Assembly (NCBI GenBank): GCA_947446855.1
Contig: CANFIH010000007.1
Coordinates: 1-56,207, forward strand
DNA from: Burkholderiales bacterium
GTDB lineage: Bacteria; Pseudomonadota; Gammaproteobacteria; Burkholderiales; Burkholderiaceae_C
Length of the DNA stretch: 56,207 bases
Direction: 5' to 3'
Shown here: positions 1 to 56,207 of the stretch, piece after piece
How positions within the stretch are numbered: position 1 is the first letter of the stretch
How the letters are laid out: every line of letters begins with the position of its first letter
Program-made: the position numbers and the translations under genes
The notes under the pieces: generated by a model
The model's database searches: none
What the model was told of the DNA's origin: nothing
What the model saw: the letters and a program-made list of their open reading frames with translations, nothing else

Positions 1-67
1 CGTGGCGCAAGTGCTGCAATTGGATGGCCGCGTGCATGGCACGTTAGTGCCCGGCCCTGGCCACTGA
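1..67 (+). CDS. 3' end of an unidentified gene (partial)
   Basis: An open frame beginning at base 2 reaches a TGA at 65-67, giving a 21-residue tail that ends in LVPGPGH. The piece is too short to assign to a family. It is taken as the C-terminus of a gene entering from the left because the frame is open to the window edge and a co-directional gene follows 35 bases later. Confidence 0.3.
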   Translation, partial: VAQVLQLDGRVHGTLVPGPGH

Positions 68-102
68 CCGAACACCTCACCTCACCCATTGACGGGAAAA
101 GT

Positions 103-879
103 ATGACGCAACTGGTCTTTATTACGGGAGCTTCCAGCGGCATTGGTCAGGCGCTGGCGCTGCGCTTCTATTCAGAAGGTTTCAATCTGGCGCTTCTGGC
201 CCGTCGCAGCGATGCAATACAAGACTGGGTCCGTAAGCAAAGCATCGATCCTGCGCGCGTGCGCATCTACAACGCGGATGTGGCCACTGTGGAAAGCGTT
301 GTGGCGGCTGCCCGACAATGTTTGCTGAACCAAGGCCTGCCGGATGTGGTGATTGCCAACGCCGGCATCAGTATTGGAATGGATACGGCAGTGCGCTCCG
401 ATCTGGATGTCATGGCGCAAATTTTTGCCACCAACAACATTGGACTGGCCGCAACCTTTCATCCGTTTATCGACGCTTTTTGTGCGCGTGGATCCGGCAC
501 GTTGGTTGGAATTGGAAGTGTGGCGGGCATCCGGGGCATTCCGGGTCATGGTGCCTATAGCGCAAGCAAAGCCGCTGTCATTGCCTATTGCGAAAGCCTT
601 CGTGGTGAATTGCGCTCCAAAGGAGTGACCGTTGTCACCATCTGTCCTGGATATATCGATACGCCATTGACCCGCCAGAACCGCTACTCGATGCCGTTTC
701 TTATGACGGCGGACAGCTTTGCTGCGAAGGCCTACAAGGCCATTGCCGCGGGAAGTAGCTACCGCGTCATCCCCTGGCAAATGGGTGGCGTGGCCGCCTT
801 GCTGCGCTTGTTACCCAATTGGTTGTTCGACAAGGTTTTTTCGGGACGACCGCGCAAGCGCCGCGCCGACGCATCCTGA
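103..879 (+). CDS. SDR family NAD(P)-dependent oxidoreductase
   Basis: A 258-residue classical short-chain dehydrogenase/reductase. The Rossmann dinucleotide-binding motif TGASSGIG lies at residues 8-15, an NAG motif near residue 86, and the catalytic Ser and YSASK (Tyr-x-x-x-Lys) near residues 140 and 154-158. After PGYIDTP the C-terminus carries a hydrophobic stretch and a basic RPRKRR tail, as in SDRs that sit on membranes and act on lipid or fatty-acyl substrates; the substrate cannot be read. The start ATG at 103 follows a GGGAAAAG ribosome-binding sequence. The gene ends at a bidirectional terminator shared with the convergent RRM gene. Family assignment is firm; the specific reaction is unknown. 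Confidence 0.9.
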   Translation: MTQLVFITGASSGIGQALALRFYSEGFNLALLARRSDAIQDWVRKQSIDPARVRIYNADVATVESVVAAARQCLLNQGLPDVVIANAGISIGMDTAVRSDLDVMAQIFATNNIGLAATFHPFIDAFCARGSGTLVGIGSVAGIRGIPGHGAYSASKAAVIAYCESLRGELRSKGVTVVTICPGYIDTPLTRQNRYSMPFLMTADSFAAKAYKAIAAGSSYRVIPWQMGGVAALLRLLPNWLFDKVFSGRPRKRRADAS

Positions 880-905
880 CTTGACAATACAGATTCCAAA
901 AATGT

Positions 906-931
906 AAAAAGGACCCGAAGGTCCTTTTTTT
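906..931. terminator. Bidirectional intrinsic terminator
   Basis: AAAAAGGACC, loop CGAA, GGTCCTTTTTTT. It sits between two convergent genes and has an A-run on one side and a T-run on the other, so it can end transcripts from both the SDR gene and the RNA-binding protein gene. Confidence 0.85.
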
Positions 932-945
932 ACGCAGATTTCAGC

Positions 946-1377
946 TTAGTAGCTGGAGCCACGGCCACCGCCGTAACCGCCGCCGCCGGAGCGTCCGCCG
1001 CCACCGCCGCCGTATCCACCACCGCCGCCGCCGCCGCCGGAGCGTCCACCGCCACCGCCGCCGTAACCGCCGCCACCGCCGCCAGCACCACCACCGAAGC
1101 CGCCGCCACCGGAGCGGGGAGGACGTGGTTCCATCGGACGGGCTTCGTTAACAACCAAGCCACGGCCACCATACTGTTGGCCATTGACGCCACTGATAGC
1201 GGCTTGCGCTTCAGCATCGCTGCCCATTTCCACAAAGCCGAAGCCCTTGGAACGGCCAGTGTCACGTTCCATCATGACTTTGGCGCTTGTGACGGTACCG
1301 TGGGGAGCGAATGCTTGCTGCAGGTCTTCGTCACGGAAAGAATATGGCAGGTTGCCAACGTAAAGTTTGTTGCCCAT
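946..1377 (-). CDS. Glycine-rich RRM RNA-binding protein
   Basis: A 143-residue protein with one RNA recognition motif at about residues 2-80 (RNP2-like KLYVGNLPY, RNP1-like KGFGFVEM) followed by a C-terminal tail of Gly runs broken by Tyr and Arg-Ser (GGGGYGGG, GRSGGGG). This is the architecture of the cold-induced RNA-binding proteins of cyanobacteria and proteobacteria, which act as RNA chaperones. The start at 1377 was chosen because the RRM begins there and a GAGGAG ribosome-binding site precedes it; the frame stays open upstream to 1524 but that part is not RRM-like. The roughly 200-base AT-rich region upstream could be a structured, cold-responsive 5' leader, which is inference. Confidence 0.92.
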   Translation of the reverse strand: MGNKLYVGNLPYSFRDEDLQQAFAPHGTVTSAKVMMERDTGRSKGFGFVEMGSDAEAQAAISGVNGQQYGGRGLVVNEARPMEPRPPRSGGGGFGGGAGGGGGGYGGGGGGRSGGGGGGGGYGGGGGGRSGGGGYGGGRGSSY

Positions 1378-1576
1378 AAAGGACTCCTCAAAATAACTCA
1401 AAACGCGATGGAGTCCAAAACCGCAATCAACAAACCAATAAAGACTTATAGCAGACGCGAAACTGACTAAACACCGCAAACTTCCCCGCCAGATTTCTGA
1501 CAAGGCTGTTTCATTATGCGTCAATTTTTAAAACATGCCTAATTTTTTTTAAATAGCATGCAATGCACGGAGTGCG

Positions 1577-1774
1577 TCAGTCCGACACTGTGTAGTTGCG
1601 CCATTGTTTCAGGTTGTTTCGCATGGCCAGCATTTGGCGCTCGAAACGCGGGCAGGCCTTGCATGCCAGCAAATGCAGACGTAAGGCCAGCCGGTCCGGC
1701 CAAGCCAGAGCGCGGTCCTCGCGCGCTACCATGAGGCCGGCGGCTTCCTTGCAGGTTCTTCTGAGTGGTATCAC
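1577..1774 (-). CDS. Zinc-finger (zf-HC2 type) anti-sigma factor
   Basis: A 65-residue protein with a His-x3-Cys-x2-Cys arrangement (HLLACKAC) preceded by a Cys near residue 8, the pattern of the zf-HC2 zinc-binding anti-sigma domain. No membrane helix follows, so it would be a soluble anti-sigma factor. Its ATG overlaps the stop of the upstream sigma gene in an ATGA arrangement, so the two are translationally coupled. By context it should hold the ECF sigma factor inactive until a metal or oxidative signal disturbs the zinc site; the signal is not visible in the sequence. Confidence 0.75.
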   Translation of the reverse strand: MIPLRRTCKEAAGLMVAREDRALAWPDRLALRLHLLACKACPRFERQMLAMRNNLKQWRNYTVSD

Positions 1775-2340
1775 GATTGAAGTGTCTTTCCATACCAGTT
1801 CAACTCAAGGCATTCGCGCAAGCGCAAGCGGGCGCGGTGGAGTTGTACGTACAAGTTGGTCGGCGTCAGTCCCAATTCCTTACAAATTTCTTCGCTGCTG
1901 AGTTCCAGCCATTCGCGCATCAGGAACAAACGTCCCTGTGCTGCGGGTAACTGCTTTGTGCATGCCTCCAGCACCTCAAAAAACTGGCGGCTGCTGGCTT
2001 GATGCTCTGGGTTTCCCCAGTCTGCCGGGGGTTCCACAAAATGTCCGTCGGTCTGGAAACCCAGGTAATCCAGCGGGTCTTCGGTGTCGTCATCTGCAAT
2101 GGTTGACTGGCTGATCTCACGGCCGTGCCGGCGCAAGGCATCAACCACCTTGTGTTTCAGGATTCCAACCAGCCAGGTTTTGAGTTGCGAGCGGTTGCCG
2201 AAGGCCTGCGGCTTGACTAAGGCTGCCAGGACGACCTCCGAGACAGCATCTTCCGCCCAGGCTTCATTGCGTAGTTGCAGGCGTGCGAATTTCAGCAGGT
2301 AACCGCGTAGGTCGGCAACTTGATTTTCGAAGTTGGGCAT
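1771..2340 (-). CDS. ECF-type sigma-70 family RNA polymerase sigma factor
   Basis: About 189 residues. Sigma region 2 lies near residues 10-75 (RGYLLKFARLQLRN, then EDAVSEVVLAAL and LKTWLVGILKHKVVDALR). Region 4 is C-terminal (SSEEICKELGLTPTNLYVQLHRARLRLREC), a helix-turn-helix that reads the -35 element. There is no region 1 or 3, so it is an extracytoplasmic-function type. The start is uncertain: Met at 2340 is given, Met at 2367 and a TTG at 2394 are alternatives, and none has a good ribosome-binding site. It is divergent from the bufferin operon and coupled to a zinc-finger anti-sigma gene, so that operon is the likely target. ECF control of DUF2282/DUF692 clusters is known from other proteobacteria. 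Confidence 0.88.
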   Translation of the reverse strand: MPNFENQVADLRGYLLKFARLQLRNEAWAEDAVSEVVLAALVKPQAFGNRSQLKTWLVGILKHKVVDALRRHGREISQSTIADDDTEDPLDYLGFQTDGHFVEPPADWGNPEHQASSRQFFEVLEACTKQLPAAQGRLFLMREWLELSSEEICKELGLTPTNLYVQLHRARLRLRECLELNWYGKTLQS

Positions 2341-2529
2341 GGGACGGTGCTGGTCAGGTTGGCGCATTTTAGTGCCGGTGAAAATTGAAACCAATCAACG
2401 AAAGGTGTGCGTCTGTGTAAGAAGACGCGTGCTTCATGGACTAACGGTTGAAGTCGCACAATACGGGACAAAAAACCCTTGTGTGCTTGCTTTATATTTT
2501 CTTCTCCAACCCATTCAAAGGACTCACCC

Positions 2530-2799
2530 ATGAAACAAGCCGCCCTGATCGCCGCTACGGCCGCCACCTTGATGACAGTGGCACTGGCATCCGCTCCCGC
2601 CGCCGCTGCCGAAAAAGAAAAATGCTTCGGCATCGCGAAGGCAGGACAGAACGACTGCGCCAGCACCACGGGCGGGCATTCCTGCGCCGGCCAAGCCAAG
2701 GTCGATATGGACAAGACTGAATGGAAATACGTTGCGGCAGGAACTTGCAAGTCCATGAATGGCTTGACTGCGGACGAAGCCAAAAAGCTCAAGAGCTAA
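2530..2799 (+). CDS. bufA: Bufferin-type peptide precursor (DUF2282, BufA-like)
   Basis: An 89-residue protein with a Sec signal peptide ([11 protein letters not shown] to ASAPAAAA) and a mature part carrying four conserved cysteines in the contexts KCFGIA, NDCAS, HSCAG and GTCKS. This is the DUF2282 family, now recognised as precursors of ribosomally made, modified, copper-binding bufferins. The next two genes encode the expected cysteine-modifying MNIO enzyme and its partner. The ATG at 2530 is preceded by AAAGGA and is the only start that gives a signal peptide. Family knowledge says the cysteines become 5-thiooxazoles that bind copper in the periplasm; that modification here is inferred from context. 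Confidence 0.88.
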
Positions 2800-2825
2800 G
2801 GATACGCCCACGCTGATATACCGCC

Positions 2826-3749
2826 ATGCCGCCCGATTCGCCCCGACCGCCCGGGCGCCTTGATGCCGGGGTGCTGGAGATCGGCATAGGCTGGCGCCAG
2901 GCGCATTACGCGCAGTTGCTGCAAGAGCGTCCCCAACTGGATTTTCTGGAAGTTCATTCCGAGAACTTTTTTGGGCGCGGCGGTGCTGCGCTTGCAGTGC
3001 TGGAGTGCGGCCGCAGCAGTTATCCGATTAGTCTGCATGGCGTAGGCCTGTCTCTCGGTTCGGCCGTGGGGCTGGACCCATGGCACATGGATCAGCTGGC
3101 CTGGCTGGTGGAGCGTGTGGCCCCTGTGCGCATCAGCGACCATGCGAGTTTTTCCCGGGGTGTGGTCGCAGGCGCGCCCGTGCATGCGTCCGACTTGCTG
3201 CCCCTGCCCTTCACTGCAGAGGCACTGAATGTGCTGTGTGCCAATGTGCAGCACGTACAGGAGCGGCTGCACAGGCGTTTCATGGTGGAAAACCTGTCAG
3301 CCTATGTGCATTGGAAGTCGCCCAGGGAGCACACCCTGGCAGAACCCGTTTTTTTGAATACCCTGGCGCAGCGCACAGGGTGCGCGCTGCTGGTGGATGT
3401 CAACAATATCTACGTCAATGCCCTGAATGCGCAATTGGCGGGGCAATGTGCAGACCCCTTGCTTGCCTGCATGGATTGGCTGGACCAGATTGCGCCGGAC
3501 CATTTGGCTGAACTGCACCTGGCCGGGCATTGCCGTGTTAGCGATGTGCATGGCGAGATCGTGATTGACGACCACGGTAGCCGCGTCTGCCCGCAGGTCT
3601 GGACCTTGTATCAATATGCGATCAGCCGCTTCGGCCCAGTGCCGACGCTGATCGAGTGGGATACCGATGTTCCGGAACTCAGCACCTTGCTCGATGAAGC
3701 GGCCCGCGCGCGCATCCTTGCCGGACAAGCCCTGGCGCTGTCGGCGTGA
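2826..3749 (+). CDS. bufB: DUF692 multinuclear non-heme iron oxidase (BufB-like)
   Basis: A 307-residue TIM-barrel protein of the DUF692/MNIO family. Visible metal-ligand signatures include HSENFF near residue 41, [11 protein letters not shown] near 68, ISDHASFS near 101, [10 protein letters not shown] near 158, DVNNIYVNA near 195, ELHLAGH near 233 and IEWDTDVPE near 277. MNIO enzymes use a di- or tri-iron centre and O2 to convert peptide cysteines into heterocycles. It begins 26 bases after the precursor gene, so its substrate is almost certainly that peptide. Length is normal for the family. The cytoplasmic modification step is established for the family; the product is inferred. Confidence 0.9.
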
Positions 3750-3777
3750 GCACAGCACATTGCACGGACGTTTTTCC

Positions 3778-4602
3778 ATGCCCATGAATACCCTGGCGGC
3801 CCAACAACAAGCGTTGCTGGCTGCGCTGTTTGACTGGCCGCCGCAGGAGGCAGTCATCCAGCTCAAAGCCCATGCAACTGGCACAGGTGCTGACCCTGAC
3901 CGGGGCCTCAAGGCCTACCAGGCCCATGGCCATATGCTGGCCGAGCGTGCTTTGCGTGCGGCTTACCCGGTGATGCACCAGTTGCTCGGCGAATCAAGCT
4001 TTGCCGATTTGGCGCGGGCGTTCTGGCACACCTGTCCGCCGGTTCACGGTGATATTGCCGTGTGGGGCGAGCGCTTGGCCGAGTTTGTTGGTCAAAGTGT
4101 GCAACTGCAGGGCGAACCCTATTTGACGGATGTGGCGCGGGTGGAGTGGGCGCTGCATCGCTGTGCGTCGGCGCCGGACCGTGAAGCCAATGTCCCAAGC
4201 CTTGCGCTGCTGACCACCGAAGATCCCCAAGCCCTGACCCTGCATCTGGCGCCGGGAGTCTATGCCTTTTCCAGCACCTGGCCGCTTGCCAGCCTATTGC
4301 TGGCGCATCTGGAGCACAGTCCACCTTTGGAGGAAGTCGGTGCGCAGCTACGCAGCCATACGCCACAGGATGTGGTGGTCTGGCGAGCCGGCTTTCAGCC
4401 CAGGCTGCGGCAGGCGTTGGCCGGTGAAGCGATCCTGTTGCAGGCCCTGCACAGTGACCTTGCACTGGGGCCGGCCCTGGATGCAGCGGCCGGACTGGAT
4501 TTTTCACTGTGGTTGCCACTGGCGGTGCAGACTGGCCTGGTGCTGGGAGCCGGCCGTCTTGCTGCGGCGTTACAAGCGGGACAGCGAATACAAGCCCGCT
4601 AA
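3778..4602 (+). CDS. bufC: DUF2063 family partner protein (BufC-like)
   Basis: A 274-residue protein whose N-terminal half (ALLAALFDW, then GLKAYQAHGHMLAERALRAAYPVMHQLLG, then ARAFWHTCPPVHGDIAVWGERLAEF) matches the DUF2063 putative DNA-binding domain found beside DUF692 proteins. In these clusters it serves as the RiPP-recognition partner that presents the precursor to the MNIO enzyme, so the old DNA-binding label is probably misleading. The frame is open back to 3667, inside bufB, but ATG 3778 (or 3784) is where the family similarity begins. It is the third gene of the operon and converges on the amt gene with a 40-base gap. Confidence 0.82.
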   Translation: MPMNTLAAQQQALLAALFDWPPQEAVIQLKAHATGTGADPDRGLKAYQAHGHMLAERALRAAYPVMHQLLGESSFADLARAFWHTCPPVHGDIAVWGERLAEFVGQSVQLQGEPYLTDVARVEWALHRCASAPDREANVPSLALLTTEDPQALTLHLAPGVYAFSSTWPLASLLLAHLEHSPPLEEVGAQLRSHTPQDVVVWRAGFQPRLRQALAGEAILLQALHSDLALGPALDAAAGLDFSLWLPLAVQTGLVLGAGRLAAALQAGQRIQAR

Positions 4603-4642
4603 GTGCCAGCTATCCGATCTGGCTTGTGCGCCTGAAGCCCAA

Positions 4643-5845
4643 CTACCAGTTCGCCTCGCGCTCCGGTGTGGCGCTGATCTTGTGGATGCTGAGGTCGGCG
4701 CCGTCAAATTCTTCCTCCTGACTCAGGCGCAGGCCCACTGTCACCTTGAGCAGTCCATAAACGGCAAAGCCGCTGACCAAAGCCCACAACACGCCCATGC
4801 CCGTGCCGACGAGTTGCGCGCCCATGCTCACACCACCCAAACCACCCAGGGCTTTGCTACCGAAAATGCCGGCGGCGACGCCACCCCAGGTGCCACACAA
4901 ACCATGCAGGGGCCAAACGCCCAGCACATCGTCAATCTTCCATTTGTTTTGTGTCAGGGTGAACATCAGTACAAAAATGGCACCCGCCACGCCGCCCACC
5001 ACCAGGGCACCCAGCGGGTGCATCAGGTCCGAGCCCGCGCATACCGCCACCAGACCGGCCAGCGGGCCGTTGTGCAAAAAGCCCGGATCGTTCTTGCCCA
5101 ACAGCAACGCCACCAGCGTGCCCCCCACCATGGCCATGAGCGAATTCACCGCCACCAGGCCGGAAATCTTGTCCAGCGTCTGTGCGCTCATGACGTTAAA
5201 GCCAAACCAGCCCACCGTCAGAATCCAGGCGCCCAGGGCCAGAAACGGGATGCTGCTGGGCGGATGCGCCGAGATCGCACCATCCTTGCGGTAGCGGTTG
5301 CGGCGCGCGCCCAGCAAAATGACCGCGCCCAAGGCAATCCAGCCGCCCACGGCATGCACCACCACGCTGCCCGCAAAGTCGTGGAATTCGGCGCCGGTAG
5401 CGGCTTTCAGCCAGGCCTGCACGCCAAAGTGCTGGTTCCAGGCAATGCCCTCAAAGAACGGATAGATCACGCCCACGATGGCCGCCGTGGCCATCAGTTG
5501 CGGCCAGAACTTGGCGCGCTCGGCAATGCCGCCGGAAATGATGGCGGGAATCGCCGCGGCAAAAGTCAGCAAAAAGAAAAACTTCACCAACTCGTAGCCA
5601 TTCTTGGCTGCCAGTTCCTCTGCGCCGACAAAGAAGCCGGTGCCATACGCCACGGAATAGCCGACCACAAAATAGACCACGGTGGACACCGAGAAGTCCA
5701 CCAGAATCTTGACCAGTGCATTGACCTGGTTCTTGCGGCGAACCGTACCCAGTTCCAGAAACGCGAAGCCCGCGTGCATGGCAAGCACCATGACGGCGCC
5801 CAACAAAATAAACAAGGCATTTGCGCCCTGTTGTAGTGCATCCAT
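4643..5845 (-). CDS. amt: Ammonium transporter (Amt/MEP family)
   Basis: A 400-residue polytopic membrane protein with the usual eleven hydrophobic segments. It has family signatures in GFAFLELGTVRRKN, FAGSVVVHAVGGWIALGAV (twin-His pore region), GWFGFNVMSA and VWPLHGLCGTWGGVAAGIFG. It conducts NH3/NH4+ across the inner membrane. The start at 5845 follows an AGAGG ribosome-binding site and gives the N-terminus MDALQQGAN without a signal peptide, unlike the second copy at 37968. No P-II gene is adjacent. A sigma-54-type promoter lies about 75-90 bases upstream, so expression under nitrogen limitation is likely. Confidence 0.95.
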   Translation of the reverse strand: MDALQQGANALFILLGAVMVLAMHAGFAFLELGTVRRKNQVNALVKILVDFSVSTVVYFVVGYSVAYGTGFFVGAEELAAKNGYELVKFFFLLTFAAAIPAIISGGIAERAKFWPQLMATAAIVGVIYPFFEGIAWNQHFGVQAWLKAATGAEFHDFAGSVVVHAVGGWIALGAVILLGARRNRYRKDGAISAHPPSSIPFLALGAWILTVGWFGFNVMSAQTLDKISGLVAVNSLMAMVGGTLVALLLGKNDPGFLHNGPLAGLVAVCAGSDLMHPLGALVVGGVAGAIFVLMFTLTQNKWKIDDVLGVWPLHGLCGTWGGVAAGIFGSKALGGLGGVSMGAQLVGTGMGVLWALVSGFAVYGLLKVTVGLRLSQEEEFDGADLSIHKISATPEREANW

Positions 5846-5917
5846 AAACAACCTCTTGGAAATAATGCTTTGAAGCGGTGCAGAAAAGTCGGTGAAATCA
5901 CTTTTGCACCATTTGTA

Positions 5918-5933
5918 AGCAAAAAGCACGCCA
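5918..5933 (-). promoter_or_regulatory. Probable sigma-54 (-24/-12) promoter of amt
   Basis: On the minus strand the sequence is TGGCGTGCTTTTTGCT. Against the consensus TGGCACG-N4-TTGCW it keeps the GG of the -24 element, the GC of the -12 element and the exact spacing, with two changes in the -24 box. It lies 73 bases before the amt start codon. Confidence 0.6.
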
Positions 5934-5947
5934 AAAAAGAGCGTCGG

Positions 5948-5971
5948 GGTGCAATGGCACTTGTTGGTGCA
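5948..5971 (-). promoter_or_regulatory. Possible NtrC half-sites upstream of amt
   Basis: Two GGTGCA half-sites (5948-5953 and 5966-5971), read as TGCACC on the minus strand, lie just upstream of the sigma-54 promoter. GGTGCA/TGCACC is the conserved arm of the NtrC operator. Neither site has a good second arm, so this is suggestive only. Confidence 0.35.
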
Positions 5972-6007
5972 TCAGGGGCTGCTTGATATACTGAAGGCAG
6001 CGCCAAT

Positions 6008-6035
6008 TTGCTCCAGCTTGCGGGCGCTATATAAA
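6008..6035 (+). promoter_or_regulatory. Possible sigma-70 promoter of the metX leader
   Basis: TTGCTC (6008-6013), 16 bases, then TATAAA (6030-6035), within a TATATAAATA stretch. It would start a transcript near 6042 that runs into the terminator at 6064-6097 and then metX. Confidence 0.4.
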
Positions 6036-6063
6036 TACAGCTAAAGACGGACCGACCCAAACT

Positions 6064-6097
6064 CCCGGCCTCGTTGAACGCGACGCCGGGTTTTTTT
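6064..6097 (+). terminator. Intrinsic terminator inside the metX leader
   Basis: CCCGGC and TCG pair with CGA and GCCGGG around a short loop with one C/C mismatch, followed by TTTTTTT. No gene on the plus strand ends just before it, and it lies between a promoter-like sequence and metX. It therefore looks like an attenuator or the end of a short leader RNA of about 55 nt. No known riboswitch class was recognised in the upstream part. Confidence 0.6.
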
Positions 6098-6148
6098 GCT
6101 TTTGGGGTTTGCTTGGGAACACATTTGGGAACGAACTTGGACAGGCCA

Positions 6149-7309
6149 ATGATTGCCACCGCGCAAAGCATGAAGTTTGATGCGCCGCTGCCGCTGCAAA
6201 GCGGTGCCGTCCTGCGTGACTATGCGCTGTCGTACGAGACCTACGGCACGCTCAACGCCCACCAGTCCAACGCTGTACTGGTCTGCCATGCGCTCAACGC
6301 CTCGCACCATGTGGCGGGTGTCTACGAAGGCCAGCCCAACTCCGAAGGCTGGTGGGACAACATGATCGGCCCGGGCAAGGCGCTGGACACCAACCAGTTC
6401 TTTGTCATCGGCATCAACAACCTGGGCTCCTGCTTCGGCTCCACCGGCCCCATGCACACCAACCCGGACACGGGCAAGGCCTACGGCACCGACTTTCCCG
6501 TGGTTACTGTTGAGGACTGGGTGGATGCGCAAGCGCGCCTGCTGGACGCGCTGGGTATCCAGAAGCTGGCTGTGGTCATGGGCGGCTCATTGGGCGGTAT
6601 GCAGGCCCTGAGCTGGACGCTGCGCTACCCCGAGCGTGTGGGCCATGCTCTGGTGATTGCCAGTGCGCCCAACCTCAACGCCGAAAACATTGCCTTTAAC
6701 GAAGTGGCGCGTCGCGCCATCGTGACCGATCCGGACTTCCATGGTGGCCATTTTTACGACCATGGCGTGGTGCCCAAGCGCGGTCTGCGCATTGCCCGCA
6801 TGATTGGCCACATCACGTATCTGAGTGACGACGTGATGAATGAGAAGTTTGGCCGCCAACTGCGTGCTGCCGCCCAAGCTGCCAAAAACGGCGAGCCGGA
6901 GCAACTGGCCAGCTACCTGTACAGCACGCAAGAGGCAGAGTTCCAGATCGAGAGCTATCTGCGCTACCAGGGCGACAAGTTTGCCGAGTATTTCGACGCC
7001 AATACCTACCTGTTGATCACCCGTGCGCTGGATTACTTTGACCCGGCGCGCAACTTTGGCGGCGATCTGAACCAGGCGCTGGCAGCGGCCACCTGCAAAT
7101 TCCTGATCGTCAGCTTCACCACCGACTGGCGTTTCGCACCCAAGCGCAGCCGAGAGATTGTCAAGGCCTTGCTGCAGAACCAGCGCCAAGTCAGCTACGC
7201 CGAGATCGACGCGCCGCACGGCCACGACGCCTTTTTGCTCAACGACCCGCGCTACAAGAATGTGGTGCGCAGTTATTTCGATGGCGTGGCCCGGGAGTTT
7301 TTGAAATGA
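6149..7309 (+). CDS. metX: Homoserine O-acyltransferase MetX
   Basis: A 386-residue alpha/beta-hydrolase-fold enzyme that activates homoserine with an acyl-CoA, the first committed step of methionine synthesis. It has the nucleophile elbow GGSLGG near residue 150, an Asp in FTTDWRF and the catalytic His in APHGHDAF near the C-terminus, together with ALNASHH and [12 protein letters not shown] oxyanion-side motifs. ATG 6149 follows GGACAGG; the frame is open to 6074 but that part overlaps the leader terminator. Many betaproteobacterial MetX proteins use succinyl- rather than acetyl-CoA, so the acyl donor is left open. Its last four bases overlap metW (ATGA), the usual pairing. Confidence 0.95.
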
Positions 7310-7887
7310 GCGACGCCACCATCCAACGCGCCATTGCCGAGCTGGTGCCCAAGGGTTCGCGCGTGCTCGACCTGGGCTGCGGCGACGGCGCCATGCTCGA
7401 TTACCTGCAGCGCGAGCGCGGCTGCACCGGCTACGGCATCGAGCTGGCCGATGCCAACGTGCTGGCCTGCATCGCGCGCGGCGTCAACGTCATCCAGCTC
7501 AATCTGGATGAAGGCCTGGCGATATTTGAAGATGCCTCGTTTGACGTGGTGCTGCAGATCGACACCTTGCAGCATTTGCGCAATGCCGAGGTGATGCTGC
7601 GTGAGACGGCGCGCGTGGGCCGTGTGGGCATCGTCGCCTTCCCTAATTTCGCCCATTGGCCCAACCGCCTGAGCGTGTTGCAGGGCCGCATGCCGGTGAC
7701 CAAGCGCCTGCCCTACCAGTGGTACGACACACCGAATATCCGCGTCGGCACCCACGCCGACCTGGCTGACCTGGCGCAGCGCAATGGCCTGCGCGTGCTC
7801 GATAGCTTTGGCCTGCAAGAGGGCCGCACCGTGCGCTTTGCGCCCAACTGGTTTGCCGGGACTTCGGTGTACAAGCTGGCGCGCTAA
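7306..7887 (+). CDS. metW: Methionine biosynthesis protein MetW
   Basis: A 193-residue protein with a SAM-methyltransferase-like fold. Motif I appears as [12 protein letters not shown] at about residues 20-31 and a [12 protein letters not shown] segment near 80. MetW is regularly encoded with metX in proteobacteria that lack MetA, and it is required for or stimulates homoserine acylation; its own biochemical reaction is not settled. The start overlaps the metX stop by four bases, so translation is coupled. Length and C-terminal [11 protein letters not shown] ending are typical. Confidence 0.93.
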
Positions 7888-7953
7888 GCAGGGAAGGGCC
7901 ACTGCGTGGCATCATTCCCCTCTCATCTGCCAGCCATTGAGACAGGAAACCCC

Positions 7954-9414
7954 ATGAACGCCCGCATCCCCCCATCCGTCCTGAACGCGCCACAGGTTCT
8001 CAGCGAAGTCAGCGCCGCCTGGGACCAGCAAATAGTCTCCGAGCTCACCGACTACATCGCCATCCCCGCCAAGTCGCCCATGTTCGATGCCGACTGGGCG
8101 GCCAACGGTTTTATCGACACCGTGGTGCGTAACACCGCGAGCTGGATCGAGGCACAGAAGGTGCCCGGCCTGACGCTGGACATCGTGCGCCTGCCCGGCC
8201 AGACGCCGGTGTTGTTCTTTGAGGTGGCGGCCACGCGCAGCCATGCCCAGCAGACCGTGCTGATGTACGGCCACCTGGACAAGCAGCCCGAGTTTTCCGG
8301 CTGGCGCTCGGACCTCGGCCCGTGGACGCCCAAGTACCAGGACGGCAAGCTCTATGGCCGGGGCGGCGCCGATGACGGTTACGCCGCCTATGCCGCGATT
8401 GCCGCCATCCAGGCGCTCAAGAGCCAAAGCGTGGAGCACCCGCGCATCGTCGGTCTGATCGAGACCTGCGAGGAAAGCGGCTCGCCCAATCTGCTGCAAT
8501 ACATCGATGCGCTGGGCAGCCGCCTGGGCGATGTGGGACTGGTGATCTGCCTGGACTCCGGCGCTGGCAACTATGACCAGCTCTGGCTGACCAACAGCCT
8601 GCGCGGCGTGGCCGGTGGCGTGCTCAAGGTGCAAATCCTGTCTGAGGGCGTGCACTCGGGCGATGCCAGCGGCCTGGTGCCGTCGAGTTTTCGCATCCTG
8701 CGCCAGGTGCTGGACCGGCTCGAAGACAGCGCCACCGGGCGCCTGCTACCCGCTGCCTTCCATTGCGAGGTGCCCCCCGAGCGGTTGGCCCAGGCCCGGG
8801 CCACGGCGGCGATTCTGGGCGACGCGGTGCACCAGAACTTTCCCTGGGCGCATTACGACTGCGGCGGCGACCAGCGCTTCGCGCTGCCCACCACCACCGA
8901 TCCGTTGCAGGGCCTGCTCAACCGCACCTGGGCGCCCACGCTCAGCGTGGTGGGCGTGGACGGTTTCCCGGACATGAAGGACGCCGGCAATGTGCTGCGG
9001 CCTTACACCGCCTTCAAGCTCTCGCTGCGCCTGCCGCCGTTAGTGGATGCGGCGCTCGCCGTGGAGCAACTCAAGGCCCTGCTGGAAGACAACGCGCCCT
9101 ACCAGGCCCAGGTCACCTTTGCGCCGGGCGGCCAGGCCACCGGCTGGAACGCGCCCATTACTGCGCCCTGGTTTGAAAAGGCGCTGGACGATGCCTCGAC
9201 CACCTACTTCGGCGCGCCCTGTGGCTATGTCGGCCAGGGTGGCACGATTCCACTGATGAACATGCTGTCCAAGGGTTTCCCCAAGGCACAGATGATGGTG
9301 TGCGGCGTGCTGGGCCCCAAGAGCAATGCCCATGGGCCAAATGAGTTTCTGCATGTGCCCTATGCCAAGAAGCTCACGGCGGCGGTGGCGCAGGTGATGG
9401 CCCAGTGCCCTTGA
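7954..9414 (+). CDS. M20 family metallopeptidase
   Basis: A 486-residue dizinc peptidase of the M20 family (dipeptidase/carnosinase-like). It carries the metal and catalytic motifs MYGHLDKQPE (His, Asp), GRGGADDGYAAY (bridging Asp), ETCEESGS (catalytic and ligand Glu), CLDSGAG, and the C-terminal ligand region SNAHGPNE. The middle third is the dimerisation lid domain. ATG 7954 follows AGGAAA; an in-frame start at 7906 would add 16 residues without a ribosome-binding site. Substrate is probably a small peptide, cleaved in the cytoplasm; it cannot be specified. Confidence 0.92.
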   Translation: MNARIPPSVLNAPQVLSEVSAAWDQQIVSELTDYIAIPAKSPMFDADWAANGFIDTVVRNTASWIEAQKVPGLTLDIVRLPGQTPVLFFEVAATRSHAQQTVLMYGHLDKQPEFSGWRSDLGPWTPKYQDGKLYGRGGADDGYAAYAAIAAIQALKSQSVEHPRIVGLIETCEESGSPNLLQYIDALGSRLGDVGLVICLDSGAGNYDQLWLTNSLRGVAGGVLKVQILSEGVHSGDASGLVPSSFRILRQVLDRLEDSATGRLLPAAFHCEVPPERLAQARATAAILGDAVHQNFPWAHYDCGGDQRFALPTTTDPLQGLLNRTWAPTLSVVGVDGFPDMKDAGNVLRPYTAFKLSLRLPPLVDAALAVEQLKALLEDNAPYQAQVTFAPGGQATGWNAPITAPWFEKALDDASTTYFGAPCGYVGQGGTIPLMNMLSKGFPKAQMMVCGVLGPKSNAHGPNEFLHVPYAKKLTAAVAQVMAQCP

Positions 9415-9448
9415 TGCCGAAGGCCGCCCGAAAAGTACGGTCGGTGTG

Positions 9449-10288
9449 ATGTCTGACTCCACGCTTAGCGCTCTGGTGACCCACGATGGTCAGCATCTGG
9501 CCGTGCAGGACTGGTGGTTGCCACCGGGTGCGCCGGCGCGTGGTGTCGTGTTGCTGGTGCATGGCTTGGGCGAGTACGCCGGTCGTTACGACCTTCTGGC
9601 CAATAAGCTGAACGCCTGGGGTTTCGCGGTGCGCGGCTACGACCAGTATGGCCACGGCGAATCTGCGGGACTGCCAGGGGGGCTGCCAACGGATAACCGC
9701 CTGCTGGAAGATCTGGCCGAAGTGCTGGACGATACGCGCAGGCGCATGGCAGTGGATGTGCCACTGATTGTGCTGGGTCATAGCCTGGGCGGTCTGGTGG
9801 CGGCGCGCTTGGTGTCGCTGCAGATGCGGCCGGTGCAGGCGCTGGTCTTGTCTTCGCCCGCGCTGGATGCCGGTATGAACATGCTGCAAAAAGCCATGGT
9901 CGCCCTGCTACCCAAGCTGACGCCTGACCTGCGTGTGGGTAACGGACTGAACCCTGATTTTTTATCGCACGACCCGCAGGTGGTGGCTGCCTACCAGGCC
10001 GACCGGCTGGTGCATGACCGCATCAGCGCACGCTTGGCGCGCTTCATTGCCCAGGCCGGCCCGGCGACCCTGGCTGCAGCGCCTGGCTGGACCGTGCCCA
10101 CGCTGCTCTTGTATGCCGGGGATGACCATCTGGTGAACCCTGCAGGCAGCCGCCGCTTTGCCGAACTGGCACCGGCCAATGTCGTGGGCAGTCAATGTTT
10201 TGAGGCGCTGTACCACGAAATCTTCAACGAGTGGGATGCCGCCCCGGTGTTTGCCGCGCTGCGCCGCTGGTTGGACCAGCGTTTCTAG
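9449..10288 (+). CDS. Alpha/beta hydrolase (serine aminopeptidase S33 / monoacylglycerol-lipase-like)
   Basis: A 279-residue hydrolase with the Hydrolase_4 pattern: oxyanion region LLVHGLGEYAGRY near residue 32, RGYDQYGHGES near 64, nucleophile elbow GHSLGG near 110, Asp in YAGDDHLVNP near 225 and His in LYHEIFNE near 255. The HGxGE and GHG motifs are typical of monoacylglycerol lipase and lysophospholipase relatives. The ATG at 9449 directly follows an in-frame GTG at 9446, either of which could serve. The last four bases overlap the convergent rsmE gene. Confidence 0.88.
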   Translation: MSDSTLSALVTHDGQHLAVQDWWLPPGAPARGVVLLVHGLGEYAGRYDLLANKLNAWGFAVRGYDQYGHGESAGLPGGLPTDNRLLEDLAEVLDDTRRRMAVDVPLIVLGHSLGGLVAARLVSLQMRPVQALVLSSPALDAGMNMLQKAMVALLPKLTPDLRVGNGLNPDFLSHDPQVVAAYQADRLVHDRISARLARFIAQAGPATLAAAPGWTVPTLLLYAGDDHLVNPAGSRRFAELAPANVVGSQCFEALYHEIFNEWDAAPVFAALRRWLDQRF

Positions 10289-11028
10289 GCCAGCCGTGCC
10301 AGGGCGGTGAGTGCTGCGGTTTCTGAGCGCAGTACGCGTGCCCCCAGCGTGACCGGCTGAAACCCGGCGGTTAGCGCAGCATTTTCTTCGCCGCTGCTCA
10401 GTCCGCCTTCCGGGCCGGAAAGAAACAGCACACCGGCAGCGCCAGTCTCGATGGACCGCAGAGCCTGTGTGCCTTCCCGCAAGGAGAGCAGCAGTGCTTG
10501 GGGTGCGTCGGCCCCGTCCCGGTTCAGGCTGGCCAGCCATTGCGTCAGCGTCTTCACACCATGCACCACGGGCACGCGATTGCCGCCACATTGCTCGCAG
10601 GCCGCAATCGCCACACTTTGCCAATGCTCCACCTTTTTGACGGCGCGCTCGGCCGCCAGGCGCAGCACGCTGCGCTCGGTCATCAGGGGCTGGATGCTGG
10701 CCACGCCCAACTCGGCAGCTTTTTCCACCAGCCAGTCCATACGCTCATTGGCCGGCATGCCCACTGCCAGATGCACGGTGCGCTGCGCCTCGCGCTCGAC
10801 AGCCTGGTGCGTGCCGATTTCCACCTGCACCTGGCTGCGCCCCATCAGCGTGACACGGGCTTCGAACTCGCCACCGGGACTCACGCCGTCCCAGCCGGGC
10901 CCGTGGTTGAACAGGGTGATGCTGTCACCCGGTTGCAGGCGCAGCACTTGCACATGGCGGGCGGCACCGGCGGGCAGGTCCAGCAGGTCACCGGTGCGCA
11001 GCGGCGCGGGGCAGAAGAAACGCGGCAT
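10285..11028 (-). CDS. rsmE: 16S rRNA (uracil-1498-N3)-methyltransferase RsmE
   Basis: A 247-residue SPOUT-class methyltransferase. The N-terminal PUA-like part begins MPRFFCP and HVLRL-type HVQVLRLQPGD. The C-terminal knot region has SAM-binding signatures LFLSGPEGGLSSGEE and the terminal LGARVLRSETAALTAL, diagnostic of RsmE. It methylates N3 of U1498 in the 30S subunit. It lies downstream of the AmgK-like gene on the same strand with a 30-base gap, which suggests co-transcription, and converges with the hydrolase gene by a four-base overlap. Confidence 0.95.
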   Translation of the reverse strand: MPRFFCPAPLRTGDLLDLPAGAARHVQVLRLQPGDSITLFNHGPGWDGVSPGGEFEARVTLMGRSQVQVEIGTHQAVEREAQRTVHLAVGMPANERMDWLVEKAAELGVASIQPLMTERSVLRLAAERAVKKVEHWQSVAIAACEQCGGNRVPVVHGVKTLTQWLASLNRDGADAPQALLLSLREGTQALRSIETGAAGVLFLSGPEGGLSSGEENAALTAGFQPVTLGARVLRSETAALTALARLA

Positions 11029-11058
11029 GGTCAGGCAGTCAGGAAACGCGGCGCGGGC

Positions 11059-12141
11059 CTAGAACCGGCCAAAGGCAAAGGCCGTCGGCACCTCAATGCC
11101 TTCAATCGTCTCCACCAGGCGCAACAGCGGCTTGAGCGCCATGTAGCGGCTGCAGGTAGCGCGTATGTAGTGGATGAAGCGGGGTGTGTCTTCCAGGTAC
11201 TGCGGCTTGCCGTCGCGCAGCGTCAGGCGCGCGAAGATGCCGGCAATCTTGAGGTGGCGCTGCAGGCCCATCCATTCCACGCCCTGGTAGAAGGCGCCGA
11301 AGTCGTCGCCCACCGGCAGGCCGGCCTTGCGCGCTTTTTGCCAGTAGCGAATCGTCACGTCCAGGCAGAACGATTCGTCCCAGCTCAGGAAGGCATCGCG
11401 CATCAGGCTGGCAATGTCGTAGGTGATGGGGCCGTAGACCGCATCCTGAAAATCCAGCAGGCCCATGCCCTCGGGCGACACCATCAGGTTGCGCGGCATG
11501 AAGTCGCGGTGCACGTAGACGCTGGGCCAGCTCAGGTTGTTTTCGATGATGCGCCCGAAGGCTTCTTCCAGCACCTTGGCTTGTTTGTCATCCAGCGTCA
11601 CCTGGCGGTGCTGGGCGATGTACCACTGGGGAAACAGATCCAACTCGCGGCGCAGCAGGGCTGTGTCATAGGGTGGCAGTACCTCGGGCTTGGAGGCCAG
11701 TTGCCACTGGATCAGCATGTCTACTGCCTCCATGTACTGCGCCAGCGGTGGCTCCCCGGTCAGATCCATGCTTTGCAGCAGGGTCTTGGCACCCAGGTCG
11801 CTCAGCAACAGAAAGCCGTGACGTTGTTCCCAGGCCAGTACCTCGGGTACGCGCAGGCCGGCTTGCTGCATGAGCAGGTCTACCTGCACAAAGGGTTTGC
11901 AGTCTTCCTTGTCGGGCGGCGCGTCCATGATGACCAGGCTGCCGCGGGCGCTCTCAATGCGCAGGTAGCGCCGGAAGCTGGCATCGGCCGAGGCCAGGCG
12001 CAGCGTAGCGGGCTGCAGGGCCAGTTCAGCCGGCAGGCTGGCGAGCCATTGCGTGCATTGAATTTGTCGCTGCGGATCAGGCCAGCGCAGGCTGCTGCGG
12101 TCGTCCGGCGTGTGGGAAGGGGCGGTGGGTGGGGTGCTCAT
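11059..12141 (-). CDS. amgK: AmgK-like cell-wall amino-sugar kinase (aminoglycoside phosphotransferase fold)
   Basis: A 360-residue APH-fold kinase with ESARGSLVIMDAPP (ATP-site region), the catalytic loop VHRDFMPRNLMV near residue 208 and the Mg-binding LLDFQDAVYGP near 230. In Pseudomonas the homologue AmgK phosphorylates N-acetylmuramate and N-acetylglucosamine for peptidoglycan recycling and is encoded divergently from lptD next to murU. The position beside lptD is conserved here, but murU is absent and rsmE follows instead. The start ATG lies 85 bases from the lptD start, so a shared divergent promoter region is likely. Function is inferred from fold and synteny. Confidence 0.82.
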   Translation of the reverse strand: MSTPPTAPSHTPDDRSSLRWPDPQRQIQCTQWLASLPAELALQPATLRLASADASFRRYLRIESARGSLVIMDAPPDKEDCKPFVQVDLLMQQAGLRVPEVLAWEQRHGFLLLSDLGAKTLLQSMDLTGEPPLAQYMEAVDMLIQWQLASKPEVLPPYDTALLRRELDLFPQWYIAQHRQVTLDDKQAKVLEEAFGRIIENNLSWPSVYVHRDFMPRNLMVSPEGMGLLDFQDAVYGPITYDIASLMRDAFLSWDESFCLDVTIRYWQKARKAGLPVGDDFGAFYQGVEWMGLQRHLKIAGIFARLTLRDGKPQYLEDTPRFIHYIRATCSRYMALKPLLRLVETIEGIEVPTAFAFGRF

Positions 12142-12226
12142 GGATAATCCATTCTACAAAGGCTCAGTTGCTGAACCTCCCGACGCATTCCTGCACCATT
12201 TCCCAACTATCGCGCCTTCTGTATCC

Positions 12227-14611
12227 ATGCGTTTATCTGTGTTCCAACCGGTCCCGCTGTGCGCGCGCCTAGGGCTGTTGCCCGGCCTGGTGCTGTGCAG
12301 CGGTATGGCCGCAGTCACCGCGTTGGCGCAGACCGCCCAGCCAGGGGATGCGATGGTGTTGCAGGCGACACCCCAGTTGGCCGAGACGCTCAGTTCGGAG
12401 CAAAAGCGCCAGGCACCGGTGTTTTTGCAGGGCGACCGCATTTCCGGCCGCGCCGACCTGGAGACCGTGGTGCAAGGCGATGCGGTCATGCGCAAGGCCG
12501 ATACCGTCATCCATGCGGACAGGTTGGAGTACGACCAACCCAGCGACCAGGCCCGCGCCAGTGGCCACGTGCGCATCAACCGGGCCGGCAATCTGTATAC
12601 GGGTCCGCTGTTGGAGCTCAAGGTGGAGAGCTTTGAAGGCTTTTTTCTGCAGCCCAGTTACCACTTTGCCCAGAATGGCGCGCATGGTGAGGCCTCGCGC
12701 GCCGACTTTGTGGACGAAAGCCATACCGTGGTGCATGACGCGAGCTACACCACCTGCCGACGCCTTCCCGGACCGAGCTGGATGCCCGACTGGGTGCTGC
12801 GCGCGGCCAGTATTTCGCTGGACAACGACGAAGAGGTCGGTGTGGCTAACGGCGCTTACCTGAGTTTCAAGGGGGTGCCGATTCTGCCGGTGCCGGCCAT
12901 CAGCTTTCCCCTTACGGACAAGCGCAAGTCCGGCTTGTTGCCGCTGACGGCCGGCTTTGACAATGTGAGTGGCAGCACGCTGGCCTTGCCCTATTACTGG
13001 AATATTGCGCCGAACCGGGATGCCACCATCACCCCGACGCTGATGAGCGCGCGCGGTGTGGAGGTGGGTGCGATCTACCGCTACCTGGAGCCCGGCTACA
13101 GCGGTCGTGTTTTTGCGGACAGCATGCCCGCTGACAAGTTGCGCGATCTGGACCGCTGGGGCCTGGCCTGGACGCACAACGGGGCGTTCAACACCGGCTT
13201 GCCTAATCTGAGCCCGGTGGCGCTGGCGCTGAATATCAACCGGGTCAGCGACAACAACTACTGGCGCGATTTCAGCAGCTCCGAAGCCCTGCTGGCTCAG
13301 CGCCTGTTGCCAGGCGACGCGCTGGCTTCCTGGTCCAGTGGACCGGTGAACGGCACCGTGCATGTGCTGAAGTGGCAAGTGCTGCAGGACCTGGACTCCC
13401 CGATTACGCCACCCTATGACCGCGTGCCGCAAATCACGGCGCATCTGGGGCAAAACAATGTGCAGGGGTTTGACTGGTCGCTCGATGGGGACTTCACCCA
13501 GTTCGAAGCCGACCGCCGGCTGACCGGGCAACCCAATGCCCAGCGCAGCTTCGCCTTGGCCCAACTCAGCCGGCCCTGGCTGGCGCCGCAGGGTTTTGTC
13601 ACGCCCAAGCTGCAGTTGCACGCTGCGGCCTACCAGTTTGATGCCATGCTGGCCGACGGCAGCCAGTCTGCCACCAGCGTGGTGCCCACTTTCAGTCTGG
13701 ACAGCGGCCTGGTGTTTGAGCGCAGCAGCTCCTTGTGGGGACGCGATTTTGTGCAGACCCTGGAGCCGCGCGCTTTTTATGTCTACACCCCCTACCGCAA
13801 CCAGAGCATGCTGCCCAACTATGACAGTGGCGCGGCGGATTTCAACTTTGCCAGCATCTATCTGGAAAATGCGTATGTCGGTCACGACAAAATATCCGAC
13901 AACAACCTCCTGACCATGGGCCTGACCACACGCTTTCTGGATCCCGACAGCGGCAGCCAATATGCGCGCTTTGGCATCGCGCAGCGCCTGCGCCTGGAAG
14001 AGCAACAGGTCACCATCAACAGCGCCACCGCCGCGGCCCAGTCGGGCTTGAGCGATGTGTTGCTGGGCGCTGAAGTCAATCTCAACGAGCGCTGGACCCT
14101 GGACTCCACCACCCAGTACAACCCCCTGACCGACCAATCGCTGCGTGCCACGGTGGGCGCGCGCTATAACCCGGGCAATTACCGGGTTCTCAATGCGGCC
14201 TACCGCTTCCAGCGCGATGTCAGCGAGCAGATTGATGTCAGCTGGCAGTGGCCGATCAATGACCTGTGGGGTGATCGCGGTCAGGATTTAGGCAAGGGCC
14301 AAGGCCAGGGGGATGGCCGCTACTATGCCCTGGGCCGTCTGAATTACAGCCTGGATCAGAGCGCCTTGGTCGATACCCTGTTGGGCGTCGAGTACGATGC
14401 GGGCTGTTGGCTGGCCCGCGTGGTGCTTGCCCGTACCCAAACCAGTAGCTCTTCTGCGGTGCAACGCTTGATTTTTCAGCTGGAGTTCGTTGGCTTCACC
14501 CGCATTGGCACGGCAGATCCCCGCGCAACCTTGACACAAAATATCTCGCGTTATCAGAATCTGCGTGATGCTGGCGCTGCCAGTGCCAGCCGCTTCAGCA
14601 ACTACGAATAA
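12227..14611 (+). CDS. lptD: LPS-assembly protein LptD
   Basis: About 794 residues. A Sec signal peptide ends near VTALAQA; a periplasmic jelly-roll domain follows (QGDRISGRADLETVVQGD, VIHADRLEYDQPSDQARASGHV). The large outer-membrane beta-barrel then has family signatures PILPVPAISFPL and YYWNIAPNRDATITP and ends near residue 794. It inserts lipopolysaccharide into the outer leaflet with LptE. Two conserved cysteine sites are visible (YTTCRRLPG and DAGCWLAR), fewer than in E. coli. ATG 12227 is chosen for the signal peptide; the frame is open to 12110, overlapping the divergent amgK start. It heads the surA-rsmA operon. Confidence 0.95.
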   Translation: MRLSVFQPVPLCARLGLLPGLVLCSGMAAVTALAQTAQPGDAMVLQATPQLAETLSSEQKRQAPVFLQGDRISGRADLETVVQGDAVMRKADTVIHADRLEYDQPSDQARASGHVRINRAGNLYTGPLLELKVESFEGFFLQPSYHFAQNGAHGEASRADFVDESHTVVHDASYTTCRRLPGPSWMPDWVLRAASISLDNDEEVGVANGAYLSFKGVPILPVPAISFPLTDKRKSGLLPLTAGFDNVSGSTLALPYYWNIAPNRDATITPTLMSARGVEVGAIYRYLEPGYSGRVFADSMPADKLRDLDRWGLAWTHNGAFNTGLPNLSPVALALNINRVSDNNYWRDFSSSEALLAQRLLPGDALASWSSGPVNGTVHVLKWQVLQDLDSPITPPYDRVPQITAHLGQNNVQGFDWSLDGDFTQFEADRRLTGQPNAQRSFALAQLSRPWLAPQGFVTPKLQLHAAAYQFDAMLADGSQSATSVVPTFSLDSGLVFERSSSLWGRDFVQTLEPRAFYVYTPYRNQSMLPNYDSGAADFNFASIYLENAYVGHDKISDNNLLTMGLTTRFLDPDSGSQYARFGIAQRLRLEEQQVTINSATAAAQSGLSDVLLGAEVNLNERWTLDSTTQYNPLTDQSLRATVGARYNPGNYRVLNAAYRFQRDVSEQIDVSWQWPINDLWGDRGQDLGKGQGQGDGRYYALGRLNYSLDQSALVDTLLGVEYDAGCWLARVVLARTQTSSSSAVQRLIFQLEFVGFTRIGTADPRATLTQNISRYQNLRDAGAASASRFSNYE

Positions 14612-14617
14612 AACCCT

Positions 14618-15925
14618 ATGAAATCCCGTTTTTGGGCCCTGGCGCTGGCCGCCTCGGCCACCTTGATGGTCCTGCCGGCGCAGGCGCAAAAATCCCAGTC
14701 GGCCGACTATGTGGTGGCGGTGGTGAATTCCGAACCGATCACCAACAATGAGGTGCGGGCCGCCATGCAGCGCGTCACCGAGCAGCTCAAGGCCCAGCGC
14801 CAAGCCACCCCCGGCGCCGACGAATTGCGCCAGGGCGTGCTGGAGCGGCTGATCAGTGACCGCGCACAGCTGCAGTTGGCAGCCGAATCCGGTATCCGCA
14901 TGGACGAGGCGGCAGTCGACCTGGCCGAACAGAACCTGGCGCGGCAGAACCAGATGGAATTGGAAACCTTTCGCCAGCGCATGGCCAAGGAAGGCATCTC
15001 CGCTACCGCACTGCGCAGCCAGTTGCGTGAGCAGCTCATCCTGACGCGCCTACGCGAGCGCGAGGTGGATGCCCGCGTGCGTGTCAGTGACCAGGATGTG
15101 GACCGGGCGCTGTTGGAGCAGCAGGCTGCCAATACCGATCCCCTGGCGCAGGAAATCAATCTGGCGCAGTTGCTGGTGGCTGTGCCGGAAAAAGCCGACG
15201 AAGCGCTGGTGTCGCAGCTGCAGGCCCAGGCGCAGGCGTTGCTGGCGCGTGCGCGGGCCGGCGAAGACTTTGCCGCCCTGGCGAAGCAATTTTCGGATGC
15301 GGACCGTGGCAAGAGCGGCGAGTTTGGCCTGCGCCGCGCCGATCGTTATCCGCCGTCCTTTGTCCAGGCAACGCAGAGTGTGGCCGTGGGCTCCGTGTCT
15401 GATCTGGTTCGCTCCGGTGCCGGTTTCCACATTCTCAAGGTGCTGGAGCGCCGTGCGCCCTCCGCGCTGAACCGATCGGTAGTGCAGACGCACGTCAGCC
15501 ATATCCTGCTTCGCACGGGACCTGCGTTGTCGCAGGCTGCGGCCCAGGCCAAGCTGGCCGACTTGCGTGAGCGCATCGTCTCCGGCAAGACCGACTTTGC
15601 CAGTGCGGCGCGTGAGAATTCGCAGGATGGCAGTGCCGCGCAAGGCGGCGATCTGGGCTGGGCCGGCCCGGGCATGTTTGTGCCCGAGTTCGAGGAGGTC
15701 ATGAACCGTTTAACCGACCGCCAGATCAGCAACCCCGTGGTGTCACGCTTTGGTGTGCACCTGATCCAGTTGCTGGAGCGTCGCCGGGTGGAGTTGAGCC
15801 CGCGGGAGGTGCGTGAACTGGTGCGCAACCAGTTGCGCGAAACCAAGCTGGAAGAAGCCTACGTCAGCTGGACCCGGGATGTGCGCGAGCGCGCGTATGT
15901 GGAGCTGCGCGAGCCGCCGCAATAA
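14618..15925 (+). CDS. surA: Periplasmic chaperone / peptidyl-prolyl isomerase SurA
   Basis: A 435-residue protein with a Sec signal peptide ending PAQAQ, a SurA N-terminal chaperone domain ([14 protein letters not shown] to about residue 165) and two parvulin-type rotamase domains ([10 protein letters not shown] to HILKVLERR, and [12 protein letters not shown] to HLIQLLERR, with [16 protein letters not shown]). SurA escorts outer-membrane proteins, including LptD, to the BAM complex. It begins six bases after lptD, so the chaperone and a major client are co-expressed. Length and domain order are normal. Confidence 0.96.
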
Positions 15926-15927
15926 CC

Positions 15928-16695
15928 ATGAAACATATTGCGCGCAAGCGCTTCGGTCAGCACTTTCTGCGTGACGGCGGAATCATCGACGCCATTGTCC
16001 AGGCCATCGCTCCCCAGGCGGGACAGCGTATGGTCGAAATCGGGCCCGGCCTGGCCGCCCTGACCCAACCGCTGGTGGAGCGTCTGGGCCACCTGACGGT
16101 GATTGAACTGGACCGGGATCTGGCGCAGCGCCTGCGCAGCCATGGCCAACTCACGGTCATCGAGTCCGACGTGCTAAAGGTCGACTTCAGCCGGATCGAG
16201 GCGCATGCTTCCCGGGCGTCGGGCAAATGGCGCGTGGTGGGCAATCTGCCTTACAACATATCCACGCCGATCCTGTTTCACCTGCTGGACTCTGTGGACT
16301 GCATTGAAGACCAGCACTTCATGCTGCAAAAAGAGGTGATTGACCGCATGGTGGCCTCCCCCTGCACAGCGGCGTATGGCCGTTTGAGCGTGATGCTGCA
16401 GTGGCGCTATGCCATGGAAGATGTGCTGTTTGTTCCGCCCGAAAGTTTTGAGCCGCCGCCACGCGTGGACAGTGCTGTGGTGCGCATGGTGCCGCATGCG
16501 GCACAGGCTGCGGTGGATGTGCTGCTGCTCAGCGAGTTGGTGCAGGTGGCCTTTAGCCAGCGCCGCAAAATCATGCGTCATACCTTGGGGCGTTGGCTGG
16601 AAGCCCGAGGTTTTGCTGGAACCTTTGACCTGCAGCGACGCGCTGAAGAAGTCCCTGTGTCCGAATACACGGACCTGGCCCTGCAGATCGCTTAG
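15928..16695 (+). CDS. rsmA: 16S rRNA (adenine-1518/1519-N6)-dimethyltransferase RsmA (KsgA)
   Basis: A 255-residue class I SAM methyltransferase beginning [14 protein letters not shown], with [14 protein letters not shown] (SAM motif I), VIELDRDLA, the substrate motif [11 protein letters not shown] near residue 107, and [18 protein letters not shown] and [13 protein letters not shown] in the C-terminal part. It dimethylates two adjacent adenines in helix 45 of 16S rRNA. The start is two bases after the surA stop, completing the conserved lptD-surA-rsmA run; pdxA, often between surA and rsmA in gammaproteobacteria, is absent. Confidence 0.96.
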
Positions 16696-16767
16696 CAATT
16701 CCCAAGCTGTCTTATGATCTCGCCAGCGGTTCGCCGCAGCGAATACACATGACGAAAAGGGAATCCC

Positions 16768-17622
16768 ATGAAGAAGCAGCTTCTGGCTTTGGTGACCGGC
16801 GCCTTGGCGGCTTTCCTGGGTGGGCAGCCCCAGACTGCGGCGGCGCAACAGGCGGTTTACAGCTTTTCGCCCGTCAACCAGTACGACATCAACCTCACGG
16901 CGGCGTACTGGAACCCGATCATCGCCTACGTCTCTGAAAAAAGTGGCGTCAAACTCAATCTGAAGATCGGCCGCACCTCGGCGGACACCACCAGTTATGT
17001 GCTGGCCAAGGAGGTGGAGTTCGTTTTCAGCAACCACCTGTTCAGCCCTGAGCGCGAGCAATTGGGCTGGAAGGTTTTCGGGCGCCGCAACACGCCACCG
17101 GTGCAAGGCCAGATTGTGGTTCCGGCGGACTCCCCCATTACGGATTTAGCCCAGCTCAAGGGACAGGACGTGGCCTTCGCCGGGCCGGAGGCCTTTGTGG
17201 TCTACAAGGTGCCCTATGCACAGTTGCTGTCCAGGAGCATCGACGTCAAGGTGGTGTTTGCCGGCAATCAGAATGCCTCCTTTGCCCAGTTGTTTGCCGG
17301 CAAGGTCGTGGCCTCCGGCGGCAATTCGCAGCTGGTGGAAGGCTACACCCGGCGCGAGGGCAGAAAGTTCCGGGTGCTTTGGACTTCGGAGTCCTTTCAG
17401 GATCTGGCGCTGATGGCCTCCAGCAAGGTGCCCGAAGCCGATACCCGCAAGGTGGCTGCCGCCTTCATGGAGATGTACAAAGACCCCAGAGGGCGCGAAA
17501 TTTTGCACCAGGCCTCCAAGGAAGTGGGGCTGCCCGATGACGCCTATTTTGTCCCGGCCAGCGGCGCCGACTACGCTTCCTACAAGCGCTTTTACCAAAG
17601 CGCTCCAGTCTCTCTGCACTGA
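16768..17622 (+). CDS. PhnD-like phosphate/phosphonate-family periplasmic binding protein
   Basis: A 284-residue secreted binding protein. The signal peptide ends near QTAAAQ; the mature part begins YSFSPVNQYDINLTAAYWNPI. Family motifs include TSADTTSYVLAKEVEFVFSNHLF, GQIVVPADSPITDLAQLKGQDVAF and ASGGNSQLVEGY. This is the PhnD/SsuA/transferrin-like fold. No ATPase or permease gene is near; instead a hybrid histidine kinase starts 14 bases downstream. The protein is therefore more likely a ligand-sensing partner for that kinase than a transporter subunit. The ligand is unknown. Confidence 0.85.
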   Translation: MKKQLLALVTGALAAFLGGQPQTAAAQQAVYSFSPVNQYDINLTAAYWNPIIAYVSEKSGVKLNLKIGRTSADTTSYVLAKEVEFVFSNHLFSPEREQLGWKVFGRRNTPPVQGQIVVPADSPITDLAQLKGQDVAFAGPEAFVVYKVPYAQLLSRSIDVKVVFAGNQNASFAQLFAGKVVASGGNSQLVEGYTRREGRKFRVLWTSESFQDLALMASSKVPEADTRKVAAAFMEMYKDPRGREILHQASKEVGLPDDAYFVPASGADYASYKRFYQSAPVSLH

Positions 17623-17636
17623 GTGCACGCCGCCAC

Positions 17637-20600
17637 ATGACCTTGTTGCAACGCCTGTTGCCCCAGTCCCTGGTGGGACGGGTTTTTTCTTTGTATGTGG
17701 CCACCCTGTTGCTGTTTGTCGGTACCGGGCTGGCCGGTTTTTACCGCTACCAGTTTGCGCAGCAGATCGAAGATGAACTGTTGGCCGGCGAAATGATGCT
17801 GAATGTGGCGTCCCAGACGGTGGGCGACAGTGCCGTGATTGGTGATTACGACACCATCAGCAAGACGCTGGATCGGGCCATTTCCCAGTCCAACTTCGCC
17901 AAGGCCGAATTCATCGATACCAATGGTGGTGTGCTGATCGCCAGGAACGCGATCAAGCCGGACCTGTCACCGCCACAGTGGTTGTTGGCACGGGTGCAGG
18001 AGCACCTTTTTGATATCAATCAGAACATCCAGGTGGGCGGCAAGGACTATGGCGTTTTTCGCCTGACCTTTGCGGCCGAAGAAATTGCCGCAAAGTTGTG
18101 GCGGGTCGCAATTTATGCCTTGCTGGTCGCGCTGGCGGCCCTGGTTGCGGGCGGGCTGTTGATTCGCATACCGCTCAAGCGCTGGCTGGGAAATTTCGAC
18201 CGCGTACGCCTGCGCGAAACCGAAATTCTGGCAGGCAGTATTGACATCAATGCGCTGCTGGATGCGGACGCCCCGGTGGAAATTCGCCACACCTTTGACA
18301 TCATCAGTCGTGCAGCGGGTCGACTGTCGGCACAGCGCGAGGAAGCGGCCGTCACCCTGAATGCCATCACCGATGGCGTGTTGCGCACCGATGCCGCGTT
18401 TCAATTGGTGTATTGCAATCCTGCCGCCGAGGCCTTGCTGGGAGGGGGCGGGCAGTCTTTGGTAGGACAGGACGCGCAAGCCCTGTTACCCAGCGCCTTC
18501 GGCGACCATGCCACTCCCAGGGACTGGCGGGTACGCAGACTCGAGGTCAGTGGCCAGGCCGGCAACCGGGTGATTCTGGACACCACTCTGGCTACTATTT
18601 TTTCTGCCAGCAACGTGGTTGCCGGCCACGTACTGACATTTCGCGATGTGTCCCGCCAACACGCACTGGATCAGCAGTTGCGCAGCGAACTGCAGACGCG
18701 CCAACGGGCTCTGGAGTCCTTGCGCCGTGTGCTCGGCACCTTGGAGCTCGAGCCTGATAGTGACATCACCCCGCTGGACGTGGACGATCTGGATGCGCTG
18801 ATCAAACGGGTGGTGACGCTCATGGATGAGCGCGAACTGGGGCGACGCGCCTTGAACAACCAGAAGTTTGCGTTAGACCAGCACGCCATCGTCAGCATGA
18901 CGGATTTGCGGGGCAATATCAGCTACGCCAACGGCAAGTTCACCGAGATCAGCGGCTACACGCTGGCCGAGCTGCTGGGTAAAAACCACCGCATCATCAA
19001 TTCCGGGGTGCATCCGCCGGCGTTCTTTGAGGGCATGTGGGGCACTATCTCGCAGGGCAAGGTGTGGCACGGTGAGGTGTGCAACTTCAGCAAGTCCGGC
19101 CGCATGTACTGGGTGGATGCCACTATCGTGCCGCTTCTGGGCAGCAATGGCCTGCCCGAACAATACATTGCCATCCGTACCGATATCACGGTGCGCAAGG
19201 CCGTGGAGGCCGAGTTGGCCGAGCAACTGCGCTTTGTCGAAGTGTTGCTGGAAGCCACGCCCACGGCGATTTATCTCAAGGACACGCAGGGCCGCTATCT
19301 GCGCTTCAACAGAGCCTTTGAGTCCCTGTTTGGTATTGCGCGGGCGGACTGGATAGGTAAAACCGTGTTTGAGCTGGTGTCGGGTGAATCGGCACACCTG
19401 ATGGACGCCAAGGACAAGGAGCTCTTTGCCAGCAATGCCATGCAGACCTATGAAGCCCAGTTCCGCAATCGCCAGACCGGCGAGTTGCGCGAAGGTCTGT
19501 ACTGGAAGGCACCGCTGACCGACGCCCATGGCGAGGTGACCGGCCTGGTGGGGACCATTCTGGACATTACCGACAAGAACCGCATCGAGCAGGAGTTGCG
19601 TGTTGCCAAGCGCAACGCCGAGGCTGCCAGCAAGGCCAAAAGTGATTTCCTGGCGAATATGAGCCATGAGATCCGCACCCCTATGAACGGGGTGATTGGC
19701 ATGACGGATCTGGCGTTGGAACTGGAGCAGAACCCGACACAGCGCGAGTATCTGAACATCGTGAAAAACTCAGCGCAGTCTTTGATGGTGATCCTCAACG
19801 ATGTGCTGGATTTCTCCAAGATCGAGGCCGGCAAACTGACCATTGAAGCCGTGTGCTTCCCCCTGGTGGAGGCCATTGAGGACACCTTGAAAACCTTGCG
19901 TCGCCGCGCCAGCCAGAAGGGTCTGGTGTTGGAAAGCAGCCTGCAGCCGGACCTGCCCGCCCACGTGCAGGGCGACCCGGTGCGGCTGCGCCAAGTTCTG
20001 ACCAATCTGTGCGACAACGCCATCAAGTTCACGACGCAGGGCGGCATATACGTCAGCGTGCGCTCCAGTGCCACCGCTTCCGGGCATGAGTTGCACATTG
20101 CAGTGCGCGACACCGGCATCGGTATCGCACCGGACAAGCAGACAGGGGTCTTTGAGGCCTTTAGTCAGGCGGATACCTCCACGACCCGTCAATTTGGGGG
20201 GACCGGCCTGGGGCTGACGATTTGTGCGCGCCTGGTCGCATTGATGGGCGGCACAATCTGGCTCGATAGTGTCGAGGCGCAGGGCAGCACCTTCCATTTT
20301 ACGCTGCAAGTGCAAAGTGCCGCACCTGCGCAGGACGCTGCCGCGTTGGTGTCTGCCGTCATGTCACAGCCGTCCCAAACCCTGCGGGTGCTGCTGGTGG
20401 AAGACCACCCGATTAACCAGTTGCTAGCCACCACATTGCTCCAACGCTGGGGGCACACGGTGGTCCTGGCGAAAAACGGTCAGGAAGCGGTGGACCTTTT
20501 TGGAGCCCAGCAGTGGGACATGGTCCTGATGGACATGCAAATGCCCATCATGGGCGGGTTGGAGGCAACCCGTCGGATTCGTGCCGCCGAACCACCGGGC

Positions 20601-20753
20601 CAGCACACGCCGATCGTCGCCATGACCGCCAATGCCATGGATTCCGACCGCCTGGCCTGCATGGAAGCGGGTATGGACGACCACCTGGCCAAACCGTTTA
20701 ACGCCGCCGCCCTGCAGGCCAAGCTGGAGCGTTTTGCCGTGTCGGGCGCCTGA
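17637..20753 (+). CDS. Hybrid sensor histidine kinase / response regulator with three PAS domains
   Basis: A 1,038-residue membrane kinase. There are two transmembrane helices (about 13-33 and 158-180) around a periplasmic domain of about 120 residues, three PAS-like domains (about 236-340, 410-525 and 527-655), HisKA with the phospho-acceptor His677 in NMSHEIRTPMNG, a HATPase_c domain (DNAIKFTTQGG, DTGIGIAPDKQ, GGTGLGLTI) and a C-terminal receiver with Asp966 in LMDMQMPIMGG. No HPt domain or DNA-binding output is fused, so phosphate must pass to a separate protein. The periplasmic binding protein upstream is the likely signal input. A terminator follows the stop codon directly. Confidence 0.93.
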   Translation: MTLLQRLLPQSLVGRVFSLYVATLLLFVGTGLAGFYRYQFAQQIEDELLAGEMMLNVASQTVGDSAVIGDYDTISKTLDRAISQSNFAKAEFIDTNGGVLIARNAIKPDLSPPQWLLARVQEHLFDINQNIQVGGKDYGVFRLTFAAEEIAAKLWRVAIYALLVALAALVAGGLLIRIPLKRWLGNFDRVRLRETEILAGSIDINALLDADAPVEIRHTFDIISRAAGRLSAQREEAAVTLNAITDGVLRTDAAFQLVYCNPAAEALLGGGGQSLVGQDAQALLPSAFGDHATPRDWRVRRLEVSGQAGNRVILDTTLATIFSASNVVAGHVLTFRDVSRQHALDQQLRSELQTRQRALESLRRVLGTLELEPDSDITPLDVDDLDALIKRVVTLMDERELGRRALNNQKFALDQHAIVSMTDLRGNISYANGKFTEISGYTLAELLGKNHRIINSGVHPPAFFEGMWGTISQGKVWHGEVCNFSKSGRMYWVDATIVPLLGSNGLPEQYIAIRTDITVRKAVEAELAEQLRFVEVLLEATPTAIYLKDTQGRYLRFNRAFESLFGIARADWIGKTVFELVSGESAHLMDAKDKELFASNAMQTYEAQFRNRQTGELREGLYWKAPLTDAHGEVTGLVGTILDITDKNRIEQELRVAKRNAEAASKAKSDFLANMSHEIRTPMNGVIGMTDLALELEQNPTQREYLNIVKNSAQSLMVILNDVLDFSKIEAGKLTIEAVCFPLVEAIEDTLKTLRRRASQKGLVLESSLQPDLPAHVQGDPVRLRQVLTNLCDNAIKFTTQGGIYVSVRSSATASGHELHIAVRDTGIGIAPDKQTGVFEAFSQADTSTTRQFGGTGLGLTICARLVALMGGTIWLDSVEAQGSTFHFTLQVQSAAPAQDAAALVSAVMSQPSQTLRVLLVEDHPINQLLATTLLQRWGHTVVLAKNGQEAVDLFGAQQWDMVLMDMQMPIMGGLEATRRIRAAEPPGQHTPIVAMTANAMDSDRLACMEAGMDDHLAKPFNAAALQAKLERFAVSGA

Positions 20754-20760
20754 AAAGCAA

Positions 20761-20785
20761 AAAGCCCGTCACTGGGACGGGCTTT
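20761..20785. terminator. Bidirectional intrinsic terminator
   Basis: AAAGCCCGTC, loop ACTGG, GACGGGCTTT: a ten-base-pair stem directly after the kinase stop codon. On the minus strand the right arm runs into TTTTTGCTTTT, so it can also end transcripts coming from the barstar side. Confidence 0.8.
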
Positions 20786-20802
20786 CTATGGTGTATGCCG
20801 AA

Positions 20803-21021
20803 TCAGGCTGCTGCCAACCAGTAACCCGCATTAAACGGGCTGCTCATGCGCAGCGCCAAGGGCGACACGTCCAACAGTTTGTCTGTTGGCATTTTTTCGC
20901 CGGTTTCCGTCAGGAGATCGATACCGCCCACGGCCTCCGTGGAAGTACCGACTTTTGCCTCGTTAGCCCGTTCTGCTTGGCTGGTGTGTGCAGAACGGGC
21001 TACAGAAAAGAATAGAAGCAT
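20803..21021 (-). CDS. Small hypothetical ORF downstream of barstar
   Basis: A 72-codon frame ending GYWLAAA, lying between the barstar gene and the shared terminator and overlapping the barstar 3' end. No family is recognised and there is no clear ribosome-binding site; an internal Met at codon 44 would leave only 29 residues. It may be a decayed gene tail rather than a functional protein. Confidence 0.2.
   Translation of the reverse strand: MLLFFSVARSAHTSQAERANEAKVGTSTEAVGGIDLLTETGEKMPTDKLLDVSPLALRMSSPFNAGYWLAAA
20965..21001. repeat. 12-bp inverted repeat at the barstar stop codon
   Basis: AGCCCGTTCTGC (20965-20976) and its exact complement GCAGAACGGGCT (20990-21001) flank a 13-base loop. 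The right arm includes the barstar TAG codon. No T-run follows on the minus strand, so it is a stable mRNA-end hairpin rather than a standard terminator. Confidence 0.7.
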
Positions 21022-21401
21022 CGGAAGGGTATCTTCCGGTCTCCCCAGTAATCGGCGGTATCGCGGAAGATATCGAGCAGTTGCTCGCGCGCTTCCTTGT
21101 CAAACTTGGCATTGGCCGGGATGTGTTCCAGCACGGCGATAAAGCCTGGCTGCGGGCCCGATTTGTGCACCGGGTCTGTCATGCTGTCGTACAGCGCGTC
21201 AAAGTTCTTGCTGACCTGCGTCGACAAGATAAATTGCTGCCCGATCAAATCCAGCACGTCTTGCTTGGACTGTGCGCTGGCCAGGTTGGCGTACAGGAAG
21301 TGGTGGCCCAATGATTGGGCCGCTTCCTGCAAATCCTGCACCCTGAAGGCGCGTATCGACTGAACGATATTGGTTCTAACGGTTCGAAGTGGCGTGTCCA
21401 T
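21000..21401 (-). CDS. Barstar-family ribonuclease inhibitor
   Basis: A 133-residue cytoplasmic protein with the barstar signature SKNFDALYDSMTD near residue 63 and the preceding helix SKQDVLDLIGQQF. Barstar binds barnase-type RNases and covers the active site; it protects the producing cell before secretion. It starts 35 bases downstream of a gene for a matching secreted RNase, so it is the cognate immunity protein. It is longer than Bacillus barstar (about 90 residues), with extra segments at both ends. The ribosome-binding site is weak; coupling to the RNase gene is likely. Confidence 0.88.
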   Translation of the reverse strand: MDTPLRTVRTNIVQSIRAFRVQDLQEAAQSLGHHFLYANLASAQSKQDVLDLIGQQFILSTQVSKNFDALYDSMTDPVHKSGPQPGFIAVLEHIPANAKFDKEAREQLLDIFRDTADYWGDRKIPFRCFYSFL

Positions 21402-21436
21402 CCCCGATTCACTTTCTCAAAGTACAAAATAAAAAA

Positions 21437-21826
21437 TCAAGGCACGATCTTGCGAAAGCTCGCGTAGTGATCGGCCGAGTAGAAACAGGCATCCGGCGTG
21501 GTGGCAGGGCCACCGCAAACAATTCTTCTGGCTCCCCGGTCCCGGGAGCCTGGCATATTGACGGTGTACTCCCGGTAATATCCGCGCTTTTGCATGGGCA
21601 AAGTGCGCTCCCGGTTTCCAAAAACAACGCCATCCTTGTCAAACGGAAAAGGACCACCTTGGCGAATGAGCTGGTGCGTCTGCTGACCCTGCACCGGCAA
21701 CGCGCTGAGCGCGATCTCGCTGACTTCTGACCAGTTTGATAAGGCTCTTGCATAGGCATTAACCGCACCCAGCGATGCGACTAACAAAAAGCCAGTGATT
21801 ACTAACTTAAACCTGTTGACGCTCAC
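21437..21826 (-). CDS. Secreted barnase/RNase Sa-type guanyl-specific ribonuclease
   Basis: A 129-residue protein of the microbial RNase N1/T1 family. The start is a GTG at 21826 preceded by AAGGA; it gives a signal peptide (KLVITGFLLVASLGAVNAYA). The catalytic set is visible: Glu in YYREYTV, Arg in RGARRIVCGG and His in SADHYASF, matching RNase Sa and barnase positions. A Cys pair (IVCGG and DACFYS) may form a disulphide. It would cleave RNA after G outside the cell. The adjacent barstar supplies immunity. The role could be nutrient scavenging or competition; the sequence does not decide. Confidence 0.9.
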   Translation of the reverse strand: MSVNRFKLVITGFLLVASLGAVNAYARALSNWSEVSEIALSALPVQGQQTHQLIRQGGPFPFDKDGVVFGNRERTLPMQKRGYYREYTVNMPGSRDRGARRIVCGGPATTPDACFYSADHYASFRKIVP

Positions 21827-21893
21827 ACAATTCCTTGTCACACGTTCGGGTAAACCCGAAAGCTCAAGGCATGTAGTGTCGCCCATACGGCCC

Positions 21894-21932
21894 AAAAAAG
21901 CAAGGCCTTGCCCGGTTTATGGGCAAGGCCTT
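21894..21932 (-). terminator. Intrinsic terminator of maeB
   Basis: AAGGCCTTGCCC and GGGCAAGGCCTT form a perfect 12-bp stem with a seven-base loop; on the minus strand it is followed by GCTTTTTT. It lies 47 bases past the maeB stop codon and separates it from the RNase gene. Confidence 0.85.
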
Positions 21933-21978
21933 TGCTGGGAAAACGTAAAGAAGTATGTACTAACTAAACGTTAAACGC

Positions 21979-24333
21979 TTATCGGCTCGCGTTGGCATCG
22001 GCTACGGTGAGCGCTGTCATATTTACAATGCGACGCACCGTGGTGCTGGCCGTCAAAATATGCACCGGTTTGGCCGCGCCCAGCAAAATCGGGCCGATGG
22101 CAATGTTGCCACCGGCAGCGGTCTTGAGCAGGTTGTAGGCAATATTGGCCGCATCGATGTTGGGCATCACCAGCAGATTGGCGTCGCCATGCAGGGTGCT
22201 ATTGGGCATGACCACCTGGCGCGCCTGGCCGTCCAGGGCGACATCGCCATGCATTTCGCCATCGACTTCCAGCCAGGGTGCCTGCTGCTGCAGCAGGGCC
22301 AGGGTCTGGCGCATTTTGACTGCGCTGGGTTCGTTGCTGCTGCCAAAGCTGGAGTGGCTGAGCAACGCTGCTTTGGGCTTGAAGCCGAAGCGCATCATTT
22401 CTTCGGCAGCCATGACCGTGATGCGGGCCAGTTCCTGCGCCGTTGGGTCGTAGTTCACATGGGTGTCCACCAGGAACACCTGCCGTCCGGGGAGCATCAG
22501 GCCGTTCATGCAGGCGTAGATCTGGCAGTCGGTGCCCGCCTTGGGATCCAAGCGCTTGCCGATGACCTGGTCCACGTATTCCAGATGCAGCGCGGTTCTG
22601 CCCCAGGTGCCGCAAATCAGGCCATCCACATCGCCCTTGTGCAGCAGCATGGCCCCAATCAGGCTCAGGCGGCGGCGCATTTCGATCTTGGCCACTTGCA
22701 TCGTCATGCCTTTGCGCTCGGTCATGCGGTGGTAGGTTTGCCAAAAGTCGCGGTAGCGATGGTCCTGCTCTACGTTTACCACCTGGTAATCCAGGCCCTC
22801 TTTCAGCCGCAGACCGAATTTTTCGATGCGCTCGGCAATCACTGCCGGCCGACCGATCAGCGTGGGCAACGCCAGGCGTTCGTCGACCACGATCTGGGCC
22901 GCACGCAGCACGCGCTCTTCCTCGCCCTCGGCATAGGCCACGCGCTTCTTGAGCGCCTTGCGTGCCGCCGTGAAGATCGGCTTCATGGTGGTGCCGGAGG
23001 CGTAGACGAAGCTTTGCAGGCGTTCGCGGTAGGCGTCCATGTCGGCAATCGGGCGCAGGGCCACGCCGCTGTCAGCCGCCGCCTTGGCCACAGCTGGCGC
23101 GATCTTCATCATCAGGCGCGGATCGAAGGGCTTGGGAATCAGGTACTCGGGGCCGAAGGCCAGTTGCTCGCCCGTGTAGGCGGCAGCCACCACGTCACTT
23201 TGCTCAGCCTGGGCCAGATCGGCAATCGCGTGCACCGCGGCGATTTCCATCTCCAGCGTGATGGTGGAGGCGCCTGCATCCAGCGCGCCACGGAAGATGT
23301 AGGGGAAGCACAGGACGTTATTGACCTGGTTCGGGTAATCGGTGCGGCCGGTCGCCATGATGGCGTCGTCGCGCACTGCCTTCACTTCCTCGGGCAGGAT
23401 TTCGGGTGTCGGATTGGCCAGGGCAAAGATGATCGGGTTGGGGCCCATGGTTTTCACCATGTCGGCCTTGAGTACGCCACCGGCCGAGAGGCCCAGGAAC
23501 ACGTCGGCACCCACGATCATCTCGCGCAGGGTGCGGCAGTCGGTCTTCTGGGCGAAAAATGCCTTGTCCTCGTCCATCAGCTCGACCCGGCCTTCGTACA
23601 CCACACCGGCCAGATCGGTGACAAAAATGTTTTCGCGCGGAATGCCCAGCTTGACCAGCAGGCCCAGGCAGGCCAGCGCGGCCGCACCGGCGCCTGAAGT
23701 CACCAACTTGATCTTCTTCGGGTCCTTGCCCACGACCTTGAGGCCATTGAGAATGCCGGCGCCCACCACGATGGCGGTGCCGTGTTGGTCGTCGTGGAAC
23801 ACCGGAATGTTCATGCGCTCGCGCAGCTTGCGCTCCACATAAAAGCAGTCCGGCGCCTTGATGTCTTCCAGGTTGATGCCGCCAAAGGTCGGCTCCAGCG
23901 AGGCAATGATGTCCACCAGCTTGTCGAGGTCGTGCTTCTCGTTGATTTCGATGTCAAAGACATCGATGCCGGCGAACTTCTTGAACAGCACGCCCTTGCC
24001 CTCCATCACCGGCTTGGCCGCCAGCGGGCCGATATCGCCCAGGCCCAGCACGGCCGTGCCGTTGGTGATGACGGCCACCAGGTTGCCGCGGCTGGTGTAC
24101 TTGAAGGCGTTGTTCGGGTCCTTGACGATTTCCTCACAGGGGGCTGCCACGCCGGGCGAATAGGCCAGGGCCAGATCGTGCTGGTTGACCAGTTGCTTGG
24201 TCGCCGCAATGGCGATCTTGCCGGGGGTGGGGAACTCGTGGTATTCGAGGGCGGCGCGGCGCAGTTCGGCGCGTTTCTCGGGGGTGTTGGAGGAGCTGGG
24301 GGTGAGCGACCCGGTGGATGAATCCTGTGTCAT
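21979..24333 (-). CDS. maeB: NADP-dependent malic enzyme with C-terminal phosphotransacetylase-like domain (MaeB)
   Basis: A 784-residue enzyme. The N-terminal 430 residues form the malic enzyme: [25 protein letters not shown] (metal site), [11 protein letters not shown] (dinucleotide fold) and [10 protein letters not shown]. The C-terminal 330 residues resemble phosphate acetyltransferase ([45 protein letters not shown]) but serve regulation rather than catalysis in this family. It converts malate to pyruvate with NADPH and CO2. Start ATG at 24333 has AGGACG upstream. With pckG at 29602 the window holds two of the C4-to-C3 gluconeogenic entry enzymes. Confidence 0.96.
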
Positions 24334-24483
24334 TTACGTCCTATTTCACCCGGGCGGGCGCGAAGGCGCAGGTCCCTGATGTGGGACGCCATTGTAGACC
24401 CGGCTCATGAACGGGGACCCGCTGGCAATAGGGCCAATTCGGGTGCAACAGTTTTAACTATTGCACTGGCAACGCCTGGGATT

Positions 24484-25290
24484 TCACAGGCGCGTCTCCT
24501 TGGCGCGTTCCAAGCGCCGCGTAGTACTTTTGCCGGTGAGTACAAAGCCGCGTCGCGCTTCCTGCGCGTCCAGGTAGCGCCACATGCCAGGCAGCGCTGC
24601 AGGTTCGGCCACCCAGTTTCCAGCCAGCGCCGGGTGGGCTGCGCACACCACTATCGGCAAGGCCGGCAGCTTGTGGCAGCAGGGCTGCGAGTGGGCGCGG
24701 CGACGGGTCCACCACGTGGACGCGATAGCCTGCTTGCAGCAGGTCGTTGGCAAACTCGCAGCCAATCAAACCGGCGCCTATGACCAGCACGGTTTTGCGG
24801 TTGCTATGGCCTTCGGCAATGTGCGGCATGTCACCTATCGCGTCGGAGCCCTGAGGGGCCTGCGCCGGCTCGACCAGCCGCGCGTAAAAGGTGGCAAAGT
24901 CGTCCAGCGAGTTCACCGACAGCACCTGCGCGGAGGCATTGCCCGCAATGGCAGAGCGGATCGGCTGGGCTCCGGTAGCCAGTACCAGTTGGCTGTAGGT
25001 CAGGGTGCCGCTGCTGCCAGCGGATTGCAGCGTCAGCTCGCGGCGGACGTGCTCACCAACTGCTGGGGTGTGCGCTGTTGCGCCAGTGCATTGGACAGGC
25101 CGGGCTTGGCATACAAGTCACCGCGGTCCGCCGTCACCACGATGACTGGGGTGAGGGGGTCGCGTTTGCGGAATTCGCGCACCGTAGCCCAGCCGGCCAG
25201 GCCGGCGCCTATTACCACCAGGGGGGGCAGCCGTCTGCGTTGCCGGGCTGTTGCCGTGGTGAGGGAGGGGTTGGCAGGGTGCGCGCTCAT
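24484..25290 (-). pseudogene. Rubredoxin reductase pseudogene with two internal deletions
   Basis: Three pieces of one FAD/NAD(P)H oxidoreductase lie in order but in different frames. Piece 1 (25290 to about 25040) has the FAD motif VVIGAGLAGWATVREF and ends LVSTSA. Piece 2 (about 25036 to 24665) resumes at LTLQSAG, has LVLATGAQPIR and the NAD motif VLVIGAGLIGCEFANDLL. Piece 3 (about 24665 to 24484) has the C-terminal AHPALAGNWVAEP and GFVLTGKST. Compared with a full-length enzyme of about 380 residues, some 25 residues are missing at junction 1 and about 150 at junction 2, including the second FAD-binding GD motif. Both junctions shift the frame. It follows rubredoxin, its normal partner, so the reductase of this operon is probably lost. 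Confidence 0.82.
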
Positions 25291-25292
25291 GC

Positions 25293-25457
25293 TCAGATCT
25301 CCACGAATTCGAAGTCGGCCTTGGCCACGCCGCAATCCGGGCAGGCCCAGCTCTCGGGCACATCACTCCAAGCGGTGCCGGGGGCAATGCCGTCTTCTGG
25401 GCGGCCGGCGGCCTCGTAGTAGACAAAGCCGCAAACGATGCAGATATAGGTTTTCAT
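25293..25457 (-). CDS. Rubredoxin
   Basis: A 54-residue one-iron electron carrier with the two knuckles CIVCG and CPDCG that hold the Fe(Cys)4 site, and the conserved [18 protein letters not shown] between them. It lies between rubrerythrin and the broken rubredoxin reductase, so it should feed electrons to rubrerythrin for peroxide reduction. The frame is open upstream to 25481, but ATG 25457 gives the standard [10 protein letters not shown] start. Confidence 0.95.
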
Positions 25458-25515
25458 GGGGTTCAGTCTTTCGGAATGCAAGGGTTAAAAAAGTTGATTC
25501 GCTTGTCGTGTGGCC

Positions 25516-25998
25516 TTATGCCGTCACTTTGGCCAACTGGGCCTTGTAGTGGTTGGCATGGCGCTCTTCCACCTTGGCCAGGGCGGCAAAACGCTTTTGC
25601 GCTTTTTCCAGCGTGCTGCGGAAGGCGGCGGCGTGTTCGCGGCTCTCGGCAATTTGCTCGTCCATCTCGGCCACTGCGGCGGCCTGACCCTCGGCCTCTG
25701 CTGTCTTGCGGAACGCGGGATACATCTCGGTGTACTCATAGGTCTCGCCGTCGATGGCAACTTGCAGCGCCTTGGCCGGGGTCATCGTGGCCTTGGGGTA
25801 AAGCAGATCCAAGTGACCGAAGGCGTGCATCACTTCCTGGTCGGCGGTGGCCTCAAAAGTGCGGGCGGTGTCTTCGTCACCTGCTTCACGTGCCAGCTTG
25901 GCAAAGTAGCGGTACTTGATGTGGGCCATGGACTCGCCGGCAAATGCGGCTTCGAGGTTGGCCATGGTTTTGATTTCGGGGCGTTGGGCCGTCGTCAT
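25516..25998 (-). CDS. Rubrerythrin (diiron peroxidase without rubredoxin domain)
   Basis: A 160-residue ferritin-like four-helix protein. Diiron ligands are visible in LEAAFAGESMAHIKY (Glu), ADQEVMHAFGH (Glu, His), GETYEYTEMYP and VEERHANHY (Glu, His). It lacks the C-terminal rubredoxin domain of classical rubrerythrins, which is instead supplied by the separate rubredoxin gene 58 bases downstream. It reduces hydrogen peroxide in the cytoplasm. The start follows a TAGGAG ribosome-binding site. Such genes point to exposure to low or changing oxygen. Confidence 0.93.
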   Translation of the reverse strand: MTTAQRPEIKTMANLEAAFAGESMAHIKYRYFAKLAREAGDEDTARTFEATADQEVMHAFGHLDLLYPKATMTPAKALQVAIDGETYEYTEMYPAFRKTAEAEGQAAAVAEMDEQIAESREHAAAFRSTLEKAQKRFAALAKVEERHANHYKAQLAKVTA

Positions 25999-26178
25999 GG
26001 TGGGCTCCTAAGGGGTAATAACGGGGCTGGTAGAAAATTTCTATCAGCGTGCAACGAATAGTAGTTCGGGGCTAATATTAAAGACAATGGAATTTGCCTA
26101 ACCGATTGATAGGTGCTATCGAGAGCCTGGTTGCACAATGTGCCTGGCCCTTCCCCGCAACCGCAGAAAGCCCTTGCC

Positions 26179-27147
26179 ATGCATCCCCACCTCGCCAGCA
26201 ACTCTTTGTATCCACCGATAGAACCGACTCGCTCCGGCCGTCTGGTGGTGGACGACATCCACACCCTGTATTGGGAGGAGTGCGGCAACCCGCAGGGGGT
26301 GCCGGTGCTGTTCTTGCACGGGGGGCCGGGCGCCGGTCTGTCACCCAGGCACCGGCAGTTCTTTGACCCGGCGTACTACCGCATCGTGTTGTTTGACCAG
26401 CGTGGTGCTGGCCAGTCCATACCCTTGGGCGAGACCCGTAACAACACCACGCAATTGCTGATCGAGGACATCGAGCGCATCCGCACCCTGCTGGACGTGG
26501 AACAGTGGCTGGTGTTCGGCGGCTCCTGGGGCTCCACTCTGGCGCTGGCCTATGGACAGGCCCACGCCGTGCGCTGCACCGGCTTTGTCCTGCGCGGTAT
26601 TTTCTTGTGCACACCGGCAGAGGTTGACTGGTTTCTCAACGGCATCCGCTGGATGTTCCCGGACGCGCACGCACGCTTTGTGGCGCCCATTCCCGAGGCC
26701 GACCGGGGTGACTTGCTCCAGGGTTTTTGTAAACAGCTGTTTGGCGCCGATGTGGCCGCCGGTGTCGCAGCCGCCCGTGCCTGGGGCCGTTACGAAGGCA
26801 GCGTCATCAATCTGCTGCCCAACCCCGACGTCGAGGAGCAGTTCGGCAGTGAAGCGGTGTCCTTGGGCGTGGGGAGGCTGGAAGCGCATTACTTCCGCCA
26901 CCAAGCCTTTTTTACCGAAGACCAATTGATCCGCAACGTGGACCGTATCCGCCATCTGCCCTGTGTCATCGTGCAGGGGCGCTACGATGTGATCTGCCCG
27001 CCGCTGTCGGCCTGGCGGCTGCACCAGGCCTGGCCCGAAGCCAGCTTTCACATGATTCCCGACGCCGGCCATGGTGCCTTTGAACCCGGTATTGCCGCAG
27101 CCTTGGTGCGCGCTACCGATCAGTTCAAAGACAGCGCCACGCTATAG
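26179..27147 (+). CDS. pip: Prolyl aminopeptidase
   Basis: A 322-residue S33 family serine peptidase that removes N-terminal proline from peptides. Signatures are YPPIEPTRSGRL, LFLHGGPGAGLSP (oxyanion region), FDQRGAGQS, the nucleophile elbow GGSWGSTLALAY near residue 115, an Asp in GRYDVICPP and the His in PDAGHGAFEP. ATG 26179 is the usual start position for the family; the frame is open to 26113. It is a single-gene unit convergent with the phosphoesterase gene. Confidence 0.95.
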   Translation: MHPHLASNSLYPPIEPTRSGRLVVDDIHTLYWEECGNPQGVPVLFLHGGPGAGLSPRHRQFFDPAYYRIVLFDQRGAGQSIPLGETRNNTTQLLIEDIERIRTLLDVEQWLVFGGSWGSTLALAYGQAHAVRCTGFVLRGIFLCTPAEVDWFLNGIRWMFPDAHARFVAPIPEADRGDLLQGFCKQLFGADVAAGVAAARAWGRYEGSVINLLPNPDVEEQFGSEAVSLGVGRLEAHYFRHQAFFTEDQLIRNVDRIRHLPCVIVQGRYDVICPPLSAWRLHQAWPEASFHMIPDAGHGAFEPGIAAALVRATDQFKDSATL

Positions 27148-27212
27148 GGGCCACCGCAGTTTGCTTCTGCCTTGCCGCCGGCAGTGCCAAGGCCGTGAGC
27201 TGGGGCCTAGCC

Positions 27213-28004
27213 TTAAATTTCGATGCAGCTTGCCGGCAGAAATTGCAGCTGTTCGTTTTTGCGTGCATAGCCCAGCGGGTTGGCCACCACGCGGCAGCCG
27301 GTGGCCACGTAGTCGGACGGTGCGTGCAGGTGCCCGTGCAGCCAGAGCCGGGCTTGCGGCAGCAGGTCGTCCAGTGCATTGCAAAAGCCGGCGGTGCCCG
27401 GCGTCATTCCATAGCGCGGGTCGGCACTTTTCAGACTGGGTGCAAAGTGCGTGATCACCACAGTGCTGCCATCAAAGGGCTTGGCCAGCTCGGTCCGCAG
27501 CCAGTCCTGGCAATGCTGGCTTTGTTCCCGCAACTCGGGCGCCAGAAAGGGCTCGCCCCGGCGGGTGGTGCCGGTTTTCTTCAGGTAGTAGTTGGCCGCG
27601 CGGTAGGCTTTTTCACGCGCACCCAAGGCCTCAAAGTCGGTCCACAGCGTGGTGCCGACAAACCGCAAGGTCCTGCCCTGGAGATCGGTCCAGGGTGACA
27701 CATAGGTTTCGCGTTCCAGCCAGATCATCCCCAAACGCTCGCAGGTTTCGCGCAGACGCAAGTGGGCGGAATCAAAGTCGAGCGTGTCGTATTCGTGGTT
27801 GCCCGGTACAAAAATAACAGGCGTGGGCCAGCCCTTCAGGGGAGAAAACGGCCGCAGGCCAAAGTCTTCGTCCTGCATCTGGTGACCCGCTTGGTACGAG
27901 CCGATGTCACCGGCCAGTACCAGTACATCAGCTCCGGCAGCGGGTGTGGCCTGCCAGTGCGGGTGGGTTTCCAGATGCAGGTCGGAAAGCAATTGAATTT
28001 TCAT
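27213..28004 (-). CDS. Calcineurin-like metallophosphoesterase
   Basis: A 263-residue protein with the metallophosphoesterase motifs in order: SDLHLETH (D-x-H), LAGDIGSY (G-D), VPGNHEYD (G-N-H-E), ITHFAPS (H) and GHLHAPSDY (G-H-x-H). These bind two metals in the cytoplasm. The substrate is unknown. The ATG overlaps the TGA of the upstream LysR gene (ATGA), an unusual same-direction pairing that suggests coupling of the two. Confidence 0.9.
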   Translation of the reverse strand: MKIQLLSDLHLETHPHWQATPAAGADVLVLAGDIGSYQAGHQMQDEDFGLRPFSPLKGWPTPVIFVPGNHEYDTLDFDSAHLRLRETCERLGMIWLERETYVSPWTDLQGRTLRFVGTTLWTDFEALGAREKAYRAANYYLKKTGTTRRGEPFLAPELREQSQHCQDWLRTELAKPFDGSTVVITHFAPSLKSADPRYGMTPGTAGFCNALDDLLPQARLWLHGHLHAPSDYVATGCRVVANPLGYARKNEQLQFLPASCIEI

Positions 28005-28975
28005 GCGGGGAAGGCCTTGTTGGCCAGCGCCTGCACCTTGGCGCGCAGCCAGGCATGGGCATTGGAGTTGTCCTGGCGCTGGTGCCACAAGGCGTCCACG
28101 TGGACGACCGGAACATCAAAAGGCAGTTCACGCTGTACCAGTTGGTCGGCAAAGCCTGTCACATTGATGAAATGGCGCGGCAGAACCGTCAGTAAATCAG
28201 AGTTGGCGACCACCTTGCCAGCGGTAAAAAATTGGTTCACGGTCAGCACGACACGGCGTGTGCGCCCCAGCAGTGCGAGCGACTCATCTACAAAGCCAAA
28301 GGCACGCCCGGAAAAGCTCACCAACATATGGCGCGCGCTGCAATACCGGTTCAGGCTCAACGGCCCGCTGGCAAAGGGGTGGCCCTGGCGCATCACGCAC
28401 ACATATTCGCCCTGGAACAGACGGCGGTGCATAAAAGCTACGCTTTCGCCCACTTGCGCACGCGCACTCAGATCGGCCAGCGCGGCCGGAAAGTGGCCTA
28501 TGGCGAGATCGACCAATCCCTCGTCCAGAAGTTTGCGTGGGTCACGCGTCGTGAGCGGCAATACCCGCAGGCTCACATCCGGAGCCTCGTCTGCCAGTAC
28601 GGCAACCAGTCCCGGCATGAGCTCGGCGGCGGTAGCATCCGCCATGGCCAGCACAAAGGCGTTGTCGGCTGTAGCCGGATGAAAAACGCTGGGGGCCAGA
28701 CAGGCCTGCAAGCTGCGCAGAGCCTCTTGCACGCCGGGCCATAGTTCCAACCCGCGAACGGTGGGCTCCAGTCCACGGCCTTTTCGCACCAGCAGGTCGT
28801 CGCCCAGCGCCTGGCGCAGACGGCGCAGTGCATTGCTCACCGCTGGTTGTGTCAAGGCCAGTCGTGCCGCTGCCTTGGTCAGGCTACGCTCGGACATGAC
28901 TTCGTCAAACACCTTGAGCAGATTGAGGTCAAAAGTGCGCAGGTTAAAGACAGGGGCCGTGCTTGAGGCGTTCAT
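28001..28975 (-). CDS. LysR-family transcriptional regulator
   Basis: A 324-residue regulator. The N-terminal winged helix-turn-helix is at about residues 14-75 (NLLKVFDEVMSERSLTKAAARLALTQPAVSNALRR) and an effector-binding domain of the NodD/LinR-like subgroup follows. A TATAAT-like -10 box lies within a few bases of the start codon and no ribosome-binding site is evident, so the message may be nearly leaderless. It is coupled to the phosphoesterase gene downstream and divergent from the small membrane protein gene at 29098; either could be a target. Confidence 0.92.
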   Translation of the reverse strand: MNASSTAPVFNLRTFDLNLLKVFDEVMSERSLTKAAARLALTQPAVSNALRRLRQALGDDLLVRKGRGLEPTVRGLELWPGVQEALRSLQACLAPSVFHPATADNAFVLAMADATAAELMPGLVAVLADEAPDVSLRVLPLTTRDPRKLLDEGLVDLAIGHFPAALADLSARAQVGESVAFMHRRLFQGEYVCVMRQGHPFASGPLSLNRYCSARHMLVSFSGRAFGFVDESLALLGRTRRVVLTVNQFFTAGKVVANSDLLTVLPRHFINVTGFADQLVQRELPFDVPVVHVDALWHQRQDNSNAHAWLRAKVQALANKAFPA

Positions 28976-29097
28976 TCATTCATTATATGAATAGGTGAGA
29001 TCACTAACCAGAAGTAGACCGTTACTAGTATTAACCCTATGATCCCAGCATGTCTACTTACAACACGCGTTCGGTCAATCTCTCCCGGGAGTTCGCC

Positions 29098-29511
29098 ATG
29101 GCACGCTTCGCAGAGCCCCATCTGGCTTCTGCTCCTTACGAATCCGGTAATTCAAGTCCCCTGTTGATTGGCAATATGGGGACCGCTCTGGATGGTTCCC
29201 GCACTCTGGCCGGTATGCTGTTGGCCGCTGTCATGGCCGCATTGCTGCTTGTGGCAGATCAGGTCATTGATACGTGGACCGACGGTCACCTGTTGGCCGG
29301 CTGGGTCGCCCTGTGGACGGTGGCGTTTGCGGCCTTGGCCTTGCTGGCGCCCCCTCTGCGTCAGATGACAGCATTCTTCGCTGGTGGATTCTTTCGCAGC
29401 TTCACGCTTGCACGAAGCGCTCGCGAGGAAGCCCGTATGTGGGAAATGGCAAGCCATGATCCCCGCGTTGCCGATGAAATCCGGGCCGCCATGGCACGTC
29501 ACGCTGAATAA
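29098..29511 (+). CDS. Hypothetical two-helix membrane protein
   Basis: A 137-residue protein with two hydrophobic helices (about residues 37-55 and 65-84) followed by a soluble tail rich in Arg, Glu and Ala (FFRSFTLARSAREEARMWEMASHDPRVADEI). ATG 29098 has a GGGAG ribosome-binding site six bases before it and is preferred over the in-frame ATG at 29050. No family name can be given. It is monocistronic with a strong terminator. Confidence 0.75.
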   Translation: MARFAEPHLASAPYESGNSSPLLIGNMGTALDGSRTLAGMLLAAVMAALLLVADQVIDTWTDGHLLAGWVALWTVAFAALALLAPPLRQMTAFFAGGFFRSFTLARSAREEARMWEMASHDPRVADEIRAAMARHAE

Positions 29512-29533
29512 ACAACATTTTTCAAATTCCATA

Positions 29534-29560
29534 AAAAAGCCACCTCAAGGGTGGCTTTTT
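29534..29560. terminator. Bidirectional intrinsic terminator
   Basis: AAAAAGCCACC, five-base loop, GGTGGCTTTTT: an 11-bp stem between the convergent membrane protein gene and pckG, with A and T runs on its two sides. Confidence 0.88.
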
Positions 29561-29601
29561 CACGGGTACGCCCTGCCCGGGCGCACTCTTTTTATGCCGG
29601 A

Positions 29602-31485
29602 TCAGGCCGTCAGGCGCTGTTCCAGTTTGGTTTTCGTCTCTTCGAGTTCCTTGGGCAGGTGGTAGCTGAGTTGCGAGAACAACTCGGTGTGGAGGGCGAA
29701 TTCCTGTTTCCAGGCATCCTTGTTCAGGCTGGTGACGGAGTCGAACTGCGCTTCCGTGAAGTCCAGACCTTTCCAGGTAATTTCGGAATAAGCAGGCGCA
29801 ACACCAAAGCCGGTTTCCACGCCAGGGGCCCTGCCTTCCAGGCGGTCAATCATCCATTTCAGGACGCGCATGTTTTCGCCGTATCCAGGCCAGACGAACT
29901 TGCCGTCTTCACCCTTGCGGAACCAATTGGTCGTGAAGATTTTTGGCAACTTGGCACCGGAGGCGGCCAGCTTGGCACCCATGTCCAGCCAATGCTGGAA
30001 GTAGTCGCTCATGTTGTAGCCGGTAAACGGCAGCATGGCGAAGGGGTCGCGGCGTACCACGCCCATCTGGCCCACGGCGGCTGCCGTAGTCTCAGAGCCC
30101 ATGGTGGCAGCCATATAGACGCCTTCCACCCAGTCGCGCGCTTCGGTCACCAGTGGCACGGTGGTGGAGCGGCGGCCGCCGAAGATAAAGGCATCAATGG
30201 CCACACCGTCGGCGTCGTTCCACTGGGCGTCCAACGCCGGGTTGTTGGTGGCGGTGACGGTAAAGCGGGCGTTGGGGTGTGCCGCTTTGGCGCCGGTTTC
30301 CTTGGCTATTGCCGGAGTCCAGTCCTTGCCTTGCCAGTCGATCAGGTGATCAGGCAGCTTGCCGCTGTCCTTTTCCATGCCTTCCCACCAGATGTCACCG
30401 TCGTCGGTCAGAGCGACGTTGGTGAAGATGACATCTTTGTCCAGGCTGGCCATGCAGTTGGGATTGGTGTGGAAGTTGGTGCCTGGAGCCACGCCAAAGT
30501 AGCCGGCTTCGGGGTTGATGGCGTACAACTTGCCATCCGAGTGTGGCTTGATCCAGGCGATGTCGTCACCGATGGTGGTGACCTTCCAGCCGTCAAAGCC
30601 ATCAGGTGGCACCAACATGGAGAAATTGGTCTTGCCGCAGGCGCTCGGGAAGGCCGCTGCCACATGGTATTTCTTGCCCTGGGGATTGGTCACGCCCAGA
30701 ATTAGCATGTGCTCGGCCAGCCAACCCTGGTCGCGCCCCATGTTCGATGCAATGCGCAGTGCGAAGCACTTCTTGCCCAGCAGCGCGTTGCCGCCGTAAC
30801 CGGAGCCGTGCGACCAGATTTCGCGGGTCTCGGGGTAGTGCACGATGTACTTGGTGGAACTGCAAGGCCATTTCACATCCTTCTCGCCGGCTTCCAATGG
30901 CGCGCCCACGGTGTGTACGCAGGGTACAAACGCGCCATCCACACCCAGCACGTCGTATACGGCCTTGCCCATGCGCGTCATGATGCGCTGGTTCACCGCG
31001 ACATAGGCGCTGTCCGAGAGTTCGATGCCGATGTGGGCGATGTGCGAACCCAGCGGGCCCATGGAGAAGGGCACCACGTACATGGTGCGACCCTTCATGC
31101 AGCCGTCGAACAAGGCTTTTTGGCCCTCTTTGCCGGTTTGCAGCAGCGCGCGCATCTCGGCGGGGGCCATCCAGTTGTTGGTGGGGCCGGCGTTTTCCTT
31201 CTTCTCGCTGCAGATAAAGGTGCGGTCTTCCACGCGGGCCACGTCGCTGGGGTCTGAGCACGCCAGGAAGCTGTTGGGACGCTTGGCGGGGTTGAGCCGC
31301 TTGAAGGTGCCGGCATCCACCAGTTGCTGGCACAGCCGCTGGTATTCTTCTTCGGAGCCATCGCACCAATACACGTTGGCCGGTTTGCACAAGGCCGCCA
31401 TCTCGGAAACCCAGGCGATGAGACGCGCGTTCTTGACATAGCTGGGTGCATCCAGTGTCAGGCCTTGCATACGGGGTGAATTCAT
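29602..31485 (-). CDS. pckG: Phosphoenolpyruvate carboxykinase (GTP)
   Basis: A 627-residue enzyme that converts oxaloacetate and GTP to PEP and CO2. GTP-class signatures are [10 protein letters not shown] near residue 40, the PEPCK motif [16 protein letters not shown] near 283 with the reactive Cys and P-loop, [11 protein letters not shown] (metal Asp), [13 protein letters not shown], and [11 protein letters not shown]. The ATG is preceded by GGAGC. It serves gluconeogenesis from C4 acids. Confidence 0.97.
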
Positions 31486-31694
31486 AAAAGCTCCTAGTTT
31501 GAAAATCGACTTTTCAAAGAAAACCCGGGATCACTTTGAAAAGGCGACTCCCAATGTGTGCCACCAAGCGGCGCGCATTTGGGCTGGTCGTCAATTCTAT
31601 GAAGTGGTACCTAAGTTACCAAGCAATTACAGGGAAAAGTTATGCAAAAAATGCATGACTATATGTGCGACAGCTGCTGTGTCGTCGGGGGCGT

Positions 31695-32288
31695 TCAGTT
31701 GGCGCTCAAGGCGCGATCAATGTCGGCCATCAGTTTCTTGTCTTGGGGTGTCACCATACTGGCATAGCTGGCCAGAACCTTGCCATCACGGCCAATCAGG
31801 TATTTGTGAAAATTCCATTGGGGCGCTTTGCCGGTGGCTTGTGCCAGTTCACGGTACAGCGGATTCGCACCCGAACCGGACACAACCGACTTTTCAAACA
31901 TGGGGAACTTTACGCCGTAGGTGTTGGTGCAGAAATCGGCGATTTGCTTGCTGTCACCCGGCTCCTGTTTGCCAAAGTCATTGGATGGAAAGCCCAGCAC
32001 CACCAGTCCTTTTCCTTTGAGGTCGGCCTGGAGCTTTTCCAGTCCCTCGTACTGCGAAGTGAAGCCGCAGTAGCTGGCGGTATTGACGACCAGTAGCACC
32101 CGCCCTGCGTACTGGCAAAGGTCCTGTGGTGCGTCGTCCTGTAGTCGCTTGAAGCTCTTGTGGAGCAGGCCGCTACACGCGGGCGCCGCGGCTGCGGCGA
32201 CGGGTTGCGCAAGTGCGCTGCCGCCTATCGCAAGCGTGGCGAATGCGATCGCCAACCTCGTACACAACATGGACACAGAAACCGGCAT
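31695..32288 (-). CDS. Exported glutathione peroxidase-family protein
   Basis: A 197-residue peroxidase with a signal peptide (LAIAFATLAIGGSALA). Catalytic motifs are NTASYCGFTSQYEGL (peroxidatic Cys in place of Sec), VLGFPSNDFGKQEPG and the Trp of WNFHKYLIGRDG. Most family members are cytosolic; the signal peptide places this one in the periplasm, where thioredoxin-like rather than glutathione reduction is more likely. ATG 32288 follows GGGAGAAGG and is chosen over the longer frame to 32393. Confidence 0.9.
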   Translation of the reverse strand: MPVSVSMLCTRLAIAFATLAIGGSALAQPVAAAAAPACSGLLHKSFKRLQDDAPQDLCQYAGRVLLVVNTASYCGFTSQYEGLEKLQADLKGKGLVVLGFPSNDFGKQEPGDSKQIADFCTNTYGVKFPMFEKSVVSGSGANPLYRELAQATGKAPQWNFHKYLIGRDGKVLASYASMVTPQDKKLMADIDRALSAN

Positions 32289-32443
32289 GAACCTTCTCCC
32301 AAGGAAACTAATTCCGTAGTTGGTTTGCATGAGGGCAGTGGACCCTATGCGCTCACCGTGAAATTCGGCTGATTTCCGCCGTGAAATCAGCAACGTACTG
32401 AATGGGGCGGTGTTCGCTGCAGGCCAGGCCGCAGCGCGGCGCC

Positions 32444-32584
32444 TCAGGCCATGGAAACGGCAATAAAGGCCAGCAAAAAGATCAACACGGCACCAGCAAG
32501 CGGCAAAACCATGGGTATCAGGGGTACGACGGCTTCCACTGCATCGGGCTGGGCGGCATCGGGATGGTGTGCAGGTGCGGACAT
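32444..32584 (-). CDS. Small single-helix membrane protein
   Basis: A 46-residue protein: a His/Asp/Pro-rich head (SAPAHHPDAAQPDA) and one hydrophobic helix (VVPLIPMVLPLAGAVLIFLLAF). ATG 32584 follows GAAGG, which favours it over the 80-codon frame that begins at 32686. No function can be assigned. Confidence 0.6.
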   Translation of the reverse strand: MSAPAHHPDAAQPDAVEAVVPLIPMVLPLAGAVLIFLLAFIAVSMA

Positions 32585-32680
32585 GGAACGGCCTTCAGAA
32601 GAATGTTGGTGCGTGATTCTAGCTTTCTTGTGCTGGATCAAGGGCTGCACCTCAAGTGGGGGTAACAAATCGTCTATTTC

Positions 32681-32692
32681 TGACACGTGTCA
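32681..32692. promoter_or_regulatory. Perfect 12-bp palindrome, possible operator
   Basis: TGACACGTGTCA lies in the divergent gap between the small membrane protein gene and the hypothetical gene at 32747; a related ACACGTGACA occurs at 32738-32747. Palindromes of this size are typical regulator-binding sites, but the regulator is unknown. Confidence 0.35.
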
Positions 32693-32746
32693 ACCGTTCG
32701 GGCGGCTGGCGCGTCAATAGCCAAGGGGGATGCTTAAACACGTGAC

Positions 32747-33073
32747 ATGCATCCGTGTTCATCAAATTGCACTGTATATATGCACCGAAATACGATTCAG
32801 GTTCCCGAAAAGGGCACCTACAAATGGCAGTTGTTCAACTACTGGTCTGACGAATTCCGTCAGACACATAACGACCACTCCGCCTACATTGCACTGAACT
32901 TTGCCGGTGCCTTGGATGTGTGCCGCAACAAACTGCAAACCCTGATCCAGCACCACCGCCAGCAGGCGAGCAAAACCACTGCCTGCGAGCGTCACCACCG
33001 CGCTATTGCGCGCCTGCAAGCCACCATGACCGGTGCCGCCATGGCATTTGAAAGCGGCTTCCACCAGCATTAA
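32747..33073 (+). CDS. Hypothetical protein
   Basis: A frame of 108 codons, or 97 if the second ATG at 32780 is used. The protein is soluble, rich in His and Gln, with WQLFNYWSDEF near the start and a helical segment (AGALDVCRNKLQTLIQHHRQQ). Codon use fits the surrounding genes, which supports it being real. No ribosome-binding site is clear for either start. No family is recognised. Confidence 0.5.
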   Translation: MHPCSSNCTVYMHRNTIQVPEKGTYKWQLFNYWSDEFRQTHNDHSAYIALNFAGALDVCRNKLQTLIQHHRQQASKTTACERHHRAIARLQATMTGAAMAFESGFHQH

Positions 33074-33124
33074 GTGGCCCGTCCGCTGCAGCATATGCGT
33101 GACATGGCGTGCCTGTGGCGGCAA

Positions 33125-35029
33125 TCAACTCAGCGATACCACCCGTAGCACCTCGTCGGCATAGGCTTCCAGCTTCTTGGCGCCAATGCCGCTGATGCCC
33201 TGAAGATCATCCAGCGACCTTGGCGCACGCTGCGCAATGGCCGCCAGCGTGGCGTCGTGAAATATGACATACGCCGGGAGGTTGTGCTGTTGTGCCACTT
33301 CAGCGCGCCAGGCCTTCAGGGCTGAGTAACGCAGCAGGGCTTCGCTGTCCAATGCGATCGGGGCCTTGACCACGGCACCCAGGCGGGCACTGCGTTTGGG
33401 TTTGCGCTCTTTGTCGGTGGCCGACTCGCGTAATTGCACCAGCACTTCTCCGCGCAACACCGCGCGCGACTGCTCTGTCAACTGCAGGGTGTTGTAGGCT
33501 TGGGCGTCGACCTGCACCGCGCCAATGGCAATCAACTGGCGCAACACGCCGCGCAATTGCAGCTCACTGAAGGCGCTGCCCACGCCGAAGGTGCTTAGTG
33601 CCTCATGGCCGTACTGGGTGGTTTTCTCAGTGGTCTTGCCGCGCACTATGTCCATCACATGGCCAGCGCCAAAGCTCACGCCGCTCATTTGCTGAATGCG
33701 GTAAATGGTGCTGAGCAGCTTGCGCGCGGCATCTGTGCCATCCCAAACCGCGGGCGGATGCAGGCAATTGTCGCAATTGCCGCAGGGCTGACTGGCTTCG
33801 CCGAAGTAGCCCAGCAAGCGCACCCGGCGGCAATCAATGGCCTCGGCCAGGCCCAACAGGGCGTCGAGCTTGCCGCGCATGATTTGCTTGAACTCTTCGC
33901 CGGCCGGGCTTTCGTCGATCATGCGGCGCTGGTTCACCACATCCTGCAGTCCATAGCCCATCCAGGCCTCGGCCGGCAGACCGTCGCGCCCGGCCCGTCC
34001 CGTCTCCTGGTAATAGCCTTCAATATTCTTGGGCATGTCCAGATGCGCCACAAAGCGCACGTCCGGCTTGTCAATGCCCATGCCAAAGGCGATGGTGGCC
34101 ACCATGACGATGCCATCCTCGCGCAAAAAACGGTCTTGGTGCTTTTGCCTCAGCGCGTGGTCCAGCCCCGCGTGGTACGGCAGCGCATTGATGCCGGCAT
34201 CTACCAGCGTCTGGGCCATGTCCTCCACCTTACGGCGCGACTGGCAGTAAACAATGCCCGCTTCGCCTTCGTGCTCACGCTCGATAAAGCGCAGAAGCTG
34301 TTGTGTACTGTCGCGTTTCTCGACAATGGTGTAGCGGATGTTGGGCCGGTCAAAGCTGCTGACAAAGGCGCGCGCACTATCCAGTTGCAAACGCTCCACG
34401 ATGTCGTCGCGCGTCAGGGCATCGGCCGTGGCAGTCAGTGCCATGCGTGGCACGCCGGGAAAGCGTTCATGCAGAACCGTCAGCGCCCGATAGTCCGGGC
34501 GGAAATCATGGCCCCACTGGCTGACGCAATGCGCCTCGTCAATCGCAAACATGCTCAGCTTGCCCTGGTCGAACAGGGAGTCCAGCAAGGCCAGAAAGCG
34601 CGGCGTGGTGAGTCGCTCCGGTGCTGCGTACAACAGCGTGATGTCGCCGCGCAGCATGCGTTGCTCTATCTGATAAGCCTCTTCACCGCTCAGTGTGGAG
34701 TTGAGAAAGGCCGCACTGACTCCGGCCTCATGCAGTGCGCCGACCTGGTCGTGCATCAGCGCAATCAGGGGTGACACCACGACCGTGACGCCATGCCCGG
34801 CCTGCTGCCGGGCAATCGCAGGAATTTGGTAGCACAGGCTTTTCCCACCCCCGGTGGGCATCAGCACTAGGGCGTCGTGGCCCGCCACCATGTGTTCGAC
34901 AATGGCTTGCTGCGGACCGCGGAACTGGTCGTAACCGAAAACTTCGCGAAGAATCTGCTGGTGGGACAAGGGGATATTGCTATGCGGTGTGGGCGCGCCG
35001 GAAACACAAAGTGCCGGCGCGGCGGTCAA
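33125..35029 (-). CDS. recQ: ATP-dependent DNA helicase RecQ
   Basis: A 634-residue superfamily 2 helicase with [13 protein letters not shown] (Walker A), [33 protein letters not shown] (DEAH box and aromatic-rich loop), ALTATAD, and [15 protein letters not shown] plus [10 protein letters not shown] (motifs V and VI). A Zn-binding Cys4 set (CRRV, CGNCDNC) and winged-helix region follow, and an HRDC domain ends the protein. It unwinds DNA during recombination and fork repair. The start is uncertain: the frame opens with TTG at 35029, and a TTG at 34969 just before the conserved [12 protein letters not shown] is an alternative. Confidence 0.95.
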
Positions 35030-35096
35030 AAGGGAGCAGATGCCTGAGCCGCCTATTGTCCCGCCTTTTCTGCCGGTGCTTCAATCGCCCGTTCGC

Positions 35097-35684
35097 TCAA
35101 TGAGCCGCAGGTCGCTGGGTCGCCGGCGTGCTGACATTGGCCAGTTCCTCGCGCATGGCAGTGGCCAGGCGCGCGTACAGCTTGAGCTGGCGGTTGGTGT
35201 CGCGCAGCCGCTCGGCAATATTGGCAGACACCCCCAACAGCAACCGGGCGGCCACGACCGGATCGCGGCTGATCATGGATTCGATGCCGTCGCGCGTCAG
35301 GATGGCGCACCAGACGTCCGTACCCGCAGTGCAGGAGGCCGAGCGAGGCTCCTTGTCCACCAGCCCGATTTCACCAATCAGGCTGCCTGGTCCCAGCACA
35401 CGGATGGTAACGGGCTCCGTGTGGCTTACGGTGACCCGTTCGACCACCACATCGCCCTCAATCAGCAGCGCCATAAAGCCACTGTCACCGGCATCGCCTT
35501 CGCGGATAAATGTGGTGTTGGCGGGGAAAAAATGTGGCGTCATGTAGTGCACCACGACCCGGGCTTCTTCAATCGTCAGGCCCGTCAGGGCTTCCGGGGC
35601 AGACAGCAGCTGTGCGGCTACTTCAGCGCCCGATGCGCCTGCACCTACGGGTATTTGGTCAATGTGTTGCAGTTTGGATTTCAT
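35097..35684 (-). CDS. Cyclic nucleotide-binding domain protein
   Basis: A 195-residue protein with one cNMP-binding beta-barrel at about residues 45-150 (FPANTTFIREGDAGDSGFMALLIEGDVVV, GPGSLIGEIGLVDKEPRSASCTA, the phosphate-binding cassette). No helix-turn-helix follows, only a helical tail, so it is not a CRP-type regulator and may act through a partner. It lies between recQ and comM on the same strand, without obvious functional links. Confidence 0.85.
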   Translation of the reverse strand: MKSKLQHIDQIPVGAGASGAEVAAQLLSAPEALTGLTIEEARVVVHYMTPHFFPANTTFIREGDAGDSGFMALLIEGDVVVERVTVSHTEPVTIRVLGPGSLIGEIGLVDKEPRSASCTAGTDVWCAILTRDGIESMISRDPVVAARLLLGVSANIAERLRDTNRQLKLYARLATAMREELANVSTPATQRPAAH

Positions 35685-35797
35685 TGCTTAGCGTCTGACG
35701 CGCTCCCTGTTTAAGGGCTTCATGGTAGCGCACAGGCCTGTGCAGCGCACCCATTTTTCGCCCGGAAGTGCGGGTGCACCCGCGGTGCTCGATTGCG

Positions 35798-37345
35798 TCA
35801 TATGACACTGTGTGCGTTGTGCCGGTACTGCATGGCTTCGGCCGCATGCGTCAGTGCAATCGCTTCGCTACCGGCCAGGTCGGCAATGGTACGGGCGATT
35901 TTGAGCGTGCGGTGGGTGCCGCGCGCGGACCAACCCAGCCGTGCCGCTGCCGTGCGCAGGAATTGGCTGGTCGCGGCATCGAGTGGCGCGTGTTGATCAA
36001 TCTCCTGCCCGATCAGTGCCTGGTTTGTTTTTCCCTGGCGCGCCTGTGCCCGCTCCCTCGCCGCCACGCAACGGGCACGCATGCCGGCACTGGATTCACC
36101 GGCAGGTGCGCTCAACACATCGTGGGCTGGTAGGGCCGGCACTTCCACATGCAGATCAATGCGGTCCAGCAACGGGCCACTCAGCCGGCCCTGATAGCGG
36201 GTAACTTGGTCCGGCGTGCAGCGGCAATGGTGCATCGGGCTGCCCAGGAAACCGCAGGGGCAGGGGTTCATGGCGGCGATGAGTTGGAAGCGGGCCGGGA
36301 AATCGGCGCGCCGTGCAGCCCGGGCAATGGTGATGTGGCCGGTTTCCAGGGGCTCGCGCAAAGCTTCCAGCGCGGCACGGTTGAATTCCGGAAATTCATC
36401 CAGGAACAGCACGCCGTGGTGCGCCAGTGAAATCTCCCCCGGTCGCGGCGGCGACCCGCCGCCCACCAGGGCCACTGCGCTGGCCGAATGATGTGGTGTG
36501 CAGGTCGGGCGTTGGCCCCATCGCTCCAGGCTAAAACGCCCACTCAGGGAATGGATGGCGGCACTTTGCAACGCTTCCTCCGGGCTCATGTCCGGCAGCA
36601 GGCTGGCAAAACGTTGCGCCAGCATCGACTTGCCCGAGCCCGGCGGCCCAACCAGCAGCAGGCTGTGGCCACCCGCCGCCGCAATTTCGAGTGCGCGACG
36701 GGCACCGGTCTGGCCCTTGACATCGGCCATGTCCGGAAGTTCGGCCCGCGCCCTTGGGGCCGCGGACTCCATGCGGCACCAGCCTTGCGCTTGGGCCGGG
36801 TCTTGCGGATCGGCCACATCGACGCCTGCCGGTACAAATTGACGCACAACATCCAACAGATGGCATGCACGGTAAATGGTCACACCCGGCACCAGAGCGG
36901 CTTCTTCCGCACTGCCGGGTGGCAGCACCAGTTGAACCGCTGCAGGTGCGCCCAGCAGCGTGAGCGCCATGGCCAGCGCGCCGCGCACCGGGCGCAACTC
37001 GCCGGACAAAGACAGTTCGCCGGCAAATTCATGGCCCTGCAGACGCGCCGCCTCAATTTGGCCGCTGGCGGCCAGAATGCCCAAGGCAATCGGCAGATCC
37101 AGCCGCCCCGAATCTTTGGGCAGGTCGGCCGGTGCCAGGTTGACGGTGATGCGCTTGTTGTTGGGAAATTCCAAGCCGGAGTTCTGAATGGCGCAGCGCA
37201 CGCGCTCGCGGGCCTCCTTCACTTCCACGTCGGCAAGTCCCACCAGGGTGAAACTCGGTAATCCATTGGCCAGATGCACTTCCACAGTGACCTTGGCTGC
37301 TTCCAGACCCAGCAGAGCGCGGCTCTGCACCAAAGATAGGCTCAT
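35798..37345 (-). CDS. comM: YifB/ComM family magnesium-chelatase-like AAA+ ATPase
   Basis: A 515-residue hexameric helicase that promotes branch migration during natural transformation. The N-terminal ChlI domain begins MSLSLVQSRALLGLEA and has NLAPADLPKDSGRLDLPIALG. The AAA+ core has VGPPGSGKSMLAQR (Walker A), GVLFLDEFPEF (Walker B) and RAARRADFPARFQLIAAMNPCPCGF with a Cys cluster. The C-terminal Mg_chelatase_C domain ends HTRTLKIAR-like GTHRTLKIARTIADL. The frame extends to 37567, but that stretch overlaps the glnK control region, so Met at 37345 is used. Confidence 0.94.
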   Translation of the reverse strand: MSLSLVQSRALLGLEAAKVTVEVHLANGLPSFTLVGLADVEVKEARERVRCAIQNSGLEFPNNKRITVNLAPADLPKDSGRLDLPIALGILAASGQIEAARLQGHEFAGELSLSGELRPVRGALAMALTLLGAPAAVQLVLPPGSAEEAALVPGVTIYRACHLLDVVRQFVPAGVDVADPQDPAQAQGWCRMESAAPRARAELPDMADVKGQTGARRALEIAAAGGHSLLLVGPPGSGKSMLAQRFASLLPDMSPEEALQSAAIHSLSGRFSLERWGQRPTCTPHHSASAVALVGGGSPPRPGEISLAHHGVLFLDEFPEFNRAALEALREPLETGHITIARAARRADFPARFQLIAAMNPCPCGFLGSPMHHCRCTPDQVTRYQGRLSGPLLDRIDLHVEVPALPAHDVLSAPAGESSAGMRARCVAARERAQARQGKTNQALIGQEIDQHAPLDAATSQFLRTAAARLGWSARGTHRTLKIARTIADLAGSEAIALTHAAEAMQYRHNAHSVI

Positions 37346-37395
37346 TGCTTGAATTCCCAAAACGGTGCGCATTGTTTGCGTGCGCATCTTGTTGT

Positions 37396-37412
37396 TGCAC
37401 CATTGGCGTGCA
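37396..37412 (+). promoter_or_regulatory. NtrC operator upstream of glnK
   Basis: TGCACCATTGGCGTGCA matches the dyad TGCACC-N5-GGTGCA with one mismatch. A further GGTGCA half-site is at 37457-37462. Both lie 30-100 bases upstream of a sigma-54 promoter, the usual enhancer geometry. Confidence 0.65.
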
Positions 37413-37493
37413 TGCTGAGTATTTGTACAGCTTTTATAACGCACGGTGCGTGTTTCGGTGCACATGAGCGCAATTTGCTTTGGCGTCGCACCT

Positions 37494-37509
37494 TGGCACG
37501 GACCCTGCT
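37494..37509 (+). promoter_or_regulatory. Sigma-54 (-24/-12) promoter of glnK-amtB
   Basis: TGGCACG, four bases, CTGCT: 15 of 16 positions fit TGGCACG-N4-TTGCW, including the invariant GG and GC. It lies 86 bases before the glnK start codon and predicts NtrC-dependent expression under nitrogen limitation. Confidence 0.78.
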
Positions 37510-37585
37510 TAACAGATGTATCTCCTGATTTTTGGAGAAACCGGTCATTCCAGTCCGGTGTCTGCAACCCCTGTTATCTAGCTGA

Positions 37586-37933
<348 letters not shown>

Positions 37934-37967
37934 GGCGCTTCCCACCACTACATAAAGGAACGCAATC

Positions 37968-39500
37968 ATGAAAAAGCTACTTGTCTCCCTCGCCCTGGGG
38001 CTGGGTCTGTTGACTGCCGCGACGTTCGCGCCAGCGCAGACCGCCGCTCCGGCTGCAGTCGCTTCTGAAGCCAAGGCCGAAGCCGCAGCCCCTGCTGCTG
38101 CCCCTGCCGCTGCCGCTGCGGTGGCCGCAGCGCCTGCTGCTGATGCATCGGCCCCCGCCGCACCCGTACCTAACAAGGGCGATACCGCCTGGATGATGGT
38201 TTCTACCCTGCTGGTGATCCTGATGACGGTTCCCGGCCTGGCCCTGTTTTACGGCGGCCTGGTGCGCAGCAAGAACATGTTGTCCATCCTGATGCAGGTG
38301 ATGGTGACGTTCTCGCTGATCGTCGTGCTCTGGTTTGTCTACGGCTACAGCCTGGCATTTACCGAAGGTAACCAGTTCATTGGTGGCCTGGATCGCCTCT
38401 TCATGAAGGGCATCTGGGACAACGCGGCCGGTACCTTTGCCAATGCTGCGACCTTCAGCAAGGGCGTGTACATCCCTGAAATCGTCTACGCGGCCTTCCA
38501 GGCGACGTTTGCCGGTATCACCTGTACCCTGATCGTGGGTTCCTTTGCCGAACGTATCAAGTTCTCTGCCGTGCTGGCCTTCATGGTGCTGTGGTTCACC
38601 TTCAGCTACCTGCCAATGGCCCACATGGTCTGGTTCTGGATGGGACCTGATGCCTACGCTTCCAAGGAAGTGGCTGATGCGATGAACGCCAAGGCCGGCA
38701 TGATGTGGCAATGGGGTGCGCTGGACTTCGCCGGCGGTACCGTGGTGCACATCAACGCGGCCGTCGCCGGTCTGGTGGGTGCCTTCTTCATCGGCAAACG
38801 CGTCGGTTACGGCAAAGAATCCATGGCGCCTCACAGCCTGACATTGACCATGGTCGGCGCTGCGCTGCTGTGGGTGGGCTGGTTCGGTTTCAACGCCGGC
38901 TCTGCGCTGGAAGCCAACGGTTTCGCGGCTCTGGCCTTCATCAACACCTTCGGCGCTACCGCCGCAGCCGTGCTGACCTGGTCCATCGGTGAAGCACTGC
39001 ACAAGGGCAAAGCCTCCATGCTGGGCGCTGCCTCCGGTGCGGTTGCTGGTCTGGTTGCCATCACCCCCGCTTGCGGCAACGTCGGCATCGGCGGTGCACT
39101 GATCATCGGCCTGATCTCCGGTTTTGCCGGTCTGTGGGGCGTGACCGGTCTGAAGAAACTGCTGGGCGCTGACGACACCTTGGACGTGTTCGGCGTGCAC
39201 GGTGTTTGCGGCATCCTGGGTGCCATCCTGACCGGTGTGTTCGCATCGCCTTCTTTGGGTGGCCCCAGCGCGATGAACGATTGGGTTACTGCCACGATGA
39301 TGACGTCTGCCGAATACAGCATCAGCGCCCAGGTCTGGATCCAGACCAAGGCCGTGCTGACCACCATCGTCTGGTCCGGTGTGGTTTCCTTTATCGCCTA
39401 CTTCATCGTTGACAAGACCATCGGTCTGCGTGTCAGCGAAGAAGACGAGCGCGAAGGTCTGGACATCACGTCCCACGGCGAGTCTGCTTACGGCCGTTAA
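37968..39500 (+). CDS. amtB: Ammonium transporter AmtB with N-terminal Ala/Pro-rich extension
   Basis: A 510-residue protein. It starts with a cleavable signal peptide (LLVSLALGLGLLTAATFAPAQ), then about 45 residues almost all Ala, Pro and Glu, then the eleven-helix Amt core from WMMVSTLLVILM. Core motifs include GLALFYGGLVRSKN, FAGGTVVHINAAVAGLVGA (pore His), GWFGFNAGSA and DVFGVHGVCGILG (second pore His). The C-terminal tail VSEEDEREGLDITSHGESAYGR is the GlnK-contact segment ending in the typical ESAY. Amt1 at 4643 lacks both the extension and this tail. Confidence 0.95.
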   Translation: MKKLLVSLALGLGLLTAATFAPAQTAAPAAVASEAKAEAAAPAAAPAAAAAVAAAPAADASAPAAPVPNKGDTAWMMVSTLLVILMTVPGLALFYGGLVRSKNMLSILMQVMVTFSLIVVLWFVYGYSLAFTEGNQFIGGLDRLFMKGIWDNAAGTFANAATFSKGVYIPEIVYAAFQATFAGITCTLIVGSFAERIKFSAVLAFMVLWFTFSYLPMAHMVWFWMGPDAYASKEVADAMNAKAGMMWQWGALDFAGGTVVHINAAVAGLVGAFFIGKRVGYGKESMAPHSLTLTMVGAALLWVGWFGFNAGSALEANGFAALAFINTFGATAAAVLTWSIGEALHKGKASMLGAASGAVAGLVAITPACGNVGIGGALIIGLISGFAGLWGVTGLKKLLGADDTLDVFGVHGVCGILGAILTGVFASPSLGGPSAMNDWVTATMMTSAEYSISAQVWIQTKAVLTTIVWSGVVSFIAYFIVDKTIGLRVSEEDEREGLDITSHGESAYGR

Positions 39501-39541
39501 TCCGTAAGGGTCCGCTTCTCGCCAGCCAGTCTGGCGAACCC

Positions 39542-39589
39542 GCCCGGCGCAACTTTGGTAACCCCGAAGTTGCGCCGGGCTTCTTTTTT
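39542..39589 (+). terminator. Intrinsic terminator of glnK-amtB
   Basis: GCCCGGCGCAACTT and AAGTTGCGCCGGGC form a perfect 14-bp stem with an 11-base loop, followed by TTCTTTTTT. Confidence 0.9.
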
Positions 39590-39667
39590 GGGGCGTTGGC
39601 ATTGCACAATGCGCGTTCCCGGTGCCGACTGCCTGTCGCCGCCACCCACCCAGCTTGGCTCTGCCCT

Positions 39668-40531
39668 ATGACGTCGCCCATCACCCTGCAGAACGCGCAC
39701 TTGCGTTGTGAACTCCGTCCCGACCTGGGCGGCTGCATAGCAGGCCTGTGGTTTGGCCAGCAGCCGGTGCTGCACTCCACCCCGGCCGCGCAGTTGCGGG
39801 ATGTGCGCGTGGCTGGCAGCTACCCGCTCATTCCCTATTCCAACCGCATCGGATACCGCAAGTTGCACTGGGCTGGTCAGGAGTACGAGCTGCCGCAGAA
39901 CTTTGCCCCCGAGCCGCACAGCATCCATGGCGTGGGCTGGGAGCGCGCCTGGCAGGTGGAAGCAGTCAGCGCTACGCAGGCCGTGCTGTGCTACCGGCAC
40001 GAAGCCGATGCGTCCTGGCCTTTCCCTTTTGCCGCCCGCCAGACCTTGACACTCAGCGCCCATGCGCTGGAACTGCAAATGGCCATCACCAATTGCGCCC
40101 ATGGGGCTGCGCCGGCAGGCCTGGGCTGGCACCCCTACTTTGCCAAGAGCGCGGCCACCCGGATCCGTTTTGCCGCCGCAGGCCGTTGGGAGATGGGGAA
40201 TGACCAATTGCCAACCCGCCGCCTGGCCAACCCCGGTCTGGACACCGACTGCACCCGTCTGGATGTGGACCATTGTTTTGACGGCTGGAACGGCAGCGTG
40301 CAACTCACGCAGGGCGGTTTGCGCCTGCAGGTGACGTCGGACCTGGACTGCCTGGTGGTGTTCACTACGCCGGGGCGCGACAGCATCGCCATCGAGCCGG
40401 TCAGCCATGTCAATAACGCCCTGGCGCTGGCGTACACGGGCGTCGCGCCGGAGTCCCTGGGCCTGCGCGTGCTGCAACCCGGCGAAACCTTTGCGGCCAA
40501 CATGCGCATCCAGGTGGAACCCCTGGCATGA
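39668..40531 (+). CDS. Aldose 1-epimerase family protein
   Basis: A 287-residue galactose-mutarotase-like beta-sandwich enzyme. It has NRIGYRKLHWAG, HSIHGVGWERAW (catalytic His region), GLGWHPYFAK (second His) and IEPVSHVNNA (base Glu). It interconverts alpha and beta anomers of sugars. ATG 39668 starts the conserved part. A lactonase-like gene follows 40 bases later, so both may belong to sugar oxidation in which the anomer and then the lactone are processed; the sugar is unknown. Confidence 0.88.
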   Translation: MTSPITLQNAHLRCELRPDLGGCIAGLWFGQQPVLHSTPAAQLRDVRVAGSYPLIPYSNRIGYRKLHWAGQEYELPQNFAPEPHSIHGVGWERAWQVEAVSATQAVLCYRHEADASWPFPFAARQTLTLSAHALELQMAITNCAHGAAPAGLGWHPYFAKSAATRIRFAAAGRWEMGNDQLPTRRLANPGLDTDCTRLDVDHCFDGWNGSVQLTQGGLRLQVTSDLDCLVVFTTPGRDSIAIEPVSHVNNALALAYTGVAPESLGLRVLQPGETFAANMRIQVEPLA

Positions 40532-40571
40532 CCCACTTGACCCACGCCCACATTCAGCAGGAATTCTCGAC

Positions 40572-41495
40572 ATGAGCAGCGCAACGCAATGGCAAAAACT
40601 GGGGCACGGCACCTACGAACTGGGCGAATCCCCTTTCTGGCACCCGCAGGAGCAGCGGCTGTACTGGGTCGATATTCCCGGCAAAAAGCTGCTGCGTGCC
40701 GCAGTGGATAGCGCTGCGGTCGAATCCTGGGACATGCCCTCCGAGCCGGGTTGCATCGCACCCGCCGCCTCCGGTGGGCTGGTGATTGCGCTGCGCCACG
40801 GCGTGTTTCGCGCCAGGGTGTGGGGCGGGGCGCTTGCGTTGATCGCCACCTTGCCCTACGACACCGGCACCGTGCGCGCCAATGATGGCAAATGCGACGC
40901 CCTGGGCCGCTTCTGGGTCGGCACCATCGACGAGCCCAAGGCCAGCCGTGCTGCCGAACTCTTTTCCATAGACTGCCGCGCCGGCGCCGCCTTGGTGCAG
41001 CGCCAGGCTGGCGACGCACTCACTGCCAACGGACTGGCCTGGAGCCCCGACGGTCAGACGCTGTACTGGGCTGACACGCCCAACCATGTGCTGCATGCCT
41101 GGGACTTTGATCTGGCTGCCAACGCCCTGAGCGCCCATCGCCTGCACCTGCAATTCACACCCAAGCCGGCCGGCTGGACCTATGCTGACCGCTCCTACCA
41201 GGGCCGCCCCGACGGCGCGGCGGTAGACGTCAGCGGCAATTACTGGGTCAGCATGTTTGAGGGGCGGCGCGTCTGCTGCTTTGCCCCCGACGGCAGCCTG
41301 TTGCAGGAGCTCGTGACCCCGGCTCAGTGCCCCACCATGCCTTGTTTTGGGGGCGCGGACTTCAAAACCCTGTACCTGACCACGGCACGGCACGGCCGCA
41401 GTGCAGCAGAGTTGGCGCAGTTTGCGGACTCCGGCGCGGTGTTTTTTACCCGGGTGGAGGTGCCCGGTTTGCCGGTGAACTTCTTTGCAGACTAA
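40572..41495 (+). CDS. SMP-30/gluconolactonase-family protein
   Basis: A 307-residue six-bladed beta-propeller with the metal ligands of sugar lactonases in ESPFWHPQEQRLYWVD (Glu), NDGKCDALGRFWVGT (Asn) and ANGLAWSPDGQTLYWADT (Asn, Asp), and PDGAAVDVSGNYW. Such enzymes open aldonolactones to the acids. It follows an aldose 1-epimerase on the same strand, which supports a sugar-oxidation role. The ATG at 40572 is the first with a family-like N-terminus. Confidence 0.88.
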   Translation: MSSATQWQKLGHGTYELGESPFWHPQEQRLYWVDIPGKKLLRAAVDSAAVESWDMPSEPGCIAPAASGGLVIALRHGVFRARVWGGALALIATLPYDTGTVRANDGKCDALGRFWVGTIDEPKASRAAELFSIDCRAGAALVQRQAGDALTANGLAWSPDGQTLYWADTPNHVLHAWDFDLAANALSAHRLHLQFTPKPAGWTYADRSYQGRPDGAAVDVSGNYWVSMFEGRRVCCFAPDGSLLQELVTPAQCPTMPCFGGADFKTLYLTTARHGRSAAELAQFADSGAVFFTRVEVPGLPVNFFAD

Positions 41496-41562
41496 TTTTT
41501 TGATGCCGCTGTGTTCAATTAATTCACGTCCCGGGCCTTAAGCAGCCCGTACCATAGCCTCC

Positions 41563-42702
41563 ATGGCCCACATGGAACACGCGTTACGCACCATTACGGA
41601 CCGCATCGCAGCGGCCCGATCAGACAACACCCCCCTGCGCTTGCGCGGTGGCGGCAGCAAAGACTTTTTAGGGGGTTCCCGGGGTGAACTGCTGGACACC
41701 CGCAGCCTGAATGGTGTCATCAGCTATGAACCGACGGAATTGGTAGTGACGGTCGGTGCCGGCACGCCTCTTACGGATTTGGAAGCCCTGCTGGCTGAAC
41801 AAGGCCAGTGCCTGGCCTTTGAGCCCCCCCATTACCCCTGGTCTGCTGCAAACACATCCCCCGCCACCGTGGGCGGCATGGTGGCCGCTGGTCTGGCCGG
41901 CCCGTCGCGTGCCAGCGTGGGCGGAGTACGTGACTATGTGCTGGGTGTCAAACTGATCAACGGTCTGGGCCAGCACCTCACTTTTGGCGGGCAGGTCATG
42001 AAGAACGTGGCCGGTTACGACGTCTCGCGCCTGATGGTGGGCGCCCGCGGTACCTTGGGCCTGTTGACCGAGATTTCGCTCAAGGTGTTGCCGCTGGCGC
42101 CGGCTGAGGCCACGCTGTGCTTTGCGCTGGCGCAGCACGAGGCGCTGGAACACCTGCACCGCTGGGGCGGCGAGCCTTTGCCGCTGAATGCCAGTTGCTG
42201 GGTGATGGATGGCAATAAGCCCAGCTTGTTCATACGCCTGCGCGGCGCGGTCGCGGCCGTGGAAGCCGCCTGCCAGCGCATGCTGACCGAGGTGCCGGGT
42301 CTGCGTATGGACAACGCGCAGGCCGGACCCGACTGGAGCCTGTGCCGCAACCAACAACTGCCTTTCTTCACCGATCCAGCGCAAAACGGCGATGTGCTGT
42401 GGCGCCTGAGCGTGCCGCAAACCGCCCCCGTGCTGCATCTGCCCGGCCACCCTCTGGTGGAGTGGCATGGTGGTCTGCGCTGGCTATGGGCGCCTACCAG
42501 CGCCGCTGCGGAGTTGCAAGCCGTCGCCCTCGCAGCCGGTGGCAGCGCCACGCTGTTTGTGGATCCGGCTGCCACCCAGGGCGACACGGCCAGTGGCGCC
42601 AATGCCCTGCGCAGCGACAGCCCTACCCTGAACGCCATCAGCCAACGCCTCAAAGCCAGCTTTGACCCGCAGGGCATCTTCAACCCCGGACTCGTCTCCT
42701 GA
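41563..42702 (+). CDS. glcE: Glycolate oxidase FAD-binding subunit GlcE
   Basis: A 379-residue FAD-linked protein with the PCMH-type FAD domain: LRLRGGGSKDFLGG, TVGAGTPLTDLEALL, FEPPHYPWSAANTSPATVGGMVAAGLAGPSR (FAD pyrophosphate site) and NVAGYDVSRLMVGARGTLG. It is the GlcE subunit of the membrane-associated glycolate dehydrogenase that passes electrons to the respiratory chain. glcF follows with a one-base stop/start overlap (TGATG). The third subunit gene, glcD, normally just upstream, is not in this window. Confidence 0.93.
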   Translation: MAHMEHALRTITDRIAAARSDNTPLRLRGGGSKDFLGGSRGELLDTRSLNGVISYEPTELVVTVGAGTPLTDLEALLAEQGQCLAFEPPHYPWSAANTSPATVGGMVAAGLAGPSRASVGGVRDYVLGVKLINGLGQHLTFGGQVMKNVAGYDVSRLMVGARGTLGLLTEISLKVLPLAPAEATLCFALAQHEALEHLHRWGGEPLPLNASCWVMDGNKPSLFIRLRGAVAAVEAACQRMLTEVPGLRMDNAQAGPDWSLCRNQQLPFFTDPAQNGDVLWRLSVPQTAPVLHLPGHPLVEWHGGLRWLWAPTSAAAELQAVALAAGGSATLFVDPAATQGDTASGANALRSDSPTLNAISQRLKASFDPQGIFNPGLVS

Positions 42703-43943
42703 TGCAAACCAATCTCGCGCCCGAGTACCAGAACACCCCCGACGGCCTGGCCGCCGAAGCCATCCTGCGCAAGTGCGTGCACTGCGGCTTTTGCACCGCC
42801 ACCTGCCCGACCTACCAATTGCTGGGTGATGAACTCGACGGCCCGCGCGGCCGTATCTATTTGATGAAGCAGGTGCTGGAGGGCCAGCAGCCCACACGCG
42901 CCACCCAAATGCACCTGGACCGCTGCCTGACCTGCCGCAACTGCGAAAGCACCTGCCCCAGCGGTGTGGATTACGGCCATCTGGTCGACATCGGCCGCAA
43001 ACTGGTGGATGCCAAGGTGCCGCGCCCGGTGGGTGAAAAGGCCCTGCGCTGGGCCTTGAAGGAAGGCCTGCCATCGCCGCTGTTTGCTCCGGCCATGAAG
43101 CTCGGTCAGCTCATGCGCCCGTTGCTGCCCGCCAGCTTGCAAGCCAAGGTGCCCGCCAAGCAAGAAGCCGGTGCCTGGCCGACGCGCCGCCACGCCCGCA
43201 AGGTGCTGATGCTGGCCGGATGTGCCCAGCCCAGCATGAGCCCCAATATTGATGCCGCCACCGCCCGCGTGCTGGACGCCGCTGGCATCCAGAGCCTGGT
43301 GGTGCCCAAGTCCGGCTGCTGCGGCGCGGTCAAGTTCCACCTGAATGACCAGGATGGCGGCAAGGAACAGATGCGCGCCAATATCGACGCCTGGTGGCCG
43401 TTGATCGCTCCCGGCAGTGGCAGCGGCGTGGAAGCGCTGGTGATGAATGCCTCGGGCTGTGGTGTCACTGTCAAGGAATACGGCCACATCCTGCAAGACG
43501 ACCCGGCCTACGCGGCCAAAGCCGCACGCGTAAGCGAGCTGACGCGCGATCTGAGCGAACTGCTGCCGGATTTGGTGCCGGTATTGCGGCCCCGGCTCCA
43601 GGGTGTCCCCAAGGCGGCTCTGGTATTTCATCCCCCCTGCACCCTGCAGCACGGGCAAAAACTGCGTGGTGGTGTGGAGCAGCATCTGTCGGCGTTGGGT
43701 TTTGCGGTGCGCCTGGCGACCAACGAGTCGCACCTGTGCTGTGGCTCGGCCGGAACCTACTCGGTGCTGAACCCGGAGCTGGCTTACCAACTGCGTGACC
43801 GCAAATTGCAAAACCTGCAGCCCGCAGAGGCTGAGGTCATCATCAGCGCCAATATCGGCTGTATCACCCATCTGCAAAGCGGCACGCCAAACCCGGTGCG
43901 GCATTGGGTCGAAGTGCTGGACGCGGCGCTCAGCGCCGAATAA
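42702..43943 (+). CDS. glcF: Glycolate oxidase iron-sulfur subunit GlcF
   Basis: A 413-residue protein with two 4Fe-4S binding motifs, CVHCGFCTATCP near residue 26 and CLTCRNCESTCP near residue 76, and two C-terminal CCG domains (KSGCCGAVKFHL and LCCGSAGTYSVL). It accepts electrons from the GlcD/GlcE flavins. Its start overlaps the glcE stop. Length and motif order are normal. Confidence 0.95.
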   Translation: MQTNLAPEYQNTPDGLAAEAILRKCVHCGFCTATCPTYQLLGDELDGPRGRIYLMKQVLEGQQPTRATQMHLDRCLTCRNCESTCPSGVDYGHLVDIGRKLVDAKVPRPVGEKALRWALKEGLPSPLFAPAMKLGQLMRPLLPASLQAKVPAKQEAGAWPTRRHARKVLMLAGCAQPSMSPNIDAATARVLDAAGIQSLVVPKSGCCGAVKFHLNDQDGGKEQMRANIDAWWPLIAPGSGSGVEALVMNASGCGVTVKEYGHILQDDPAYAAKAARVSELTRDLSELLPDLVPVLRPRLQGVPKAALVFHPPCTLQHGQKLRGGVEQHLSALGFAVRLATNESHLCCGSAGTYSVLNPELAYQLRDRKLQNLQPAEAEVIISANIGCITHLQSGTPNPVRHWVEVLDAALSAE

Positions 43944-44005
43944 CCCGGCCCGGGCGCGTCCCGAGGCCCGGAGTTACATATTGTTACCGGCAAGGACGAA
44001 CGAAT

Positions 44006-44050
44006 ATGTCGTCTTACGCCAACAAAATGATCAAATCAGCAGTCGGTTAA
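44006..44050 (+). other. 14-codon ORF with a ribosome-binding site
   Basis: AAGGACGAACGAAT then ATG, 13 further codons (MSSYANKM then IKSAVG) and TAA. It lies in the gap before the cytochrome operon and upstream of the promoter called at 44056-44084, so it would not be in that transcript unless an earlier start exists. A tiny gene or chance. Confidence 0.2.
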
Positions 44051-44055
44051 GAAGT

Positions 44056-44084
44056 TTGTAAACCCTGATCTGTTACCTTACTAT
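44056..44084 (+). promoter_or_regulatory. Sigma-70-like promoter of the multiheme cytochrome operon
   Basis: TTGTAA (44056-44061), 17 bases, TACTAT (44079-44084). It predicts a start near 44091 and a leader of about 60 bases before the first gene of the operon. Confidence 0.55.
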
Positions 44085-44152
44085 GAGGTGTCTGCTGAAA
44101 TGCGGACAAGTGGCGCAGGGAGCCGCGGCAAATTGTTGCCTACTAGATAAAG

Positions 44153-45046
44153 ATGAACACTGCTGTAGATCAAAAAACGGGCATTAAAGCCACCGAAAAA
44201 TCATCCGTACAGGTGCTGGCGGCGGATACGCTCGTGTATTTGACGCTGGCGATTCTGGTGTGGGGGACTTGGCGCCTGAGTCAGATGGAGCTGTTCAAGT
44301 CGGGCGATGACACGGGTTACTGGATCGGCGTGGTCGGTTCCGTGATGATGCTGTTCCTGCTGAGCTACCCGCTGCGCAAATACGTTCACTTTGCACACAA
44401 GTGGGGCAGCATCAAGGTGTGGTTCTGGTTGCACATCATTCTGGGTGTGCTGGGCCCCCTGCTCATCCTGCTGCACTCCAATTTCAATACCCATTCCATG
44501 AATGCCGCTGTGGCCCTCTACAGCATGGTGGTGGTTGCCGGCAGCGGTGTGGCCGGACGCTTCATTTTCCAGCGCGTGAACCGCGGCCTGCATGGTGAGC
44601 AGACCGATTTGCAGACCCTGATGCGCAATGCCGGGCTGGACAAGGAAGACGCCCGCTCCCGCCTGGCCTTTGCGCCCAGCGTGGAGCAGCGCCTCAAAGA
44701 CTTTGAGCAGCGCGAGCAGGAATCCCAGCCAGGCTGGCCCACCAATTTCCGCGCGGTCTTCTGGCTGCCGGTGCTGCAGCTTCTGACCTATCGCAAGTGC
44801 GCGGCTGAGCTGGAAGCCTTGCTGCCCAAGATGGCCGCCAGCCAGAACTGGAGCGCGGCAGACCTGCAGCGCCGCCGTACGCGGGCCAAGAAGATGGTGG
44901 ACCGTTTTTTGAATTCGGTGGTCGGGGTCTCCCAGTTTTCCGCTTACTCCTTTCTCTTCTCGCTCTGGCATGTAGCCCACGTACCCTTTGTGTATGTGCT
45001 GGTCATGACAGCCCTGGTGCACATCTACGCGGTCCACGCGTACTGA
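44153..45046 (+). CDS. Cytochrome-b-like integral membrane protein
   Basis: A 297-residue protein with five predicted transmembrane helices (about residues 22-42, 62-80, 95-117, 120-142 and 262-296) and a long charged cytoplasmic loop between helices 4 and 5. Histidines sit inside or at the ends of helices: WLHIILG, LLILLHSN, LWHVAHVPF and ALVHIYAVHAY. Pairs spaced this way bind b-hemes in diheme cytochrome b561 and ferric-reductase-like proteins. It is the first gene of an operon with two multiheme cytochromes c, so it probably passes electrons from quinol to periplasmic hemes. Heme binding is inferred; no named family can be fixed. Confidence 0.7.
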   Translation: MNTAVDQKTGIKATEKSSVQVLAADTLVYLTLAILVWGTWRLSQMELFKSGDDTGYWIGVVGSVMMLFLLSYPLRKYVHFAHKWGSIKVWFWLHIILGVLGPLLILLHSNFNTHSMNAAVALYSMVVVAGSGVAGRFIFQRVNRGLHGEQTDLQTLMRNAGLDKEDARSRLAFAPSVEQRLKDFEQREQESQPGWPTNFRAVFWLPVLQLLTYRKCAAELEALLPKMAASQNWSAADLQRRRTRAKKMVDRFLNSVVGVSQFSAYSFLFSLWHVAHVPFVYVLVMTALVHIYAVHAY

Positions 45047-45059
45047 TCTGGCCGCACCC

Positions 45060-46895
45060 ATGATTGGCCAAGCCCTTTTCCTTCGCCTGGTGCAGCACAT
45101 CCTGCGCCTAGGCTGCTGGCTGGGTATGGCCCTGTTGCTGTCGTCTGCAGCACAGGCACAGGGCATCGAATCCATCATGGCGCCGGGCAAGCTGATGCAA
45201 GGGCATGCCAAGTACGAAGACGACTGCAAACAATGCCACGTCAAGCTCGACCGCAAGGCCCAAGACGGCCTGTGCATGGACTGCCACAAGCCCGTGGGCG
45301 CGGATATGCGCGCCAAGACCGGCTTCCACGGTCGCCTGGAGCAGCCCGTGGTGTGCAAGAACTGCCACAGCGACCACAAGGGCCGCGACCTCAAAAGCAC
45401 CGAGTTTGACGAGAAAAAGTTCGATCACAACCACAAGACCGACTACACGCTCAAGGGCAAGCACGAAAAAGTGGCTTGCGACAAATGCCACGTGGCCGGC
45501 AAGAAGCACCGCGAAGCCTCGCAGGACTGCAACACCTGCCACGTCAAGGATGACAAGCACAAAGGCAAGCTGGGCACCAAGTGCGCCGACTGCCATACCG
45601 AGGTGGATTGGAAAGAGGCCAAGTTCGACCACGAGACCACCAAGTTCCCGCTCACGGGCAAGCACAACGACGTCAAATGCACCGATTGCCACAAGGACAA
45701 CGTCTACAAGGACACGCCCAAGAACTGCTACGCCTGCCACCGCAAGATCGACGACCAGAAGGGCCACAAGGGTCTGTATGGCGAGAAGTGTGAGACCTGC
45801 CACGGCACCAAGGCCTGGAAGCCCTCTACCTTCAACCACGACAACGACACCAAATACGTGCTCAAGGGCAAGCACCGCAGCACCGCCTGCAAGGAATGCC
45901 ACACCGGCAACCTGTACCTGAAGGAAAAGCTGGGCCAGGAGTGCATTACCTGCCACAAGAAGGACGACAAGCACAAGACTTCGCTGGGCACCAATTGCGA
46001 AGCCTGCCACACCGAGAAGAACTGGAAAGAGGTGGCCAAGTTTGACCACGACAAGACCAAGTTCGCGCTGGTGGGCAAGCACGTCAAGGCCGAATGCAAG
46101 GCCTGCCACAAGAGCCTGGTCTACAACGAGGCGCCCAAAGAATGCATCGGCTGCCACGAGAAAGACGACAAGCACAAGACCAATCTGGGCAAGGAGTGCG
46201 GCGACTGCCACAACGCGCAGGATTGGAAGACCACCGAAGGCCGCTTCAAGCACGACAAGACCAAGTTCCAGCTACGCAACGCCCACGCCGCACCCACTGT
46301 GAAATGCGTGGCTTGCCATAAAGATTTGACCAGCTACCGCAACACGCCCTTGCTGTGCATCAGCTGCCACAAGAAAGACGACAAGCACGAGACCCAGCTG
46401 GGCGACAAGTGCGAGTCCTGCCACAACGACAAGGCCTGGAAGGGCACCAGCTTCAACCACGGCAAATCGCGCTTCCCCTTGACCGGCCGCCACATCATTG
46501 CCGAGTGCAAGAAGTGCCACGAAACATTCCGTTACAAAGACGCCCCCCGCGATTGCTACACCTGCCATAAAAAGGAAGACAAGCACAAGCAAGTGTTCGG
46601 CGTGAAATGCGAGTCCTGCCACAACACCCGGGCCTGGACCACGTGGTCTTTCAACCACGACACCCAGACCAAATACCGCCTGGAAAGCTCCCACATCAAG
46701 GTGGCGTGTGAAGGCTGTCACAAACAAGTGGCACCCCCGGGCAAGGATGCAGCGCCATTAGGCAGCGCCTGTGTTTCGTGCCACCGCAAGGACGATGTGC
46801 ACAACGGCGGCTTCGGCCCCCGCTGTGACCAGTGCCACCAGGTGGAGAGTTGGAAAAAAGTAAAGACACGCGTAGGGCAGGTGCCAGACAAATGA
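45060..46895 (+). CDS. 24-heme c-type cytochrome built of triheme units
   Basis: A 611-residue exported protein: signal peptide ending SSAAQAQ, then 24 CXXCH heme-attachment motifs. They fall into eight groups of three. The last seven groups repeat every 67-70 residues, with first hemes at codons starting 45477, 45678, 45888, 46095, 46305, 46506 and 46707. Each unit has F-[DN]-H, G-[KR]-H and D-[DE]-K-H histidines that can serve as distal ligands, giving bis-His hemes, as in cytochrome c7 and the triheme-domain polymer GSU1996 of Geobacter. The protein is very rich in Lys, Asp and His. It lies 13 bases after the cytochrome-b-like gene and should be periplasmic, as a heme wire toward the outer membrane. 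Heme count is observed; role is inferred. Confidence 0.93.
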   Translation: MIGQALFLRLVQHILRLGCWLGMALLLSSAAQAQGIESIMAPGKLMQGHAKYEDDCKQCHVKLDRKAQDGLCMDCHKPVGADMRAKTGFHGRLEQPVVCKNCHSDHKGRDLKSTEFDEKKFDHNHKTDYTLKGKHEKVACDKCHVAGKKHREASQDCNTCHVKDDKHKGKLGTKCADCHTEVDWKEAKFDHETTKFPLTGKHNDVKCTDCHKDNVYKDTPKNCYACHRKIDDQKGHKGLYGEKCETCHGTKAWKPSTFNHDNDTKYVLKGKHRSTACKECHTGNLYLKEKLGQECITCHKKDDKHKTSLGTNCEACHTEKNWKEVAKFDHDKTKFALVGKHVKAECKACHKSLVYNEAPKECIGCHEKDDKHKTNLGKECGDCHNAQDWKTTEGRFKHDKTKFQLRNAHAAPTVKCVACHKDLTSYRNTPLLCISCHKKDDKHETQLGDKCESCHNDKAWKGTSFNHGKSRFPLTGRHIIAECKKCHETFRYKDAPRDCYTCHKKEDKHKQVFGVKCESCHNTRAWTTWSFNHDTQTKYRLESSHIKVACEGCHKQVAPPGKDAAPLGSACVSCHRKDDVHNGGFGPRCDQCHQVESWKKVKTRVGQVPDK

Positions 46896-46935
46896 CTGCG
46901 AACAGAACATACATTGACGTACGAGGGAGCTGCCA

Positions 46936-49900
46936 ATGGCCAAGCTGATTAACCTGCTGGCGCATCTGCGCGGGCGCATCGTGCGGCAAAGCTTTAAGGG
47001 CCTGTGGGCCTTGCTGGCATTTGTGCTGTTGCAACTCGGCTCCACGCAGTTGGCCCAGGCGCAATTGCCCGGCGCAGACTTCGATCACGCCGGCACCGGC
47101 TATGTGCTCAACGCACAGCACCAGAATGTGCGCTGCGAAACCTGCCACACCAAGGGCGTGTTTAAGGGCACGCCCAAGGATTGCGTGTCTTGCCACGGTT
47201 GGAATAACCCGCGCGCCACCTTCTCGGTCATGCCGACCAGCCATATCCCCACCGGCAATGCGTCTTGCGAAAGCTGCCACCAGGCCAATATGGCGCAGTT
47301 TGCGGACGCCACCCGCACCTTTAACCACACCGCAGTGGTATCCCTTACCTGTGTGAACTGCCACAGTTCCCAACACCCGCATCCCAACGTCCGGACCAAT
47401 CCCGTCGATGCGACGCACCAGGCACCTGTGGCCAAGAACCAGGCCTGTGACCAATGCCACACCACCATCGAGTTTGCCGGACCCAAGGTCCCGACCAACC
47501 ACATTCCTACGGCAGCAGTGGCTTGTACCAATTGCCACGTCAATGCCAACTATTCCGCGATGCCCACCATCACGGCCATTCACGCCAATGCGCAATCCAG
47601 CAGCAATAACTGCCAGCAGTGCCACAGCGCTGCAGGCGTGTCGGCTTATGCCATGGCGACCATGGTGCCGCCGCTGGTGGGACCAATAAGTGGCCACGTG
47701 GCCATGAACGGACAAAGTTGCGAAACCTGCCACGTCGGAGGCGGCAGCAGTCTGCAGTTGCCGGTGGTGGATGGCGCCAAATTCAGTGGTTCGAGTTTCA
47801 ACCACCAAGGCATCACGGGTGGATGCGCTTCCTGCCACGCCGCAAACGCGGTGGCCGGTTTCGGTATCAACAACATCATTCAGATGCCCTCAATGAGCGG
47901 GTTCGGCCCCACCGCGCACATACCGACAACGGCTGCCTGCGAGGCCTGCCACAGGAGCGCGCCTTCCGGCCTGATGCCCAGCAACGCGATCAACACGGTG
48001 CCCGGATCAGGCTTTATGTCACCCCCGCCCACCAAGGCGGATATTCATGCAAATGTCACCGCGAGCTGCTCCAGTTGCCACGGAAGCGACATGTCTTGGC
48101 TGGGTGTAGACCAGTATCCGCGTACATCGAGCTTTACTACGATTGACGCCAACTACATTGGCTTCCAGTCGCGACCCAATACCGGCGGCGGGTACTCCAT
48201 CCAGGATCCTTTGCACCCCGCGTCGGGTGAGTGTTCCACTTGCCACAGTTTGGCAACCGGATTCAGGGCCCCAACCTTGCCAGGCAACCACATACCCGTT
48301 TCGGTCGCAGCAGCAAGCTCCTGCGGTCTTTGCCATAAAAGCGGTGATTTCACGACGATGCCAGCCATCACAGACATCCACGCCAATGTGAAGTCTGGTT
48401 TGTCGTGTGCCGATTGCCACAGCACGGTCAATGCGGCAAAGTACCCCATGTCACCCGCCTTGGTGGCCCCCCCGGTTGGTCACATCGCCCAAGGCGGCTT
48501 GGGCTGCGACAGCTGCCACATGGGTAGCAATTCCAGCATGCAACCTGGTGCTGTGGTGAACGGTGCGAACTTCGCCAACTCCGCTTATGTGCACAGCGGC
48601 GCTACCACCGGTTGCGCCAGTTGCCACGGCTCGGGCGCCGCGACCATTTTTGGCGTGGTGCCCAAGAACATCGACAACCTCAGCCCCGTGCACATGCCGG
48701 TGACCGGCGTGTCCACCTGCGAGACCTGCCACAGCACCAGTGGGCTGACCACACAAATACCGCTGACGGGTGCTACTGCTGGCACGGCAAGTTTTGCCGG
48801 AGCCCAGTTCACCCACTCCGGTATTACCGCCACTTGCGCAAGTTGCCACGGCCAGAACATCGCGTCTGGCAGCTTTGCGGGCAACCCCAACATCGTGGTC
48901 ATGCCGCAGTCCAGTGCCACAGGGCCGAACTCGCACATTCCCACAACCGCCGGTTGCGAGACTTGCCACACCGTCATCCCGTCGGGGCTGATCGCTGCAA
49001 ACGCGTCGGCCGGAACCGGCTTCAAAACCAGTCTGCCCACCAAGGCCAACATTCACGCCAATACAACGACAGGTTGCTCTGCCTGCCATGAAAGCGGCAC
49101 CTGGATCGGTGTGGATCAGTATGCGAGGACGGCCACGTCACCCTACGCGGGCGGTACGTATTTCGGTTTCCAGGTGCGGCCTACGCTCAACGGTGGGCTC
49201 AATGCGATACAAGACCCGACGCCCCACCCTGCAACCGGTGAGTGCTCCAACTGCCACGTCAGTTACTTGGGTGGCTTTGCTGCGCCCGGTCTGCCGGGCG
49301 GTCACATTCCCGTCAAATCAGGCTGCGCTGCCTGCCACAAGGATCCCAGCTATTCCGTGATGCCGGCCATTGCCGATATCCATGCCAACACCACACTCAC
49401 CGTGTGCGGTAGCTGCCATACGAATACGACCACCTATCCAATGACACCCCCCATCGTGGTGCCGTCGGCCGGACACATTGATCAAGGTTCTTTGGATTGC
49501 CAAGCGTGCCACGTTGGACCCAACTCCAGCCTGAACTTGCCGGTTGCGAATGGTGCAAGTTTTGCCAAATCCGCCTATGTACATAGCAGTGCAACCACGG
49601 GCTGCAACACCTGCCATGGAACCGGAACCGGCGCGGCCAGCCTCAGCGTTGCGCCCAAAAATATTTCCAACCTGTCACCCAGGCACCTGCCAATCACGGG
49701 GGGCTCTGCGTGCGAAAGTTGCCATAAGGCCAGTCCCGGTACGGACCAAGTGCCGTTGACGGGTGCCCTAGGCGGCGCACCATCATTTGCGGGTGCGATC
49801 TTCAACCACAGCTACACCACGGCGAGCTGCGCGAGCTGCCACGGACAAGGAATAAGCGGCGCAAGCTTTGCCGGAAGCCCCAACATCGTGGTGATGCCTT

Positions 49901-52900
49901 CGTCGGCTGCACCGGGCCTTACGTCACACATTCCAAGCAATGCTTCTTGCGAAGCCTGCCACGGCAGTGCCTACCCGTCGGGTGAATACGTGGTGACCGG
50001 GACCAGGGCATCGCCCAGTGGTTTCCTGGCACTCAAGCCATCCCCGGCTGACATACACGCGAACACCAGTACGGCTTGTTCGACTTGCCATGAAAACGGT
50101 ACCTGGATCGGGATGACGGCATACCCGCGTACATCGGCGGACTATGTGCGCGGCGTGTCCGGCGCATATACCGGCTTTCAGGTCCGCCCCACCGCGTCTG
50201 GTGGACTGAACTCGGTCAAAGACACCACCCCCCACCCCGCCGCTGGCGAGTGCTCCAACTGCCACGCCAGCTACGCAGGCGGCTTTGTCGGAGCCGTTCA
50301 GCCCAACGGGCATATTCCGACCACTACCGGGGCTTGTGAGGCCTGTCACAAAGACCCAAGCTATTCAGCCATGCCGTCATTGACCGACATCCACGCCAAT
50401 GTCAATGTGACCGTGTGTGCTGCGTGTCACGCCAATAACAGCCCCTACACGATGACACCTGCGATCAAGGTACCTCCGCCGCGTCACATCGCCATGGGCG
50501 GCCTGGATTGCAAGGATTGCCACGTGGGGGCCAACTCCAGCATGCTGTCCGCGACCGTTATCAATGGTGCGAACTTTGCCAACTCCGCCTATGTGCACAG
50601 CAGCTCAGCCACCAGTTGCGCCGACTGCCACGGTGCCGGGGCCAGTACGGCCAACCTCTATGGCGTCACCCCCAAAAATATTGCCAGCCTGACGCCCGGC
50701 CATTTGTCCGTGACGGTTGCGCCTGCCTGCGAGGCCTGTCACGCCGCCCCGGGTAGCACCCAGGTGCCACTGACGGGAGCCATGGGCGGCACGCCGACTT
50801 TTGCCGGCGCCACCTTCAATCACAACGCCACCAACGCCAGTTGCGCCACCTGCCAGGGGCAGGGAGTGAGCGGCGCAAACTGTGCCGGCAACCCCAACAT
50901 TCTGGTGATGCCGCAATCGGGCGTTCCGAGCTTGAGTTCCCACATTCCCACGGCGGCATCCTGTGATGCCTGCCACGGTGGCGCCCCGACGGGCGTGTTT
51001 GATTTGGGTGCGACCAAGAGCATTGGCGCAAGCGACTTTCAGCTGCCGATACGCAGACCCAGCAAAGACACGTTGCACAACAACGTGAGCGTCAGTTGCT
51101 CGAGTTGCCACGAGGCCGGCATGTCCTGGCTGGGCGTGGACTTGTATTCGCGCACGACGATCTTCCCAAGTCTGTCCTATGTGGGTTTCCAGACCCGACC
51201 CAATTTGAGCGGCGCAGCCTACTCCCTGGCGGACTCTGCGCACCCAGTGGCGGGCGAGTGCTCCAGTTGCCACAATGTGGCGGGCGGATTTGGTGCGCCA
51301 GGCAAGCCCTCGGGGCATATTCCGATCACAACGGCGGCAGATGCCAATTGCTCCCTGTGCCACAAGAGTCCCGACTACTCCGTGATGCCCGGTACGGCTG
51401 ATATCCATAAATATGCATCTCTCACGGTGTGCGCGCAGTGTCACACCGCTGCAGCTGCGGTCAACTATCCAATGACGCCCGCCATCGTGGTACCGCCAGC
51501 CGGCCACATCGACCAGGGAACTGCGGGTTGCGAGGTCTGCCACGTTGGAAGTGGCTCGAGCATGGCTGCCACACCCGTGCCGGATGGCGCGCACTTCTCC
51601 GGCTCGCTGTTCAACCACGTCGGAATCAACACGACATGCGCCAGTTGCCACGGCTCCGGCGTCAGCGCTTCCGGTTTCTATGGCATGGTGCCCAAGGCAC
51701 TGTCCAATCTGTCGCCTAGCCATATGCCAGCCTCAGACGCCTGCGAAACTTGCCACGTCAACAGCAAGCCAACGGGTTTGGTGCCGTCCGCTGGCATGAA
51801 GACTTTTGCCGGCGCGCAGTTCAGCCATGCCGGTATCACCACAGGTTGCGACACCTGCCACGGCCCCAGCATCGTCCCCGGCAGCTTTGCCGGCAAGCCC
51901 AATATCGTGGTGATGCCTGCGACCAGCCCATTCGGCGCGACCGCGCATATTCCATCCTCCACAACCTGCGAAAGCTGCCATCTGGGCAGCACGCCTACCG
52001 GTCTGGTGGCAGGCAGCGCCTCCAAGCTGACAGGCCCCGGTACCGGCTTCCAGTCGCCCGCACCCACCTCGTCGATGACACACGCCAACGTGACAGGAGG
52101 TTGTGCAAGCTGCCACGGGGATGGTCAGTCCTGGATCGGCGTCGGTCTCTACCCCAGCGTGCCAGCGGGCTACGTGGCGCATGCAAGCTATACCGGCTTC
52201 CAGACCCGTCCGGGTGTCGGCGGTCTTTACGCGGTGAATGACCCCACGCACCCCGGTGCCGGAATCGATTGCTCGCAATGCCACAGCAGCTTTGCCTCCT
52301 TCGGCCCGCCCACCATGCCCGCGGGTCACATTCCTGTGGCCCCCACGGCCCAATGCGGCAACTGCCACACCAGCAACTTTGTGGACGCGCCCACGGTGAC
52401 CAACATCCATGCCTTTGCGCAGTCCACCACCGCCAACTGTGTGCAGTGCCACAGCGTAGCCAGCGCGGCGCAATTTACGGTGAGAACGCCCATCGTGACG
52501 CCTGACGGCAATCACATTCCCATGGGCTCGCTGAGTTGTGAGAGTTGCCACATGGGGGCCCAGTCCAGCATCAGGGGCGCAGCAGTCAAGACGGGCGACA
52601 AGTTCGCCGGCTCGCTGTTCAACCACTCCGGTATCGCCACGGGCTGCAACGCTTGCCACGGCGTAACGGTGGATGCCACGACCTTCCCCGGCATCCCCAA
52701 TATCAAGGCCATTTCGTATGACATCGCGCCTGTTCATATGCGGGTGCCCAGTGCTATCGGCTGCGAGGTGTGCCACACCAACAGCGTGCCCGTCGGACAA
52801 GTGCCTGCTGCAGGCATGAAAACCTTTGCCGGTGCCAGCTTTACGCACAGCGGCATCACCACTGATTGCGCCAAGTGCCACGGCCCCGGCATTACGCCTG

Positions 52901-55900
52901 CCAGTTTCCTGGGTAGCCCCAATATCGTGGTCATGCCCGCTACGGTGTCGGGTGGTCACATACCGTCCTCCACCGTGTGCGAGAGCTGCCACCTGGGCAG
53001 CACGCCATCGGCCTTGATTGCCGGCAGCGCCACCAAGACCACAGGCCCGGGCACCGGCTTCAAGGTGGCCCTGCCGGCTTCGAGCACCATCCACGCAAAC
53101 TCCGACACTACGAGTTGCAATGTCTGCCATGAGAGCGGCAAGGACTGGATCAGCGTAAATGTGTACACGCGTGGGCCGTCGAACACGCCGTCGCCAGGAG
53201 TGCTGTTTACCGGATTCCAGACGCGGCCCGTTGCGGGTGGCGGCACCTACTCGGTTACCGACAGCACCCACGTGGGTGTGGGTGTGGGGGATTGTTCGAA
53301 CTGCCACACCGGCTACACCGGTTTCGGTCCGCCGACTGCGCCTGCCAACCATATTCCCTATGTGACAGGCACCAGCTGCGGCAGTTGCCACACGGTGGCG
53401 GACTTCGCGGTCATGCCAACCTACGCCAACATCCACAAGTACGCGCAGTCGGCCACCACCAACTGCGTGCAGTGCCACAGCACCGCCAATGCGGACATCT
53501 ACAACCAGTTGGCGGGTATGGGCGGCAAACTGGTGAAGCCTGCAACCAACCACATCGCCATGGGCTCACTGAGTTGCGAGTCCTGCCACGTGGACAGCTT
53601 GACGGGTCTCACCAGCTCCAACACCAGCTTTGCGGGTGGCAAATACAGCCACAGTGGCGTGACGACCGGCTGCAACGCCTGCCACGTCAGTGGAACCGGC
53701 CCCTTCCAGGGCACGCTCTCCATTGTGGTGATGCCGCCAACCACCGGGCCGGCAGCGTCGACCCAGCACTTGCCCACGTCCACCACCTGTGAAACCTGCC
53801 ATTTGGGCAGCACGCCATCGACCTTGCTTTCCGCCGTTGCCACCAACACGGCCGCGACCAGCAGCTTCGCAACGCCAGTGCCCACCGCCGCCATGAACCA
53901 TACCGGCGTGAGCGCGTCTTGCAATACCTGCCACGAGGCCGGTGGCTCCAGCACCAGCGATGTGTGGATGAATATGGCGGCCTACCCGATTACGACGGCT
54001 GCGCCTTATAAGGGATTCCAGACGCGTCCTTCCACGGCCGGAACATTCCGGGTGGCGGATGCCGCGCATCCGGCAGCGGGTGACTGCTCGGCCTGCCACA
54101 GCAGCTTTACCGATTTCTCATCCACGGCGAAACCGGCAAACCACATTCCAACGGCCAGCACCGCAACCTGCCAGAACTGCCACACGACAAGTGACTATTC
54201 GCTGATGCCGTCCTTGACCAACATTCACCTGTACGCACCTTCGACCACAAACAACTGTGTGCAATGCCATAGCGCGACCAATGCCGACACCTACAACCAA
54301 TTGGCGGGCATGGCCGGCAAGCTGATCAAGCCGCCAGCAACGCACGTGCCCATGGGTGCGTTGGGTTGCGAGAGCTGCCACGTCGGCAGTGGTGGCGTTG
54401 CCTCCAGTATCAATGTCGCTTTGCCGGTGAGAAACGGAGCCAACTTCGCTAACTCCGCCTACAGCCACAGTGGTGTGACCAGTGGTTGCGCCAACTGCCA
54501 CGGCGACGGCGTGACTGCGCTGAGCTTTGCCGGCCAAACGCCTAAACCCATCCCTGCGGGCCACGTGCCCAATGCGGGCGGTGTGGACTGTGTGGCCTGC
54601 CACACCACGGTGCCTGGCGTGCTGATTGCCTACACCGGTGCGGTGGCGGGCTCGGTCAACACCTTTGAAACCACCAAGTACAGCCACAGCGGAATTACCG
54701 CGAGTTGCCAGACCTGCCACGCTGGTGGCACCAGCTATGTTGGTATCACGAACATGGTGGTGCTGAGTGCATTCAGCACCCATATTCCAACCACCACCAA
54801 ACCGGATTGCGTGTCCTGCCATTTGGGCAGCACCCCCACGGCGCTGACCACCTGGATCAAGGGTGCTGTGTCGAAAGTTGCACCCAACACCGGATTCAAG
54901 CTGCCGATACCCACCGGCGCCATGATCCACACGAATGTGACTTCCGGTTGCGTCAGCTGCCATGAGGCCGGCATGTCCTGGCTTGAGGTGGACACCAGCT
55001 TCTACACACGCACGCCGACCGTTAAAACGGTGGGTGCCAATTACCTGGGCTTCAATACGCGCCCCTTCTTGAATGGCACCGGATACTCGATCAATGATGG
55101 CAACCACCCCACAGGCACGACGGACTGCTCCAACTGCCACGGCAGTACCTCGAGCTTCTCGGTGTCTGCGGTGCCGGCCAACCACATTCCCTATTCGGCC
55201 ACCGCAACCTGCGCTAATTGCCACACCCAAATCGACCTGGTCGGTGGAACTGCGGACTTCTCGAAAGTCCCGACGGTGGCCAACATCCACGCGTACGCAC
55301 CATCAACGACAGTCAATTGCGCGCAGTGCCACAGTGCGGCCAATGCCGCGAAATACAACGCAGGCGGTGTGGTGATCAAGTCTCCGGACAGCATCGCCAA
55401 GCACGTGCCCTACGGCACGGTGGCCTGCGAGGTTTGCCACGTGGGCCTCAGTCCGGTGATCGACACCTCCAAATTCGCCGGAGGCAAGTACAGCCACACC
55501 GGTGTCACCACCGGATGTGCCACCTGCCACGGCAACGGGCTGCTCGCGACCAACTTCACCGGTATCTCCAACCTGGTGGCGATTCCGGCCACTGCGGCCA
55601 TGGGTGCGACAGCGCACATTCCCTACACGGCTGCGTGCGAGGCCTGCCATGCCGGCTCCACGCCGAGCGCATTGCTGGCCGTCACAGGCACACCGGCTGC
55701 CGTGAGCGGTTTCCGGTTGCCTGCACCCACGGGCACCATGATCCACACGGGTATCAGCAGTGGCTGCAACGCCTGCCATGACAGCAATTACGTCTGGAAG
55801 GGTGTGGACCTTTATCCCATCAACCCCAGCACAGTCACCGCCAATGGCAGTTACAAGGGCTTCCAGACACGTCCTCTGGCGGCACCGACCACCACCGCGC

Positions 55901-56207
55901 TGGGCAAGTTCGGCATCACCGACAGCGCGCATCCGCTGACCGGCGATTGCTCACAATGCCATGGCAGTACCACCGCGTTCACCGGGGTGGACAAGCCGGC
56001 AGGCCATATGCCCACGACGACGCCGACCTGCATCACCTGCCACTCACCAACCGACTATTCCGTGGCCGGTTTGGGGACTTTGACTGCGCTGCATACCGGC
56101 ATCACCTACCAAACCACAATCAAGGCAGCCACGGCTGCCACCATGGCGGCCAAGCTGTGTTCCAAATGCCATACGGTGGGAACCGGTGGTACCAGCGGAA
56201 CGGCACC
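46936..56207 (+). CDS. Giant multiheme c-type cytochrome, at least 3,090 residues and 81 hemes (partial at 3' end)
   Basis: The frame opens at ATG 46936, preceded by GAGGGAG and 40 bases after the 24-heme gene, and is still open at the window end. Codon register was checked at points from 47134 to 56158. A signal peptide (about residues 1-42: LWALLAFVLLQLGSTQLAQA) is followed by an F-D-H-x-G and Y-x-L-x3-H stretch like the units of the preceding cytochrome. Then come 81 CXXCH motifs and one CXXCQ, about one per 38 residues. From 48232 they form repeats of about 337 residues. Between hemes the sequence is rich in Ser, Thr, Gly and Ala with recurrent H-I-P, D-I-H-A-N, C-H-V-G and P-N-I-V-V-M-P motifs; the His of these are candidate distal ligands. 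It is low in charge, unlike its neighbour, fitting a surface or extracellular conductor. The C-terminus, and any anchor, is outside the window. Confidence 0.95.
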   Translation, partial: MAKLINLLAHLRGRIVRQSFKGLWALLAFVLLQLGSTQLAQAQLPGADFDHAGTGYVLNAQHQNVRCETCHTKGVFKGTPKDCVSCHGWNNPRATFSVMPTSHIPTGNASCESCHQANMAQFADATRTFNHTAVVSLTCVNCHSSQHPHPNVRTNPVDATHQAPVAKNQACDQCHTTIEFAGPKVPTNHIPTAAVACTNCHVNANYSAMPTITAIHANAQSSSNNCQQCHSAAGVSAYAMATMVPPLVGPISGHVAMNGQSCETCHVGGGSSLQLPVVDGAKFSGSSFNHQGITGGCASCHAANAVAGFGINNIIQMPSMSGFGPTAHIPTTAACEACHRSAPSGLMPSNAINTVPGSGFMSPPPTKADIHANVTASCSSCHGSDMSWLGVDQYPRTSSFTTIDANYIGFQSRPNTGGGYSIQDPLHPASGECSTCHSLATGFRAPTLPGNHIPVSVAAASSCGLCHKSGDFTTMPAITDIHANVKSGLSCADCHSTVNAAKYPMSPALVAPPVGHIAQGGLGCDSCHMGSNSSMQPGAVVNGANFANSAYVHSGATTGCASCHGSGAATIFGVVPKNIDNLSPVHMPVTGVSTCETCHSTSGLTTQIPLTGATAGTASFAGAQFTHSGITATCASCHGQNIASGSFAGNPNIVVMPQSSATGPNSHIPTTAGCETCHTVIPSGLIAANASAGTGFKTSLPTKANIHANTTTGCSACHESGTWIGVDQYARTATSPYAGGTYFGFQVRPTLNGGLNAIQDPTPHPATGECSNCHVSYLGGFAAPGLPGGHIPVKSGCAACHKDPSYSVMPAIADIHANTTLTVCGSCHTNTTTYPMTPPIVVPSAGHIDQGSLDCQACHVGPNSSLNLPVANGASFAKSAYVHSSATTGCNTCHGTGTGAASLSVAPKNISNLSPRHLPITGGSACESCHKASPGTDQVPLTGALGGAPSFAGAIFNHSYTTASCASCHGQGISGASFAGSPNIVVMPSSAAPGLTSHIPSNASCEACHGSAYPSGEYVVTGTRASPSGFLALKPSPADIHANTSTACSTCHENGTWIGMTAYPRTSADYVRGVSGAYTGFQVRPTASGGLNSVKDTTPHPAAGECSNCHASYAGGFVGAVQPNGHIPTTTGACEACHKDPSYSAMPSLTDIHANVNVTVCAACHANNSPYTMTPAIKVPPPRHIAMGGLDCKDCHVGANSSMLSATVINGANFANSAYVHSSSATSCADCHGAGASTANLYGVTPKNIASLTPGHLSVTVAPACEACHAAPGSTQVPLTGAMGGTPTFAGATFNHNATNASCATCQGQGVSGANCAGNPNILVMPQSGVPSLSSHIPTAASCDACHGGAPTGVFDLGATKSIGASDFQLPIRRPSKDTLHNNVSVSCSSCHEAGMSWLGVDLYSRTTIFPSLSYVGFQTRPNLSGAAYSLADSAHPVAGECSSCHNVAGGFGAPGKPSGHIPITTAADANCSLCHKSPDYSVMPGTADIHKYASLTVCAQCHTAAAAVNYPMTPAIVVPPAGHIDQGTAGCEVCHVGSGSSMAATPVPDGAHFSGSLFNHVGINTTCASCHGSGVSASGFYGMVPKALSNLSPSHMPASDACETCHVNSKPTGLVPSAGMKTFAGAQFSHAGITTGCDTCHGPSIVPGSFAGKPNIVVMPATSPFGATAHIPSSTTCESCHLGSTPTGLVAGSASKLTGPGTGFQSPAPTSSMTHANVTGGCASCHGDGQSWIGVGLYPSVPAGYVAHASYTGFQTRPGVGGLYAVNDPTHPGAGIDCSQCHSSFASFGPPTMPAGHIPVAPTAQCGNCHTSNFVDAPTVTNIHAFAQSTTANCVQCHSVASAAQFTVRTPIVTPDGNHIPMGSLSCESCHMGAQSSIRGAAVKTGDKFAGSLFNHSGIATGCNACHGVTVDATTFPGIPNIKAISYDIAPVHMRVPSAIGCEVCHTNSVPVGQVPAAGMKTFAGASFTHSGITTDCAKCHGPGITPASFLGSPNIVVMPATVSGGHIPSSTVCESCHLGSTPSALIAGSATKTTGPGTGFKVALPASSTIHANSDTTSCNVCHESGKDWISVNVYTRGPSNTPSPGVLFTGFQTRPVAGGGTYSVTDSTHVGVGVGDCSNCHTGYTGFGPPTAPANHIPYVTGTSCGSCHTVADFAVMPTYANIHKYAQSATTNCVQCHSTANADIYNQLAGMGGKLVKPATNHIAMGSLSCESCHVDSLTGLTSSNTSFAGGKYSHSGVTTGCNACHVSGTGPFQGTLSIVVMPPTTGPAASTQHLPTSTTCETCHLGSTPSTLLSAVATNTAATSSFATPVPTAAMNHTGVSASCNTCHEAGGSSTSDVWMNMAAYPITTAAPYKGFQTRPSTAGTFRVADAAHPAAGDCSACHSSFTDFSSTAKPANHIPTASTATCQNCHTTSDYSLMPSLTNIHLYAPSTTNNCVQCHSATNADTYNQLAGMAGKLIKPPATHVPMGALGCESCHVGSGGVASSINVALPVRNGANFANSAYSHSGVTSGCANCHGDGVTALSFAGQTPKPIPAGHVPNAGGVDCVACHTTVPGVLIAYTGAVAGSVNTFETTKYSHSGITASCQTCHAGGTSYVGITNMVVLSAFSTHIPTTTKPDCVSCHLGSTPTALTTWIKGAVSKVAPNTGFKLPIPTGAMIHTNVTSGCVSCHEAGMSWLEVDTSFYTRTPTVKTVGANYLGFNTRPFLNGTGYSINDGNHPTGTTDCSNCHGSTSSFSVSAVPANHIPYSATATCANCHTQIDLVGGTADFSKVPTVANIHAYAPSTTVNCAQCHSAANAAKYNAGGVVIKSPDSIAKHVPYGTVACEVCHVGLSPVIDTSKFAGGKYSHTGVTTGCATCHGNGLLATNFTGISNLVAIPATAAMGATAHIPYTAACEACHAGSTPSALLAVTGTPAAVSGFRLPAPTGTMIHTGISSGCNACHDSNYVWKGVDLYPINPSTVTANGSYKGFQTRPLAAPTTTALGKFGITDSAHPLTGDCSQCHGSTTAFTGVDKPAGHMPTTTPTCITCHSPTDYSVAGLGTLTALHTGITYQTTIKAATAATMAAKLCSKCHTVGTGGTSGTA
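48232..55947 (+). repeat. Tandem nine-heme repeats within the giant cytochrome gene
   Basis: Blocks measured from one C-S-x-C-H heme to the next begin at 48232, 49243, 50251, 51259, 52270, 53293, 54085 and 55126, with the next at 55948. Lengths are 337, 336, 336, 337, 341, 264, 347 and 274 codons. Full blocks hold nine heme sites; the 264 and 274 codon blocks hold seven and lack the same two-heme segment (hemes six and seven of the block). Each block has a GFQxRP segment just before the next boundary and H-P-x-x-G-[ED]-C-S at the boundary. Hemes 1-11 (47134-48080) form a divergent lead-in. Confidence 0.88.

Follow-up and report, generated by a model that had tools for sequence, protein, structure and literature searches.

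A PCC3-type gene cluster in a Burkholderiales genome encoding a multiheme cytochrome with 88–89 candidate heme sites

The window analysed here, a stretch of 56,207 nucleotides without N, is the entire contig C7 (CANFIH010000007.1) of a Burkholderiales genome (GCA_947446855.1); other genomes, contigs and loci are denoted by G, C and L numbers. Towards its end, all on the forward strand, lie glcE- and glcF-like genes (41563–43943; Pfam FAD_binding_4 and CCG/Fer4), a gene for a 297-aa protein (44153–45046), a gene for a 611-aa cytochrome with 24 CXXCH motifs (45060–46895), and the first 3,090 codons of a giant multiheme cytochrome gene (46936–56207). The 297-aa protein carries two WX3HX13H motifs (residues 90 and 272) and SGVAG at residue 131, gave no match against Pfam and NCBIfam, and was assigned by motifs and gene order as the inner-membrane protein (IMP) of a PCC3 cluster, probably a di-heme b-type, quinone-reactive one; in relatives, the IMP gene adjoins that of the 24-heme protein. 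Heme spacings in the latter run at about 16/17-18-33 residues, repeated, giving a triheme periodicity, and 24 of 24 CXXCH are invariant in a 32-sequence alignment of its homologues; its location is predicted to be periplasmic. Against PDB sequences it had no match at E 0.01, and its AlphaFold model (pLDDT 64, pTM 0.28) was unusable. The glcE- and glcF-like genes, which we place outside the conduit, have both counterparts as neighbours at L074, L073 and L088 (G053), and glcF at L055; they were not found in the stretch of G061 that was read.

The frame of the giant is uninterrupted from an ATG at 46936 to 56205, and contains 81 CXXCH, one CXXCQ, and neither CX3CH nor CX4CH; 1,000 shuffles of the protein with composition kept gave a mean of 0.46 CXXCH and a maximum of 3. 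An initial annotation had reported the same open frame, and its hand count of the motifs proved exact on recount. The ribosome-binding site that it noted corresponds to GAGGGAG preceding the ATG, and its signal peptide to a Sec-like N-terminus as judged by eye (MAKLINLL...LAQAQLPG), with a probable 42-aa peptide (46936–47061) cleaved between AQA and QL. Pfam matches comprised Cytochrome_C7, the MtrC/MtrF II–IV domain and Cytochrom_c3_2, and the composition is rich in small residues (A 12.5, T 11.1, S 10.8, G 10.7%; 45% together). The gene had also been described as cut by the window edge; as the window is the whole of C7, which ends at 56207, the truncation comes from the assembly.

Extension past 56207, proposed for a fuller count, therefore stops with the contig, and the missing end was sought in the rest of the genome, the terminal part of the homologue L012 serving as query. 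This search found contig C84, where, reading the minus strand from the contig end (L052 16920–16087), a 277-aa multiheme cytochrome continues to a stop codon with 7 CXXCH and one CX4CH. C7 and C84 share no exact overlap of 10–399 bases at their ends, so that the join rests on homology to L012, heme spacing and gene order. In seven homologues that span the junction the next CXXCH follows after 51–67 residues, versus 43 read here, indicating that 8–24 aa are missing between the contigs; the homologues have no CXXCH in this segment, and none is expected in the giant. The order IMP, 24-heme protein, giant, porin is common to relatives (five of the same genus: L053, L055, L057, L073 and L074), which supports C7 adjoining C84, and the link is thus supported by homology and gene order rather than by reads. 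The CX4CH occupies a position at which G053, G061, G031 and G122 have CXXCH by spacing, and is therefore probably a real heme site. Both parts together hold 88 CXXCH, or 89 sites counting CX4CH, plus the one CXXCQ, in keeping with the expectation that the true total would exceed 81. Joined, they would make one gene of about 3,375–3,390 codons; the two parts amount to about 336 kDa of protein, to which full loading would add about 54 kDa of heme, near 390 kDa in all.

Directly after the cytochrome end, C84 carries a gene for an 839-aa putative porin, with TPR and LamB matches below their cut-offs (LamB E = 0.0098), for which 21 of 103 genus genomes gave a match (E ≤ 0.001), in some cases a weak one. 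Beyond it follow DUF2844, DUF3443, and ccmA, ccmB, ccmC and ccmE, all four ccm genes over NCBIfam cut-offs (L052:8684–11516, minus strand), a few genes downstream of the porin; the same set was seen at L055/L091, L089, L092 and L065. By genome, ccmABCE lies behind the PCC3 cluster in G031, G053 and G122, plus the more distant G099. A ccm match was absent from about 13 kb behind DUF3443 in G061 and from the sequence examined at L107/L153, L151, L136 and L144, and the G146 stretch stops at DUF2844. With ccm genes close by in several genomes, the cluster may itself provide for the load of maturing such a number of hemes.

The giant is built of repeated units, delimited by heme spacing, alignment and tree. 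An N-terminal region with 11 hemes (46936–48156) begins with spacings of 16-28-28-32-26-29, which are equal within 1 residue in L012, G146, G061, G031 and G040, and within 3 in G053. It is followed by super-repeats of the 9-heme type, u2 (48157–49167), u3 (49168–50175), u4 (50176–51183), u5 (51184–52194) and u6 (52195–53217), by the 7-heme unit u7 (53218–54009; spacing and tree), and by u8 (54010–55050, 9 hemes) and u9 (55051–55872, 7 hemes), which in the tree have one counterpart each in relatives. The C-terminal part starts with 3 hemes in the window (55873–56207), continues on C84, and is marked by spacings of 23-24-23-30, with 32 for 30 in G122. Across the window and its relatives, units with 9 hemes measure 329–356 aa and units with 7 hemes 258–300 aa.

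For analysis of ligands and unit history, 52 super-repeats from the window and relatives were aligned and placed in a tree, with u8 as reference unit. With 9 hemes, u8 contains exactly 18 histidines, of which nine belong to motifs and nine are free. At seven of the nine hemes the motif histidine is present in 51–52 of 52 units and the free histidine likewise in 51–52, and hemes 5 and 6 with their free histidines are absent in 16–17 of 52, matching the 17 seven-heme units. Read from the alignment, this pairing of motif and free histidines is a bis-histidine ligation pattern. The CXXCQ (residue 1303, 50842–50856) is the seventh site of u4; aligned L012 shows CXXCH at this place, and the seventh motif histidine is present in 51 of 52 aligned units, so CXXCQ would be either a private loss or a base error. 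An unpaired-looking cysteine lies 13 residues past it and is not present in L012.

In the tree, u8 (support 81/98) and u9 (100/96) each form a group across L012, G122, G053, G146, G061, G031 and G040, the last being a partial sequence. Middle units in several cases group by lineage (G053 u3–u6, 91/92; G122 u2–u5, 81/80; window/L012 u2–u4, 96/81), window u5–u7 pair one to one with L012 u5–u7, and those of G146, G061, G031 and G040 are interspersed with one another; the deep forks of the tree have weak support. Some, not all, middle units are thus lineage-specific expansions, and the last two units before the C-terminal part are shared. These groupings point to a length that changes as whole units in the middle of the protein are gained or lost, at different times in different lineages.

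Such repetition raises the question of an assembly artefact, in which repeats were falsely expanded or a decayed gene stayed open by chance. The genome is a MAG (86.93% complete, 6.49% contamination, 334 contigs, 4.48 Mb), the gene breaks at a contig end, one site reads CXXCQ, and a homologous gene in G122 is split over two frames, all of which would fit that explanation. It is nevertheless largely refuted, and we hold it very improbable. The direct-repeat copies within the giant (ungapped stretches of 69–144 nt) are just 61–75% alike to their reference copies, which rules out false expansion of one unit, and L012, from a separately named MAG, is equally long with 2,086 of 3,058 aligned residues identical (68%); these two results also speak against the collapsed or expanded repeat raised beforehand. 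In genomes of the same genus, complete homologues occur on unbroken contigs, one of them in the single-contig genome G061, and neither 3,090 codons without a stop nor the near-invariant free-histidine pairing at seven hemes suits a decayed gene. The reading of the frame as a genuine giant multiheme cytochrome, encoded among genes of extracellular electron transfer, is supported.

The cluster was compared with PCC3 as given by He et al. 2017 (PMC5566968), where a porin, an extracellular multiheme cytochrome (MHC), a periplasmic MHC and an IMP are described, the first examples being from iron oxidisers, with five transmembrane helices, two WX3HX13H and SGXXG in the IMP, a periplasmic median of 21 hemes, and repeats, 22–39 aa per heme and up to 85 hemes. 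Here, the IMP agrees in size (about 300 aa) and in both motifs, the large periplasmic protein, encoded beside it and periplasmic by prediction, has 24 CXXCH within about 21–27, and the giant is huge, repetitive and rich in A, T, S and G, with 81 CXXCH in 3,090 aa giving 38.1 aa per heme, the upper edge of the range. By motifs, order and heme counts the cluster is well supported as a PCC3, an already-described type. It differs from PCC3 as published in the 88–89 hemes of the giant, and in having ccmABCE downstream; the main text of PMC5566968 contains neither "ccm" nor "maturation".

The published maximum of 85 hemes is for Agromonas oligotrophica S58, for which 86 is given in PMC7096707, and a single chain of similar count, the 86-heme cytochrome of Desulfuromonas acetexigens, is reported as not in a complex (PMC12133095). 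Gene neighbourhoods with more than 100 heme motifs are reported in PMC11475568, the supplements of which may hold single proteins above 86; in the literature found, mostly open-access sources, there was no single protein above 86 hemes. The giant therefore stands at or slightly above the maximum printed in these sources, and is not the maximum of its family. The claim that its count ranks among the highest holds in this sense against the printed 85–86, but relatives reach 90 and 133 CXXCH.

With MtrCAB the cluster shares its porin-cytochrome logic, MtrC/OmcA and MtrA having ten hemes each (PMC6344600), and the MtrC/MtrF II–IV domain matches nine stretches of the giant. Membership of the MtrC/OmcA family was rejected, at 118.1 bits versus a TIGR03507 cut-off of 209.3. 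A profile of the super-repeat searched against the PDB matched 3ov0 best (E = 4e-8), followed by reaction-centre cytochromes and nitrite reductases; with this modest E-value and the mixed further matches, the likeness to 3ov0 is partly motif-driven. The entries 3ov0 and 3oue are Geobacter poly-c7 cytochromes of the GSU1996 type; poly-c7 cytochromes are chains of c7-like modules, with far fewer hemes than the giant. The profile also matched 8e5g (E = 8e-4), presumably an archaeal filament cytochrome, and no entry named OmcS, OmcE or OmcZ was among the 30 PDB matches listed. For OmcS, OmcE, OmcZ and the archaeal filaments, long-range extracellular conduction has likewise been proposed, but they are polymers of small chains as opposed to one covalent chain here. 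An AlphaFold model of a 347-aa unit (52 alignment rows) reached pLDDT 75.4 and pTM 0.63; Foldseek gave no match to it, a result of little weight for low-structure cytochromes.

Heme counts were surveyed in overlapping sets of relatives: 120 for the IMP, 103 genus genomes for the porin, and 370 class, 300 order and 397 phylum genomes for the 24-heme protein. Frames matching the 24-heme protein of the window at more than 250 bits were included, weaker matches and G755 being left out, genes were called complete when they ran stop to stop within the fetched stretch, and the multiheme frame that came next downstream, at most 900 bases away, was taken as extracellular by its position. The resulting table had 72 rows, 70 with a complete periplasmic gene (L012 and L056, with incomplete ones, were excluded) and 21 without a complete pair. 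With L062 and L080, the same gene, counted once, the matches listed hold 69 distinct complete periplasmic genes, with 24 (35 genes), 21 (31), 27 (2) and 18 (1) CXXCH, related species counted separately and L126, an 819-aa frame, counted with 21; mostly they repeat the 16/17-18-33 spacing of a triheme module. Counts of 21, 24 and 27 are also reported for Gallionellaceae (PMC10734462). At the 51 loci among the matches listed with both genes complete, the next cytochrome downstream has 11 to 133 CXXCH; L073 (68) and L143 (17) are included, though their genes look split over frames.

Complete homologues of the same genus have 56 (G031), 72 (G061), 78 (G146) and 90 (G053) CXXCH. In G122:C16 the homologue (L073:3165–11301, minus strand) occupies two frames with 4 and 68 CXXCH, through a frameshift that is either real or a sequencing error. 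The largest PCC3-type cytochrome among the matches listed is a single 4,086-codon frame in G339:C17 (L107:2777–15034, plus strand), with 133 CXXCH, 10 CX4CH and 1 CX3CH, or 144 different motif histidines, neighboured by a 24-heme gene and by matches to the IMP (32%) and to the porin (24%). Its repeat copies are 60–88% alike in DNA, which argues against false expansion. A search of the 36 genomes of the G339 family with its 24-heme protein at E 1e-40 returned no further carrier, so the count of 133 rests on one genome. Five multiheme frames with 37, 73, 33, 23 and 21 CXXCH were seen at a single locus in G183:C126 (L099:787–18729, minus strand), and among plasmid records the sole match was a distant one, a cytochrome c3 family protein at 22% identity on an Emticicia oligotrophica plasmid (NC_018749.1:85432–88248).

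We consider it likely that the giant serves a PCC3 porin-cytochrome conduit as its extracellular cytochrome, the conduit having a modular outer chain and a periplasmic part of set size. The path of electrons between quinone pool and exterior would lead through the IMP, then along the 24-heme periplasmic cytochrome, read as eight triheme modules, and across a porin-held junction to an outer chain of about 88–89 bis-histidine hemes reaching away from the cell, where the partner may be solid or large (iron mineral, humic matter or another cell). This chain would consist of the N-terminal part, a variable run of 7- or 9-heme super-repeats and the conserved C-terminal part, its length evolving by gain and loss of whole units and the periplasmic part keeping to a small number of sizes. 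The gene order (across the two contigs, by homology), motif counts, repeat plan, ligand pairing and lineage-specific groups of units are read from sequence, and for the giant we infer from there on its loading with hemes, its place outside the cell, conduction and the partner; a demonstration of activity for any PCC3 was not among the literature found. Why one chain carries dozens of hemes, and whether it is fully loaded, is stated to be open in a review (PMC7096707).

A different use of so long a chain would be storage: the giant would mainly hold charge, at about 90 electrons per chain, and thereby let respiration continue as partners come and go, conduction being secondary. A capacitor role has been suggested for PCC3 (PMC10734462), and storage would tolerate a downstream CXXCH number that varies twelvefold beside a nearly constant inner part among the matches listed. 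A reservoir by itself leaves the shared last two units and the C-terminal part unexplained, and richness in small residues would be in keeping with an extended chain. Both are weak arguments; we regard storage as the main role as unlikely. A bolder reading is a two-part cable, in which a periplasmic ruler advances in three-heme steps (18, 21, 24, 27) fixed by periplasm width, an outer wire grows by 7–9-heme units beside a conserved membrane-proximal base, and the wire reaches at least 133 CXXCH hemes (144 with CX3–4CH), the longest single-chain heme wire known; we give these statements, taken together, an even chance. Natural length variants (11 to 133 CXXCH among the matches listed) on a near-constant inner part would make length, conductivity and reach comparable, and the unit boundaries indicate where the giant can be cut.

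The direction of transfer, outward (reduction of iron(III), manganese or humic matter) or inward (oxidation of iron(II) or minerals), is not readable from sequence, and we put the outward reading at slightly less than even. In favour of outward transfer, PMC6344600 reports that in a humic bog the anoxic layer is enriched in large EET cytochromes, and the origin of the first PCC3 in iron oxidisers speaks against it. In Sideroxydans ES-1, growth on Fe(II) lowers both PCC3 clusters (PMC8788666), and Slit_1448, the extracellular cytochrome, has 0 in all eight columns of a proteome table (PMC12016527), data which argue against dissolved Fe(II) oxidation by PCC3 there; in Sideroxydans CL21 both PCC3 copies are expressed above the mean (PMC12442390). 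The genome of the giant itself encodes RuBisCO, a further point against outward transfer, and two MtrA/MtoA-type decahemes over cut-off, one on C16 (L161:478–8950, minus strand) in a 12-kb stretch with flanking frames of 10 and 9 CXXCH, and one on C37 (L162:4914–5912, plus strand). The C16 stretch with its two flanking frames may resemble Mtr reductive loci, which would favour the outward direction. Decahemes and RuBisCO together fit an iron-cycling bacterium, whichever way the electrons flow. On C13 of this genome, a frame of 982 aa has 11 CXXCH and matches a decaheme weakly (L160:5357–8302, minus strand), and its composition looks out-of-frame.
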